Source: Acidobacteriaceae bacterium
Lineage (GTDB): Bacteria; Acidobacteriota; Terriglobia; Terriglobales; Acidobacteriaceae
Assembly: GCA_003140075.1 (NCBI GenBank)
Contig: PLIO01000211.1
Location: 69,561-117,381, forward strand
DNA length: 47,821 nt
Direction of reading: 5' to 3'
Both the position numbers and the translations under genes were made by a program. Each line of letters opens with the position of its first letter. Position 1 is the stretch's first letter. Below are positions 1-47,821 of this stretch, in pieces. The notes beneath the pieces are model-generated. The model was not told where the DNA came from. It saw nothing but the letters and a program-made list of their open reading frames with translations, and searched no databases.

Positions 1-465
1 CGCGGTCGCCCTCAGTTCGCCGGCTGGCAGGCCTTGCACATCGCCATCGACGATCACTCCCGCCTCGCTTTCTCCCGCCTGCTGCCCAACCAGACCGTCG
101 ACTCCGCCCTGGCCTTCTTACGTGCCGCCCTCGCCTTCTATGCCGAGCACGGCATTGCCATTCGCCGACTGCTCACCGACAACGGATCCTGCTATCGCTC
201 CCATCGCTTTCGCGCCGCCTGCGAAGAACTCGGCATCCGCCATCGCTTCACCCGCCCGTACACTCCCCGCACCAACGGTAAGGCCGAACGCTTCATCCAG
301 ACCGCCCTGCGCGAGTGGGCTTATGTCCGCCACTACACCAACTCCGAAGAACGCGATCAGCAACTCTCCCCCTGGCTCCACTACTACAACTTTGCCCGCC
401 CGCATGGTAGCCTCGGATACGCCCCACCAATCAGCCGCTCTCCCACGAACGGTACAACCTCTTGA
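1..465 (+). CDS. IS481-like transposase, 3' part (cut by window edge)
   Basis: The reading frame is open from base 1, so this is the C-terminal part of a longer transposase. It shows an rve/integrase-type DDE core: the first acidic residue lies in DDHSR, the second in LLTDNGS and the glutamate in TNGKAERF. The end, with WLHYYNFARPHGSLGYAPP, is typical of IS481/IS3-group integrases. The enzyme would cut and join the ends of its insertion sequence. The frame stops at 463-465, so the visible part looks intact. I could not identify the right terminal inverted repeat with confidence in the bases after the stop. No second copy is present, so there is no sign of a composite transposon. Confidence 0.85.
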   Translation, partial: RGRPQFAGWQALHIAIDDHSRLAFSRLLPNQTVDSALAFLRAALAFYAEHGIAIRRLLTDNGSCYRSHRFRAACEELGIRHRFTRPYTPRTNGKAERFIQTALREWAYVRHYTNSEERDQQLSPWLHYYNFARPHGSLGYAPPISRSPTNGTTS

Positions 466-575
466 GGGATCACAGGTACCCCACGGTTTATTTTCTACGG
501 GATACTCGCTAGGTGGGCTGGAGACGTGAACCGCCCGCCCAGCTGAAGCTGCGATTGATTTTATCGGGTTCTTGC

Positions 576-604
576 GGCGCGACTGAAAGTCGCGCCCTTT
601 CAAA
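576..604 (-). repeat. Dispersed palindromic element, copy 1
   Basis: On the minus strand this reads TTTGAAAG followed by a perfect 9-bp stem (GGCGCGACT/AGTCGCGCC) with loop TTC. The same 29-nt design recurs on the plus strand at 38794-38822, with 26 of 29 bases identical. One A-T pair is replaced by G-C there, a compensatory change that argues for selection on the hairpin. It lies between the transposase and the converging gene at 676. It resembles a REP-like interspersed element and could also help terminate transcription, although no U-tract follows. Confidence 0.6.
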
Positions 605-675
605 GCCGCCGCGAATTGAGTTTTTCCGCAATCTCTGAAGTCGAGCCCTTCCCAAAGCCATTTATGAGACAGCCT

Positions 676-2001
676 CTAGCGCTTCTCCGCTTGCGTCCCG
701 CGTGGTGCCCCATGGCGGGCGATGCAGCCGTTGACCGGATCTTCGTAATCGGACTCCGCATTCACTCGCATGGCGTAGGTGGAAGTTTTATGTTGATTGC
801 AAGCTACGCCGCCGCAGGTGCAACTGGGCGGAGTTCCGGTGCAGACCGGACAGCTTGAGCCCACGCACACGTATCCGGTTGCGGCCTCTTCCACCGTGGT
901 GCAGCCGAACACGCGATTCACCATGAGGCAGGAATTGGGAGTGGAGCTGTTGCTGTTGGTGTAATTGCAAGTGGCGGGCAGGTCTGTGCTGGTGAACTGC
1001 GAGTAATAGTACCAGCCCTGAGCTTCGGAAGGATTCTTCCAGATGCTGTCGTCATCGCAAAGGTAGGCGCTGAGGGCGGTTTGCGGATAGTTGTAGGAAG
1101 CATCGTCGAGGTCGTCGACCACGCTGGTGGCGGCTAAGGTGTGCCGGTTCGCCGTGGTGTACGTATAACTCTTATCGTAACAGGGTGGGTCGCTATCCAG
1201 TTCGGTAGTAAGGTTGGCAGCCGAGCCCGACTGATAGTTGGGACGGTCCGTCCACGTTCCTGCCAGAGTATTGCAGCCCATGGCGTAAACGCCGTTCGTG
1301 TTCGGACAGATATTTTGCTCGGGATGGATGGGCGTGGTGCAGCCGCTGATCAGGTTTCCATACTCCGGTCCGGAAACAAAACCGGCTTTGTCCAGGTAGC
1401 TGCCGGCTCCGTAATAGGTGAGCGCGAAGCCAAGGCCGCCGGCGCCGCCGCTCTGGCTGTGGGCGCACATGCCGGCGGTCGGACTATTGTTGGTGTTCGT
1501 GAGGTAGAAAGTGGTGTAAAGGAAATTGACGAAAGTGGCCACGCGGCAGGCTGCAACCTTAAGGCTGGCGGTGCTGGTTCCGGTAAGTTGCCACTGGGAA
1601 TCGAAGGCAAATTGTATTGTCTGGTAACTGGCGTGGTAGAGATCGAAGGGAATCTCGCCGACGAAGTTGCCGGGCAGGGTATTGATGCCGAACTTGGCGG
1701 GGACGAAGACCATGGTGCCGTTGGAAGCGGTGGCGGGGGTGGCTACTCCGTAGGTGACGCCGAGATCGGCGGTGTTTGGGCAGCTGATGCTGGCGTGGTA
1801 GCAAACGGTTTGGATGTCCGTGCCGTTGTTCGTTTCCGTAACCCAGTCGGCGGCGTCGCCACCCAGAACTGTGGGGCAGGTTTCATTCACCACGTCTGAC
1901 ATTCCACCCAGCGCGTATTGCGCGGCTGCGCTCGCGGAGAGGGCCAACCACAGCAATGGCAACGCAACCGTACAAAAAAGCGTGATGCGGACCGATTTCA
2001 T
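676..2001 (-). CDS. Secreted protein, possible alpha/beta-hydrolase
   Basis: This 441-residue protein starts with a clear signal peptide (MKSVRITLFCTVALPLLWLALSASAAAQ). I chose the ATG at 2001 because a GAGGTGGG Shine-Dalgarno sequence lies just upstream; the GTG three codons earlier falls inside that sequence. The mature protein is rich in Cys, Asn, Tyr and Thr. Around residue 180 it has AHSQSGGAGGLGFALTYYG, which resembles the nucleophile elbow (S-x-S-G-G) of alpha/beta-hydrolases, followed by YLDKAGFVSGPEYG, as expected after such an elbow. The C-terminal third is Cys-rich and probably disulfide-bonded. I do not recognise the family. It is likely exported and may be an esterase; the substrate is unknown. 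Confidence 0.6.
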   Translation of the reverse strand: MKSVRITLFCTVALPLLWLALSASAAAQYALGGMSDVVNETCPTVLGGDAADWVTETNNGTDIQTVCYHASISCPNTADLGVTYGVATPATASNGTMVFVPAKFGINTLPGNFVGEIPFDLYHASYQTIQFAFDSQWQLTGTSTASLKVAACRVATFVNFLYTTFYLTNTNNSPTAGMCAHSQSGGAGGLGFALTYYGAGSYLDKAGFVSGPEYGNLISGCTTPIHPEQNICPNTNGVYAMGCNTLAGTWTDRPNYQSGSAANLTTELDSDPPCYDKSYTYTTANRHTLAATSVVDDLDDASYNYPQTALSAYLCDDDSIWKNPSEAQGWYYYSQFTSTDLPATCNYTNSNSSTPNSCLMVNRVFGCTTVEEAATGYVCVGSSCPVCTGTPPSCTCGGVACNQHKTSTYAMRVNAESDYEDPVNGCIARHGAPRGTQAEKR

Positions 2002-2320
2002 CAAACCCACCTCTACGCGCGATTTCGATTCACTGATTTTGTGGGGGAACTCTGCCGTGGGGCGGCTGCCGCTCCAACGCGCAACTGCGGTTGGCGAACA
2101 CTATATTTCCACGGGGCGGCGATGGCGTCAATATGAAACATCTTGCAACCTGGCCGTGATTCTAAATCGCCAGGGTCAATGCATGAGCTAACCCCGGTTG
2201 GGGTATCCCGGCCCTAGATGAAAGTCTCTTGCGCGGATGTTGCATTCAATAGTACTTTTGGACTCTCGTTTGTCCCCCCACGAGCCTTAGAGATACGAAT
2301 CCGGAGAGGAGAATCTTCGC
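2002..2320. other. Divergent intergenic region, no gene seen
   Basis: This gap separates two divergently transcribed secreted-protein genes and must hold both promoters. I see no convincing -35/-10 pair. A small hairpin (ACCCC-GGTT-GGGGT) lies at 2191-2204. A GGAGAGGA Shine-Dalgarno sequence at 2303-2310 serves the downstream gene. Short open frames here overlap the gene starts and look like noise. Confidence 0.5.
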
Positions 2321-4549
2321 ATGTCCGTTCCTCGTTCACTCTTATTTGGTCTGGCTTTGACCCTCGTGGTCTCGCTCGCGGCAGCCCAGGAGCCAGGTCA
2401 TGCCGCCGAAGCCTCTACGGCAGCCCGCACAAAAGCACACTCCGCTTCGTCCGGCGCAAAGGACATTACGGTGATCCAGCACATCGTCTTCATCATTAAG
2501 GAGAACCGCAGCTTCGACAATTACTTCGGTGCGTATCCGGGGGCGAACGGCGCGACCACAGGTTTGACCTCCTACGGAGCGGTGGTGCCACTGCTGCCTA
2601 CTCCGGACTATGCCTATCCATTCGATCCCGAGCATGGCTGGGCCAGTGGAAATGAAGCGATTGACGGCGGGAAGATGGATCGCTTTGACCTGCTGGCCGA
2701 CAGCAATATCAACGGCCAGGGGTATCTGGGCTACACGCAAGCGTCGCAGACCCAGCTCCCCAACTACTGGACCTACGCGCAGAATTTCGTGCTGGCGGAC
2801 AATGCGTATTCTTCCATCCAATCGGACAGCTTCACCAACCACCTTTACACCGTGGCCGCGCAGGATGACGGCGCCCTGTTCATCTCGGGACCGACTACAG
2901 GGGTGCAGAGCGGCTCTTTCGGGTGTGACGCGCCGGTGGGAACCGCTGGTGTGACCGCCGACGACGAGGGCAACATCAGCAAGATATTTCCCTGTTACGA
3001 TTTTCAAACTCTGGCCGACTCTTTGCAGAGTGCGGGCATCTCCTGGAAGTTCTACGCTCCGCCGGAAGGGCAGCGGGGCTATAACTTCTCAACGCTGGAT
3101 GCGATTAACCACATCCGCAACGGTCCGCTATGGGCGACCAACGTGGTGAATGACGCGAATTTTGTGAGCGATGCGGCGACGGGTTTGCCGGCTGTGAGCT
3201 GGTTGGTGACGGGCGGAGCCGCCAGCGAACATCCCAAACATGGCGCCCTGTGCGCCGGCGAGAACTGGACGGTGGAACAGATCAACGCCATCATGAACGG
3301 GCCGGACTGGGATACCACCGCGATCTTTATCACTTGGGACGACTTTGGCGGCCTCTATGACCACGTAGCTCCGCCGGTAGTGGACAATTGGGGATTGGGA
3401 CCGCGCGTGCCTTTCCTCATCGTCTCGCCTTACGCCATCAGCGGCTATATTTCGCACACGCAGTACGAGTTCTCGTCCGTGTTGAAGTTCATCGAAGAGC
3501 GGTTCGGCCTGGCTGCACTTACCGCGCGAGATGCCAACGCCAACGATACTACGGATAGCTTTAACTTCTCCCAAACGCCGCTGTCGCCGCTTATTCTTCA
3601 GACGCGCACGTGCCCGTTTACTTCCATCGCCACGGTGCCATTTGGAGGGCAAAGCGTTGAGACCAGCAGCACGCCGTACACTGTTACGCTAACGAACTGG
3701 GGCACCACCAAGGTGACGATGGAGAGTCCCACAATCTCCGGTCCCTTCAGCAAGACGACCACCTGCACGGGAAGTCTGAAGCCTGCCGCTAGTTGCGCAG
3801 TGAACGTCACCTTCAGCCCGACAGCCACCGGAGCCCAGTCGGGTACGCTGACTGTCGATACGAGTTATCCCGGCAGCCCTTGGACGGTAGCCCTGCAGGG
3901 CACGGGCAGCCTGTTTTCGTTGGACATCCCATACCCGGGCCTGAGCTTTCCATTGCTAAGCTACGGCACGGGCACTCTGTCGAAGCCGGTTACGCTCACC
4001 AACCACTCGACCACCGCGGTCAATATTTCGAATGTGCAGGTGATCGGCGGAGCTTTTGGGCAAACTAACACGTGTGGCAGCACGGTGGAGCCGGGCGTGA
4101 CGTGCACTTTCAACGTTACCTTCGCCCCGACCACCGCCACGGCGTTGCCAGAGACCGATGCATTTTACGGCGATCTCGTGATCTATTCCAACGACCCCGC
4201 CAGCCCGACGCAGCTAAGATTGAGCGGGAGCGGAACGCCGGTCAGCTACTCTCCGAAGAGCCTGACGTTCGCAGCCCAGGCGGTCGGCACGACCAGCGCG
4301 GTGAAAACCATAACCGTAGTCAACCACGGCACCAACACTCTCACCTTCGGCAGCGTGAGCACCACTGGCGCCTTCGCTGAAACCAATACATGCCTGGGTG
4401 GCGTGGGCAAAAATGGTGGCCGGTGCACCATTAGCGTAACCTTTACCCCTACGCAGAGCGGGACAAACACAGGCACGCTTACGTTGGTTGATAGCGGCGG
4501 CGACAGCCCGCAGGTTCTCACCCTGACGGGAACTGGAACCGGAACCTAG
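2321..4549 (+). CDS. Secreted phosphoesterase (phospholipase C / acid phosphatase family) with choice-of-anchor D repeats
   Basis: This 742-residue secreted protein has a signal peptide (about residues 1-23) and then a catalytic domain of the AcpA/bacterial phospholipase C family (PF04185 type). Hallmarks are [17 protein letters not shown] near residue 55, whose E and N belong to the metal/active site, and [13 protein letters not shown] near residue 340, which carries further metal ligands. The family hydrolyses phosphomonoesters or phospholipids outside the cytoplasm. From about residue 425 the protein carries three Ig-like choice-of-anchor D/ASH repeats (each with VTLTN.G ... [13 protein letters not shown] ... 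VTF.PT patterns), probably for surface or matrix attachment. A strong Shine-Dalgarno sequence supports the start. The exact substrate cannot be read from the sequence. Confidence 0.88.
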
Positions 4550-5114
4550 CCAGCGGAGTTGTATTGCGCCCGCAGATTGGCGGTCGTAACTAAGTGCACT
4601 CGGGGGTGGTATCGGCTTCAGCCGTGCCACCCCCGTGGCATTTGGGCGCAGCAAAGTCGGTAGTGACCGTGAATTGGCGAATTAGACGTACCCTTTCTGA
4701 TTCAGCGACCAATCTACATTCCTGTGCGTAAGCCATCTCGCTAAAGCCGTCGCGCTTGCTGACCGGCGGCCGATTGTAGTTTTTCCCATTCCGGAAACCC
4801 AGTAGATCATTGAGCTAAATTGATCGCAAGCCAACCCCCGCGGCGAGATAAGGTATCTCAGTGTCGCCAAGACGCTCCAAAGAGCGAGCTTGGCAAAGGT
4901 CAGCGCTCCCGGTCGACGCCCGAGCCGACGCATTAGTGTCGGCTGTCAGCGGGCCAGTTTCGAGTTTGGAAATGCGAAGAAGTCAAAGCGGGACTAATAC
5001 TTTGGTGCTTCGTTGCCACACCCTTTCGCGTGGGGTTGCAACAACTTTGACCCTCGATCTGTGTTAAGACTTTAAGGATGACAACAATTCTTGACAATCG
5101 CTGGAGGAACACTT
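4550..5114. other. Intergenic region with a hairpin, no gene seen
   Basis: These 565 bases separate two plus-strand secreted-protein genes. Apart from the strong hairpin at 4602-4634 I see no structure. Short frames on both strands lack ribosome sites and family signatures. A TTGACC hexamer at about 5047 could be a -35 box for the next gene, but no good -10 box lies at proper spacing. Confidence 0.45.
4602..4634 (+). terminator. Strong hairpin downstream of the phosphoesterase gene
   Basis: An 8-bp GC-rich stem (GGGGGTGG/CCACCCCC) is topped, after a small internal loop, by CGGC-TTCA-GCCG. It lies 53 bases after the stop at 4549. No U-tract follows, so it is either a Rho-independent-like or RNA-stabilising structure, or another interspersed palindromic repeat of the type seen at 576 and 38794, though its sequence differs. 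Confidence 0.4.
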
Positions 5115-6407
5115 ATGACCGTTTTTAAGCCCTTTCGGCGCGTGTGGCTTTACGCGATCTGTGCCGGCCTAGCTTTTTTGCCCGGCTGCGGGGGAGTGTC
5201 ATCATCGTCACCACAAATCATTCCGGGGACGCCGATTGCAGACTGCGCGATTAAGCAGATAAACGCCCTGAAGCCGCCGTGCCCGCCGGGAGTTTCGTGC
5301 GCCACGCTCTCCAATGGAAACTGGAACGACAGCGCCTTCCAGACCGTGTTGTCGAGCTCGGCCGTCTTCGGAGTAAACATTTATGTTCCCTGGAACACGG
5401 TGGAGACGAGCCAGCAGGTTTACGATTTCTCGGACTTAGATGCGCAAATCGGAGCCTACCAGGGCACCAACAAGAAAGTGAACCTGATGTGGATGGCCAT
5501 TAACTACGGCTACATCAACGATTCCGCGGGTGGCGTGAATAATATGACGCCCTCCTATGTGTTCACGACGAGCTGGGCTACCACGGCAGGCGCGGGGGCG
5601 AGTTCTCCGCAGGACGTGGTCTATTGCTCCACCTATCCGGGCAACAGAACCTTCGTTAACACCAATGCGAACATCTTGACTCCGAACTTCGACTCCACCG
5701 GGTATCCGGCGGTGTACGAGAAGCCATTCACGGCCGCCTACCAGAACTTCATTCAGAAGGTGATTCAGCACTATAACGGCAACTCTGCGATTGGATACAT
5801 GCGATTCGGCTTGTCGGTTGGAGACGAGGCCGATGCTTATTGCACGGCCCAACTACAGTCCATTCCATCTCCCAATACCTTCTCTCCCGATCCCAGCCCC
5901 ATGGTCTGGCAAACTTATGTGCAGGCCATGGACCTCTTCGAACATAACCAGAACCCGACCGTTCAGCTGATGGAATCCTTAAATTCTCTTGACACCACCT
6001 CTGACCCGACTGTGATGCCGATCATCGAAGCGCAGAACGCAGTGCAGTATGGCTTCGGTTTTGGCTCCAACGGATGGCAGAACAGTGACATTGCCGCTTT
6101 AGCTTCGAACACTCCATGCACGGCAGATTGGTGTGCCCTGTTCGATCAATACGCCGGTCAAGTGCCGCTCGAACTGCAGACGTCGCAGCCCAGCGACCCC
6201 GTGGATCCCGTCGGTCCGAGCAACACCACCGGAAATCTGGCTACGTTAATACCCACAGCTGCGGAACATCACGCGACGATCCTGGAGATCGCGCTGCCCG
6301 ATTTGTACCTGGGTCTGGTCCCAGGTTACCAGCCGGCGAATCCGAATGACGCCTCCTATGCCTCGGCATACCAGGCGGCTATCACCGACCCCTGTAGCTC
6401 GAACTGA
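5115..6407 (+). CDS. Lipoprotein with glycosidase-like (TIM-barrel) region
   Basis: This 430-residue predicted lipoprotein starts with MTVFKPFRRVWLYAICAGLAFLPGC and has a lipobox-like LPGC, so the mature protein would be anchored by lipidated cysteine. The ATG at 5115 has a GGAGGA Shine-Dalgarno sequence at 5103-5108; the longer frame from 5091 has none. The mature part reads like a clan GH-A glycosidase barrel: GVNIYVPWNTVETSQQVYDF is typical of beta-galactosidase-like (GH42/GH35-type) openings, and WMAINYGY and GYMRFGLSVGDEADAYC look like later strand ends. I cannot place the two catalytic glutamates, so hydrolase activity is not assured. An ideal terminator follows directly. Confidence 0.65.
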   Translation: MTVFKPFRRVWLYAICAGLAFLPGCGGVSSSSPQIIPGTPIADCAIKQINALKPPCPPGVSCATLSNGNWNDSAFQTVLSSSAVFGVNIYVPWNTVETSQQVYDFSDLDAQIGAYQGTNKKVNLMWMAINYGYINDSAGGVNNMTPSYVFTTSWATTAGAGASSPQDVVYCSTYPGNRTFVNTNANILTPNFDSTGYPAVYEKPFTAAYQNFIQKVIQHYNGNSAIGYMRFGLSVGDEADAYCTAQLQSIPSPNTFSPDPSPMVWQTYVQAMDLFEHNQNPTVQLMESLNSLDTTSDPTVMPIIEAQNAVQYGFGFGSNGWQNSDIAALASNTPCTADWCALFDQYAGQVPLELQTSQPSDPVDPVGPSNTTGNLATLIPTAAEHHATILEIALPDLYLGLVPGYQPANPNDASYASAYQAAITDPCSSN

Positions 6408-6419
6408 CCGAGCAAGAAA

Positions 6420-6453
6420 ACGGGAGCCCGACTGGGCTCCCGTTGTTTTATTT
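6420..6453. terminator. Bidirectional intrinsic terminator
   Basis: A perfect 10-bp inverted repeat (ACGGGAGCCC / GGGCTCCCGT, loop GACT) is followed by TGTTTTATTT on the plus strand and, read from the other side, by TTTTCTT. It sits between the convergent genes ending at 6407 and 6487 and probably terminates both. Confidence 0.9.
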
Positions 6454-6486
6454 ACCCCCGATCGAAAATTCAGCCGCTACTCGCCC

Positions 6487-9168
6487 CTAAGTCCCATCCC
6501 CTGACAACGACACAGTCTGCGGACTGGGATTCGAGTTGTCATTCACATTCAGATAAGCTTGCCGCGTGCCATCTGCCGTCGGCGTAAACGTTACGTTGAT
6601 GGTGCAGGTTCCTCCTGAGAGGACGGTGCCGTTGCAATTGTTGGTCTGGGAAAAGTCGCCAGGGTTGGGGCCGGTGAATGTGATGCCGCTGATGTACAGC
6701 GTGCCTCCTCCGTTGTTCGTCAAAGTTACCGGCTGCGCTGAGCTGGAACTGCCGACCGCAATCATCCCAAAGCTAATCTGAACCGGCGACAGAACTACGT
6801 TGGGTTGGACGCCCGCGCCACTTAAGCTGACGGTCTGTGGGCTGCCGGTGGCGTTATCCGTAACGTTGAGGGAAGCGCTGAAATCCCCGTTGGTTTGCGG
6901 TTCGAACGTCACGTTGATGGTGCAGCTTCCATTTACCGGCAAGGACGCGGGGCAGTTGTTGGTCTGCGTAAACAGGCTGGCATTCGTGCCCGTAATATTG
7001 ATGCCGCTGATGGCCACCGCCAGGTTGCTCGAGTTCGCAACCGTTACGGTTTGCGCCGGGCTGGCGATTCCGATGTCCTGAAGGCCGAACGCCAGGTACG
7101 ACGGATTCACCAACACCGTTCCCTGCTCGCCCGTGCCGATCAATCCGATATTGTGCGGACTGCCCACGGCGTTATCTTTTATGGTGACGAACGCGGTCTC
7201 CGGCAGGCCGAGCGAGGGAACGAAAGTGATCGAGAGCTTGCAGGTCGCATTCACCGCGAGCGACGTGCCACACTTATTCGTCAGCTTGAAATCTGCGCTG
7301 TTCGTTCCCGTGATCTTGATTCCGGTAATGTCCAGCGTCGCGGTCCCAATGTTCTTGATCGAAGCCACCCAGGCCGCACTCTTCTGTCCGATGGGTACGG
7401 TGGGAAATGTATCGCAAGGACTCGATAGGGTAATTGCCGGCCCGGACTGCGTGCCGAGGAGCCCGAACACGTCGAGTTGCGTCTGAGTTGCCACGTAGAC
7501 GCGGCCGTTGGCGATGGTGGGCGTCTGGAATTTGTTGGCGCAGCCCAGCTGATCTCTGCCGTTTGTCGTCTGAGTGCTGTTGTAGAGCATGGTTGCGACG
7601 TTGGTCGCGTTATACGCGTAGAGGACCGCCGCGGTATCGCCGGGCTGCTCATCGAGAGAATCTTTGCGTTCGATTGCCCACACGATGCCGTCCGAAGTGC
7701 CGTTCGATGAGACCGAAGGCGTGGCTCCCTGGGGGAAGAGGGTTGTGCTGGAAGCGGACAGAGCGAGTTTCGCAGTCGCAGTTCCAGTCACGCCATTCAA
7801 AGCGTACTGATCCAGAGGCGCGCCGCCATTTCCGTTGCCGTTTAAACTCGTTCCCGCCATGTAGACGTAGCTCGTGCCGCTGGTGCCACTCGCGTTCTCC
7901 GTGCCTTGCCAGAATGCGGGACTGCTCCAAAAGCCCTGGGCAATGTTTCCGGGAGGATCGGTTAACTCCTGGATGACCTGATCCTGAGTCGCGTTATATT
8001 TGCCCAGGTCTTCCTGATTGAGCAGATACAAATCCGTCATGTCGCAAGTCGAGCCGGTGATGCCGGTGCCGCTCTTGCCGATGACCAGCAACTCATTCGG
8101 CACCGCACCTCCTTGGGTTGGGAGCATCACCGGTCCGGCTGAACCCAGATCCAGATCGTTCGGCTGACGGCAGAGTTGATCCTTGGGCGTGAAATAATCT
8201 GCGACGGTGAAGGTAGGAGGGGCGGGAGTCAATTTGAGCAGAGTGTCGCCGTAATCTTCGCCTCCGGTGTTCGCGTCAAACAATGCGTCGCCGATGGGAA
8301 CGTAGAGATTTCCGGAACTGTCTGCGACAAAACCGTTGCCGGTTTGCCAGACGCCGCCAAGCACCGCGTTCGGCGCGGTGTTGAAGATCTCAGTTTGCGC
8401 GAGCGTAGCCGCGTTGTAGCCCATGATCCATCCATGCGCGGCGCCCGCCCATCCGATGTAAACCGTGCCGTTTACCAGAGTCAGCGCGGCGCGCTGAATA
8501 TCGGCCAGGGGGTCGTAATTGACGATGCCGCCAGAGCTGCCTGCGCCGGTTCCGGCCACGCTTCCCGAGATTACGACCGGATCCCCAAACTTTTCCGCGC
8601 CGGTCGTGATGTCCACGGCATGCAGGCGTTGATAGTAAGTTGGGCCAGGTTCCGCGGTCCGTACCACGAAATACATCGTGTCGGTCGTGGGATCGATCAC
8701 CGGCGTCCCGGTAATTCCGTAATACGGGAAAACATTGCAGCTGATGTCGGTGGTGCTTCCGTCCGTTCCGCAAGGTACGGGCGTTATGCCGCTGGTCTCA
8801 TTAATGTAGCTGACCTGCCAAAGCGGAGTGGTGGTTTTGCCGTCCGCATCGAAGGCATAGGCGCTGTCGTTTTCGGTGACAACGTAGACGACGTTGTGCA
8901 CGCCTTTCTTGGGGATGGTTACGTTTGGAACATAAAGCGGCTGGGCATAGATTTGTCCATCCACCGCGAATGAGAACACCTTCCCGAACGACGTGGAGTT
9001 TACATTCGCCGGAGTGAGAATCGTCTCACTCAAATTCTGGCCGGTCCGGGAGATATCGTTATGCTGGGTGAACACTCCACTGAAGGTTTGAGCGCTCGCC
9101 GGGCTGGCTAGCAGAGCCCAGGTGGCCACGAATGCGGTAATGAGAGAGAAGAATTTCCGGCACATCAT
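6487..9168 (-). CDS. Secreted beta-propeller (PQQ-like) protein with three choice-of-anchor D repeats
   Basis: This protein has 893 residues from the preferred start. The N-terminus MMCRKFFSLITAFVATWALLASPASAQ is a classic signal peptide; I chose the ATG at 9168 because AGGAACCC lies 8-9 bases upstream. Residues to about 560 look like a quinoprotein-type propeller: repeated blocks such as GQIYAQPLYVPNV, VYVVTENDSAYAFDADG, TPVIDPTTDTMYFVVRT and TLVNGTVYIGWAG. No PQQ ligands can be assigned, so an enzyme role is uncertain. Three Ig-like choice-of-anchor D repeats follow (roughly 570-690, 690-790, 790-893), each ending in SP..I/VSL.G.G. It is probably extracellular, for adhesion or binding. The longer frame to 9297 lacks a ribosome site. 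Confidence 0.8.
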   Translation of the reverse strand: MMCRKFFSLITAFVATWALLASPASAQTFSGVFTQHNDISRTGQNLSETILTPANVNSTSFGKVFSFAVDGQIYAQPLYVPNVTIPKKGVHNVVYVVTENDSAYAFDADGKTTTPLWQVSYINETSGITPVPCGTDGSTTDISCNVFPYYGITGTPVIDPTTDTMYFVVRTAEPGPTYYQRLHAVDITTGAEKFGDPVVISGSVAGTGAGSSGGIVNYDPLADIQRAALTLVNGTVYIGWAGAAHGWIMGYNAATLAQTEIFNTAPNAVLGGVWQTGNGFVADSSGNLYVPIGDALFDANTGGEDYGDTLLKLTPAPPTFTVADYFTPKDQLCRQPNDLDLGSAGPVMLPTQGGAVPNELLVIGKSGTGITGSTCDMTDLYLLNQEDLGKYNATQDQVIQELTDPPGNIAQGFWSSPAFWQGTENASGTSGTSYVYMAGTSLNGNGNGGAPLDQYALNGVTGTATAKLALSASSTTLFPQGATPSVSSNGTSDGIVWAIERKDSLDEQPGDTAAVLYAYNATNVATMLYNSTQTTNGRDQLGCANKFQTPTIANGRVYVATQTQLDVFGLLGTQSGPAITLSSPCDTFPTVPIGQKSAAWVASIKNIGTATLDITGIKITGTNSADFKLTNKCGTSLAVNATCKLSITFVPSLGLPETAFVTIKDNAVGSPHNIGLIGTGEQGTVLVNPSYLAFGLQDIGIASPAQTVTVANSSNLAVAISGINITGTNASLFTQTNNCPASLPVNGSCTINVTFEPQTNGDFSASLNVTDNATGSPQTVSLSGAGVQPNVVLSPVQISFGMIAVGSSSSAQPVTLTNNGGGTLYISGITFTGPNPGDFSQTNNCNGTVLSGGTCTINVTFTPTADGTRQAYLNVNDNSNPSPQTVSLSGDGT

Positions 9169-9569
9169 TTTAGGGTTCCTCGTTCTAGGGTTCCTCATTG
9201 CGGCCAGAAAACACGGTCCTGTTTTTTCTCTGTTCGCTGGCAACTCGATGGTCGAGAGAGCAGTCAGCTCGCGGTTAAAACAGTGACTTAGAAGCAAGTG
9301 ATTTAAGAGCGGCGAATCGGCGCAGTCCCGGGGGAGACTTTCCGCAATTATTATTCAATGTGGAGCCGTTCCGCAACGGTCGAAAGACTCCATGTCGAAG
9401 TTCTTTCTTTCTCTTCCTAGTACTGCCGTCGCTAGTTGTTGGCCGTGCGTTGATTGAGGCCAGATATTTAGTTGCAGGGTTCCTTCATCTTTGAAATGTG
9501 TTTGCGAGTTGAACTGTTTCTGGCTGTGCTAGCATTTTTCTTCCAAACGCGGAACCGCGGAGGGCAGGC
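9169..9569. other. Divergent promoter region with a 15-bp tandem duplication
   Basis: The gap holds the promoters of the genes at 9168 (minus) and 9570 (plus). At 9171-9200 a 15-bp unit occurs twice in tandem (TAGGGTTCCTCGTTC then TAGGGTTCCTCATTG). On the minus strand this duplicates the AGGAACCCTA that serves as ribosome site. I see no confident -10/-35 boxes and no further gene. Confidence 0.5.
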
Positions 9570-10622
9570 ATGAATCGCAGAATCTGGGTGTTGTGTGTGT
9601 TGGGTGGAAGTCTGGCGTGGGGACAGGCCAATCCCGGCGCCGCCGCGGCCTCCAAGCCAAACCCGGATGACGATCAGAAATCCGCGCCTTCAGCAACAAA
9701 AGTCGCAATGGATGCTCCAGTGCTTACCATCAAAGGTTTTTGCCCGGGAGCGGAGCCTGCATCGGCGGGGGCCGTGGCCTCGTGCGAGACCGTGATCACG
9801 CGGGCGCAGTTTGAGGCCATGGCGGCCGCGATCCGTCCCGACCTGTCGGTCTCCGTGAAGCAGCAGTTGGCCAACTTGTATCCGCGCCTTTTGGTGATGT
9901 CGCAGGCGGCGGAGAAATTGGGTCTGGATAAGCAATCGCCCTATGACCAGATGATCGTCTTCTCGCGATTGCAGATTCTCACACAGGGACTGACGCGCAA
10001 GCTGCAAGCGGATTCGGCCAATGTCTCCGAGCAGGAGATTGCCGACTACTATCAGAAAAATCCAGAAGCTTTTGAGGAGTACACGCTGCAACGGCTTCTC
10101 GTGCCGCTCCGCAAACAGAGCGACGGCGCCAAAGCTGCTGACACGAAGCGGACTCAAGCGAGTGAGATCCAGCCCAAACCCACAGCGGAAGAGGAAGCTG
10201 CCCGGCAGGCAGCCTCGGAACGGGAACTCTCAGAGTTAGCGCAAAGCCTGCGGGCGCGAGCCGCGGCCGGGGAAGATTTCCTGAAGCTGCAGCGAGAGGC
10301 ATTTGAAGCGGCAGGAGTCAAGGTCGCGTCTGCGACGACCAGCATGGGGAAGGTGCGGCGCTCGGCGCTGCCCGCAGCGCAGTTGGAAATATTCGAGTTG
10401 AAAGTGGGCGCGGTGTCGCAGGTGGTCACCGACGCCGGTGGGCATTACGTCTACAAGCTCGAAGCCAAGGACCGGCTGACATTGGACGAAGCCAAGGGTG
10501 AGATTCGCCACACTGTGGAGAGCCAGCACCTGAAGGAGGCGATGGACAAAATTCAAGCCTCCTACACGACCGAGACCAATGACATCTATTTTGCCGCGCC
10601 ACCAGCAAAACGTGGGCAGTAG
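9570..10622 (+). CDS. Periplasmic parvulin-type peptidyl-prolyl isomerase (SurA/PpiC-like)
   Basis: This 350-residue protein has a signal peptide (MNRRIWVLCVLGGSLAWGQ). An N-terminal helical chaperone region follows (VITRAQFEAMAAAI...QQLANLYPRLLVMSQAAEKLGL, about 75-130), then VSEQEIADYYQKNPEAFEEYTLQRLLVPL, the usual lead into a rotamase domain (about 165-310). The domain ends with GAVSQVVTDAGGHYVYKLEAKDRLTLDEAKGEIRHTV. The family assists folding of exported and outer-membrane proteins by cis-trans isomerisation at prolines. A charged insertion (about 200-225) interrupts the rotamase domain. GGAGGG lies just before the start. Its placement before the EPS locus may be chance; a folding role for secreted neighbours is inference. 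Confidence 0.85.
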   Translation: MNRRIWVLCVLGGSLAWGQANPGAAAASKPNPDDDQKSAPSATKVAMDAPVLTIKGFCPGAEPASAGAVASCETVITRAQFEAMAAAIRPDLSVSVKQQLANLYPRLLVMSQAAEKLGLDKQSPYDQMIVFSRLQILTQGLTRKLQADSANVSEQEIADYYQKNPEAFEEYTLQRLLVPLRKQSDGAKAADTKRTQASEIQPKPTAEEEAARQAASERELSELAQSLRARAAAGEDFLKLQREAFEAAGVKVASATTSMGKVRRSALPAAQLEIFELKVGAVSQVVTDAGGHYVYKLEAKDRLTLDEAKGEIRHTVESQHLKEAMDKIQASYTTETNDIYFAAPPAKRGQ

Positions 10623-10738
10623 TGACTTCGATCGGAGCGGAAAATATCGGTCGAGGTCGTGCGCTTAGCGCAGTATTTTCAATCGGTTGAAAGGATTGCG
10701 CAGGTTGCGATCAGGGTATGGAGACTTTGGGCACCAAG

Positions 10739-10767
10739 GCTTTTTACCACTTGCAGTAATTTGCAAG
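10739..10767 (+). promoter_or_regulatory. Candidate operator, copy 1 (CTTGCA-N6-TGCAAG)
   Basis: A perfect inverted repeat CTTGCA-GTAATT-TGCAAG lies at 10750-10767, preceded by GCTTTTTACCA. Nearly the same string, GCTTTTTGACCA followed by CTTGCA-GGATTA-TGCAGG, occurs at 29903-29932 upstream of the EPS export block. A dyad of this size suits a dimeric helix-turn-helix protein. The Fis-type protein encoded at 11666 is a candidate binder, by inference only. Confidence 0.55.
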
Positions 10768-10958
10768 CTTCCGTAGGCTGTTCCTAACTTCGGTGCGGTT
10801 TGTCTCCGGGGAAACCTGGAATGTGCGCTCCGATTTCGTGGGTCGCTTTGTACTGTATCTCCCCCCAAATTAACAGGTAACGGCAGCGAGTCGCTTTCCT
10901 TCAGCCTTTCGAGGGCAGCGTAGGGAGCCGCATTTGGAGTGCATTACAAATTCTTCCC

Positions 10959-11006
10959 GGTCACGGAGTGTGACTGAGAGGGCGGAGCCGCGACCGACAA
11001 GCTCCG
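10959..11006 (+). promoter_or_regulatory. Conserved leader element with hairpin, copy 1
   Basis: Over 32 columns (10959-10990) this matches 30100-30131 at 28 positions and contains the fully identical 20-mer TGTGACTGAGAGGGCGGAGC (10969-10988). The 3' end of the 20-mer, CGGAGC (10983-10988), can pair with GCTCCG (11001-11006) across a 12-nt loop. In the second copy the partner sequence and loop differ but pairing is kept. Position inside the leader of a NusG-paralog gene suggests an ops-like or LoaP-type loading site; this is inference. Confidence 0.6.
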
Positions 11007-11026
11007 GTTCCGAGGGCTCGGGGCAT

Positions 11027-11542
11027 ATGACGGATCAGGGAACGTCGGCGATGCGCTGGTATGCGGTTCAAACCCGTTCCCGCCACGAGAAGATGGTAGT
11101 CCGGCAGCTGGAGGGCCAGGGATTCGCAACCTTTCTCCCGGTCACGACTCAGTTGCGACAATGGAGCGACCGCCGCAAGCTGGTGGAACTTCCTTTGTTC
11201 TCCGGCTACGTTTTTCTGCGAATGGTCTACCAGCCCGAACCACGGCTGCGCGTTCTTACTGCCGAAGGAATCGTCGGCTTCGTGGGGGTTCACGGCCAGG
11301 GAATGCCGATTCCCGATCGGCAGATCGAGCACATACAGACTCTGTTGGCGGCTAAGGTGCCGGTTGAAAGTTACCCCTTTCTCAAGATTGGGCAGCGCGT
11401 GAGGATTCGTAGCGGCTCGCTGAACGGGACCGAGGGCATTCTGGTGGGGCAGGAAAACGACCGCATGCTGGTCATCTCGGTAGAACTCATTCAGCGCTCC
11501 GTTTCCATGCGGTTGCAAGGCTACGAAGTGGAACCGATCTAG
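11027..11542 (+). CDS. NusG-family specialised transcription antiterminator (UpxY/RfaH/LoaP-like)
   Basis: This 171-residue protein has an NGN domain from about residue 10 (RWYAVQTRSRHEKMVVRQLEGQGFATFLPVT, then ELPLFSGYVFLRM and VGFVGVHGQGMPIP) and a KOW domain at 121-148 (IGQRVRIRSGSLNGTEGILV). Such paralogs bind elongating RNA polymerase at specific leader sites and suppress termination in long operons for capsule, EPS or antibiotics. Being first in a block of long NRPS and EPS genes fits that job. I chose ATG 11027; ATG 11051 (MRWYAVQT) is possible, and the upstream TTG at 10934 would put the conserved leader element inside the coding region. Likely targets are the two leaders described here. 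Confidence 0.9.
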   Translation: MTDQGTSAMRWYAVQTRSRHEKMVVRQLEGQGFATFLPVTTQLRQWSDRRKLVELPLFSGYVFLRMVYQPEPRLRVLTAEGIVGFVGVHGQGMPIPDRQIEHIQTLLAAKVPVESYPFLKIGQRVRIRSGSLNGTEGILVGQENDRMLVISVELIQRSVSMRLQGYEVEPI

Positions 11543-11665
11543 TGCGGGTTTTGAGATGTGGCAAGACACTCTCCCAGAGAGTGGGTTGCAAGATTAGATT
11601 TCTCTCCCGGTTGCAAAAATTCCTTAACGAGATCTTCTGGCAGAACAGAGGGCGCGAGGTCAGCT

Positions 11666-11983
11666 ATGAATGAAGCACAGTTGAAGGAGACGATCGAAAT
11701 GGAAGATCAAACACAGCCAGCTAAGCAAGCGGCTTCTGATGGGTCGGCTACTCTGGCGCAGCCGAATGGGACGCCGGCTCCATGGGCCGCTCTGCGACAC
11801 CTGCGAGCCGAAACGGAGATCCACGCCATCAGTAGGGCTCTCGAAGAATCACGCTGGAACCGCAAGCATGCGGCGAAGTTGCTGAGCATCAGCTATCGTG
11901 GATTGCTCTACAAAATTCGCCAGTACAATATCACCCCGGCCTCGCGGAATAATCTGGCGTCGGCGCCACGGCCGGAGGTTTAA
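11666..11983 (+). CDS. Small Fis-type helix-turn-helix DNA-binding protein
   Basis: This 105-residue protein has an unstructured N-terminal half rich in Gln, Ala, Pro and Thr and a C-terminal Fis/HTH_8 domain (residues 52-88: EIHAISRALEESRWNRKHAAKLL, SISYRGLLYKIRQYNI). The same fold ends sigma-54 activators, but here no AAA+ or receiver domain is attached, so it is an orphan DNA-binding module. I chose ATG 11666 with GAGGT just upstream; the longer frame from 11558 lacks a ribosome site. The gap before it contains two GGTTGCAA copies (start positions 25 bp apart, near 11584 and 11609) and an inverted repeat CACTCTC-CCA-GAGAGTG (11567-11583). It probably regulates this locus. Confidence 0.8.
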   Translation: MNEAQLKETIEMEDQTQPAKQAASDGSATLAQPNGTPAPWAALRHLRAETEIHAISRALEESRWNRKHAAKLLSISYRGLLYKIRQYNITPASRNNLASAPRPEV

Positions 11984-12137
11984 TAGGGTTCGGCCGGCGA
12001 AGTTATACCGGCTGGCTCTGGACGGGCAGCATCGCTGCCTTGCCGGAGTCTGATCTAGCACAATTGTAGGGCTAGGGGTGTGGTTGGAAAGATGTTAGGC
12101 TGGGCGTTGAGCCAAGGGACCACGGGAGAACTAATTC

Positions 12138-12911
12138 ATGAGCCGTAATTTTGAACTGCTGCAGAGAATTGGGCGCGAGCAAGCTCTCTACACGACTCCG
12201 CCAATGGCGGAGGTTGAGTCGGAGCAACTTCCGGAGAGACCAGTTGTATTCTCCGAGCCGGTTGCGCCGCCGCTGCCCATGGCTAGCGGCGAGCTTGAGG
12301 AATTCACCAAGCTGGTGCAACGTTTGTTCATCATGCCGGGGAATGAATCCCCGCGGACCGTAGTGTTTGCGTCTCCGGAGCGGGGCAATGGCAGCAGTTG
12401 GGTGTGCGCCCGCGTGGCCGAGGTGCTGGCCAGCCAGGTTTCCGGTTCGGTTTGCCTGGTGGATGCCAATCTCCGCCGTCCCGGTCTGCATTCGCAGTTC
12501 GCGATAGAAAATCCTTATGGCCTGTCCGATGCGCTGCTGAGACCCGATCCGGTGCGGAGTTTCGCGCAAAATCTGGGGCGTCCGAACCTGTGGCTGGTAA
12601 GCTGCGGCTCCAACGCGGAGGGCGCGCAGAATCTGCTTTCCACCGACCGCATGCGCTTGCGCATGTCGGAGTTGCGGGCCGAGTTTGACTACGTCCTGCT
12701 GGACGTTGCGGCGTTGGGTGACGCCAACGATGCTGTGCTCCTGGGCTGTGGAGCGGATGGCGTGGTGCTGGTACTCAAGGCGAACAGTTCGCGGCGCGAG
12801 AGCGCCCGCAAGGCCATGCAGGATCTTCAGAATGCCAAGGCGCGGGTGCTCGGAGCCGTGCTTAACCAGCGGACGTTCCCTATTCCAGAATCGATTTACA
12901 ACAAACTCTAG
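12138..12911 (+). CDS. CpsD/CapB-like ATPase with degenerate Walker A (possible pseudokinase)
   Basis: This 257-residue protein has the fold of bacterial tyrosine kinases/MinD-type ATPases that partner with Wzz in polysaccharide export. Residues 74-90 (TVVFASPERGNGSSWVC) align with the Walker A region, but the essential lysine of GxGK[ST] is replaced by Ser86 (GNGSS). The A' motif (VCLVDANLRRP, 105-115) and Walker B (YVLLDVA, 185-191) keep their aspartates. The C-terminus (ESIYNKL) has one tyrosine, not the usual Tyr cluster. It therefore looks like a non-catalytic or ATP-binding-deficient regulatory partner. The Wzz-like protein at 31027 lacks its own kinase domain, so the two may work together. 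GGGAGAA precedes the start. Confidence 0.8.
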   Translation: MSRNFELLQRIGREQALYTTPPMAEVESEQLPERPVVFSEPVAPPLPMASGELEEFTKLVQRLFIMPGNESPRTVVFASPERGNGSSWVCARVAEVLASQVSGSVCLVDANLRRPGLHSQFAIENPYGLSDALLRPDPVRSFAQNLGRPNLWLVSCGSNAEGAQNLLSTDRMRLRMSELRAEFDYVLLDVAALGDANDAVLLGCGADGVVLVLKANSSRRESARKAMQDLQNAKARVLGAVLNQRTFPIPESIYNKL

Positions 12912-12965
12912 GTCGGCTATCTTGTCCGGCATGCATTAATGGTCGGGGAGTAGAGGAAAGCCAGC

Positions 12966-13721
12966 ATGTTCGAAAATCTACGCGCGGACTTCGAAGCGGC
13001 TGCAGGACACCGCACGCTGGAAAAAGGCCTGCTGCGCGTCCTGATGCGGCTTGAAACCCCGGCGATTGTCTGCTACCGCTTTTCGCACTGGGTTCTGAAG
13101 CTGAAGGTTCCAATCGTAAGGCCGTTGCTCATGATCCCAGCGCTGATCTGGCAGCGCTTCAATCAGATGTTTTTCGGGATATTCATCTCCCCCGATGCCG
13201 AAATCGGTCCGGGGATGGTCATTCATACTCCCTACGGCGTCTTCATCCCGCCGGTGAAAATCGGCGCCAATTGTACGTTTACCACTGGAACGCTGATCGC
13301 CTCCGGTTGCAAGAGTGTTGGTGACAATGTGTATTTCGGGGCTGGCTGCAAGATCATCGGTGACGTGAAGATCGGCAACAATGTGGTCGTCGTTGCCAAC
13401 AGCGTTGTGCTGACCGATGTGCCCGATAACATCACGATCATGGGAGTGCCGGCACGCATCAAGCTGCCGGGAGGCCGGCCCAAGAAATTTCCCTGGCGCG
13501 CGATGGACGCCGAAAAGAAAAAAGAAGCGAAACCGGCCGGCGTCAACGGGCAGGGCAACGTGGCGGGCCAGTCACAAGGCCAGTCCCAAGGAACGAACGG
13601 AGCAAGACCGGCTGCGTCGGGAAACGGGAGTGGAAGCGCGCCGCCGCCGATCGTTGAAAAGGCGATCGTCGAAAAGGCGAGCAGCGACAAGACAATCGGC
13701 GACGAGACGGCAAGCCGCTGA
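12966..13721 (+). CDS. Hexapeptide-repeat acetyltransferase (CysE-like) with long polar tail
   Basis: This 251-residue protein has an N-terminal helical region (FENLRADFEAAAGHRT...ETPAIVCYRFSHWVLKL) resembling serine O-acetyltransferases and EPS acyltransferases. A left-handed beta-helix follows (about 75-165) with hexad repeats: ISPDAEIGPGMVIHTPYGVFI, IGANCTFTTGTLIASGCKSVGDNVYFGAGCKIIGDVKIGNNVVVVANSVVLTDVPDNITIMGVPARI. Such enzymes transfer acetyl from acetyl-CoA to an hydroxyl. The last 80 residues are a low-complexity Gly/Gln/Ala/Lys tail with an echoing IVEKA repeat, unusual for the family. In this locus it could acetylate a sugar, or serine for amino-acid supply. GAGGA precedes the ATG. 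Confidence 0.82.
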   Translation: MFENLRADFEAAAGHRTLEKGLLRVLMRLETPAIVCYRFSHWVLKLKVPIVRPLLMIPALIWQRFNQMFFGIFISPDAEIGPGMVIHTPYGVFIPPVKIGANCTFTTGTLIASGCKSVGDNVYFGAGCKIIGDVKIGNNVVVVANSVVLTDVPDNITIMGVPARIKLPGGRPKKFPWRAMDAEKKKEAKPAGVNGQGNVAGQSQGQSQGTNGARPAASGNGSGSAPPPIVEKAIVEKASSDKTIGDETASR

Positions 13722-13754
13722 CAGACTTCCGCAATAAATGGAGAGAGAAAGACC

Positions 13755-14900
13755 TTGGATTTTTCGTGGAGTGAAGAACAGGCAGCGTTTCGCAAGGAAG
13801 TTATCCGGTTTGCCAAGCAGGAATTGAACGACGATCTCGCTCGCCGCGATCGGGAAGAGGAGTTTCCCCGGGAGTTCTTCACCAAGTGCGCCGAATTCGG
13901 CATACAAGGTCTGCCGGTTCCCCAGGAGTATGGCGGCGGCGGCGCTGACACGCTTACTACAGCTTGCGCCCTGGAAGCTCTGGGCTACGGCTGCAAAGAC
14001 AATGGCTTTTTGTTCTCGCTGAACGCTCACATGTGGACGAGCGAGCTGCCGCTGATGGCCTTCGGCACGGAAGAGCAGAAGCGCCGCTATCTGCCCAAGC
14101 TGACGAGCGGCGAGTGGATCGGGCTGCACTGCATGACCGAGCCCATGTCGGGATCCGATGCTTACAGCCTGCGTACCCGGGCTGTGCGCAAAGGAGACCG
14201 CTATGTGCTCAACGGCTCAAAGACTTTTATCACCAACACGACGCACGGCGATTTGTTCATCGTGTTCGCGAACGTGGATCCGTCGAAGGGCGCGAACGGT
14301 GTAACCGGATTCCTGGTGGAGAAGGGAACGCCCGGGTTGGTGCTGGGAAAGAAGCTGCACAAGATGGGCTTGCGGACTTCGCCCATGTCGGAGGTTTCGC
14401 TGGAAGACTGCGAAGTTCCGGCGGAGAACATTTTGGGCAAAGAAGGCAGCGGGCAGGCGATCTTCACGCACTCTATGGAGTGGGAGCGCACCTGCATCCT
14501 GGCCAGCCATTTGGGTATGATGCAGCGGCTCATCGAAACCTGCGTCAAGTATGCGCGCGAGCGCCAGCAGTTTGGCCAGCCCATCGGGAAGTATTCGGCG
14601 ATCGCGAACATGATCGCCGACATGGAAGTTCGCCTCGAGACGGGGCGTTTGCTGCTTTACAAGGCGGCCTGGCTGAAGAGCCAGGGCCGGCATGCGTTGC
14701 GCGAGGCTGCGATGGCGAAGCTTTATGTGAGCGAGGCGACGGTGCAGACTTGCCTGGATGCGATTCAGATTCACGGCGGCTACGGCTATATGGCTGAGTA
14801 TGAGATGGAGCGCGATTTGCGCGATGCCGTCTCCGGAAAAATTTACTCGGGAACATCCGAGATTCAGCGCGTGATTATCGCTGGTTTTCAAGGACTTTGA
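13755..14900 (+). CDS. Acyl-CoA dehydrogenase-fold flavoenzyme, probable L-prolyl-carrier-protein dehydrogenase (PltE/RedW-like)
   Basis: This 381-residue protein matches the full length of acyl-CoA dehydrogenases: FAD-contact motif CMTEPMSGSDAYSL (126-139), RQQFGQPIGKY and the C-terminal KIYSGTSEIQRVIIA. The catalytic glutamate fits the isovaleryl-CoA/prolyl dehydrogenase position in SMEWERTCILASHLGMM (Glu244). The WER...LGMM segment closely resembles what I remember of PltE. Directly downstream are a stand-alone adenylation enzyme with a proline-type pocket and a stand-alone carrier protein, the three-gene set that in pyoluteorin and prodiginine pathways converts L-proline to pyrrole-2-carboxyl-S-carrier by four-electron oxidation. 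It uses a TTG start after GAGAGAGAAAG. A fatty-acid beta-oxidation role is less likely in this context. Confidence 0.8.
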   Translation: MDFSWSEEQAAFRKEVIRFAKQELNDDLARRDREEEFPREFFTKCAEFGIQGLPVPQEYGGGGADTLTTACALEALGYGCKDNGFLFSLNAHMWTSELPLMAFGTEEQKRRYLPKLTSGEWIGLHCMTEPMSGSDAYSLRTRAVRKGDRYVLNGSKTFITNTTHGDLFIVFANVDPSKGANGVTGFLVEKGTPGLVLGKKLHKMGLRTSPMSEVSLEDCEVPAENILGKEGSGQAIFTHSMEWERTCILASHLGMMQRLIETCVKYARERQQFGQPIGKYSAIANMIADMEVRLETGRLLLYKAAWLKSQGRHALREAAMAKLYVSEATVQTCLDAIQIHGGYGYMAEYEMERDLRDAVSGKIYSGTSEIQRVIIAGFQGL

Positions 14901-14938
14901 TTCGAATCCCCGACTACGCAAAGAGGCCGAAAAGTTAG

Positions 14939-16537
14939 ATGGCTTACATCCTGCAGCAACTTTTGCAAAAGAGCGCGGCCCGCTATCCGGAGAAGCTGGC
15001 GGTGTGGGCGCGCGGGCGCAGCTTGACGTACGGGGAGCTCGAACAGCGCTCGAATCAATTGGCGCACCTGTTGCGCGACCGCGGCGTGCGCAAGGGCGAC
15101 CGGGTGGGAATCTATTTTCCCAAGTGCGTGGAGTCCGTGATCGCCATGCTGGGCATCGTGAAGGCGGGCGGGGTCTACGTTCCGCTCGATCCGCAGGCGC
15201 CGGTCGATCGAGTTGGCTACATCATCGGGAATTGCGGCATCCGGGTTTTGATTACGCGTGAGGACAAGCGCCGCGGTCTCGACGCCGCCACGCTGGAATC
15301 GCTGGCCTTCACCGTGGTCATCGACGAAGCGCCGAAATCTTCCAACGGCGGGGGATTGGTACCGTGGACGATGCTGGGCGAGTATCCCGCCACGCACGCG
15401 CCACAGGTCGTGCTCACCGAAACCGATCTCGCCTACATCCTCTATACTTCGGGATCGACCGGACGTCCTAAGGGCGTAATGCTCACGCATCAGAACGCGC
15501 TCACGTTTATCGAGTGGTGCGCGGATATTTTCAAGATCACCAGCGACGACCGCCTTTCCAACCACGCGCCTCTGCACTTCGATCTCTCCGTGTTCGATGT
15601 TTACAACACGCTCGAAGCCGGTGCTTCGCTGTATATGGTCACCGAGGATCTCGCCTTGTTCCCGGCCAAGCTCGCCAGTTTTATCGAGACCCAGGGAATT
15701 ACGATCTGGTATTCGGTGCCGTCTGCGCTGACTCTGTTGCTCCTGCACGCGAACCTCAGCGCGGAGAAGTTGAATTGCTTACGCATCATCCTGTTTGCCG
15801 GCGAAGTTTTCCCCATGAAGTATCTGCAGCAGCTTGCCCAACTGCTGCCCCATGTCGACCTCTATAATCTTTACGGCCCCACGGAAACCAACGTCTGCAC
15901 TTATTACAAAGTGGAACGCGAACGCCTTGCCAGCATGGACAAACTACCCATCGGCATTGCGTGCGAGAATACGGAAGTCTTCGCGGTGAACGACCAGAAT
16001 CAGATCGTCACGGAAGCAGGCGGCACCGGCGAACTCTATGTGCGGGGGCCGGCGGTTACTTACGGCTACTGGGCCGATACGGAAAAGACGAAGAAGATGG
16101 TCCTGCCCAACACTTTCCAGCCGAACTTTGAGGAGAAGATGTACCGGACCGGCGATCTGGTTCAGCTGGCGGAAGACGGAAATTACTATTTTCTGGGGCG
16201 GCGCGACAGCATGATCAAGAGCCGCGGTTATCGCATCGAGTTGGGTGAGATCGAAAGCGCGCTGCTCAGCCATGCTGCCGTGAAGGAGGCGGTGGCGATC
16301 GCCATTCCTGACGAGATCGTGGGCAGCCGCATCCAGGCGGTGGTCGCGTTCCACGACGGAACCACGCTTACCGCCGCCGAGTTGCAGCAGTATTGCGGGG
16401 CGCGAATCCCGCGGTACATGATTCCGGAAGCCATTGAATTTCGCGCGCAGTTGCCCAAGACCTCCACTGGCAAGGTGGACCGTGTGCAACTGGCGCAAGA
16501 TAGCTTGCGTTCGACTGTAACTCCGCAAGCGATTTGA
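14939..16537 (+). CDS. Stand-alone adenylation enzyme, predicted L-prolyl-AMP ligase (PltF/RedM-like)
   Basis: This 532-residue AMP-forming enzyme has all A-domain cores: YILYTSGSTGRPKGV (A3), HAPLHFDLSVFDVYN (A4), NLYGPTETNVC (A5), YRTGDL (A7), RGYRIELGEIE (A8) and LPKTSTGKVDR (A10, catalytic Lys). Aligning by eye to GrsA, the substrate pocket reads D-L-F-Y-L-A-L-V-C-K. This is the same as, or one residue from, the proline codes I remember for PltF/RedM-type ligases. It would load proline on the carrier protein encoded 61 bp downstream. DltA-type D-alanine ligases share the fold, but the pocket and the neighbouring oxidase favour proline. GAGG lies 12 bases before the ATG. Confidence 0.82.
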   Translation: MAYILQQLLQKSAARYPEKLAVWARGRSLTYGELEQRSNQLAHLLRDRGVRKGDRVGIYFPKCVESVIAMLGIVKAGGVYVPLDPQAPVDRVGYIIGNCGIRVLITREDKRRGLDAATLESLAFTVVIDEAPKSSNGGGLVPWTMLGEYPATHAPQVVLTETDLAYILYTSGSTGRPKGVMLTHQNALTFIEWCADIFKITSDDRLSNHAPLHFDLSVFDVYNTLEAGASLYMVTEDLALFPAKLASFIETQGITIWYSVPSALTLLLLHANLSAEKLNCLRIILFAGEVFPMKYLQQLAQLLPHVDLYNLYGPTETNVCTYYKVERERLASMDKLPIGIACENTEVFAVNDQNQIVTEAGGTGELYVRGPAVTYGYWADTEKTKKMVLPNTFQPNFEEKMYRTGDLVQLAEDGNYYFLGRRDSMIKSRGYRIELGEIESALLSHAAVKEAVAIAIPDEIVGSRIQAVVAFHDGTTLTAAELQQYCGARIPRYMIPEAIEFRAQLPKTSTGKVDRVQLAQDSLRSTVTPQAI

Positions 16538-16598
16538 GAGATGCACGCAAATTTGCAGTTGTGAAAATTCAGAGAGTTTTTAGGAGGAAAGTTTTCCA

Positions 16599-16880
16599 AT
16601 GTCCGCCACAAACCAAACACCCGCAACCCAAGCCTCACTCAAGGACCAGATCCGCGAGTTTATCCAGGTGCAGTTGGCCGAACCCAAGGGCATCGCATCG
16701 TTTACCGACGATGAGTCTCTCATGGAGACGGGAGTAATCGATTCGCTCGGAATTTTCCGTCTCGTTTCTTTTCTCGAGGAAGACTTGAGAGTGCGGGTGA
16801 GTGACGAAGAGATCAACGCCGAAACCCTGAAGAGCGTGAATGCAATCGAAGAACTGGTAATTCGCAAACGTAGCAAGTAA
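16599..16880 (+). CDS. Stand-alone peptidyl carrier protein (PltL/RedO-like)
   Basis: This 93-residue acyl/peptidyl carrier protein has a phosphopantetheine attachment site GVIDSLGIF, with Ser49 as the modified residue. Helix I (LKDQIREFIQVQLA) and helix III/IV (DEEINAETLKSVNAIEELV) fit the four-helix carrier fold. It is preceded by a strong AGGAGG ribosome site (16582-16587), so it may be made in excess over its enzymes. It would carry proline loaded by the upstream ligase while the flavoenzyme oxidises it to the pyrrole, and then donate the pyrrolyl group downstream. No phosphopantetheinyl transferase gene is visible in the window. Confidence 0.88.
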   Translation: MSATNQTPATQASLKDQIREFIQVQLAEPKGIASFTDDESLMETGVIDSLGIFRLVSFLEEDLRVRVSDEEINAETLKSVNAIEELVIRKRSK

Positions 16881-17040
16881 GGCTGGCGGACTGCCGTCTG
16901 CCAAGGCTGGTGCTTCGCGGCCTGGCAAGTCGGAAGGTCCGTTAGCCGGGCCAAGCGGGAAAAAACTTGGTAGCGTCTTTTCTTCCCCCAATTGACGCGT
17001 GACCAGGCCTTGCCGAGGTGGCTGGGCCGAGAGGATTCAC

Positions 17041-18930
17041 GTGAAACCTGAAACGCAACTGGTCGAGGACCAACGACTGAAGATTCCGTCGTCGGGCTGC
17101 AATGGCTGTGTTCTCCAGTTGGTCGAGCAACGATCGCAAGCGAACCCGGAGGCCGCGGCCGTCATCGGCAGTGCCCCGGCGCTGACCTATGGAGAGTTGG
17201 ACCGCCAGGCCAACCGGCTGGCACATCACTTGCGAGCATTGGGCGTGCGCACGGAGTGCCTGGTGGGCGTGTACATGGAGCGTTCGCCGGCTTCGGTGAT
17301 CGCCGCATTGGCCACCTTTAAGGCGGGCGGCGCTTACCTTCCTCTCGATCCTTCTTTGCCCGAGGAACGCCTGACGTTCATGCTGGCGGATGCCAAGGTT
17401 ACGGCTGTAGTTTCCAGTGCCGCGTTACGCGATCGTCTGCCCAAAGGGCCGTGGGCCGTGTTTGACTTCGAAGATGTGGCTTCAGCGTCGTCGGCGCTTG
17501 AGCAACACGGGCCTGAAATCGAGATCTCACCCGACAACCTCGCGTATGTGATTTACACTTCGGGTTCAACCGGACAACCCAAGGGCGTCGAGATTACGCA
17601 TGGCAGCTTGATGAACCTGGTTGAGTGGCATTTGCGGGCGTTTGAAGTAACTGCCGCCGACCGAGCCACCCTGCAAGCGGCGGTCGGCTTTGATGCTGCG
17701 GTGTGGGAAGTTTGGCCTTACCTCGCATGCGGGGCCAGCGTGGCGATCCCGGAAGAATCCGTCCGGAACCACCCCGAGGCTCTGCGCGACTGGATGGTGG
17801 CCAACCGGATTACTATCACCTTCCTGTCGACAGCAATCGCTGAGCGCATGCTTCAGCTCAAGTGGCCGACGAAAACTTCGTTGCGCATTTTGCTGACCGG
17901 TGCAGATGCCCTGCGCAGGCGTCCCACCACGGATACGCCGTTTGTTCTCATCAACAACTACGGGCCCACCGAATGCACAGTGGTGGCGACCTCCGGTGCA
18001 GTTCTGCCTGAGCCTTCGGCAAGTCTGCCTTCCATCGGTCGTGCCATCGACAACACCGCAATCTATATCCTCGACGAGAAGATGCGTCCGGTTCCGCAGG
18101 GAGCTGCGGGAGAAATCTATATTGGTGGTGTGGGCGTGGCCCGCGGCTATCGCAATAACCCCGCGCTCACCGCGGAGCGGTTCGTGCGCAGTCCTTTCGA
18201 AGGGGGGAACGGCACCGGCAGTCGCGGCCGCCTTTACCGTACCGGCGACGTGGCGCGGTTTCTGCCCAACGGCGAAGTGGAATTTCTAGGACGCGTTGAT
18301 GAGCAGATCAAGATTCGCGGCTTTCGCGTGGAACCGGGCGAGATTGTGAGCGCACTGAATTCGTTTCCAGGAATTCAGGCCAGCGCCGTATCCCTGTTAG
18401 GCGGAGCGAACGGAGACCGGCGATTAGCCGCCTATGTGGTGTGCGCTCCAGGGGCGCAGATCACACTCACGAGTTTGCGGGAGACTCTTGCCCGGCGATT
18501 GCCCGACTACATGGTTCCGTCGGTATTTGGGAAGGTGCAGTCATTGCCGTTGACGCGGAACGGCAAAGTGGATTACAGCGCTTTGCCGGTTCTGACGGAA
18601 TCGAACACCTGGCCGGAATCGGAGTTCGTCGAGCCGCAAACGCATGTCGAACAACGGCTGGCTGCGATTCTCGCGCCCTTGCTGCATGTGGAGCGAGTCA
18701 GCGCAAAAGACAATTTCTTTTTGCTCGGCGGGCACTCGCTGCTGGGCACGCAGCTGATCACCAAGATCAAAGAAGCGTTTGACGTGGAACTCAGTCTGCT
18801 CAGCCTGTTCGACCATCCCACGCTCGAGGAGATGTCGGTAGAAGTGGAAAACCTCATTCTCGTGAAGATCGGCGCTGGGAATGGCGACGGAAGCAAAGTC
18901 TCGCGCGCCATTGTGCAGGAGAGCCAGTAG
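17041..18930 (+). CDS. NRPS initiation-type module A-PCP, predicted leucine-activating
   Basis: This 629-residue protein has an A domain (about 20-520; YVIYTSGSTGQPKGV, VGFDAAVWEVWPYL, NNYGPTECTV, YRTGDVARF, RGFRVEPGEI, NGKVDY) and a carrier domain (about 545-620; DNFFLLGGHSLLGTQL, phosphopantetheine on Ser566). The pocket by eye is D-A-W-F-L-G-N-V-V-K, a classical leucine code. There is no condensation domain. I chose GTG 17041, seven bases after GAGAGGA; the longer ATG/ACG-region frame from 16999 has no ribosome site. The stop overlaps the next gene (TAGTG), implying translational coupling. It would supply leucine in trans, or as partner of the downstream P450-containing protein. Confidence 0.88.
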   Translation: MKPETQLVEDQRLKIPSSGCNGCVLQLVEQRSQANPEAAAVIGSAPALTYGELDRQANRLAHHLRALGVRTECLVGVYMERSPASVIAALATFKAGGAYLPLDPSLPEERLTFMLADAKVTAVVSSAALRDRLPKGPWAVFDFEDVASASSALEQHGPEIEISPDNLAYVIYTSGSTGQPKGVEITHGSLMNLVEWHLRAFEVTAADRATLQAAVGFDAAVWEVWPYLACGASVAIPEESVRNHPEALRDWMVANRITITFLSTAIAERMLQLKWPTKTSLRILLTGADALRRRPTTDTPFVLINNYGPTECTVVATSGAVLPEPSASLPSIGRAIDNTAIYILDEKMRPVPQGAAGEIYIGGVGVARGYRNNPALTAERFVRSPFEGGNGTGSRGRLYRTGDVARFLPNGEVEFLGRVDEQIKIRGFRVEPGEIVSALNSFPGIQASAVSLLGGANGDRRLAAYVVCAPGAQITLTSLRETLARRLPDYMVPSVFGKVQSLPLTRNGKVDYSALPVLTESNTWPESEFVEPQTHVEQRLAAILAPLLHVERVSAKDNFFLLGGHSLLGTQLITKIKEAFDVELSLLSLFDHPTLEEMSVEVENLILVKIGAGNGDGSKVSRAIVQESQ

Positions 18931-21900
18931 TGCCATCTGGTGCCGAGCCGCAATCCCGCATCGACGGCGCCGACTCGGCCCTCAGCCTGTACCACCTGCT
19001 CGACCCTAAAATCCTCGCCAATCCCTACCCGCTCTTCCACCGCCTACGCGATGAGGCTCCCGTCCATTGGGATCCTTTCCTGCACGCCTGGGTCGTCACC
19101 CGCTACGCCGACGTTCTGGAAGTCCTGCACTCCTACTCCGCCAACCGCACGCCTACGCCCGAGCAGCTTGCCTCCATGGGCCTGGCGCACCTGAGCCCGA
19201 TTGCGCAGCTCATGGTGCAGCAGATGCTGTTTATGGACGCCGCACAGCATACCCGTCTGCGCGGCCTGGCTTCCCGCGCCTTCTCGCCCGCTCGCATCGA
19301 AGTGCTGCGCTCCCACATGGTCGAAATCGTCGATCATTTGCTTGACGATTTTGAGAAGCGCGGATCGATGGATGCGATTGCCGACTTAGGAGAGCCTCTT
19401 CCGGCGATTATTACGGCAGAAATGCTGGGTGTCCCAGTGGAGGATCGCCACCGACTCAAGCAATGGTCCGCTAATTTTGCCGAGATGCTCGGGAACTTCC
19501 AGCACAATCCCGAGCGCGCGCAAACCATGCTGCGTACGGTCGAAGATATGACCGCATATTTCCGCGACGCGGTGCGGGAGAACCAGCGGCATCCGCGCGA
19601 AGGCCTGATCAACTCGCTGCTTACCGCCGAGATCGGCGGCGACCGGCTGAACGAAGAAGAGATCGTGGCCAATGTGATCATTACGATGGTCGGCGGCCAG
19701 GAAACCACAACCAACCTGATCGGCAACGGAGTGCTCACCTTGCTCCGTCACCCCGACCAGATGGAGAAGTTGCGCGGCGATCTGTCGTTGATTCCGTCGG
19801 CGGTGGAGGAGATGCTGCGCTTCGAGAGTCCCAGTCAGCATACGGCTCGTCTCGCACCGGAGGATTGTGAACTCGGGGGCAAACAGATTCGCAAGCGGCA
19901 AGCTGTGATTGCGGTGATGGCCGCGGCGAATCGCGATCCCGAGCGGTTTCCCGATCCCGATCGCTTCAACATCGCTCGTGCGGATAACCGCCATCTGGCA
20001 TTCGGCTATGCCGCTCATTTTTGTTTCGGCGCGCCTCTGGCGCGGCTCGAAGGGCAGGTGGTTTTCGAATCGTTGTTGCGTCGCTTCCCGAAGTTTCGTC
20101 TGGAGCCGCAAGAGCTGGAATGGCGCACCAATCTTGGCTTGCGTGGGCTGACCTCTCTCAAGATTGCTTTCGAGCGTCCGGGATCGTCAATGAAATCTGC
20201 GCCCGTTAAGGCGGATGACAATCGGGAATCCAGCCCGGAGAAGTTGGCTCAGGCGGAGCGCCATCGGCTCGCCTTGGAATGGAACGATACCGATAAACCC
20301 TACCCGGCAGACAAGTGCATTCACGAACTGATCGAAGCGCGGGTCGAGAGGACTCCGCAGGCGATCGCCATCGAGGATGGATCACAGCGGCTCACCTATA
20401 GCGAACTGAATCGGCGTTCCAATCAACTGGCTCATTTTCTGCGCAAGAAAAACGTGAGAGCGGATGTGCCGGTTGCGGTCTGCCTGAAACGCTCCGCCGA
20501 ATTGCTGGTCGCATTACTGGGCGTGCTCAAAGCAGGTGGCGCGTGCGTCCCGCTGGACCCCGACTATCCGAGCGAAAGGCTTTCGCATATCCTGCGAGAT
20601 TCGCGGGCGCCGATTGTGATCACGCAATCCCAGTTGCTTTCGGTGGTCGGCGCAACGGGCGCGGAGATTCTTACGCTCGACTCGATCGGCAAATTGCTGG
20701 CGGGAGAAAGCGGAGAAAATCTGCCGGTGGAGGCGACTCCTCAAAGTCTGGCTTACGTGATCTATACTTCGGGCTCGACGGGAACGCCGCGTGGAGTGCA
20801 GCTCACGCACGGTGGTCTCGTCAACCACGGCGCGGCTTCGCTCGATGTGTACGGATTCACGGCCGCGGATCGAATGTTGCAGTTTGCCTCGATCAGCTTT
20901 GACATCGCCATCGAAGAAATCCTTCCCACGTGGATTGCCGGCGGCTGTGTAATCCCTCGCGGTGACGATGTTCCTCTCACGGCCGCGGAATTCCTGCGAT
21001 GGATTACGGATCATAAGATCACTGCGCTCGACTTGCCCACGGCCTACTGGCACGAACTGGTGCATGAACTCGCCGAGAGCGAGCATTCGCTGCCGGAGAG
21101 TCTGCGGCTGGTGATTGTGGGCGGAGAGAAGGCTTCTTCGTCGGCCTATTCGGCTTGGTTGAAAGCTGGCGGCGCGAGCGTCCGTTGGGTCAATACCTAC
21201 GGGCCCACAGAGGCCAGCGTGATCGCTACGGCCTACGAGCCGGACCCCAAAAAACCGTTCCCGGATAATCTTCCGATCGGACGGCCGATTCAGAATGTCC
21301 GCCTGTACGTTCTCGATTCGGATCTGCAACCTGTGCCCGTCGGCGTTCCCGGGGAACTGCACATTGGTGGAACTGGACTAGCGCGGGGATATCTCAATCA
21401 GCCCGAGTTGACGGCGGCGAAATTCATCGACGATCCGTTCTCCGGAAAGCCCGGAGCGCGCCTGTACAAAACAGGAGACATGGTTCGCCGCTTGCCGGAC
21501 GGGAATCTGGAATTTGTCGGCCGCATGGATTTCCAGGTAAAGATTCGCGGCTTTCGCGTCGAACTGGGCGAGATCGAGGCGGTGCTCGAGAAGCATCCTA
21601 CAGTGGCGCAGGCGGTTGTGATTGCTCGCGAAGCCGACGGCGGGAAGCAGCTTTTGGCTTATGTCATTGCAACTCCGGAAGGCGTTGCCGCGGCCGAACT
21701 CCGGGAGTATTTGAAAAAGCAACTTCCCGAGTATATGGCGCCTGCGGAATTTGTTTTCCTGGAAAGTTTTCCGCTCACTCCAAACGGCAAGGTGGATCGT
21801 CGTGCCCTGCCCGAGCCTCAGACCATGGAGTTGGCTGCAGCCGCGGACTTTGCCGCTCCGCGCGACGAATTCGAGTCGAGGATGGCGCGCCTTTGGGCGC

Positions 21901-22883
21901 AGGTGCTGGGCAGGGAAGCGGTGGGCATTCGCGACAATTTTTTCGACCTCGGCGGGCATTCTCTGTTGGCCTTGCGTTTGACCAGCCGAATCGAAAAGGA
22001 ATTCGGCAGGAAGCTCACGCTGACCGCAGTGATCCAGGCTCCCACGGTCGAAGAGATGGCGCAGTTGGTTCAGCGAGACGAAGTCTCATGGTCGCCGCTG
22101 GTGGCGCTGCAATCCGCGGGCACGAATCCAACGTTTTTCTTCGTACACGGTCTGGGTGGGACGGTGATGCGCTTTCACGAATTGGCCCGCCACATGGCTC
22201 CCGATCAGCCCTTCTTCTGTTTTCAGGCGCAAGGCATCGACGGAAAACTGCCGGTGCTCGATCAGGTCGATGACATGGCCGAGCTTTATTTCGAACATTT
22301 ACGGAGGGCCCAGCCCGAGGGGCCTTACTACCTCGGCGGTTATTCTTTCGGAGGTTTGGTCGCGCTGGAAATGGCTCGCCGCCTGCTCGCCGCCGGCGAG
22401 GAAATCGGCTTGCTGGCGCTGGTAGACACTTATTTCGTGAGCCGGCAAGCGGGTTCGTCATTGCTTGGCCGTTTCTTTTCGCTGTCGTCCGAGCAAAAGA
22501 TTGCCTACTTGAAGAAACGTGCGACCCGTTACCGCCGCGGCATCAAGCGGCGCATTGATTCGCTTTCTTTGCCGCTCGCGGTGAAGGTGGTCCGCGAGGC
22601 TTGCGCGGCTGCGGAACAGAAATATCGTCCGTCGGTATATTCGGGCGCGGTGACGCTGTTCCGCGCCAGCGAAAAGGCGCTGCGTGGTCTCGACGACGCG
22701 CAGGACGGCTGGCAGCAGTACGCGGCGGGCGGCCTGGAGATTCACGAAATTGACGGCGACCATGGCAATATCTTGAATGAGCCCAAGGTGAGGCAACTTG
22801 CCGCTGCATTGCGCGCCCGGCTGGATCAGGCGAGGTTGGAGCGCTTCGACGATGCGCGCGAGCGTTCCATGAGTTCCCGCTAG
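18930..22883 (+). CDS. Cytochrome P450-A-PCP-TE fusion NRPS
   Basis: This single 1317-residue polypeptide joins four domains. Residues 20-415 are a P450: I-helix VGGQETTTN (254-262), ExxR in EEMLR (293-297) and heme loop FGYAAHFCFG with Cys365; the usual FGxGxHxCxG has Ala for its second Gly. Residues 440-965 are an A domain (YIYTSGSTGTPRG, ISFDIAIEEILP, NTYGPTEASV, NGKVDR). A PCP (Ser1011) and a type I thioesterase (GYSFGG, Ser1139; Asp near 1166; terminal DGDHG) follow. A C-domain tail motif, HRLALEWNDTDKPYP (445-459), remains between P450 and A domain, so the P450 appears to stand where a C domain was. The pocket D-I-E-D-I-G-T-V-I-K has two extra acids, suggesting a basic amino acid. It starts at GTG 18930, overlapping the upstream stop. 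Confidence 0.88.
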   Translation: MPSGAEPQSRIDGADSALSLYHLLDPKILANPYPLFHRLRDEAPVHWDPFLHAWVVTRYADVLEVLHSYSANRTPTPEQLASMGLAHLSPIAQLMVQQMLFMDAAQHTRLRGLASRAFSPARIEVLRSHMVEIVDHLLDDFEKRGSMDAIADLGEPLPAIITAEMLGVPVEDRHRLKQWSANFAEMLGNFQHNPERAQTMLRTVEDMTAYFRDAVRENQRHPREGLINSLLTAEIGGDRLNEEEIVANVIITMVGGQETTTNLIGNGVLTLLRHPDQMEKLRGDLSLIPSAVEEMLRFESPSQHTARLAPEDCELGGKQIRKRQAVIAVMAAANRDPERFPDPDRFNIARADNRHLAFGYAAHFCFGAPLARLEGQVVFESLLRRFPKFRLEPQELEWRTNLGLRGLTSLKIAFERPGSSMKSAPVKADDNRESSPEKLAQAERHRLALEWNDTDKPYPADKCIHELIEARVERTPQAIAIEDGSQRLTYSELNRRSNQLAHFLRKKNVRADVPVAVCLKRSAELLVALLGVLKAGGACVPLDPDYPSERLSHILRDSRAPIVITQSQLLSVVGATGAEILTLDSIGKLLAGESGENLPVEATPQSLAYVIYTSGSTGTPRGVQLTHGGLVNHGAASLDVYGFTAADRMLQFASISFDIAIEEILPTWIAGGCVIPRGDDVPLTAAEFLRWITDHKITALDLPTAYWHELVHELAESEHSLPESLRLVIVGGEKASSSAYSAWLKAGGASVRWVNTYGPTEASVIATAYEPDPKKPFPDNLPIGRPIQNVRLYVLDSDLQPVPVGVPGELHIGGTGLARGYLNQPELTAAKFIDDPFSGKPGARLYKTGDMVRRLPDGNLEFVGRMDFQVKIRGFRVELGEIEAVLEKHPTVAQAVVIAREADGGKQLLAYVIATPEGVAAAELREYLKKQLPEYMAPAEFVFLESFPLTPNGKVDRRALPEPQTMELAAAADFAAPRDEFESRMARLWAQVLGREAVGIRDNFFDLGGHSLLALRLTSRIEKEFGRKLTLTAVIQAPTVEEMAQLVQRDEVSWSPLVALQSAGTNPTFFFVHGLGGTVMRFHELARHMAPDQPFFCFQAQGIDGKLPVLDQVDDMAELYFEHLRRAQPEGPYYLGGYSFGGLVALEMARRLLAAGEEIGLLALVDTYFVSRQAGSSLLGRFFSLSSEQKIAYLKKRATRYRRGIKRRIDSLSLPLAVKVVREACAAAEQKYRPSVYSGAVTLFRASEKALRGLDDAQDGWQQYAAGGLEIHEIDGDHGNILNEPKVRQLAAALRARLDQARLERFDDARERSMSSR

Positions 22884-22936
22884 TAAACTTGAGATATTAC
22901 CCAATCGCGACTGCAAATTTAAAAGGAGACTATCAG

Positions 22937-24340
22937 GTGTCGGTGAAGTTCGAGGACGAGTCGGGAGCGGCAGCCCGAGGAAAGAATGAGGATTCCGATC
23001 GCGTCCCCGTGCTCAGCCGCCGGTTCATCACCGAGAAGTTTCTTCCTTGGGCGGCTAAGGGTGGGCTGGCTCTTCTCGATTTCGGTCTTTACTCCGGATC
23101 GAATTTCTTGCTGGGGATTCTGCTGGCGCGCTGGATGGTGCCCGAGCAATATGGCGCCTACGCGCTGGTCTTCAGCATTTTCATCTTAATCACTTTCCTG
23201 TATCAGGCTCTGTTGCTCGAGCCGCTCTCGGTTTTCTCCGGGACCACCTACAGCAAGAATCTGCGCGGCTACCTTCAGTCGAACTTCTGGCTGCATTGGG
23301 GAGTCTCGGCCGTGATTTGCCTGCTCATGGGCGGTACCGCGGTGGCGGCGAAATATTGGTTTCATTCGCCGGTGTCGGCGATGGCGTTTGCGGGAATGAC
23401 GGCAGCTACTCCCTTCATTCTGATTCATGCCCTCGGTCGCCGCAGTTTCTATCTCAAGCTTTCGCCGGGTCCGGCCGCCTTTGGGTCGTCCTTCTACTGC
23501 GTGCTGGTTGTTTCGGGTTCGTTTCTCCTTTTTAAGTTGGGGTGGCTCTCGGCATTCAGCGCCTTCCTGGTGATGGGTTTCGCGGCGCTGGTGGGCGGCG
23601 TCATTATGGTTTTCCAGTTGCACGCCAAGCTGGAGCCAGCCACTGCGGAAATGTACCTGAACGAAACCTGGAAGAAACATTGGGAGTACGGCAAGTGGGC
23701 GCTCGGTACCTGCATCGTCGGCTGGATTCCAACTTACGTTTACATTCCGCTGGTGAGCAAATTTTCCGGGCTGGCTGTGACTGCGGAGTTGCGCGCGCTG
23801 ATGAACCTGGGCGGTCCGGTGCTGCAAACCTACGCCGCGCTCTCCATGCTGTTCCTGCCCTTTGCCGCACGCGTTCAGGGAGCGGAGGGCAGCCGGGGAT
23901 CGGCCGCGCTCACGCGCAAACTCACGGCGTTGTTTGTGGCGGGTGCAATCGCCTACTGGATCGTTCTCATTCCGCTGCGTCGTCCGTTATTCGCATTGCT
24001 TTACGCCGGCAAATATATGGATGCGAGTTCGCTGTTGCCATTATTCGCCGCCGAAACCGTGATCTGGAGCGCGGCCCTGGGCCCGGCTATCGTGCTCCGC
24101 GCCATGGAGTATCCGCGATCGTTGTTTTTTGCCAATGGAGCCGCCAGCGTCGTAGCCATTGTCTTCGGCATTCCCGCAACCCGTTATTTCGGCCTGCGCG
24201 GAGTGATCTGGAGCATGGTCCTGGCCAACGTGCTGTACGTGGTGGTTGCTTTTCTTCTGCTGGGGCGGAAACTGGCCACGCTCAAATCGGTGGAAACGGA
24301 GATTGTCATCCCGCGCCAGGCAGAAGAGGTCGCATTCTGA
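22937..24340 (+). CDS. Wzx-like polysaccharide flippase (MOP superfamily)
   Basis: This 467-residue, very hydrophobic protein has about 12 membrane segments. The N-terminus reads FLPWAAKGGLALLDFGLYSGSNFLLGILLARWMVPEQYGAYALVFSIF, the standard opening of Wzx/PST-type flippases. Segments such as LYAGKYMDASSLLPLFAAE and YFGLRGVIWSMVLANVLYVVVAF match the C-terminal half. It would flip a lipid-linked oligosaccharide, or a lipid-linked peptide conjugate, across the inner membrane. The GTG at 22937 is 8 bases after AAAGGAG; an upstream TTG at 22889 lacks a ribosome site. Notably it lies between two NRPS genes rather than in the EPS block. Confidence 0.82.
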   Translation: MSVKFEDESGAAARGKNEDSDRVPVLSRRFITEKFLPWAAKGGLALLDFGLYSGSNFLLGILLARWMVPEQYGAYALVFSIFILITFLYQALLLEPLSVFSGTTYSKNLRGYLQSNFWLHWGVSAVICLLMGGTAVAAKYWFHSPVSAMAFAGMTAATPFILIHALGRRSFYLKLSPGPAAFGSSFYCVLVVSGSFLLFKLGWLSAFSAFLVMGFAALVGGVIMVFQLHAKLEPATAEMYLNETWKKHWEYGKWALGTCIVGWIPTYVYIPLVSKFSGLAVTAELRALMNLGGPVLQTYAALSMLFLPFAARVQGAEGSRGSAALTRKLTALFVAGAIAYWIVLIPLRRPLFALLYAGKYMDASSLLPLFAAETVIWSAALGPAIVLRAMEYPRSLFFANGAASVVAIVFGIPATRYFGLRGVIWSMVLANVLYVVVAFLLLGRKLATLKSVETEIVIPRQAEEVAF

Positions 24341-24368
24341 CCCGAGTGTCGCTGCGTAATTTCATTTC

Positions 24369-25589
24369 ATGCGTCGTCTGAACATCATCTCGGTGCACAA
24401 CCACTACCTGCTGGCGGGCGGGGAAGACCAGGTGTTCGAGTCGGAAGCCCGGTTGCTGCGGGAACGCGGGCACCAGGTCACGCAGGTGGAGGAGCAGAAT
24501 GCGTATCCCGATAGCGTGTCGAAAAAGATTGGGATGGCGATCGATTGCGTGTGGTCGCGGCGGTGGCACCGCGAGTTTCGCGCGCGGCTGCAAAAATCGC
24601 GGCCGGATGTGGTTCACATTCATAATTTCTTTCCCCGCATCTCGCCGTCGATCTATTACGCGTGCCGCCGCGAGGGCGTACCGGTGGTTCAGACGCTGCA
24701 CAACTTCCGCCTACTCTGCGCGGGAGCCGAGTTGTATCGCGACGGGAAAGTCTGCGAGGAATGCCTGGACCATGGCGTGCTGCGCGGCGTGCGCTACGGT
24801 TGTTACCAGGGATCGAAGCTGGGTACGGCTGTTCTTACTTTGATGGTCGATGTGCATCGCCGAGCGCGCACCTGGTCGAATATGGTGGACTGTTACATCG
24901 CGCTCACGGAGTTTTCCCGCAGCAAGCTGATCTCCGGCGGCCTTCCGGCGGACCGCATCCGGGTGAAGCCGAATTTTGTGTTGCCCGATCCCGGCCCAAA
25001 GACCGGATGCGGAGACTACGCGCTGTTCGTAGGCCGTCTGGTTCAGTCCAAAGGCGTAATCTCGATGTTGGAGGCTTGGAAAGAACTGTCCACGATACCG
25101 CTTCACATCATTGGCGACGGTCCTTGCCGCGAACAGATCGAGAACGAACTGAAGACTGGCAGCTTGCCATCAGTCACCTACCGTGGCCGGCTGCCCCGCG
25201 CTGAAACTCTGGCTGCGATGAAGAACGCGCGCTTTCTGGTTTTCCCCAGCGAGTGGTATGAGGGCTTTCCCGTAACCATCGCGGAAGCGTTCGCCTGCGG
25301 GATTCCGGTTGTCGGCTCGCGGCTGGGCGCGATGCAGGAGATCATCGCGGACGGCGCGACCGGCTTGCATTTCCAGGCTGGTGACGTCCGGGATCTGCGG
25401 CAGAAGATGCAGTGGGCCTGGGACCATCCTGCCGAGATGGAGCAGATGGGCCGCCGCGCGCGGAAAGAATTCGAACAGAAATACACGGCCGAACAAAACA
25501 TACTGATGCTCGAGGAGGCCTATGAATTTGCCATGGCTTCCCGGGGCAAGCAGGTGGCGGTCGCGGAGCCGGAGAGCGTAACCGTTTAA
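24369..25589 (+). CDS. GT4-family glycosyltransferase
   Basis: This 406-residue protein has the two-Rossmann GT-B fold: N-terminal SVHNHYLLAGGEDQVFESEARLLRERGHQVTQV and VVHIHNFFPRISPSIYYACRREGVPVVQTLHN. The C-terminal domain has FVGRLVQSKGVISMLEAW, IIGDGP and the E-x7-E donor-binding motif in EWYEGFPVTIAEAFACGIPVVGSRLGAMQEII. It transfers a sugar from a nucleotide donor on the cytoplasmic side of the membrane with retention; donor and acceptor cannot be told. A Cys cluster (LLCAGAELYRDGKVCEECLDHG) is typical of one EPS-associated GT4 subgroup. It sits between the flippase and the last NRPS gene, so it may glycosylate either the EPS repeat or the peptide. Confidence 0.88.
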   Translation: MRRLNIISVHNHYLLAGGEDQVFESEARLLRERGHQVTQVEEQNAYPDSVSKKIGMAIDCVWSRRWHREFRARLQKSRPDVVHIHNFFPRISPSIYYACRREGVPVVQTLHNFRLLCAGAELYRDGKVCEECLDHGVLRGVRYGCYQGSKLGTAVLTLMVDVHRRARTWSNMVDCYIALTEFSRSKLISGGLPADRIRVKPNFVLPDPGPKTGCGDYALFVGRLVQSKGVISMLEAWKELSTIPLHIIGDGPCREQIENELKTGSLPSVTYRGRLPRAETLAAMKNARFLVFPSEWYEGFPVTIAEAFACGIPVVGSRLGAMQEIIADGATGLHFQAGDVRDLRQKMQWAWDHPAEMEQMGRRARKEFEQKYTAEQNILMLEEAYEFAMASRGKQVAVAEPESVTV

Positions 25590-25636
25590 TCTAGCGATTG
25601 CCGTCCAGGTGTCGAAGGCGCGATCACCGAAAAGCC

Positions 25637-28600
25637 ATGTCTGAAGTCCTCACAAAGGCTCGGCGCAAGCAACTTCTGGAATCTTATTTCCGGACTCAGT
25701 TGGAGTCTGCCTCGGAGCGGCCGTCGCAGATCACGCCTCGCGCTTCAGGGGCAGCGATGCCTCTCACCTTTGCGCAGCAGCAACTCTGGCTGCACGCGCA
25801 ACTCGCACCCAATACTGCGCTCTACAACGAACCTCTCACCGTCCGGCACCGCGGGCCGCTCAATGTGTCCGTTCTGGAGCGCGCCTTCACCGAAATCGTC
25901 CGCCGCCACGAGGCTTGGCGCACCACGTTTCCCGTGATTGATGGCGAACCCGCGCAGCGTGTGCTGTCCTCTTTTCCTGTAGAACTGCGGGAGATCGATC
26001 TGCGTGCGCTGTCTTCCGCCGAGCGTGAAAATGAAGCCACGCGCATCGCGACCGCGGATGCCCGCCTTCCCTTCGACTTGGCCGGCGGTCCTTTATTCCG
26101 CGCCAAACTCGTCCGGTTGGACGAAGAGGAACATCGCCTTTACGTCACTCTCCATCACCTCATCTTCGATGGCTACAGCGGCTATCGCGTTTTCCTGCCC
26201 GAACTCGTCGCTCTTTATGATGCGTTCTCTCAGGGGCAGGAATCGCCGCTGCCCGAGCTGCCTTTTCAATTCGGCGATTACGCTCTTTCGCAACGAGAGT
26301 GGATGCAGGCTCCTGCCCTCGAACCCCACATGCAGTACTGGCGCAAACAGTTAAGCGGACCGTTGCCTTCGCTGCACCTGCCTTTGTCCAATCCTGCGCC
26401 GGCGATCCAGACCTTCGGAGGCGCCATGCATTCGGTCTCGCTGCCGTTGGCCTTGAGCGAGTCCTTGCGTGAGCTGTGCCGGCAAGAGGGCGTTACTTTG
26501 TTCATGGCCCTGCTGGCGGCTTTTCAGGTTCTGCTCTGCCGCTATAGCGGACAAGAAGACATTCTGGCCGGAAGCAACACCGCCGGCCGCCGCTATCCGG
26601 GCAGCGAAAAGCTGCTGGGTTATTTCCTGAATACCGTACCTTTGCGCACCGATCTTTCCGGCGATCCCACTTTCCGCGAAGTGCTCGATCGCGTGCGCGG
26701 CGTCACGCTTGACGCGCTGTCGCACGAGGAAGTCCCGCTCGATCGCCTGGTCGCTGAACTGCAGCCCGAGCGCGATCCGAACCGTAATCCTCTGTTTCAA
26801 ATCTTGTTCTCGCTGGAACCGCCAGTCTCGCCGGTTTCACCGGAGTGGGATCTGACTTGCATCGAAGTCGAAACCGGCGCCACCAAGTTCGAGCTTTGCC
26901 TGGTGCTGGACGACCGCGCCGATGGCCTTCTCTGCCGCCTGATCTACAACACCGCTCTGTTTGACGCTGGGATGATCAGCCGAATGGCCGGACATTGGCA
27001 AACTCTGCTGGAGAATATCGCAGCCGGCCCCGGGCAGCGCATCAGCGAATTCCCCATGCTGACTCCAGCCGAGCGTCAGCAGATTCTGGTGGAATGGAAC
27101 GACACCGCATCGCCCTACACTCCCGTGCCAGTGCATGAACTATTCCACGAATCAGCGCTCACGAAGCCCCGCGCGACTGCGGTGCGCTGCGGAAACCAGG
27201 AATCGGCCTACAGCGAACTCGACCAACGATCCGCGCGACTCGCGCACATCTTGCAGACCATGGGAGTTCGGCCCAACGTTCCCGTCGCTCTTTGTCTTGA
27301 TCGTTCTCTAGAAATGATCGTCGGCATTCTCGCCGTTCTCAAGGCCGGAGGCTGCTACGTTCCGCTTGATCCCACGAATCCACGCCACCGCCTGGAATCG
27401 ATTCTCGAGGATTGCCGGCCCAAGGTGCTGCTCACCCAGCGAAATCCCTTAGGCGCCGCGTTATCTGCGAAAGTCCCGACCATCTTCATGGATCAGCCTT
27501 TGCCAGAAACGCCTTCGCCCGAAGGGGAAAGCGTGCGCAATGCGCCGGTCCCTGCGCAGAGTTCTCATCCGGACGATCTCGCCTACATTCTTTACACATC
27601 CGGTTCCACCGGCACTCCGAAGGGCGTACAGATCACGCATCGTAACCTCTCCTGCTCTACTCACGCGCGCCTGAGCTACTACAAGGATTCTCCCGAAAGA
27701 TTTCTGCTGCTATCCTCCTATGCTTTCGATAGTTCGGTGGCGGGCATCTTCCACACGCTGACTACCGGGGGGACGCTGGTGATCCCGTCCGCGGAGTTCC
27801 GCTGGGAAACGGAGCAACTCATCAGCCTGATCTTTGAAAATAAGATCACGCATACGCTGACCTTTCCCAGTCTCTACGGCGAAGTACTGGATGGCGGCGA
27901 TGCTGGCAGCGGAAAAGACCGGCTGAGCTCGCTTCGCTCGGTCATCGTGGCCGGCGAGGCGTGTCCTCGGCAACTGGTGAACCTGCACTACGAGATTCTG
28001 CCGCAGGCGTCTCTATTCAATGAATATGGCCCCACTGAGGCCACCGTATGGAGCACGGTCTTCGAATGCGAACCGGGTGGAAATGAGAGCAGTGTACCCA
28101 TCGGCCGTCCGATTGCCAACGCCCGTGTTTATCTTCTCGACCGCCGCATGCAACCGGTCCCCGTGGGAGTTCCAGGGGAACTCTATGTCGGCGGTGAAGC
28201 CGTTGCACAGGGATATCTGAATCAAGCGACTCTCACCGAGAAGGCCTTCGTTCCCGACTGCTTCTCGTCGAACTCTGAATCCAGACTGTATCGGACTGGC
28301 GACCTGGCTCGATACCTGCCCAGCGGGGACATCGAATTCCTCGGGCGCAGTGATTTGCAGGTAAAGATCAGGGGACTGCGCGTCGAGCTGGATGAGATCG
28401 AAACAGCTTTGAGTCAGTATCCGGCCGTGCGTGAAGTGGCTGTAGTCAACAGGATTCAACGTTCGGGAGATTCCGTGCTGGCAGCCTTTCTGGTGGCGCA
28501 CTCGCAGGAGTCCACTTCCGCCTCCGAGTTGCGTGCCTTTCTTAGAACGCGGCTGCCGGCATACATGATTCCTTCGACCTTCCACTTGCTCGATTCGTTG

Positions 28601-29716
28601 CCGCGAACTTCGAATGGCAAAGTTGACCGGCAGAAGCTGGTGTCGATGGAAGTCCTGGCGCCGGAACCGGCAGACGAAATCAGCGGTCCGCGCAACGAAG
28701 TCGAGCGGCGACTGCTGGCAATCTGGAAAGATGTCCTCAAGACATCGAGCGACGATGTCAATCAGGATTTCTTTGAACTCGGTGGGCATTCGCTTTTGGC
28801 GGCGCGACTGCTGGTGCGCATCGAAAAAGAATTCCGCACAAGTCTATCGCTGGCCTTCATCTTCCAGTCGCCGACCATCGCGCAAATGGCGGAGGCGCTA
28901 CGTGTAGCCCGCCAGTCGCTGCGCGACCGCGCCATCATACCCATCCAGCAGAACGGCTCGCTTGCTCCACTGTTCTGGGTGCGCGGCGGCCCGCGCTTCC
29001 GGTTGCTGGCGCAGAAGCTCGGACTGAATCGGCCTTTTCTGGGCGTCGATCTACCCTACGCCGACGGCATCAAGCTGCCCATGCCGCATCGCCTGGAAGA
29101 CATCGCCGCTTATCTTGTAAAAGCCATACGCGAAGTGCAGCCTAACGGCCCCTACTATCTTGCGGGTCTATGCGTGAATGCCGTGATTGCCTACGAGATT
29201 GCGCAGCAACTCCTGCGCCAGGGAGAGTCGGTGGCACTGCTTGCCATGCTCGACGCGCACAATCACGCTTACTACAAGCACCCTTTCAAGGACGGCCGCT
29301 ACACCGCGCGTATCAAGTACCATCTCGCCAACCTTCTGCGCATGGATTCCAGTGAGACTTCGGCCTACCTGCGCGACCGTTTGGACGAAGCTCGCCGCAA
29401 GATCGAGCGCATCACCTGGCGTCTTACCGCCGATCGCGAAGGGCACACCGACGATTTTCGAAATACGGATTCCATCGTTCATCCTGCGTTCAGTCAATAC
29501 GAGCCGCAACCCTATCCGGGAAAGATCGTCCTTCTGCAGTCGAGCGAGTGGCCGAAGAGCCCATATTTTGATTTCAAGCTGGGGTGGGAAGATCTCGCGG
29601 GCGGAATCGACTTCTATCGGATTGCGGGAGACCACGCGTACATGTTCGACCAGCCCAATGTCGAGGCCGTGGCGCAAACCTTGGATGCTTACTTGGAAAA
29701 CTCCCGAGCTTCATGA
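25637..29716 (+). CDS. NRPS module C-A-PCP-TE with cysteine-type thioesterase
   Basis: This 1359-residue protein has a C domain (about 40-470; HHLIFDG at 173-179, active-site His intact), an A domain (about 490-1020; YILYTSGSTGTPKGV, YAFDSSVAGIFHTL, NEYGPTEATVW, SNGKVDR), a PCP (FELGGHSLLAARL, Ser1052) and a thioesterase (about 1100-1350). The thioesterase motif is AGLCVNAVIAYEIA, with Cys1179 where serine is usual; GDHAYMF supplies the likely catalytic His. The pocket reads D-S-A-L-I-A-E-V-W-K, which I cannot assign. It has the only C domain in the locus, so it probably joins acyl groups carried on the other proteins. I chose ATG 25637 by homology to C-domain starts; its ribosome site is weak. 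Confidence 0.88.
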   Translation: MSEVLTKARRKQLLESYFRTQLESASERPSQITPRASGAAMPLTFAQQQLWLHAQLAPNTALYNEPLTVRHRGPLNVSVLERAFTEIVRRHEAWRTTFPVIDGEPAQRVLSSFPVELREIDLRALSSAERENEATRIATADARLPFDLAGGPLFRAKLVRLDEEEHRLYVTLHHLIFDGYSGYRVFLPELVALYDAFSQGQESPLPELPFQFGDYALSQREWMQAPALEPHMQYWRKQLSGPLPSLHLPLSNPAPAIQTFGGAMHSVSLPLALSESLRELCRQEGVTLFMALLAAFQVLLCRYSGQEDILAGSNTAGRRYPGSEKLLGYFLNTVPLRTDLSGDPTFREVLDRVRGVTLDALSHEEVPLDRLVAELQPERDPNRNPLFQILFSLEPPVSPVSPEWDLTCIEVETGATKFELCLVLDDRADGLLCRLIYNTALFDAGMISRMAGHWQTLLENIAAGPGQRISEFPMLTPAERQQILVEWNDTASPYTPVPVHELFHESALTKPRATAVRCGNQESAYSELDQRSARLAHILQTMGVRPNVPVALCLDRSLEMIVGILAVLKAGGCYVPLDPTNPRHRLESILEDCRPKVLLTQRNPLGAALSAKVPTIFMDQPLPETPSPEGESVRNAPVPAQSSHPDDLAYILYTSGSTGTPKGVQITHRNLSCSTHARLSYYKDSPERFLLLSSYAFDSSVAGIFHTLTTGGTLVIPSAEFRWETEQLISLIFENKITHTLTFPSLYGEVLDGGDAGSGKDRLSSLRSVIVAGEACPRQLVNLHYEILPQASLFNEYGPTEATVWSTVFECEPGGNESSVPIGRPIANARVYLLDRRMQPVPVGVPGELYVGGEAVAQGYLNQATLTEKAFVPDCFSSNSESRLYRTGDLARYLPSGDIEFLGRSDLQVKIRGLRVELDEIETALSQYPAVREVAVVNRIQRSGDSVLAAFLVAHSQESTSASELRAFLRTRLPAYMIPSTFHLLDSLPRTSNGKVDRQKLVSMEVLAPEPADEISGPRNEVERRLLAIWKDVLKTSSDDVNQDFFELGGHSLLAARLLVRIEKEFRTSLSLAFIFQSPTIAQMAEALRVARQSLRDRAIIPIQQNGSLAPLFWVRGGPRFRLLAQKLGLNRPFLGVDLPYADGIKLPMPHRLEDIAAYLVKAIREVQPNGPYYLAGLCVNAVIAYEIAQQLLRQGESVALLAMLDAHNHAYYKHPFKDGRYTARIKYHLANLLRMDSSETSAYLRDRLDEARRKIERITWRLTADREGHTDDFRNTDSIVHPAFSQYEPQPYPGKIVLLQSSEWPKSPYFDFKLGWEDLAGGIDFYRIAGDHAYMFDQPNVEAVAQTLDAYLENSRAS

Positions 29717-29902
29717 CTCGCGCAGTTTGTGGGCCCCCGACCGCAACTAGATAAGCCCTGCACGCTTGTTTTCGTGCTTTCAGAGGTTCAAATCGGATAC
29801 CTGCTGCGGCGGCAGCGAATTCCAGGATTTGTACGAGCCTGTAAGTATTTATGAATCAATAGATTACATGGATTTGTGCAAGTAGGAGTCTTTCTTCTCT
29901 AA

Positions 29903-29932
29903 GCTTTTTGACCACTTGCAGGATTATGCAGG
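29903..29932 (+). promoter_or_regulatory. Candidate operator, copy 2
   Basis: GCTTTTTGACCA followed by CTTGCA-GGATTA-TGCAGG mirrors the perfect dyad upstream of the NusG-like gene (10739-10767), with one mismatch in the right arm. An extra CTTGCA at 29943-29948 and a TGCAAG at 29876-29881 may be further half-sites. The dyad is about 80 bases before the C-run, compared with about 100 in copy 1, consistent with an upstream activator site. Confidence 0.5.
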
Positions 29933-30099
29933 CGCAGATATTCTTGCAGCAATTGGGGCGGTCTTTATGGTCACCCCTTCGCTGAGACGCTGTAGAAGTA
30001 ACCCCCCAACAAATCAAGCACTACCACGAGTTACGCGAACTCTTTTGACCGTCTTTTTTGATTTCCGTGGGACGGTTGTTCCAGGCTCTTGTGACCCAA

Positions 30100-30146
30100 G
30101 GTCGCTGAATGTGACTGAGAGGGCGGAGCTGTAGCTCGAGCTCTGC
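30100..30146 (+). promoter_or_regulatory. Conserved leader element with hairpin, copy 2
   Basis: It contains the identical 20-mer TGTGACTGAGAGGGCGGAGC at 30110-30129. Its 3' end forms an 8-bp stem: GCGGAGCT (30123-30130) with AGCTCTGC (30139-30146), one G-U pair, loop GTAGCTCG. Copy 1 pairs the same conserved arm with a differently placed partner, so the pairing is kept while sequence and loop differ. Confidence 0.6.
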
Positions 30147-30172
30147 AGGGAGCTGAAAGGTTTTCCTTTTTT
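30139..30172 (+). promoter_or_regulatory. Possible attenuator with competing hairpins
   Basis: AGCTCT (30139-30144) can instead pair with GGAGCT (30149-30154), which would destroy the hairpin at 30123-30146. A short AAAGG-TTTT-CCTTT hairpin (30156-30169) followed by TTT then resembles a weak intrinsic terminator. The arrangement would suit antitermination control, but the stems are short and no folding calculation was possible. Confidence 0.35.
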
Positions 30173-30245
30173 ACCTGTTTCCGGAGACTTACAATTGTTG
30201 ATCGACATGGGATCGAAGAAGTAACCATTCTTGGAGGCCAGTGGC

Positions 30246-30962
30246 ATGAAGACGTTCGTCGGTTTTGTGTTGGGATTTTTTTTGCTGACAGCGGCATTGC
30301 TGTCGGCGCAGCAAGGGACCGCGGAGCCTGTCGCCAAATTGGCGAGCTCGGACGCAACCCCCGACACCGCGTCACAACCCAGCGCTCCACAACTGCAGCA
30401 GCGCGATTCGCGCTATCACCTGGCGGCGGGCGATACCTTCGACGTTTCCTTTGAACTGAGCCCTGAATTTAATCAGTCCGTGGTCGTGCAGCCGGATGGA
30501 TACGTAACGCTCAAGGCTGTGGGAGACGTGAAAGTAACGGGCCAGACGGTTCCGGAGTTGACCCAAACTCTGCGCACAGCTTACGGAAAAATGTTGAACG
30601 ATCCTTTGATCGTGGTCGCTCTCAAGGACTTTGAGAAGCCGTATTTCGTCGCCGACGGTCAGGTTGCCCATCCCGGCAAGTACGACATGCGGGGCGCAGT
30701 TACGTTAACCCAGGCAGTTGCGATCGCGGGTGGTTTCACCGACGCCGCCAAGCACTCGCAAGTGCTCTTGTTCCGCCGCGTCAACGACCAGTGGCTTTCG
30801 GCAAAGATTTTCAACATCAAGGACATGGAAAAGCGGCGCGACCTGCATGAGGATCCCACCCTTCATCCCGGGGATATGGTGATCGTGCCCAAGAACGCGC
30901 TTTCCAAGATCAAGCCCTTTATTCCCAATTCCGGGCTGGGAGCGTACAGGCAGATCGACTAA
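30246..30962 (+). CDS. Wza-like polysaccharide export protein (Poly_export + SLBB)
   Basis: This 238-residue protein has a signal peptide (MKTFVGFVLGFFLLTAALLSAQQ). A polysaccharide-export domain follows (about 58-140: YHLAAGDTFDVSFELSPEFNQSVVVQPDGYVTLKAVGDVKVTGQTVPELTQTL) and then an SLBB-type soluble-ligand domain (about 145-225: YFVADGQVAHPGKYDMRGAVTLTQAVAIAGGF...LHPGDMVIVP). It would form or gate the outer-membrane or periplasmic channel for EPS. No lipobox cysteine is seen, so it may be periplasmic rather than a lipoprotein like E. coli Wza. The start is ATG 30246, 9 bases after GGAGG. It is first in the EPS export block behind the conserved leader. Confidence 0.9.
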   Translation: MKTFVGFVLGFFLLTAALLSAQQGTAEPVAKLASSDATPDTASQPSAPQLQQRDSRYHLAAGDTFDVSFELSPEFNQSVVVQPDGYVTLKAVGDVKVTGQTVPELTQTLRTAYGKMLNDPLIVVALKDFEKPYFVADGQVAHPGKYDMRGAVTLTQAVAIAGGFTDAAKHSQVLLFRRVNDQWLSAKIFNIKDMEKRRDLHEDPTLHPGDMVIVPKNALSKIKPFIPNSGLGAYRQID

Positions 30963-31026
30963 GCGGTGGCGGCGGACGAGCACGACTCGTTTCCCTGGAT
31001 TGCGAAGCAGACCACAGGAGATTGAA

Positions 31027-32640
31027 ATGACAGAACCATCATTTACCACGACCAACACAGGCGGCTTCAACTTCACGCTGCGCGATTTGTTCAGCATCGG
31101 CTTCCGCCACAAGCGGTCCTTCCTGCTGTGTTTCTGCGGAATCTTCGCGGGCAGCCTGGTCGCCATGTTCATGGTCCCGCCCACCTACGAGTCGAAGAGT
31201 CAAATCCTGGTTACGCGCGAGCGCGTGGACCCGGCCGTCAGCGCGGAGAAAAACGATCTCACGCAAGTGCGAGAGGACGTCACGGAAGAAGAGATCAACT
31301 CCGAAGCCGCTCTCATTACCAGTGAAGACGTCCTGCGTAAGGCTGTCACGGATTCTGGCCTGCAAGATCGCAAATCCACGTTCTCATTCATTTTGAACGG
31401 ACAGAACCAGGATGTGAAAATCTCGCGGGCGATCGACAAGCTGCGCGCGCATCTTGTCGTGGAACCGCTCAAAAAGACCAATGTCATTCAGCTTACCTAC
31501 ACGGCGCACGACCCGAAATTCGCCGCGCTGGTGTTGAACAATGTGGTGAACGCCTACGTTGAGAAGCACGTCTCGATTCACCGTCCCGCCGGGCAGTTGG
31601 CGTTCTTCGACGAAGAAACCAACCGCTATAAGCAGGAGCTGGATCAGGCTGAAGGCCAACTCAAAACCTTCTCCCAGGAGCAAGGCGGAGTCGCACCGCA
31701 AATCTCTCGTGACATCACCCTGCAGAAGCTGAATGAATTTGCCGCTTCCCTCGAGTCAACTCGGGCGGAAATGGCTGCGACCGAGCAGAAGATTGCCAAT
31801 CTTGAGAAGCAAGCGGGTTCGACTCCGGATCGCCTGACTACATCGGTACGCGAAACCGATTCCGAGGGCGTCCAGCAACAGTTGAAAACTACTCTGCTCA
31901 CCCTGGAACTGAAGCGCACCGAACTGCTCACCAAGTATCAGCCGGGATACCGCCTGGTGCAGGAAGTCGACAAACAGATTGCCGATACCCGCGCCGCCAT
32001 TGCGACCGAAGAAGCCAAGCCAATGAAAGAGCAAACCACGGATCGCAACCCGACTTACGCCTGGATTAACGAGGAACTGGCCAAGGCCAAGTCCGATTAC
32101 AGCGGCCTGCAGGCGCGCGCCGCAGCCACGCAGGCCATCGTCGCCCTCTACCAGACAAAGGCTCAGAAGCTCGAAGAGACCGGGCTGGTGCAACAGGATC
32201 TGCTGCGCGAAGCCAAGGCCAACGAAGACAACTACCTCCTCTACTTGCACAAGCGTGAAGAAGCCCGCATTGAAGAGGCTCTCGATCGCACCCGCATTCT
32301 GAATGTCGGCATGGTTGAACAGCCCACGGTTCCGATCTCCCCGGCACGCTCCGCGATGGTTCTTGGTCTGATTGGCTTGCTCCTGGCGTCGACCGTAAGT
32401 ATTGGTCTGGTATTTACCCAGGAGTACCTCGATTCTTCATTCCGCACCCCGGCCGAAGTCCTCTCCGAACTTCGAATTCCTGTCCTGGCCTCCGTTCCGT
32501 TGTATGGAAACGGCAATGGCAACGGAAACGGGAGTCACGGGGTCAACGGGAACGGCAACGGAACCCATCACGATGCCGCTCCGGTTACGGACCAGCCCGG
32601 TGTTGGCTCCGAACCTGACAACTTCCACCAGCAGCGGTAG
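31027..32640 (+). CDS. Wzz-type chain-length regulator (GNVR family) without kinase domain
   Basis: This 537-residue co-polymerase has a first membrane helix at about 30-50 (SFLLCFCGIFAGSLVAMFMV), a Wzz domain (YESKSQILVTRERVDP), a long periplasmic coiled coil (about 190-410, rich in Glu, Gln and Lys), a GNVR-like junction and a second membrane helix near 440-465 (MVLGLIGLLLASTVSIGLVFTQEYLD). It governs chain length and links the Wzy polymerase to export. It ends at a Gly/Asn/His-rich repeat (GNGNGNGNGSHGVNGNGNG) instead of a tyrosine kinase, so the CpsD-like protein at 12138 may be the partner. AGGAGA lies before the ATG at 31027. Confidence 0.88.
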   Translation: MTEPSFTTTNTGGFNFTLRDLFSIGFRHKRSFLLCFCGIFAGSLVAMFMVPPTYESKSQILVTRERVDPAVSAEKNDLTQVREDVTEEEINSEAALITSEDVLRKAVTDSGLQDRKSTFSFILNGQNQDVKISRAIDKLRAHLVVEPLKKTNVIQLTYTAHDPKFAALVLNNVVNAYVEKHVSIHRPAGQLAFFDEETNRYKQELDQAEGQLKTFSQEQGGVAPQISRDITLQKLNEFAASLESTRAEMAATEQKIANLEKQAGSTPDRLTTSVRETDSEGVQQQLKTTLLTLELKRTELLTKYQPGYRLVQEVDKQIADTRAAIATEEAKPMKEQTTDRNPTYAWINEELAKAKSDYSGLQARAAATQAIVALYQTKAQKLEETGLVQQDLLREAKANEDNYLLYLHKREEARIEEALDRTRILNVGMVEQPTVPISPARSAMVLGLIGLLLASTVSIGLVFTQEYLDSSFRTPAEVLSELRIPVLASVPLYGNGNGNGNGSHGVNGNGNGTHHDAAPVTDQPGVGSEPDNFHQQR

Positions 32641-32670
32641 AGACTAAGCCGCGCGACAGAGGACTCGGGA

Positions 32671-33786
32671 ATGTTTTTAAGCTACTACGGATTGCGGGAA
32701 CAGCCATTTGGGGTCACTCCGGACCCGCGCTTTCTCTACCTCAGTCCAGCCCACCGGGAGGCGTTAGCTTCCATGGTTTACGGCATCGAGGCGGGCCGCG
32801 GTTTTATCGGTCTGATCGCGCCTCCGGGCATGGGCAAAACTACCTTGCTGTTCCATCTGCTCGAGAAATTCCGCTCTTCCGCACGGACCGCCTTTTTATT
32901 CCAGACGCAATGCAACTCGCGGGAATTCATGCGCTTCCTGCTGGCCGAGCTGGGTTACGAAAGCGACGACCGCGATTTCGTGCGCATGCACGAGGAGTTC
33001 AATAACCGCCTGCTGCAGGAAGCGCGCGCCGGTAATCGCTTCATCGTCGTCATCGACGAAGCCCAGAATCTGGACCCGTCGGTGCTTGAGACTGTGCGGT
33101 TGCTCTCCGACTTCGAAACTCCGCGCGCCAAGCTGATGCAGATCATTCTCGCCGGCCAACCCGAACTGGCCGACAAACTGGCCCGGCCCGGCATGATTCA
33201 GCTTCGGCAACGGGTTTCGCTGGTAACCGGACTGAAGCCGCTCTCCTTCGAAGAGACCAACAAATATATTCAGCACCGTCTGCGCGCCGTCGGCTATTCG
33301 GGCGGTCCCATGTTTACGCCCGATGCCCTGGTGCGCGTTTCAGATTTTACTTCCGGCATCCCACGCAATATCAATAACCTCTGCTTTAACTGTTTGTCGC
33401 TGGGATGTGCTCTGCAGAAGAAGGTCATTGACAGCGAAATAGTGGACGAGGTCATCGCAGATCTCGATATTACGCAGCACACTTCGCAAGCTGTGCACAG
33501 TTCCGCGGGATATGGTTCCGTGGGACATGGACCGGGAGTGGCACAGGTTTTCGCTGAGGATCCCGTCTCTACGGCGGCGCCGCTGAATGACTCGATCGGA
33601 TACACCCCCGGCTCAAACGGTCGGACCGGGAACCTCGGCGGAAACGGTTACAAGCACCAGTCTGTTCTAAGCCCCGCCGAGGCCAAAGCCTACATGCAAC
33701 AGGTTGCCGCGCAATTGCAGGGTTTCAGCCGGGCGGTCGGCGACTTTGCCGCCGGACGCAAGGCGCCGGACAACGGTATCGGGTAG
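32671..33786 (+). CDS. ExeA/GspA-like AAA ATPase of EPS locus (XrtA-associated type)
   Basis: This 371-residue ATPase opens with FLSYYGLREQPFGVTPDPRFLYLSPAHREAL, the signature of ExeA-type and XrtA/PEP-CTERM-associated ATPases. The Walker A motif is APPGMGKTT (50-58), Walker B is FIVVIDEAQNL, and a sensor/arginine region LRQRVSLVTGLKPLSFEETNKYI follows. A GIPRNINNLC segment marks the C-terminal lid. The last 90 residues are Gly/Ser/His-rich and look disordered. In related EPS loci such ATPases sit beside Wzz, and are thought to energise or regulate assembly. No exosortase or PEP-CTERM substrate is seen in the window. Confidence 0.85.
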   Translation: MFLSYYGLREQPFGVTPDPRFLYLSPAHREALASMVYGIEAGRGFIGLIAPPGMGKTTLLFHLLEKFRSSARTAFLFQTQCNSREFMRFLLAELGYESDDRDFVRMHEEFNNRLLQEARAGNRFIVVIDEAQNLDPSVLETVRLLSDFETPRAKLMQIILAGQPELADKLARPGMIQLRQRVSLVTGLKPLSFEETNKYIQHRLRAVGYSGGPMFTPDALVRVSDFTSGIPRNINNLCFNCLSLGCALQKKVIDSEIVDEVIADLDITQHTSQAVHSSAGYGSVGHGPGVAQVFAEDPVSTAAPLNDSIGYTPGSNGRTGNLGGNGYKHQSVLSPAEAKAYMQQVAAQLQGFSRAVGDFAAGRKAPDNGIG

Positions 33787-33893
33787 TTCGATGAAATTGT
33801 GCAGCTTCGTGAAGTTGTTTGTCGATTTTCCTCAAGCCCCCATAACTGTCTAAAGTTCTTATCCAGAAGTCGTAATTCCCAGGAGTCGCCTCA

Positions 33894-35330
33894 GTGGGCC
33901 ATTTTCGGCGGCAGGTTCTGTTGAATTCGATGAAGCTGTTCGACCTGGCGGTGGTGATGTTTGCCTTCGGTCTGGCGGCGGTTGTGGTTTCGCAAAAGGC
34001 TACCGTTTCGTTGACGGAGTTTTTTGCCATGCGGGTGAAGATTCAAAACTTCATCCTGTTTGCCATCCTGCTGCTCATCTGGCATCAGATTTGTGTCCTT
34101 TTCGGCATGTATGCTTCGCGCCGTCTGGCGGGCCGGTGGGATGAGACCGTCGATATCCTCAAGGCCACAACACTGGGCACGCTTTTGATTTTCTTCGCTC
34201 GCCTTCTCATACGCATTGATCTGGTAACCCCGGAATTTCTGGCCGTGTTCTGGCTGGCTGCTGCCTGTGCGACAGCGACCGGCAGGATCTTCATGCGCAT
34301 CATGCTCCGCAATGCCCGGCTCCGCGGGCGCAATTTGCGCGACATACTCATCGTGGGTACGAACCCGCAGGCGGTGCAGTTTGCCCGCAAGATGCGTGAC
34401 AGCCAATTCCTCGGCTATCGCGTAATCGGCTTCGTGGACCAGGAATGGCCGGGGTTGACCGAGTTCTCACAGTCGGGATTCAGCCTGGCCTGCAATTTTG
34501 ACAACCTGCTTACCTTCCTGCGTTCGACCGTAGTCGACGAGGTCGTGGTCGCGCTGCCCATGCGTTCCCTGCACGCCCGCGCCTCGGAAGTCGCCACCAT
34601 CTGCGAAGAGCAGGGAATTGTCGTCCGTTTCATCTCCAATCTGTTTGACGGCAAGACGTCTCGCCCGCGAGTAGTGGTAGTGGAAGGCGACTCTCTCATT
34701 ACCCACAACACCGCAAGGTTGGAGGGTTGGCCGGTTGTCATCAAGCGGCTGGTCGACATCGTAGCTTCGGCGGCAATGAGTCTTGTGCTCTTGCCGGTTT
34801 TCCTGCTGACCGCCCTGCTCATCAAACTTACTTCGCCCGGCCCGGTCTTCTTCGTGCAGAAGCGGCTCGGTCTGAACAAGCGCCACTTTGGCATTTACAA
34901 ATTCCGTACCATGGTTGTGGACGCGGAAAAGCGCATGAAGGAGATCGAGCACCTGAACGAAGTCACCGGTCCGGTTTTCAAGATCAAGAACGATCCGCGC
35001 ATTACGCCGATCGGAAAATTTCTGCGCAAGACCAGCATCGATGAGCTGCCCCAGCTGTTCAACGTACTCAGAGGCGATATGAGCCTGGTGGGACCGCGTC
35101 CGCTGCCATTGCGCGATTACGAAGGTTTCAATGAGGACTGGCAACGCCGCCGCTTCAGCGTTCGCCCCGGCGTCACCTGCCTGTGGCAGATTGGGGGCCG
35201 CAGCTCGATTTCGTTCGAGGAGTGGATGCAGCTCGACTTGCAGTACATCGATAAATGGTCGCTGCTGCTGGATTTCAAGATCCTGCTTAAGACCATTCCC
35301 GCCGTGCTGAAGGGCTCGGGGGCAGCCTGA
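33894..35330 (+). CDS. Polyprenyl-phosphate hexose-1-phosphate transferase (WbaP/WcaJ-like)
   Basis: This 478-residue priming glycosyltransferase has an N-terminal four-helix membrane region (about 10-130), a CoA-binding-like Rossmann domain (RDILIVGTNPQAVQFARKM...GYRVIGFVDQE), and the C-terminal catalytic domain with VDIVASAAMSLVLLPVFLLTALLIKLTSPGPVFFVQKRLGLNKRHFGIYKFRTM, TSIDELPQLFNVLRGDMSLVGPRPLP and PGVTCLWQIGGRS. It transfers a sugar-1-phosphate (commonly glucose or galactose) from UDP-sugar to undecaprenyl phosphate, starting each repeat unit at the inner membrane. The GTG start has AGGAG 9 bases upstream. The stop is 2 bases before the next start, indicating an operon. Confidence 0.93.
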   Translation: MGHFRRQVLLNSMKLFDLAVVMFAFGLAAVVVSQKATVSLTEFFAMRVKIQNFILFAILLLIWHQICVLFGMYASRRLAGRWDETVDILKATTLGTLLIFFARLLIRIDLVTPEFLAVFWLAAACATATGRIFMRIMLRNARLRGRNLRDILIVGTNPQAVQFARKMRDSQFLGYRVIGFVDQEWPGLTEFSQSGFSLACNFDNLLTFLRSTVVDEVVVALPMRSLHARASEVATICEEQGIVVRFISNLFDGKTSRPRVVVVEGDSLITHNTARLEGWPVVIKRLVDIVASAAMSLVLLPVFLLTALLIKLTSPGPVFFVQKRLGLNKRHFGIYKFRTMVVDAEKRMKEIEHLNEVTGPVFKIKNDPRITPIGKFLRKTSIDELPQLFNVLRGDMSLVGPRPLPLRDYEGFNEDWQRRRFSVRPGVTCLWQIGGRSSISFEEWMQLDLQYIDKWSLLLDFKILLKTIPAVLKGSGAA

Positions 35331-35332
35331 TC

Positions 35333-36805
35333 ATGTCATCTCTTCTGAACTCGAGAGAATCGGGAGTGCAGTCGCCTGCTCGCTCTCGCTCTATCCTCTG
35401 GATAGTTGGCCTGGCGCTCGTCACCATGGCGGCGCTCGCCGCTTTTTCCGCGCTTTCTTCCGATCAATCGATTTCCATCATTATCGCGGGAGCGATCTTC
35501 TTTGCCCTGATGTGGGCCGTAGTTTCAACGGCTCCCAGCGCGGAGTTGCGCAGCCGGAATCTGGTTTTCGCCTTGTGGTGGGTCTTGCTCGGGTCCGAGG
35601 CCATTTTCTCCTACATCACCGACGATGCCGAAGGCGGCCAGTTTTCCTCCGGCGCGTATTCCGAGGCGATGATGTGGGTCTTCATCGGTTTGGTGTTTCT
35701 GATCTACACCTATCGCCACAGCGGGTATCTGCGCACGCTTTTCACCGGCTCCTATAAGTGGGTTTCGTGGTTCGGGGTCGTATGTCTTCTTTCTTGCGCC
35801 TACGCCGAGCACCCCAGCTTTTCGATGGCGTGGATCGTCAAGTTGTTCCTCGCGATCCTATTGCTCGCCGCATGCAACTATGAGATCAAGAATACCGACG
35901 ATCTGCGATCTTTTCTGCGGGCCAGCCAGTGGGCGCTGGTGTTCATGGTCTCGCTCCCGATTATTCGACTGCTTACCAATCCTGACACCCTGGCTACGGG
36001 CCGTCTCTACGACGTAGGTACCGCGCCCACCGTCCTTTCCGTCGATGCCGGACTCCTCGTGCTCTATTCGCTGACGCTGGCGCGACCCGGCAAGAATATT
36101 CTTTCGCGAAATATCCTCGTGCTCCTTGGCTTAGTCGTCATGCTCCTGGCCGCCGGCAAGACCGGCATCGTCGGCTGTATTGTCGGCGCGGCTGTATTCT
36201 TCATGTTGCAGGGCAAAGTGAAAGCCGGCGCCCGCTTTCTTTTGATTTTGCTGGTGGTTGGAGGCGTGTTGGTGGCTTTCACTCCCCTTGGTACGTACCT
36301 CAAGTTTTATGTCGGAAGCGGACAGGCAGAAAGCGTTACCGGCCGCTCCGATGTGTGGGCTGCGGGCTGGCAACTCATCAAACAGAAGATGATTTTTGGA
36401 CGCGGCTTCATGTCTTCGCGGTTTTTCGCCTACAAGATCGACATTGACTGGATGCCCAACCACCTGCATAACGGATTTCTTGAGGTGATGTACAACAACG
36501 GCCTCATCGGTCTTTTTGTCATCGTGATGATGCTCGGCTGGACCGTCCGCAACCTGATCAGCGTGATGCGGGCTGTAGACACCAATCATCCACTGCATCA
36601 GTTGGCGGTAGGTTGCTTTGCCATCTATCTCGACATCTTCATCAATGGCATGGTGAGCCGCGCTTTCGGCAGCCGGCCGGACGGCACCTTCATCATCTTG
36701 TTCTCGATGGTTTTCGTCAGCGATCGCCTGCTGGCTGCGGCCAAGAAAAAAGTAGAAGTCAGGGAGACGCCCGCGTGGCAGCTTTCTTCAGTCCCGGCAC
36801 AGTAA
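35333..36805 (+). CDS. Wzy/O-antigen ligase-family polymerase
   Basis: This 490-residue integral membrane protein has 10-12 predicted helices. It shows the Wzy_C signature in a large loop: TGRSDVWAAGWQLIKQKMIFGRGFMSS, then HLHNGFLEVMYNNGLIGLFVIVMML. Members polymerise undecaprenyl-linked repeats or ligate glycans to acceptors in the periplasm. Polymerase is favoured because Wzx, Wzz and Wza partners are encoded in the same locus and no lipid A-core genes are visible. It starts two bases after the priming transferase gene ends, so the two genes are probably co-translated. Confidence 0.87.
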   Translation: MSSLLNSRESGVQSPARSRSILWIVGLALVTMAALAAFSALSSDQSISIIIAGAIFFALMWAVVSTAPSAELRSRNLVFALWWVLLGSEAIFSYITDDAEGGQFSSGAYSEAMMWVFIGLVFLIYTYRHSGYLRTLFTGSYKWVSWFGVVCLLSCAYAEHPSFSMAWIVKLFLAILLLAACNYEIKNTDDLRSFLRASQWALVFMVSLPIIRLLTNPDTLATGRLYDVGTAPTVLSVDAGLLVLYSLTLARPGKNILSRNILVLLGLVVMLLAAGKTGIVGCIVGAAVFFMLQGKVKAGARFLLILLVVGGVLVAFTPLGTYLKFYVGSGQAESVTGRSDVWAAGWQLIKQKMIFGRGFMSSRFFAYKIDIDWMPNHLHNGFLEVMYNNGLIGLFVIVMMLGWTVRNLISVMRAVDTNHPLHQLAVGCFAIYLDIFINGMVSRAFGSRPDGTFIILFSMVFVSDRLLAAAKKKVEVRETPAWQLSSVPAQ

Positions 36806-36872
36806 TCGGGCTGGGAACTTTCATCATCGAAAAGTCTCGTGTTTTCAGCAGCACAAAGTCAGGAAACAGAAC

Positions 36873-37694
36873 GTGTCGACCGTGGCCATAGCAAATTCGC
36901 CGGTGACCATCCCAAGCTATCGCGTGCTCGATGTCCGCGTTGACGCGGTCCAGATTCCCGATGCCGTTCAAATCCTGGAATCCTGGATACAGGAGCGCTC
37001 AGAAGAACAGCGCTCGCAAGAACAAGAACAAGAACCGGCCCGCTACGTGGCGGTTACCGGTATGCACGGCGTTTCGATTTCGCGTGAAGATGTGGAGTTC
37101 GGCAACATTCTCGGCCACGCGAGCCTGGTCGTTGCCGACGGCATGCCCCTGGTATGGCTTGGCCGTTTGCAGGGATTCAAGCAGATGCGTCGACGCGTAT
37201 ACGGTCCGGAACTGATGGAAACATTTTGCCGTGATACTGGCTCGAAGTACCGTCATTTCTTTTATGGCGGCGCGCCGGGAGTCGCCGATGCTCTCGCCCA
37301 AGCCGAGCGCGAGCGCTATGGCATCCAGATCGCAGGCACATATTGCCCGCCTTTCCGTCCTCTCACCGAAGCGGAAGAAACGGAAGTGCAGCGCGTGGTT
37401 GCGGAGTCCCGCGCCGATGTCCTGTGGGTGGGCTTGAGCACGCCCAAGCAGGAACGGTGGATGTACGAGCACCGGAACACGCTGCGCGTTGCGGTGATGC
37501 TAGGCGTGGGCGCGGCTTTCGATCTGAATACCGGCCGCCTGAAGCAGGCGCCGGCCTGGATGCGGGAGAACGGCCTCGAATGGCTGTTCCGCCTCTGCGC
37601 CGAACCCCGGCGGCTTTGGCAACGTTATGTGGTGAACGGCTCGAAATTTTTGTGGGCGGTTTGCGTGGAGCACTTATTGCCGCGGATTTTCTAG
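36873..37694 (+). CDS. WecG/TagA/CpsF-family glycosyltransferase
   Basis: This 273-residue protein has the GT26 signature blocks: RYVAVTGMHGVSISREDVEFGNILGHASLVVADGMPLVWLGR, FFYGGAPGVADALAQAERERYG, VLWVGLSTPKQERWMYEHR and GVGAAFDLNTGRLKQAPAWMRENGLEWLFRL with EPRRLWQRY. The family adds the second sugar (ManNAc, ManNAcA, glucose or similar) to a polyprenyl-linked first sugar at the inner-membrane surface. A short charged insert (SEEQRSQEQEQEPAR, about residues 48-62) is unusual. The GTG start is preceded by AGGAAAC. It follows the polymerase gene after 67 bases. Confidence 0.9.
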   Translation: MSTVAIANSPVTIPSYRVLDVRVDAVQIPDAVQILESWIQERSEEQRSQEQEQEPARYVAVTGMHGVSISREDVEFGNILGHASLVVADGMPLVWLGRLQGFKQMRRRVYGPELMETFCRDTGSKYRHFFYGGAPGVADALAQAERERYGIQIAGTYCPPFRPLTEAEETEVQRVVAESRADVLWVGLSTPKQERWMYEHRNTLRVAVMLGVGAAFDLNTGRLKQAPAWMRENGLEWLFRLCAEPRRLWQRYVVNGSKFLWAVCVEHLLPRIF

Positions 37695-37789
37695 GTAGCC
37701 CCCGGAAACGCAGACAGCCCTCCCTCAATCATCGGCTTACCGCAACTGCAGGTCGCGGAACTTATCAACTATTCAGGAGACCAGTCACT

Positions 37790-38788
37790 ATGAGCAAGCA
37801 AAAGCGGATTCTCGTAACCGGCGCGGGAGGTTTCATCGGCCACCACCTGGTTAAACGTCTGAAGAAGGAAGGACACTGGGTGCGGGGCGCCGACATTAAG
37901 CTGCCCGAGTACGAAACCAGCGCCGCCGACGAAATGGAAGTGCTCGATCTGCGCCGCATCGAAGATTGCCTGCTGGCCACGCGCGGCAACATTGACGAGG
38001 TCTACAACCTCGCGGCCGACATGGGCGGCATCGGCTACATCACGGCCAATCACGCCGATATCAGCCGCAACAACATTCTCATCAACGCCCACATGCTCGA
38101 TGCCAGCTACAAGAACGGCGTGCAGCGCTTCCTGTTCTCCTCTTCCGCCTGCGTCTATAACCAAGCCAAGCAGAAGGACCCCAATGTGACGGCGCTGAAA
38201 GAAGAAGACGCCTACCCTGCCGATCCCGAGCCAGGATACGGATGGGAGAAGCTCTTCGCCGAAGAGCTCTGCCGCTATTACTACAAAGATTTCGCATTCG
38301 AAACCCGAATCGTCCGCTTCCACAACGTCTACGGGCCGCTCGGCACCTATGAAGGCGGAAAAGAAAAAGCTCCCGCCGCCATCTCCCGCAAAGTCGCGCT
38401 GGCCGAAGACGGCAGCGAGATCGAAATCTGGGGCGACGGCGAGCAGACCCGCTCCTTCATGTACGTGGACGATTGCGTCGAAGGTCTGATCCGCCTCATG
38501 GCCTCCAATCACCGCGACGCTCTGAACCTGGGCACCGACGAACTCACCACGATCAACAATCTGGTCGACGTGATCTCGCGCATTGCCGGCAAGAAGCTGG
38601 TGAAGCGCCACAACCTCACCGGACCGCAGGGTGTGCGCGGCCGCAACAGCGACAACACGCGGCTGCGGCAGACGCTGGGATGGGAGCCTTCAATTTCACT
38701 CGCGGAAGGCCTGAAAAAAACCTATCCCTGGATCAGGTCACAGGTTACGTCGGACGCGCTGGAACTCGCCGGTGTCGACGGAGACTAA
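37790..38788 (+). CDS. GDP-mannose 3,5-epimerase (plant GME-like)
   Basis: This 332-residue extended short-chain dehydrogenase has NAD motif GAGGFIGHHL, the serine in SSSACVYNQ, catalytic YGWEK and the GME-specific stretch RFHNVYGPLGTYEGGKEKAPAAISRKV. It also has ADMGGIGYITANHADISRNN, matching plant-type GME better than dTDP- or UDP-sugar epimerases. It converts GDP-D-mannose to GDP-L-galactose or GDP-L-gulose, so the polysaccharide may contain L-galactose or a derivative. The ATG 37790 has CAGGAGA just upstream; the longer frame from 37343 overlaps the previous gene out of frame and is rejected. No GDP-mannose synthesis genes are visible here. Confidence 0.88.
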   Translation: MSKQKRILVTGAGGFIGHHLVKRLKKEGHWVRGADIKLPEYETSAADEMEVLDLRRIEDCLLATRGNIDEVYNLAADMGGIGYITANHADISRNNILINAHMLDASYKNGVQRFLFSSSACVYNQAKQKDPNVTALKEEDAYPADPEPGYGWEKLFAEELCRYYYKDFAFETRIVRFHNVYGPLGTYEGGKEKAPAAISRKVALAEDGSEIEIWGDGEQTRSFMYVDDCVEGLIRLMASNHRDALNLGTDELTTINNLVDVISRIAGKKLVKRHNLTGPQGVRGRNSDNTRLRQTLGWEPSISLAEGLKKTYPWIRSQVTSDALELAGVDGD

Positions 38789-38793
38789 GTTGT

Positions 38794-38822
38794 TTTGAAA
38801 GGGCGCGGCTTTCGGCCGCGCC
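38794..38822 (+). repeat. Dispersed palindromic element, copy 2
   Basis: TTTGAAAG is followed by a 9-bp stem (GGCGCGGCT/GGCCGCGCC, last pair T-G) with loop TTC. It matches the inverted copy at 576-604 at 26 of 29 positions, with one compensatory A-T to G-C change. It lies 6 bases after the epimerase stop and could end or stabilise the transcript; GTAAAATC follows instead of a U-tract. Confidence 0.6.
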
Positions 38823-38893
38823 GTAAAATCTACGAAAATCGACCGTGGTTGCAGCCGCCAGCCCCAGGCGAGTGAACCAGGCTCAAGGAAGCA

Positions 38894-39925
38894 ATGACGA
38901 ACGACCAATCCGCGGGACCCATCATTGTGGTTGGTATTTGGCGTTCCGGAACTTCGCTGTTATACACGCTCCTGAACCAGCATCCCCAGATCGCCCTCAT
39001 GTATGAAGGCGATCTGTTTTTGCTGCGCTCACTTTTTCGGAGCGCTCGCAGCAAGCCGGACCGGCTCGAGCGCTGGGAGTTCTGGAATAACGCGCTCAGC
39101 CGCCACAACATCGATACCGGTAAGCTATCGGCTTGCGCCGCGGACTATCCCGCCGCCGCCACCGAAGTCTGGAAGCAGTATGCGAAGGGTGCGCTCTACG
39201 GCGACAAGTCCCCGAACTATTTCGATTCCCTGCAACCGCTGGCGCGGGAATTTCCCAACGCCCGTTTTATCGTGATCTGGCGCGATCTCGCCGATACCTG
39301 CCGCAGCCTGGTTCGCGCCGCCGAGGGTTCGGCATTTTTTGCCAAGCGGGGCATGTCCCACCGCGCTTTGGTCGGCTATCGCAAGCTGAAGTGCGAGTGC
39401 GACGCTCTGGTTCGCAACGGTGTTCGGCTGCACCAGATTCATTACGAAGAGATGGTGCAATCGCCGGAGACGGTGATGCGGGGCATCTGCGCATTTCTCC
39501 AAATTCCTTTTGACCCGCGCATGGCTTCGCTCGAAGGCGCGGACCGCTCGGCCATCTATGAAGCTCCGCAGCACGCCGGCGTAAAGAGCGAGAAAATCCG
39601 ATTGAACGGAAAGCCCACGTCCGCTTTATCCCCGGAGTTGAGCGGCAAAATCGCCCGTTACGTGGCTTATTGGAAAAAAGAATCGGCCGGCTCCTGGCCC
39701 AGGTATCCGCAAAACGCCGGAGACGCGAAACCTGCGGGCTTGCTGGAACGCGCCGCCGATGAAGCTTACTTCCGCGCTCTGCGAGCTCTGGACCGCTTCA
39801 CGGCTTTCGTTTACTGCCACGCTCCCATCGCTGTTCTGCGCCGTTATCGCGGTGCCAAGACCCAGCCGCGTGCTGTGACGACGCCGGAGAGTACTGTTTT
39901 ATCGGAAGCGCCAAACCGAAATTGA
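38894..39925 (+). CDS. Sulfotransferase (Sulfotransfer_3-like)
   Basis: This 343-residue protein begins with IIVVGIWRSGTSLLYTLLNQHPQIALMYEG, the 5'-phosphosulfate-binding loop of PAPS-dependent sulfotransferases. The 3'-phosphate motif follows in FIVIWRDLADTCRSLVRAAEG. HYEEMVQSPETVMRGICAFLQIPF is the typical C-terminal block before the substrate pocket. It would transfer sulfate from PAPS to a hydroxyl, probably on an EPS sugar. A tail of about 80 residues after the catalytic domain is extra. The gene follows the GME gene after a palindromic element and is paired with a second, distinct sulfotransferase 22 bases downstream. Confidence 0.87.
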   Translation: MTNDQSAGPIIVVGIWRSGTSLLYTLLNQHPQIALMYEGDLFLLRSLFRSARSKPDRLERWEFWNNALSRHNIDTGKLSACAADYPAAATEVWKQYAKGALYGDKSPNYFDSLQPLAREFPNARFIVIWRDLADTCRSLVRAAEGSAFFAKRGMSHRALVGYRKLKCECDALVRNGVRLHQIHYEEMVQSPETVMRGICAFLQIPFDPRMASLEGADRSAIYEAPQHAGVKSEKIRLNGKPTSALSPELSGKIARYVAYWKKESAGSWPRYPQNAGDAKPAGLLERAADEAYFRALRALDRFTAFVYCHAPIAVLRRYRGAKTQPRAVTTPESTVLSEAPNRN

Positions 39926-39947
39926 TTCGCCCCCAGAAATCAGGACC

Positions 39948-40763
39948 ATGACTAAACTTCGCAAAGTCCGTCATACTTTTTCGAAAACTCCGGCGCGCGT
40001 GCCCCTGGTCTGGATGCGCCATCGCGGTTTTCGCCCCTCGGACGTGTTCGTCGGTTCCTACCCGCGCTCCGGCAGCACCTGGCTGCGCTTCATGCTGCTT
40101 GAAATTCTTGCGGGCCAAGCCTCCGGTTTCGCCAACACCAACGAGATGCTTCCCGACGTCGGCAAGCACGAAGCCGGCGCTCCCGTTCTGCCCGGCAGCG
40201 GCCGTCTCATCAAGACCCACGAGTCTTTCCGCGCCGAATACAAGAAGGCCATTTATCTGGTGCGTGATCCGCGCGATGTCGCTCTTTCCGAGTTCGCCTA
40301 TCAGACCGCGCTCGGTCTCACTAAGGATGAGTTCGATCCTTACGTCGAACGTTTCTTGCGCGGAGGAGTCAATCCTTTCGGCTCCTGGATCGATCACGCG
40401 ACTTCCTGGATGGATGCCGCTGACGCCCGGCGCGCCGAGATTCTGCATGTGAACTTCGAGGAACTCAAACAGAAACCGCACGACCAGCTTGGCCGCATCG
40501 TGGATTTTCTCAACATGCCCGAGGTCAAAGTCCGCATCCCAGCCGCTATCGAGAACAATTCGCTGGCCCGCATGAAGGAGAAGGAGAAGGCCAATCCGCA
40601 GCGTGCATCCGCCAAAGGGCGCTTCATCCGCAGCGGTTCGGCAGGGGGCTGGCGGTCCACGTTCACCGACCGGCAGGCTCAACTTGTGCAACAGTACGCC
40701 GGATCCCTGATGGCCAGACTGGGCTACTCTGCGGTAGAGTCTCTGGAAGGGCAGTTCGCGTGA
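39948..40763 (+). CDS. Sulfotransferase (Sulfotransfer_1-like)
   Basis: This 271-residue PAPS-dependent enzyme is of the cytosolic type: DVFVGSYPRSGSTWLRFMLLE is the 5'-phosphosulfate loop, IYLVRDPRDVALSEFAYQ contains the 3'-phosphate-binding Arg/Ser, and ILHVNFEELKQKPHDQLGRIVDFLNMP and the closing RSGSAGGWRSTFTDRQAQLV are typical. It is not closely similar to the upstream sulfotransferase, so two different positions or substrates may be sulfated. No PAPS synthesis genes are visible in the window. Short spacing to both neighbours suggests one transcript. Confidence 0.9.
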   Translation: MTKLRKVRHTFSKTPARVPLVWMRHRGFRPSDVFVGSYPRSGSTWLRFMLLEILAGQASGFANTNEMLPDVGKHEAGAPVLPGSGRLIKTHESFRAEYKKAIYLVRDPRDVALSEFAYQTALGLTKDEFDPYVERFLRGGVNPFGSWIDHATSWMDAADARRAEILHVNFEELKQKPHDQLGRIVDFLNMPEVKVRIPAAIENNSLARMKEKEKANPQRASAKGRFIRSGSAGGWRSTFTDRQAQLVQQYAGSLMARLGYSAVESLEGQFA

Positions 40764-40772
40764 GCAACGACA

Positions 40773-41054
40773 ATGAGTGACGAAAAGACCAGCCGATTGA
40801 ATTTTGCCGAGATCGATAAAAAAGGCGAAAAGAAGCCTGTGGCTCGCGCCCTGAGCGGCGTGCAGTGTTTACGTTGCAAACATGAACTGGAGAGCTACGT
40901 ATTCACCAAGCTCACCTTCCTTCCCTACGGGACGCAGAGCGGCAACGTCATGCTCGAATGCCCCAAGTGCGGCCACCTGGAATTTTTGTCGCAGAATAGC
41001 CCGCTGCTGCAACGCCTGAAGGCAAATCCAGTCGCCGTCGGCGACGGCGACTAA
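40773..41054 (+). CDS. Small zinc-ribbon protein of unknown function
   Basis: This 93-residue protein has two CxxC pairs (CLRCKHELE at about 34-37 and CPKCGHLEF at about 66-69), as in a single zinc ribbon. A hydrophobic beta segment with an invariant-looking FLPYGTQSGNVMLE lies between them. The N-terminus is Lys/Glu-rich and there is no signal peptide or membrane segment. I do not recognise a specific family. It starts 9 bases after the second sulfotransferase stop and before the carbamoyltransferase, so it may be an accessory factor for polymer modification, by context only. Confidence 0.7.
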   Translation: MSDEKTSRLNFAEIDKKGEKKPVARALSGVQCLRCKHELESYVFTKLTFLPYGTQSGNVMLECPKCGHLEFLSQNSPLLQRLKANPVAVGDGD

Positions 41055-41160
41055 GACTTTCTGGCGTGTGATTCCGAGCAAGCGTTTTTTTGCTTAAGCG
41101 CGTCAGGCTCGTTTCCTTATTGATCGCCGTCTGTCAACCAGCATCACCCAAAGAACTAAC

Positions 41161-42933
41161 ATGCGCATTCTCGGACTCTCATCTTTCGGTCATGACACGT
41201 CGGCTGCGTTAATCGAAGATGGCGTGATTCGCGCTGTCATCGAAGAGAGCAAACTTTCGCGCCAAAAAGACGCTCGTGGCGTGCCCTCCACAGCCATCAA
41301 ATTCTGCCTGTCGAAAGCGGGAGCCGGCTGGGAGAGTGTCGATTGCATTGCCCTCACCGCCACTCCAATGCGCGGATGGGTGAGGCGCTCGGCTGCCGGC
41401 GCAAGAATCGCTCTACTCGATCCCGTCGCCGCCGGTCACCTTCAGGTTCGCGAAGTGGGAAGGCTCGCCCGCGAACTCGGCTACCTGCGCCTGCTTCGCC
41501 ATCAGGCAGGCGCTCGCCTCCACAAAAAGATCACCAAGGTCGAGCACCATCTCAGCCACGCCGCCAGCGCTTTCTTTCTGTCGCCTTATGAACGCGCCCT
41601 TGTCATCACCATGGACGAGGAGGGAGACGGACGCTCCGGCATGATCGCCATCGGCGAAGGCACCCGCCTCCGCAAACTGCGCGACATCCCCTATCCTCAC
41701 TCGTTGGCGTGGCTCTATTCCAGGATCACCGAAATCCTCGGCTTCGTTCCCCATGCGGAAGAGCATAAAACCCAGTGGTTGAGCCTGGGCGGCGAGCCGC
41801 AATACCGCGACGTCTTCCGCGACATGCTACGCCAGTCCGGAGACGGCTCTCTGCGTCTCGACCGCACCTACCTCGATCACGGCGTCGGCGACCGCTTCGT
41901 TCTCTCCTCCAGGTTTTGGCAGAAAACCGGCTTGCCCACGAATTCCTCCGAACTCACAGAAGACCAGCGCCGCGCTCTCGCCGCGACCGTCCAGCAGGTT
42001 TGCGCCGAGAAAGTTGGCGAGATCATTGAGAGCGTCCGCCGCCAGCACAACATCTCCGACGTTTGTCTGGGCGGAGGCTTGTTCAACAACAGCTTGCTCG
42101 TCGCTTCTCTGGAACAGAATGTCGGGCTCGATCACGTCTTCGTGCCTCCGGCCCCAGGGAACTCGGGAACCGCTCTCGGCGCCGCGCTGTACCTGCAACA
42201 TCACGAACAGCAGATGCCTCGCAAGCCCTACCGGTCCAATTCCTACTGGGGCCCGGGTTACTCTCGCCACGAAATTAAGGACGTGCTCGACAACTGCAAG
42301 GCTCGCTTCTCCTTTCAGGTCATGCGCGAGCGGCAGACGGACCAGGCCGTGCAACTCCTGCTCAGCGGCAAGATCATCGGATGGTTCCAGGGCGCGGCCG
42401 AGTTTGGCCCGCGTGCTCTGGGCAACCGCAGTGTGCTGGCTTCGCCCTGGGCGCAGTACGTCAAAGAAAACCTCAACGACTTCATTAAGCACCGCGAGTG
42501 GTTTCGTCCCTTCGCTGTTTCCGTGCCCATCGAAGACGCGCCCCGATACTTCGAATGCTCCAGCCTCTGCGAGAGCATGAATTCGTTGGCCCGGGTTCGT
42601 CCCGGCGTCGAAGGCCTGCCGGAAGGTTTGGCGCTCCATGGAGGCTTGGTGCGCCTGCACACGGTCGGCAAAGAAGCCAATCATGCTTTGTGGGATCTGC
42701 TGAAGCGCTTCGGCCTGCAGGCTCCCGCGCCCATGCTGATCAATACGTCCTTCAATCTATTCGGTGAGCCGCTGGTCGTCAGCCCGCTCGATGCCATTCG
42801 CAGCTATGCCTGCTCCGGCATCGATGCTCTATTGATGGATAACTTTCTGCTGACCAAGGTCCCGTTTGCCTCGGCCTCCGCCCCGGCGCGCGAAACAACC
42901 TCCAGTTCGTCGCTTTCCAGAATCAGCGCGTAG
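41161..42933 (+). CDS. Carbamoyltransferase (NodU/CmcH family)
   Basis: This 590-residue protein has an N-terminal YrdC/Kae1-like ASKHA domain (MRILGLSSFGHDTSAALIEDG; HHLSHAASAFFLSPYERALVITMDEEGDG; CLGGGLFNNSLL; PPAPGNSGTALGAALY) and the C-terminal carbamoyltransferase domain (GWFQGAAEFGPRALGNRSVLASP, WFRPFAVSVP, NTSFNLFGEPLVVSPLDAI). It makes carbamoyl-AMP from carbamoyl phosphate and ATP and transfers the carbamoyl group to a hydroxyl, as in nodulation factor and cephamycin pathways. The acceptor may be an EPS sugar or the hydroxyl made by the P450 on the peptide. It is the last gene before a clear terminator. Confidence 0.9.
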   Translation: MRILGLSSFGHDTSAALIEDGVIRAVIEESKLSRQKDARGVPSTAIKFCLSKAGAGWESVDCIALTATPMRGWVRRSAAGARIALLDPVAAGHLQVREVGRLARELGYLRLLRHQAGARLHKKITKVEHHLSHAASAFFLSPYERALVITMDEEGDGRSGMIAIGEGTRLRKLRDIPYPHSLAWLYSRITEILGFVPHAEEHKTQWLSLGGEPQYRDVFRDMLRQSGDGSLRLDRTYLDHGVGDRFVLSSRFWQKTGLPTNSSELTEDQRRALAATVQQVCAEKVGEIIESVRRQHNISDVCLGGGLFNNSLLVASLEQNVGLDHVFVPPAPGNSGTALGAALYLQHHEQQMPRKPYRSNSYWGPGYSRHEIKDVLDNCKARFSFQVMRERQTDQAVQLLLSGKIIGWFQGAAEFGPRALGNRSVLASPWAQYVKENLNDFIKHREWFRPFAVSVPIEDAPRYFECSSLCESMNSLARVRPGVEGLPEGLALHGGLVRLHTVGKEANHALWDLLKRFGLQAPAPMLINTSFNLFGEPLVVSPLDAIRSYACSGIDALLMDNFLLTKVPFASASAPARETTSSSSLSRISA

Positions 42934-42965
42934 CACGCTTTCGACTCACCCAATCAGAATTAACA

Positions 42966-43000
42966 GGCGCGGTGACCTCTATGGTTGCCACGCCTTTTTT
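42966..43000 (+). terminator. Intrinsic terminator ending the EPS block
   Basis: A 12-bp stem with one C-A mismatch and two G-U pairs (GGCGCGGTGACC 42966-42977; GGTTGCCACGCC 42983-42994) has loop TCTAT and is followed directly by T6. It lies 33 bases after the carbamoyltransferase stop and separates the EPS block from the glycosidase gene. Confidence 0.85.
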
Positions 43001-43035
43001 ATCCTCCGCGCGGTAAGATAACGAGGAATTTTATT

Positions 43036-44532
43036 ATGAAAAATTCCTCCGTCCTTTTGCCTGTCGTTTTGCTGATACTCGTTTTCTCTGCCTGCACGGC
43101 TTGCAACACGAATGCCGTGTCATCCAGCCTGGCATCATCTAACACACCATCCTCAGAAATTTCTTCACCGTCCGCCCCCGTGGGTCCCATCCCGCCAACT
43201 TTCTTTGGCATGCACATCAACCGTCTCTCCACTCCCTGGCCACAAATCCCGTTCGGCAGCCTGCGCATGCTCGGCAACCTGACGACCTGGTTTCATCTCG
43301 AAGGCGACCGCCGCAACCGCTACGACTGGCGCATGCTCGATGGCTGGCTCAACGCCGCCCTCGTCCACCACGTGGATGTGATGTACACCTTCAGCCGCAC
43401 GCCGGCGTGGGCCGCGCGCAATGCTCACTCCACCTGCGGACCCAGCCGTGATGAAGCCGACTGCTCTCCGCCGGCTGACCTCGCAACATCGGCTCCTTGT
43501 CAGGGCCCACTCCAGGGTTCGGTTACGACAGATTGTTATTTCAAAGAATTTGTCAGCAGCCTGCTCGATCACGTTTGCAGCGGCAAGGCTCCAAACAAGA
43601 GTTGCCGCATCGTCGCCTTTTCCTGTTGGAACGAACCGAACCTCGATGGCTTCTGGATCGGTACCTACGGCGAGAGCGCGCGGATGTGCTCCGACATGGT
43701 GCAGACGGTTAAGAGCCAGTGCAAAGACTGCATCACGCTCACGCCCGATATCTCCGCCGCGACCACTGGCGATACAAAGGACAATGGAGACAGCCGCTCC
43801 TACGACGAGTGGTTCAAGAACTTTCTCATCGCTTACCGGCAATACGGCAATTATCCTGATGCGGTCGCAGTTCATCTTTATGCCGCGCGCACGCATGGAA
43901 TTGTTCCCGCACCATTCCCTGAAAATTTTGCCGGTAGCGGATGCCCACACGAAGATCGTTCACCTGTATGCCCCGACACGGTGCTTGGCAAAATCGATAC
44001 GGTGCGTTCCCTTATGAATCAGGGTGGGATGGACGGCAAGCCGGTCTGGACCACCGAAGGCGGTTGGGGTACGAACGGAGAACTGTCCGACCCCGATGCT
44101 CAGGCCGCCTATGTTTCCCGCTGGCTCATTCTGCAAGCCTCTGCGGGCGTGCAGCGCGCTTATTGGTATATGTGGGATATGGGCAAGGATCCCCAGGCCT
44201 GGGGCGGGTTATGGGACTCCAGCGGGGTCTTCGAAGCGGGCATCGCTTACGGCGAAGTGTACAAATGGCTGGTCGGTGCAACATTTACGAAGCCTTGCTC
44301 TGCCAACCACGACATTTGGACATGTGATCTCTCACGTCCGGGCGGCCAGCAGGATCGCATCGTCTGGAACGATTCACGCTCTTACGACACAAGCATAACC
44401 TGGAAATATGCCGTGGGCAGCCAGTTCGCCAAGGCCCGCCACCTGGACGGGCAAGAGTCGCCCGTCGCCGGGGGTGTGGTTTCGGTCGGATCAAAACCAG
44501 TGCTGCTGGAAGGGGAGGTTCACCCGAAGTGA
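43036..44532 (+). CDS. GH39-like glycoside hydrolase, predicted lipoprotein
   Basis: This 498-residue protein begins MKNSSVLLPVVLLILVFSAC, a lipoprotein-type signal with Cys at about 20. A Ser-rich linker follows and then a clan GH-A barrel: FFGMHINRL, MYTFSRTPAWAARN, acid/base motif CWNEPN, AVHLYA and nucleophile motif VWTTEGGWG, then YWYMWDMG. The spacing WNEPN ... TTEGG fits GH39 (xylosidase/iduronidase-type) enzymes. It could trim or degrade the EPS made by the adjacent locus. ATG 43036 has GAGGA 9 bases upstream; the longer frame from 42985 starts inside the terminator. It is probably transcribed separately. Confidence 0.82.
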   Translation: MKNSSVLLPVVLLILVFSACTACNTNAVSSSLASSNTPSSEISSPSAPVGPIPPTFFGMHINRLSTPWPQIPFGSLRMLGNLTTWFHLEGDRRNRYDWRMLDGWLNAALVHHVDVMYTFSRTPAWAARNAHSTCGPSRDEADCSPPADLATSAPCQGPLQGSVTTDCYFKEFVSSLLDHVCSGKAPNKSCRIVAFSCWNEPNLDGFWIGTYGESARMCSDMVQTVKSQCKDCITLTPDISAATTGDTKDNGDSRSYDEWFKNFLIAYRQYGNYPDAVAVHLYAARTHGIVPAPFPENFAGSGCPHEDRSPVCPDTVLGKIDTVRSLMNQGGMDGKPVWTTEGGWGTNGELSDPDAQAAYVSRWLILQASAGVQRAYWYMWDMGKDPQAWGGLWDSSGVFEAGIAYGEVYKWLVGATFTKPCSANHDIWTCDLSRPGGQQDRIVWNDSRSYDTSITWKYAVGSQFAKARHLDGQESPVAGGVVSVGSKPVLLEGEVHPK

Positions 44533-44646
44533 ATGGACGCGTCGGCGGTTATGCCGTCGGTCCCACCTTATTGAACATCGTTGTCGCCTGCTCAACTTTT
44601 TTTGCCGTCGCGTGCGCTCCGCGCCGTCGCCCTCAGGGTAACGTCA

Positions 44647-46194
44647 CTAGGGAGTTATGGTAAAGGGCGCGTTGCCTAAAAGTTTACCGGTGGGCGTGGT
44701 CACGGTGACAGTTCCGCTTGTGGCGCCTTCAGGAACCGTGAAGCGAATAAATGTCGGCGAGACCACGGTAAAACTTGCCGATACGCCATTGAGTTCAACA
44801 CCGGTAGTTCCCGTGAAACCTTGTCCCAGAATCTGACCGGTCTGACCGACCTTGCCGAAACTCTGGACAAATGTTACGAACGGCGTGAGGCCGGTTGATA
44901 TCGAGTACACCACTCCACAGCCCCAGTCGGCGAAGCAGTTGCCGCTGGTGCCTCCGCTGTACGTCGTTCCTAGGAAGTATCCTCTTGTGGTCTGAGTCAG
45001 ACCCGCGAAAGGACTCCAATCGCCGGTTCGCTGGAAAGTGTACAGCGTCGTTAACCCTCCTTCAGGGGTGTACCGGAACGCCGTACCGCAGCCAACACCA
45101 ACACCGAAGCAACTGGTACTGCCACCCTCCTCGGTCGTACCGTACAAAGCTCCATCGGTGCCTTGAATCAGCGTTCCCCCTGGTAATGCACCGTCGCTGC
45201 AATCCGAAAGACTACAGAATTGATAAAGTTCGGTGAAGTGACCTTGTGGCGTAATTCTGAAAAGGGCGCCACTTTGATCCGATCCACCTCCGCCCCACGC
45301 GGCGCCGTAGAAGCTGCCATCATTGCCCAAAACCAGCCCCGCAAACGGTAGCGCTCCATCGGTAGCGCAGAAGTTTTCGTCCTGGCAAAAATGGTACAGA
45401 ACGGTTTCCCTTCCCGCCGAAGTTATTCTGAACACGGTGCCGCATCCGTATTCTCCCAGGTACTCGGTACACCAAAGCCCGGGATTGCCGCCCTGGGACG
45501 TCGTCCCGTAGAAGCTCCCGTCCGGGCCAAGTGTGAGGCCAGCGGAAGGAATCGCGCCATCGCCCCCGATGTAAGTAAATGCATACAGACTTGTAAACGC
45601 CCCATCTAGAGTAATGCGGAACACCGTACCGCATCCCAGCGGGCAATATTGGTTGTCTCCGCCCGTCCGGGTCGTTCCATAGAAATTTCCGTCGGCACCT
45701 TGGATGAGCTGTCCCGTCGGTTGAGCTCCGTCGAGACAGCCAGGCTCCGCGCAAAATCTGTGTAGCGTGGTCAGCTTCCCGGCAGGTGTTACCTTGAAAA
45801 CTGTTCCCTCGCCAGTATTGGGGGCGCCGCCTTCATAGGTCGTCCCATAGAAGTCCCCATCCGTTCCGAGAAGCAGTCCTGCCCAGGGAGACCCGCCATC
45901 CGTGCAGGGCTGTTCCATGCAAAAGGTGTACAACGTGGTCAGATTACCCTGGGGCGAAACCTTGAAGATCGTCCCACACCCGGGGACTTGGTTGCAGTCG
46001 TCGCTTCCGTCATATTGAGTCGCGCCGTAGTAATTCCCATCTGGGCCCTGTGTCAGAGGCGCCAACAGGTTGCCGCCCTCGTTGGTGCCATTGAACTCTA
46101 CCACCGTTTTGAAAGTCTGGGCGGGTGCGGCGATCGTGAATGCGGCAATGATCACGAAAATTACCGCGGCTACCTGAAAGCTAGCAGGTTTCAT
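44647..46194 (-). CDS. Secreted YGTT-repeat protein (TIGR03803-like)
   Basis: This 515-residue protein has a signal peptide (MKPASFQVAAVIFVIIAAFTIAAPAQ). At least seven repeats of about 50 residues follow, each with G.DG.FYGTT..GG preceded by L..LYTFC...DG..P.AGL and followed by CGTVF.ITP.G. The repeats form a propeller-like extracellular domain common in Acidobacteria, Verrucomicrobia and Planctomycetes; the function is unknown. The last 80 residues form an IPT/TIG-type Ig-like domain (FGKVGQTGQILGQGFTGTTGVELNG). I chose ATG 46194 because AAGGAG lies 9 bases upstream. It is probably surface or matrix associated and has no clear link to the EPS locus. Confidence 0.82.
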   Translation of the reverse strand: MKPASFQVAAVIFVIIAAFTIAAPAQTFKTVVEFNGTNEGGNLLAPLTQGPDGNYYGATQYDGSDDCNQVPGCGTIFKVSPQGNLTTLYTFCMEQPCTDGGSPWAGLLLGTDGDFYGTTYEGGAPNTGEGTVFKVTPAGKLTTLHRFCAEPGCLDGAQPTGQLIQGADGNFYGTTRTGGDNQYCPLGCGTVFRITLDGAFTSLYAFTYIGGDGAIPSAGLTLGPDGSFYGTTSQGGNPGLWCTEYLGEYGCGTVFRITSAGRETVLYHFCQDENFCATDGALPFAGLVLGNDGSFYGAAWGGGGSDQSGALFRITPQGHFTELYQFCSLSDCSDGALPGGTLIQGTDGALYGTTEEGGSTSCFGVGVGCGTAFRYTPEGGLTTLYTFQRTGDWSPFAGLTQTTRGYFLGTTYSGGTSGNCFADWGCGVVYSISTGLTPFVTFVQSFGKVGQTGQILGQGFTGTTGVELNGVSASFTVVSPTFIRFTVPEGATSGTVTVTTPTGKLLGNAPFTITP

Positions 46195-46474
46195 GGCAAG
46201 AAACTCCTTGGAACCGCCCCCTGGACTTGGCGCCATCATACGCCTGGCCTGCTACGACTCGATAGAGTCGACGGACTCTGTGCAATTTCCGTATAGCACG
46301 CTTCAGACTGGCGCGGTTTGGGATGCGAGCGAGATTCATCATCCCGCTCGCAGTGCGAGGATTTAGGCGCAAGCCAGGGAGTCGACAGGGACGGAGCGGC
46401 GCGTCGAAATGCGGCCGGACGGATTATTGCTGCGTCTGCGCGATACGAGCTCACGGCTCGCTTGGTCTTATGGG

Positions 46475-47302
46475 CTACGACTTGTAAGCCAGTTCCTTCG
46501 CCCGCTGAGTCGCCTTGACCACGGCCCGAATCAGCGTAACCCGCAGCTTGCCTTCTTCGAGTTCCATCAGTCCATCCACGGTGCATCCTGCCGGAGTCGT
46601 CACAGAGTCCTTAAGCAACGCCGGATGGTCTCCGGTGTCGAGCACTACCCGCGCCGCGCCCATGGTGGTCTGAGCAGCAAGCAGAGTCGCGATCTCGCGA
46701 GGCAATCCCACTTTCACTCCCGCCTCCGCCAGCGATTCCAGAATGACGTAAATGTAGGCGGGGCCGCTCGCCGAAAGGCCGGTGACTGCGTCCATGTGTT
46801 TCTCATCCACCACCACGGTGCGCCCGACGACATTGAACATAGTGGTAGCCAGCTCCACGTGCTTCGCGGTGGCGTGCGCTCCCTTGGCGATCGCGGTCAT
46901 TCCGCAACCCACAAAGCACGGCGTATTCGGCATGGCGCGGATGACAGGAATGTCCGTGCCCAGCGCCTTCTCGATCAAACTGTTCGGCACCGAAGCGGCT
47001 ACGGAGATTACCAACTGCCATGGTGACACATGTCCACGCAGTTGCGAAGCCACGTCCTCCACCACCTGCGGCTTCACTCCGATCAGGATGATATCTGCGT
47101 CTTCAGCGGCCTTCACATTATCGGTGCCCACTCTGATGCCCAGCTTCCGGCCCAGCGCTTTGGCGCGATCTTCGTGGGCGACCGTCGCCGTAGTGTGCTT
47201 GGGCGAAAGCAGGCCGTTCTTCAGCAGGGCCTGCAGGAGAATTCCTCCCATTTTGCCGGCCCCCAGCACCGCGACTTTTTTCCCGGAAAGAGTGGTTGTC
47301 AT
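46475..47302 (-). CDS. proC: Pyrroline-5-carboxylate reductase
   Basis: This 275-residue protein is full length for ProC: N-terminal KKVAVLGAGKMGGILLQALLKNG NADP site, VKPQVV, VISVAASVP, IRAMPNTPCFVGCGMTAI and the C-terminal signature SGPAYIYVILESLAEAGVKVGLPREIA...TTPAGCTVDGL. It reduces 1-pyrroline-5-carboxylate to L-proline with NAD(P)H in the cytoplasm. The ATG at 47302 is preferred over the longer frame from 47365 because the NAD motif begins shortly after it. Proline is also the predicted substrate of the pyrrole cassette at 13755-16880, but with 30 kb and opposite strand between them I read this as ordinary housekeeping. Confidence 0.93.
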   Translation of the reverse strand: MTTTLSGKKVAVLGAGKMGGILLQALLKNGLLSPKHTTATVAHEDRAKALGRKLGIRVGTDNVKAAEDADIILIGVKPQVVEDVASQLRGHVSPWQLVISVAASVPNSLIEKALGTDIPVIRAMPNTPCFVGCGMTAIAKGAHATAKHVELATTMFNVVGRTVVVDEKHMDAVTGLSASGPAYIYVILESLAEAGVKVGLPREIATLLAAQTTMGAARVVLDTGDHPALLKDSVTTPAGCTVDGLMELEEGKLRVTLIRAVVKATQRAKELAYKS

Positions 47303-47380
47303 GATTGCTTTCTTCAAGCCGCTTCTCGCTTCTTGATTCCTGAGTCTTCGATTCTTCTGTCCCAAGCGCCGCCCGAGGTA

Positions 47381-47821
47381 TTAAACCGGCACCACGCCCA
47401 GCGCGCGCTGGCGAACCTTCTGTTCCCACTGCCAGGCCGTCTGAACAATATCGCGCAGCGAACGCGTGGCCTTCCAGCCCAGGGCAGCCTGCGCACGCGA
47501 AGGATCGGCTACCAGTTCCGGAGGATCGCCAGCCCGGCGCGGCCCCACTCGCCGCGACACGGTCGCGCCCGTAACCTCTTCAATGGTTGCGATCACCTCC
47601 TGCACGGATGCGCCCCGGCCGGTACCCAAGTTGTATCTCGCCGAAGCGGAAGTTGCAGTATCGAGCTGCTTCAGCGCGAGCACGTGCGCCTCGGCCAGAT
47701 CGTTGACGTGAATATAGTCGCGGATGCAGGTGCCGTCGGGCGTGGGATAGTCGCTGCCAAACAACTCCAACGCGCCACGTTCCCCGGTGACGGCTTTCAG
47801 CGCGCACGGGATCAGGTGCGT
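47381..47821 (-). CDS. galE: UDP-glucose 4-epimerase, C-terminal part (cut by window edge)
   Basis: The frame is open to the last base of the window, so only the C-terminal 146 residues are present. THLIPCALKAVTGERGALELFGSDYPTPDGTCIRDYIHVNDLAEAHVLAL and the closing YNLGTGRGASVQEVIATIEEVTG...RRAGDPPELVADPSRAQAALGWKA are diagnostic of GalE. The enzyme interconverts UDP-glucose and UDP-galactose and can feed EPS synthesis. The NAD-binding half lies outside the window. It precedes proC on the same strand, separated by about 80 bases. Confidence 0.93.
   Translation of the reverse strand, partial: THLIPCALKAVTGERGALELFGSDYPTPDGTCIRDYIHVNDLAEAHVLALKQLDTATSASARYNLGTGRGASVQEVIATIEEVTGATVSRRVGPRRAGDPPELVADPSRAQAALGWKATRSLRDIVQTAWQWEQKVRQRALGVVPV

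Follow-up and report, generated by a model that had tools for sequence, protein, structure and literature searches.

A conserved ops-like element before UpxY genes and polysaccharide operons of Acidobacteria, a candidate loading site for NusG paralogs

The Two Leaders of the Window

The window, that is, the whole stretch of 47,821 nucleotides analysed here from an Acidobacteriaceae bacterium (GenBank assembly GCA_003140075.1, contig PLIO01000211.1), contains two leaders that share a 20-mer, TGTGACTGAGAGGGCGGAGC, identical and in the same orientation in both (Table 1). Searched at up to three mismatches, the 20-mer gives these two matches in the window and none in 100 shuffles; the larger block reported in the initial annotation is also found, with 28 of 32 columns identical by eye count between 10959–10990 and 30100–30131. 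The gene behind the first copy, described there as a NusG paralog, is indeed one: its product reaches 119.2 bits against the UpxY family model NF033644, whose cut-off is 100, and remains below the cut-offs of the RfaH model TIGR01955 (75 of 144.5 bits) and of the LoaP model (51.9 of 125 bits). Its predicted structure, with a mean pLDDT of 93.6, consists of an NGN and a beta KOW domain; its structural matches are NusG and RfaH entries, among them 8pen, RfaH in the ops-paused complex (target TM 0.84, 99 columns). The Bacteroides systems pair upxY with upxZ, and the next gene in the window encodes a Fis-type HTH protein. The gene run behind copy 1 goes from 11 to 29.7 kb and, if it is a single operon, would be long enough to need antitermination. 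Behind copy 2, the export gene is followed by Wzz, an XrtA/PEP-CTERM ATPase-like protein (247.6 bits where the cut-off is 324.5), and then a sugar transferase.

Table 1. Features of the two leaders and the genes behind them, in window positions
Feature	Positions	Strand	Remarks
Upstream promoter-like sequence, copy 1	10721..10755	+	GAGACTTT, 19-nt gap, CACTTGCA; putative promoter
C6 tract, copy 1	10861..10866	+	
Upstream hairpin, copy 1	10959..10975	+	GGTCAC (10959-10964) / GTGACT (10970-10975); covariation in 23 sequences
Conserved 20-mer, copy 1	10969..10988	+	Exact match
ops-like 12-mer, copy 1	10981..10992	+	GGCGGAGCCGCG; GC-GGA-GC (10982-10988), YRYR end; frame compared with ops12 of PMC5995543
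upxY gene, NusG paralog	11027..11542	+	NGN + KOW; NF033644, 119.2 bits
Fis-type HTH protein, gene after upxY	11663..11983	+	PF02954 HTH_8
Upstream promoter-like sequence, copy 2	29886..29920	+	GAGTCTTT, 19-nt gap, CACTTGCA
C6 tract, copy 2	30002..30007	+	
Upstream hairpin, copy 2	30100..30116	+	GGTCGC (30100-30105) / GTGACT (30111-30116), one G-U pair
Conserved 20-mer, copy 2 (trans copy, EPS block)	30110..30129	+	Exact match
ops-like 12-mer, copy 2	30122..30133	+	GGCGGAGCTGTA
Polysaccharide export protein (Poly_export/SLBB), first gene behind copy 2	30246..30962	+	

Further upstream, the sequence C[AT]CTTGC occurs in 10 of 23 leaders, against 3 for its reverse complement, 1 for the reversed pattern and a shuffled mean of 0.58, and is perhaps a shared promoter or operator. 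In the leaders of several other copies, too, AC-C[AT]CTTGCA is preceded at about 19 nt by GAGACTTT or GAGTCTTT, and it is at times trailed by CTGCAA and, 17 nt on, by TANNCT. A scan of the plus strand of both leaders for the sigma-70 consensus found none, and a sigma-54 promoter, considered for TTGCA-N-TTGCA, is not claimed since its spacing departs by one base from the consensus. Between element and gene, neither leader has an intrinsic terminator; terminator-like matches number three in the region of copy 1 (one lies within upxY and the other two precede the leader; shuffled sequence gives 1.3) and zero in that of copy 2.

In the initial annotation, both blocks were placed exactly 108 bases after a C tract. 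The spacing is exact in the window, from tracts starting at 10861 and 30002, but it is not general: tracts of C6 or longer start 102–123 nt before the motif in all five copies of the genome, and in relatives the distance varies or the tract is absent. Upstream of cis elements, runs of at least five C were counted in 4, 18, 9 and 6 of 117 over four distance bins, and runs of at least five G in 1, 0, 0 and 1. A role in Rho loading or slippage is possible.

The Element in the Genome and in the Family

In its own genome (5.77 Mb in 276 contigs) the 20-mer has, at up to three mismatches, five copies, each in the sense direction of its gene, and the reversed pattern has none. Outside the window, one copy (C95:54089) precedes a second upxY, whose ATG stands immediately behind the element, and two head genes that do not belong to the EPS core, namely a GDSL-lipase gene (C210:7292; clustered, by eye, with a carbamoyltransferase-like gene) and the gene of a large NHL-repeat protein (C210:14043). 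Very large proteins, one of them with NHL repeats, are clustered behind the trans copy in this region (L006 and L008, C210:1-38000). A broader pattern has four exact matches in the genome, one of which precedes a further upxY (C95:143721), and four matches with one mismatch (all the exact matches and two of these four are explained; C149:11727 and C219:7787 are one-mismatch matches). At up to two mismatches its 33 and 22 matches are at the chance level given by the controls (27 and 24).

Among 150 genomes of the GTDB family to which the window belongs, 70 contain the 20-mer at up to three mismatches, some of them by chance. The alignment of 23 chosen copies reads GGGTCAC-N-GTGACTC, followed by AGAGGGCGAAGC and YRYR. 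From these a covariance model, R1, was built; the copies had been selected by pattern, which makes their own scores uninformative, and nearness to UpxY was no selection criterion. R1 gives 89 hits at E ≤0.01 in 57 of the 150 genomes. Of these hits, 65 precede a listed UpxY gene by 56–321 nt and share its strand, the list being that of the 150 best-scoring matches across the 150 genomes. Conversely, 64 of the 150 listed genes have an R1 hit upstream; 56 of the 57 genomes with hits hold a listed UpxY, and the remaining one (G137) holds one that scores below those listed.

The DNA of 149 of the 150 listed UpxY genes was read, and 147 have at least 150 nt of upstream sequence. Within 200 nt upstream, GGCGRAGC is found in 118 of these 147, against 1 for its reverse complement, 2 for the reversed pattern, a shuffled mean of 1.4 and about 4.5 predicted from the background density, and GCGNAGC in 124 (controls 6, 8 and 9.8). 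By itself, the loose GNNA pattern GCGNNAGC shows no enrichment (18 of 147, vs. 13, 14 and 9.8 in the controls). The 23 genes with no GCGRAGC in 350 nt were inspected by eye: six have GNNA loops in the frame of the element (GGCGATAGCCTG twice, GGCGGCAGCCTG, GGCGACAGCCTG and AGCGGTAGCTATG twice), the loop is AGA or AAA in a further five, one (L137) has AC-GAA-GT, in which the outer stem pair is swapped, a single compensating change in the stem, and 11 have nothing clear. By a classification rule, 12 of the 147 genes are without an element. In one genome, tandem copies 136 nt apart precede a single upxY (L016, G070:C10:105799 and 105935).

In a set of 80 named loci, which partly overlaps the family genomes, GCGNAGC is present within 350 nt in 48 of the 79 that have enough upstream DNA, the controls giving 6 and 15. 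The Nitrospirae and NC10 loci shown from this set mostly lack it. On one contig filed under Betaproteobacteria (BOG), a upxY 57% identical to the query has GTGACTCAGTATGGCGGAGCCCTG upstream (L265), which would point to transfer or misbinning.

Copies Away From upxY

There are 24 R1 hits away from a listed UpxY, of which three are those of the genome itself, one stands at a contig end (G082:C44) and 20 were read. By eye, UpxY is the first gene at two of these (L073 and L074) and lies slightly further on at a third (L077). In the other 17, where the first gene or a chosen early one was scanned, 10 have a polysaccharide gene of the SLBB/Poly_export (seven: L071, L072, L076, L081, L084, L085 and L087), Wzz/GNVR (L075 and L088) or flippase (L070) type. 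The rest comprise a Fis-HTH protein (L069), sigma-54 regulators (L078 and L083), an NRPS 2.3 kb away (L082, the gene scanned, nearer ORFs being left out), a GFO/IDH protein (L080), a formyl transferase (L086) and a locus whose second ORF, the one scanned, has no match (L079). Regulators of the Fis-type HTH or sigma-54 kind stand directly behind the element or beside upxY at 11663–11983 of the window and at L069, L078, L083 and L363.

In the phylum at large, the search with GTRASTSASNNGGCGRAGCYRYR at up to one mismatch gave 57 matches, spread over 42 of the 297 genomes and several families, and the reversed control gave 26 matches in 22 genomes, so that many single hits in the phylum must be due to chance. 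UpxY (E ≤1e-20) is present in 79 of the 297 genomes and is concentrated in those that bear the element, 32 of 42 vs. 47 of 255 others (p 3e-13, with related genomes counted apart); exact matches of the element fall in 18 genomes, 16 of which have UpxY. Genomes positive for the control have UpxY in 9 of 22 cases, which is not significant. The search returned 30 loci, 25 of which were inspected, the five copies already known from the family being excluded. At only two of the 25 (L335 and L336) is UpxY within 1.5 kb; there the element lies just 3′ of upxY, ahead of the next gene, an arrangement also given by the coordinates in G162 and G313. Thus, outside the family of the window, the element is mostly away from upxY, before EPS genes. 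Nine of the 25 loci were scanned, and the genes found encode Poly_export (L357), glycosyltransferases (L355 and L359), Wzz/GNVR (L360), a sugar transferase (L335), FemAB/GNAT proteins whose called ORFs overlap the element (L358 and L362), an ABC exporter (L361) and a sigma-54 regulator (L363). Several other loci resemble chance hits.

The Upstream Hairpin and Its Flanks

The arms directly upstream of the ops-like 12-mer form a hairpin with covariation. In the alignment of 23 copies, 85% of the cells pair, compared with 14–41% when the arms are slid by one to three columns, and four of the seven pairs have changes on both sides. The upstream RNA hairpin is common but not universal: over 135 elements, a stem score of at least 5 is reached in 76%, vs. 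57% with swapped upstream DNA and 47% in shuffled sequence, and the 5′ arm of type I, when searched for strictly, is present in 18 of 69.

The initial annotation had proposed another hairpin, in which the conserved 3′ arm pairs with a different downstream partner in each leader. Such pairing, by GGCGGAGC, can be drawn for each window copy, with stem scores of 6 and 6.5, but over the 135 related elements it is at chance level and is therefore a trait of the two window sequences, not a conserved feature. Of the checks proposed there, recurrence before UpxY and polysaccharide genes and co-occurrence with UpxY were found, while the downstream pairing is not conserved in the further copies.

Two types of flank can be distinguished, TGTGACTCAG (type I) and TGTAAGTGAG (type II). 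In type II, the 3′ arm GTGAG is matched upstream by CTCAC in 16 elements and GTGAC by GTCAC in 8; one element is discordant and in four the match is lacking (Fisher p 8e-6 when these four are excluded). When the type II label, which applies to 41 rows, is mapped on a quick tree of 147 UpxY domains, it requires 15 changes, vs. 35.9 when shuffled, with none of 500 shuffles as low. This agreement between flank type and UpxY clade at cis sites could be explained by joint inheritance and is consistent with a UpxY site, not decisive. The genome of the window has three other upxY genes with different versions of the element, a type II element (L089, C95:143170), AGCGGTAGCTATG (L090, C48:93125) and a weak flank with GGCGAAGC (L091, C1:61872), as expected if the paralogs have separate targets.

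The 12-mer and the ops Element

The conserved end of the element can be read as a 12-mer, GGCG-R-AGC-YRYR. After GGCGRAGC, 119 cis elements have Y in 100%, R in 85%, Y in 97% and R in 95%, with all four together in 97; position 12 is G in 67%, and A in copy 2 of the window. An ATG occupies positions 10–12 in 48 of the 119, and the 71 elements without it keep Y11 in 68 and R12 in 65 cases; a YRYR end that is kept without a start codon behaves as a pause signal would.

This frame is that of the ops element of Escherichia coli. According to the part of PMC5995543 consulted, ops12 is GGCGGTAGCGTG, with a loop from G4 to A7, a C3:G8 pair, a pause-inducing TG at positions 11–12 and the base T6 flipped into a pocket of RfaH. 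The acidobacterial element is equally long, also starts with GG and closes with a Y-R dinucleotide; by sequence, it has the consensus-pause end of ops (GG at 1–2, Y at 11 and G at 12), with R in place of the G at 12. Its loop likewise begins with G and ends with A, and it likewise stands in leaders of polysaccharide-type operons and has a NusG paralog as its partner. In most copies, however, the loop is GNA, one base shorter, giving a possible GC-GNA-GC where ops has GC-GGTA-GC. Unlike ops, the element is often preceded by an RNA hairpin, the upxY gene often lies inside the operon, and the partner is of the UpxY family and not RfaH. The window copies, GGCGGAGCCGCG and GGCGGAGCTGTA, are no close variants of GGCGGTAGCGTG, while some relatives reach 10–11 of 12 positions: GGCGGTAGCATG (L319) and GGCGGTAGCTTG (L315), both before UpxY genes, are identical to ops in 11 of 12, and GGCGATAGCCTG, before other UpxY genes, in 10 of 12. 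A few relatives among Acidobacteria and Methylomirabilota have GGCGGTAGC or GGCGAAAGC; two Methylomirabilota loci have GGCGGTAGCTTA and GGCGAAAGCCTG, and one Nitrospirae locus has GTAAGTGAAAGGGCGAAGCTATA. The earlier remark that the motif was not recognised from any described family therefore needs qualification. Rfam indeed has no match, either in the window at the gathering threshold (the only level covering the leader of copy 2) or at E ≤1 for 10700–11060, but the frame, the possible mini-hairpin and the pause end are those of the ops element of RfaH.

GNA and GNNA loops closed by two G-C pairs give DNA mini-hairpins of exceptional stability, and GCGAAGC melts at 78°C, as stated in the portions seen of PMC4686876 and PMC10527192. 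The sequence permits a GC-GNA-GC mini-hairpin in 124 of the 147 upstream regions. With the DNA parameters of ViennaRNA, three triloop 12-mers that were tried stay unfolded (MFE 0), and only the two GNNA ones fold.

On the protein side, the residues with which RfaH contacts ops are mostly absent from 181 UpxY rows, with H20 in 12, R23 in 17, R73 in 2 and K10 in 7 (R in 114); the only contact positions that are frequent are T72 (70), G74 (159) and V75 (147). Furthermore, the KOW domain of the window protein is predicted as a beta barrel and not as the alpha hairpin of RfaH. In an alignment that includes 34 rows from the named-loci set, the association of protein columns with the loop base (A in 110, G in 42) is highest at the column of RfaH T72 and fourth at that of R73; a pair test that takes the tree into account leaves only 7 supported pairs for the loop base and the RfaH-72 column.

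Other NusG paralogs offer further points of comparison. The UpxY of Bacteroides fragilis is of the same family by NF033644, and its gene heads its polysaccharide operon; Acidobacteria differ in having trans copies. No UpxY loading element is given in the parts of PMC7819879 or PMC7593976 that were available, and UpxY has been observed bridging to the upstream DNA duplex, as cited in the part seen of PMC12691694. LoaP, with its dfn leader, is likewise a NusG paralog whose long operons are preceded by a structured element in the leader, but the hairpin loops of the 23 aligned copies are not of the UNCG type that LoaP recognises. In the open-licence literature, no paper linking acidobacteria and UpxY was found, and papers on UpxY, NusG paralogs and RfaH had, among the matches listed, no such element in their titles or in the beginnings of their abstracts.

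What the Element May Be

We regard it as probable that the element is an ops-like site of pausing and loading for NusG paralogs of the UpxY family, which would make it a distant counterpart of the RfaH/ops system of E. coli. The initial annotation had already suggested it as the loading site of the local paralog, and the recurrence of the element before UpxY genes and polysaccharide operons, its co-occurrence with UpxY in the phylum and the flanks that track UpxY clades all favour that proposal. The closest alternative is that the site is read as RNA, in that UpxY or another protein would bind the nascent hairpin outside the polymerase, in the manner of LoaP, with GC-GNA-GC as an RNA triloop. 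The covariation of the upstream hairpin speaks for such a reading, as does the leader hairpin bound by LoaP, an RNA hairpin of UNCG type in the available text of PMC12691694. However, a sizeable part of the copies have no such hairpin or a poor one, whereas GGCGRAGC and the pause end persist; the frame of the conserved end is that of ops, which some relatives match at 11 of 12 positions, and the window protein is far under the LoaP cut-off. On balance, we consider recognition as RNA unlikely. A conserved translation start, in which AGAGGG/GAGG would be a Shine-Dalgarno sequence and GCTATG would hold the start codon of upxY, is a good deal less probable. It would account for the ATG at positions 10–12, in frame with UpxY in 42 of the 48 cases, and for the Shine-Dalgarno-like string in 80 of the 119 cis elements, but not for the 71 elements that keep Y11 and R12 without ATG, nor for GCGRAGC, which a Shine-Dalgarno sequence does not need; moreover, the start codon is further downstream in both window copies and most trans copies lie 25–145 nt before the first called ORF.

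It could also be asked whether the element is a DNA site common to EPS promoters for a regulator acting at initiation, either the Fis-type HTH protein or a sigma-54 activator, given that genes of such regulators adjoin some elements and that a separate promoter-like motif is shared upstream. We hold this to be very improbable, even more so than the translation start: in both window leaders the element is about 200 nt downstream of that motif, it keeps one orientation to the gene, it stands at the start of upxY behind another gene in L018, L021 and L023, and its upstream arms covary as a hairpin. Least credible of all, to the point of being almost negligible, is a REP-like or mobile repeat dispersed over the genome and unrelated to UpxY; several copies per genome would fit it, but position and orientation contradict it, with five copies in 5.8 Mb, all in the sense direction of a gene, none for the reversed control, and fixed positions relative to UpxY.

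If the element is a pausing and loading site, transcription would start upstream of it and RNA polymerase would pause at it with Y11 as the RNA 3′ end and R12 as the next base, a position suggested by the conserved Y-R-Y-R end with GG 10–11 nt earlier. Within the bubble, the nontemplate strand would then fold into the GC-GNA-GC mini-hairpin, or GC-GNNA-GC in some clades, with the loop presented to the N-terminal domain of UpxY. The 3′ arm of the nascent RNA hairpin ends about 15 nt upstream of the pause position in type I and 13 nt in type II, and where this hairpin is present it may hold the paused polymerase complex from the side of the exit channel. UpxY would subsequently stay on the polymerase and carry it through the long operon, with copy 1 serving the autoregulation of the upxY operon and copy 2 and the other sites an action in trans on polysaccharide operons.

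Implications for UpxY and for Acidobacteria

A wider proposal, which we put forward tentatively and with rather more doubt than conviction, is that of a composite loading code throughout the phylum, in which a nascent-RNA pause hairpin would adjoin an ops-like mini-hairpin of the nontemplate DNA. Its loops (GAA, GGA, AGA and GNNA) and flanks (GACT and AAGT) would vary with the UpxY clade and let several paralogs of one cell load at their own operons. Were such a code real, RfaH with ops and UpxY with its elements would be branches of one old principle of recruitment by GNA/GNNA mini-hairpins, and the GNA mini-hairpin of DNA, treated in the literature seen as a matter of oligonucleotide chemistry, would gain a natural role in transcription. 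In a survey from 2020 (PMC7593976, in the part available), the RfaH of E. coli is the only RfaH-like protein whose recruitment is known in detail; a link of LoaP to an RNA hairpin has been added since (PMC12691694). For the UpxY family, the element described here provides a specific and testable candidate loading site, with many natural variants, targets in trans and a predicted regulon, in the Acidobacteria, a phylum of soil bacteria that has received little study.
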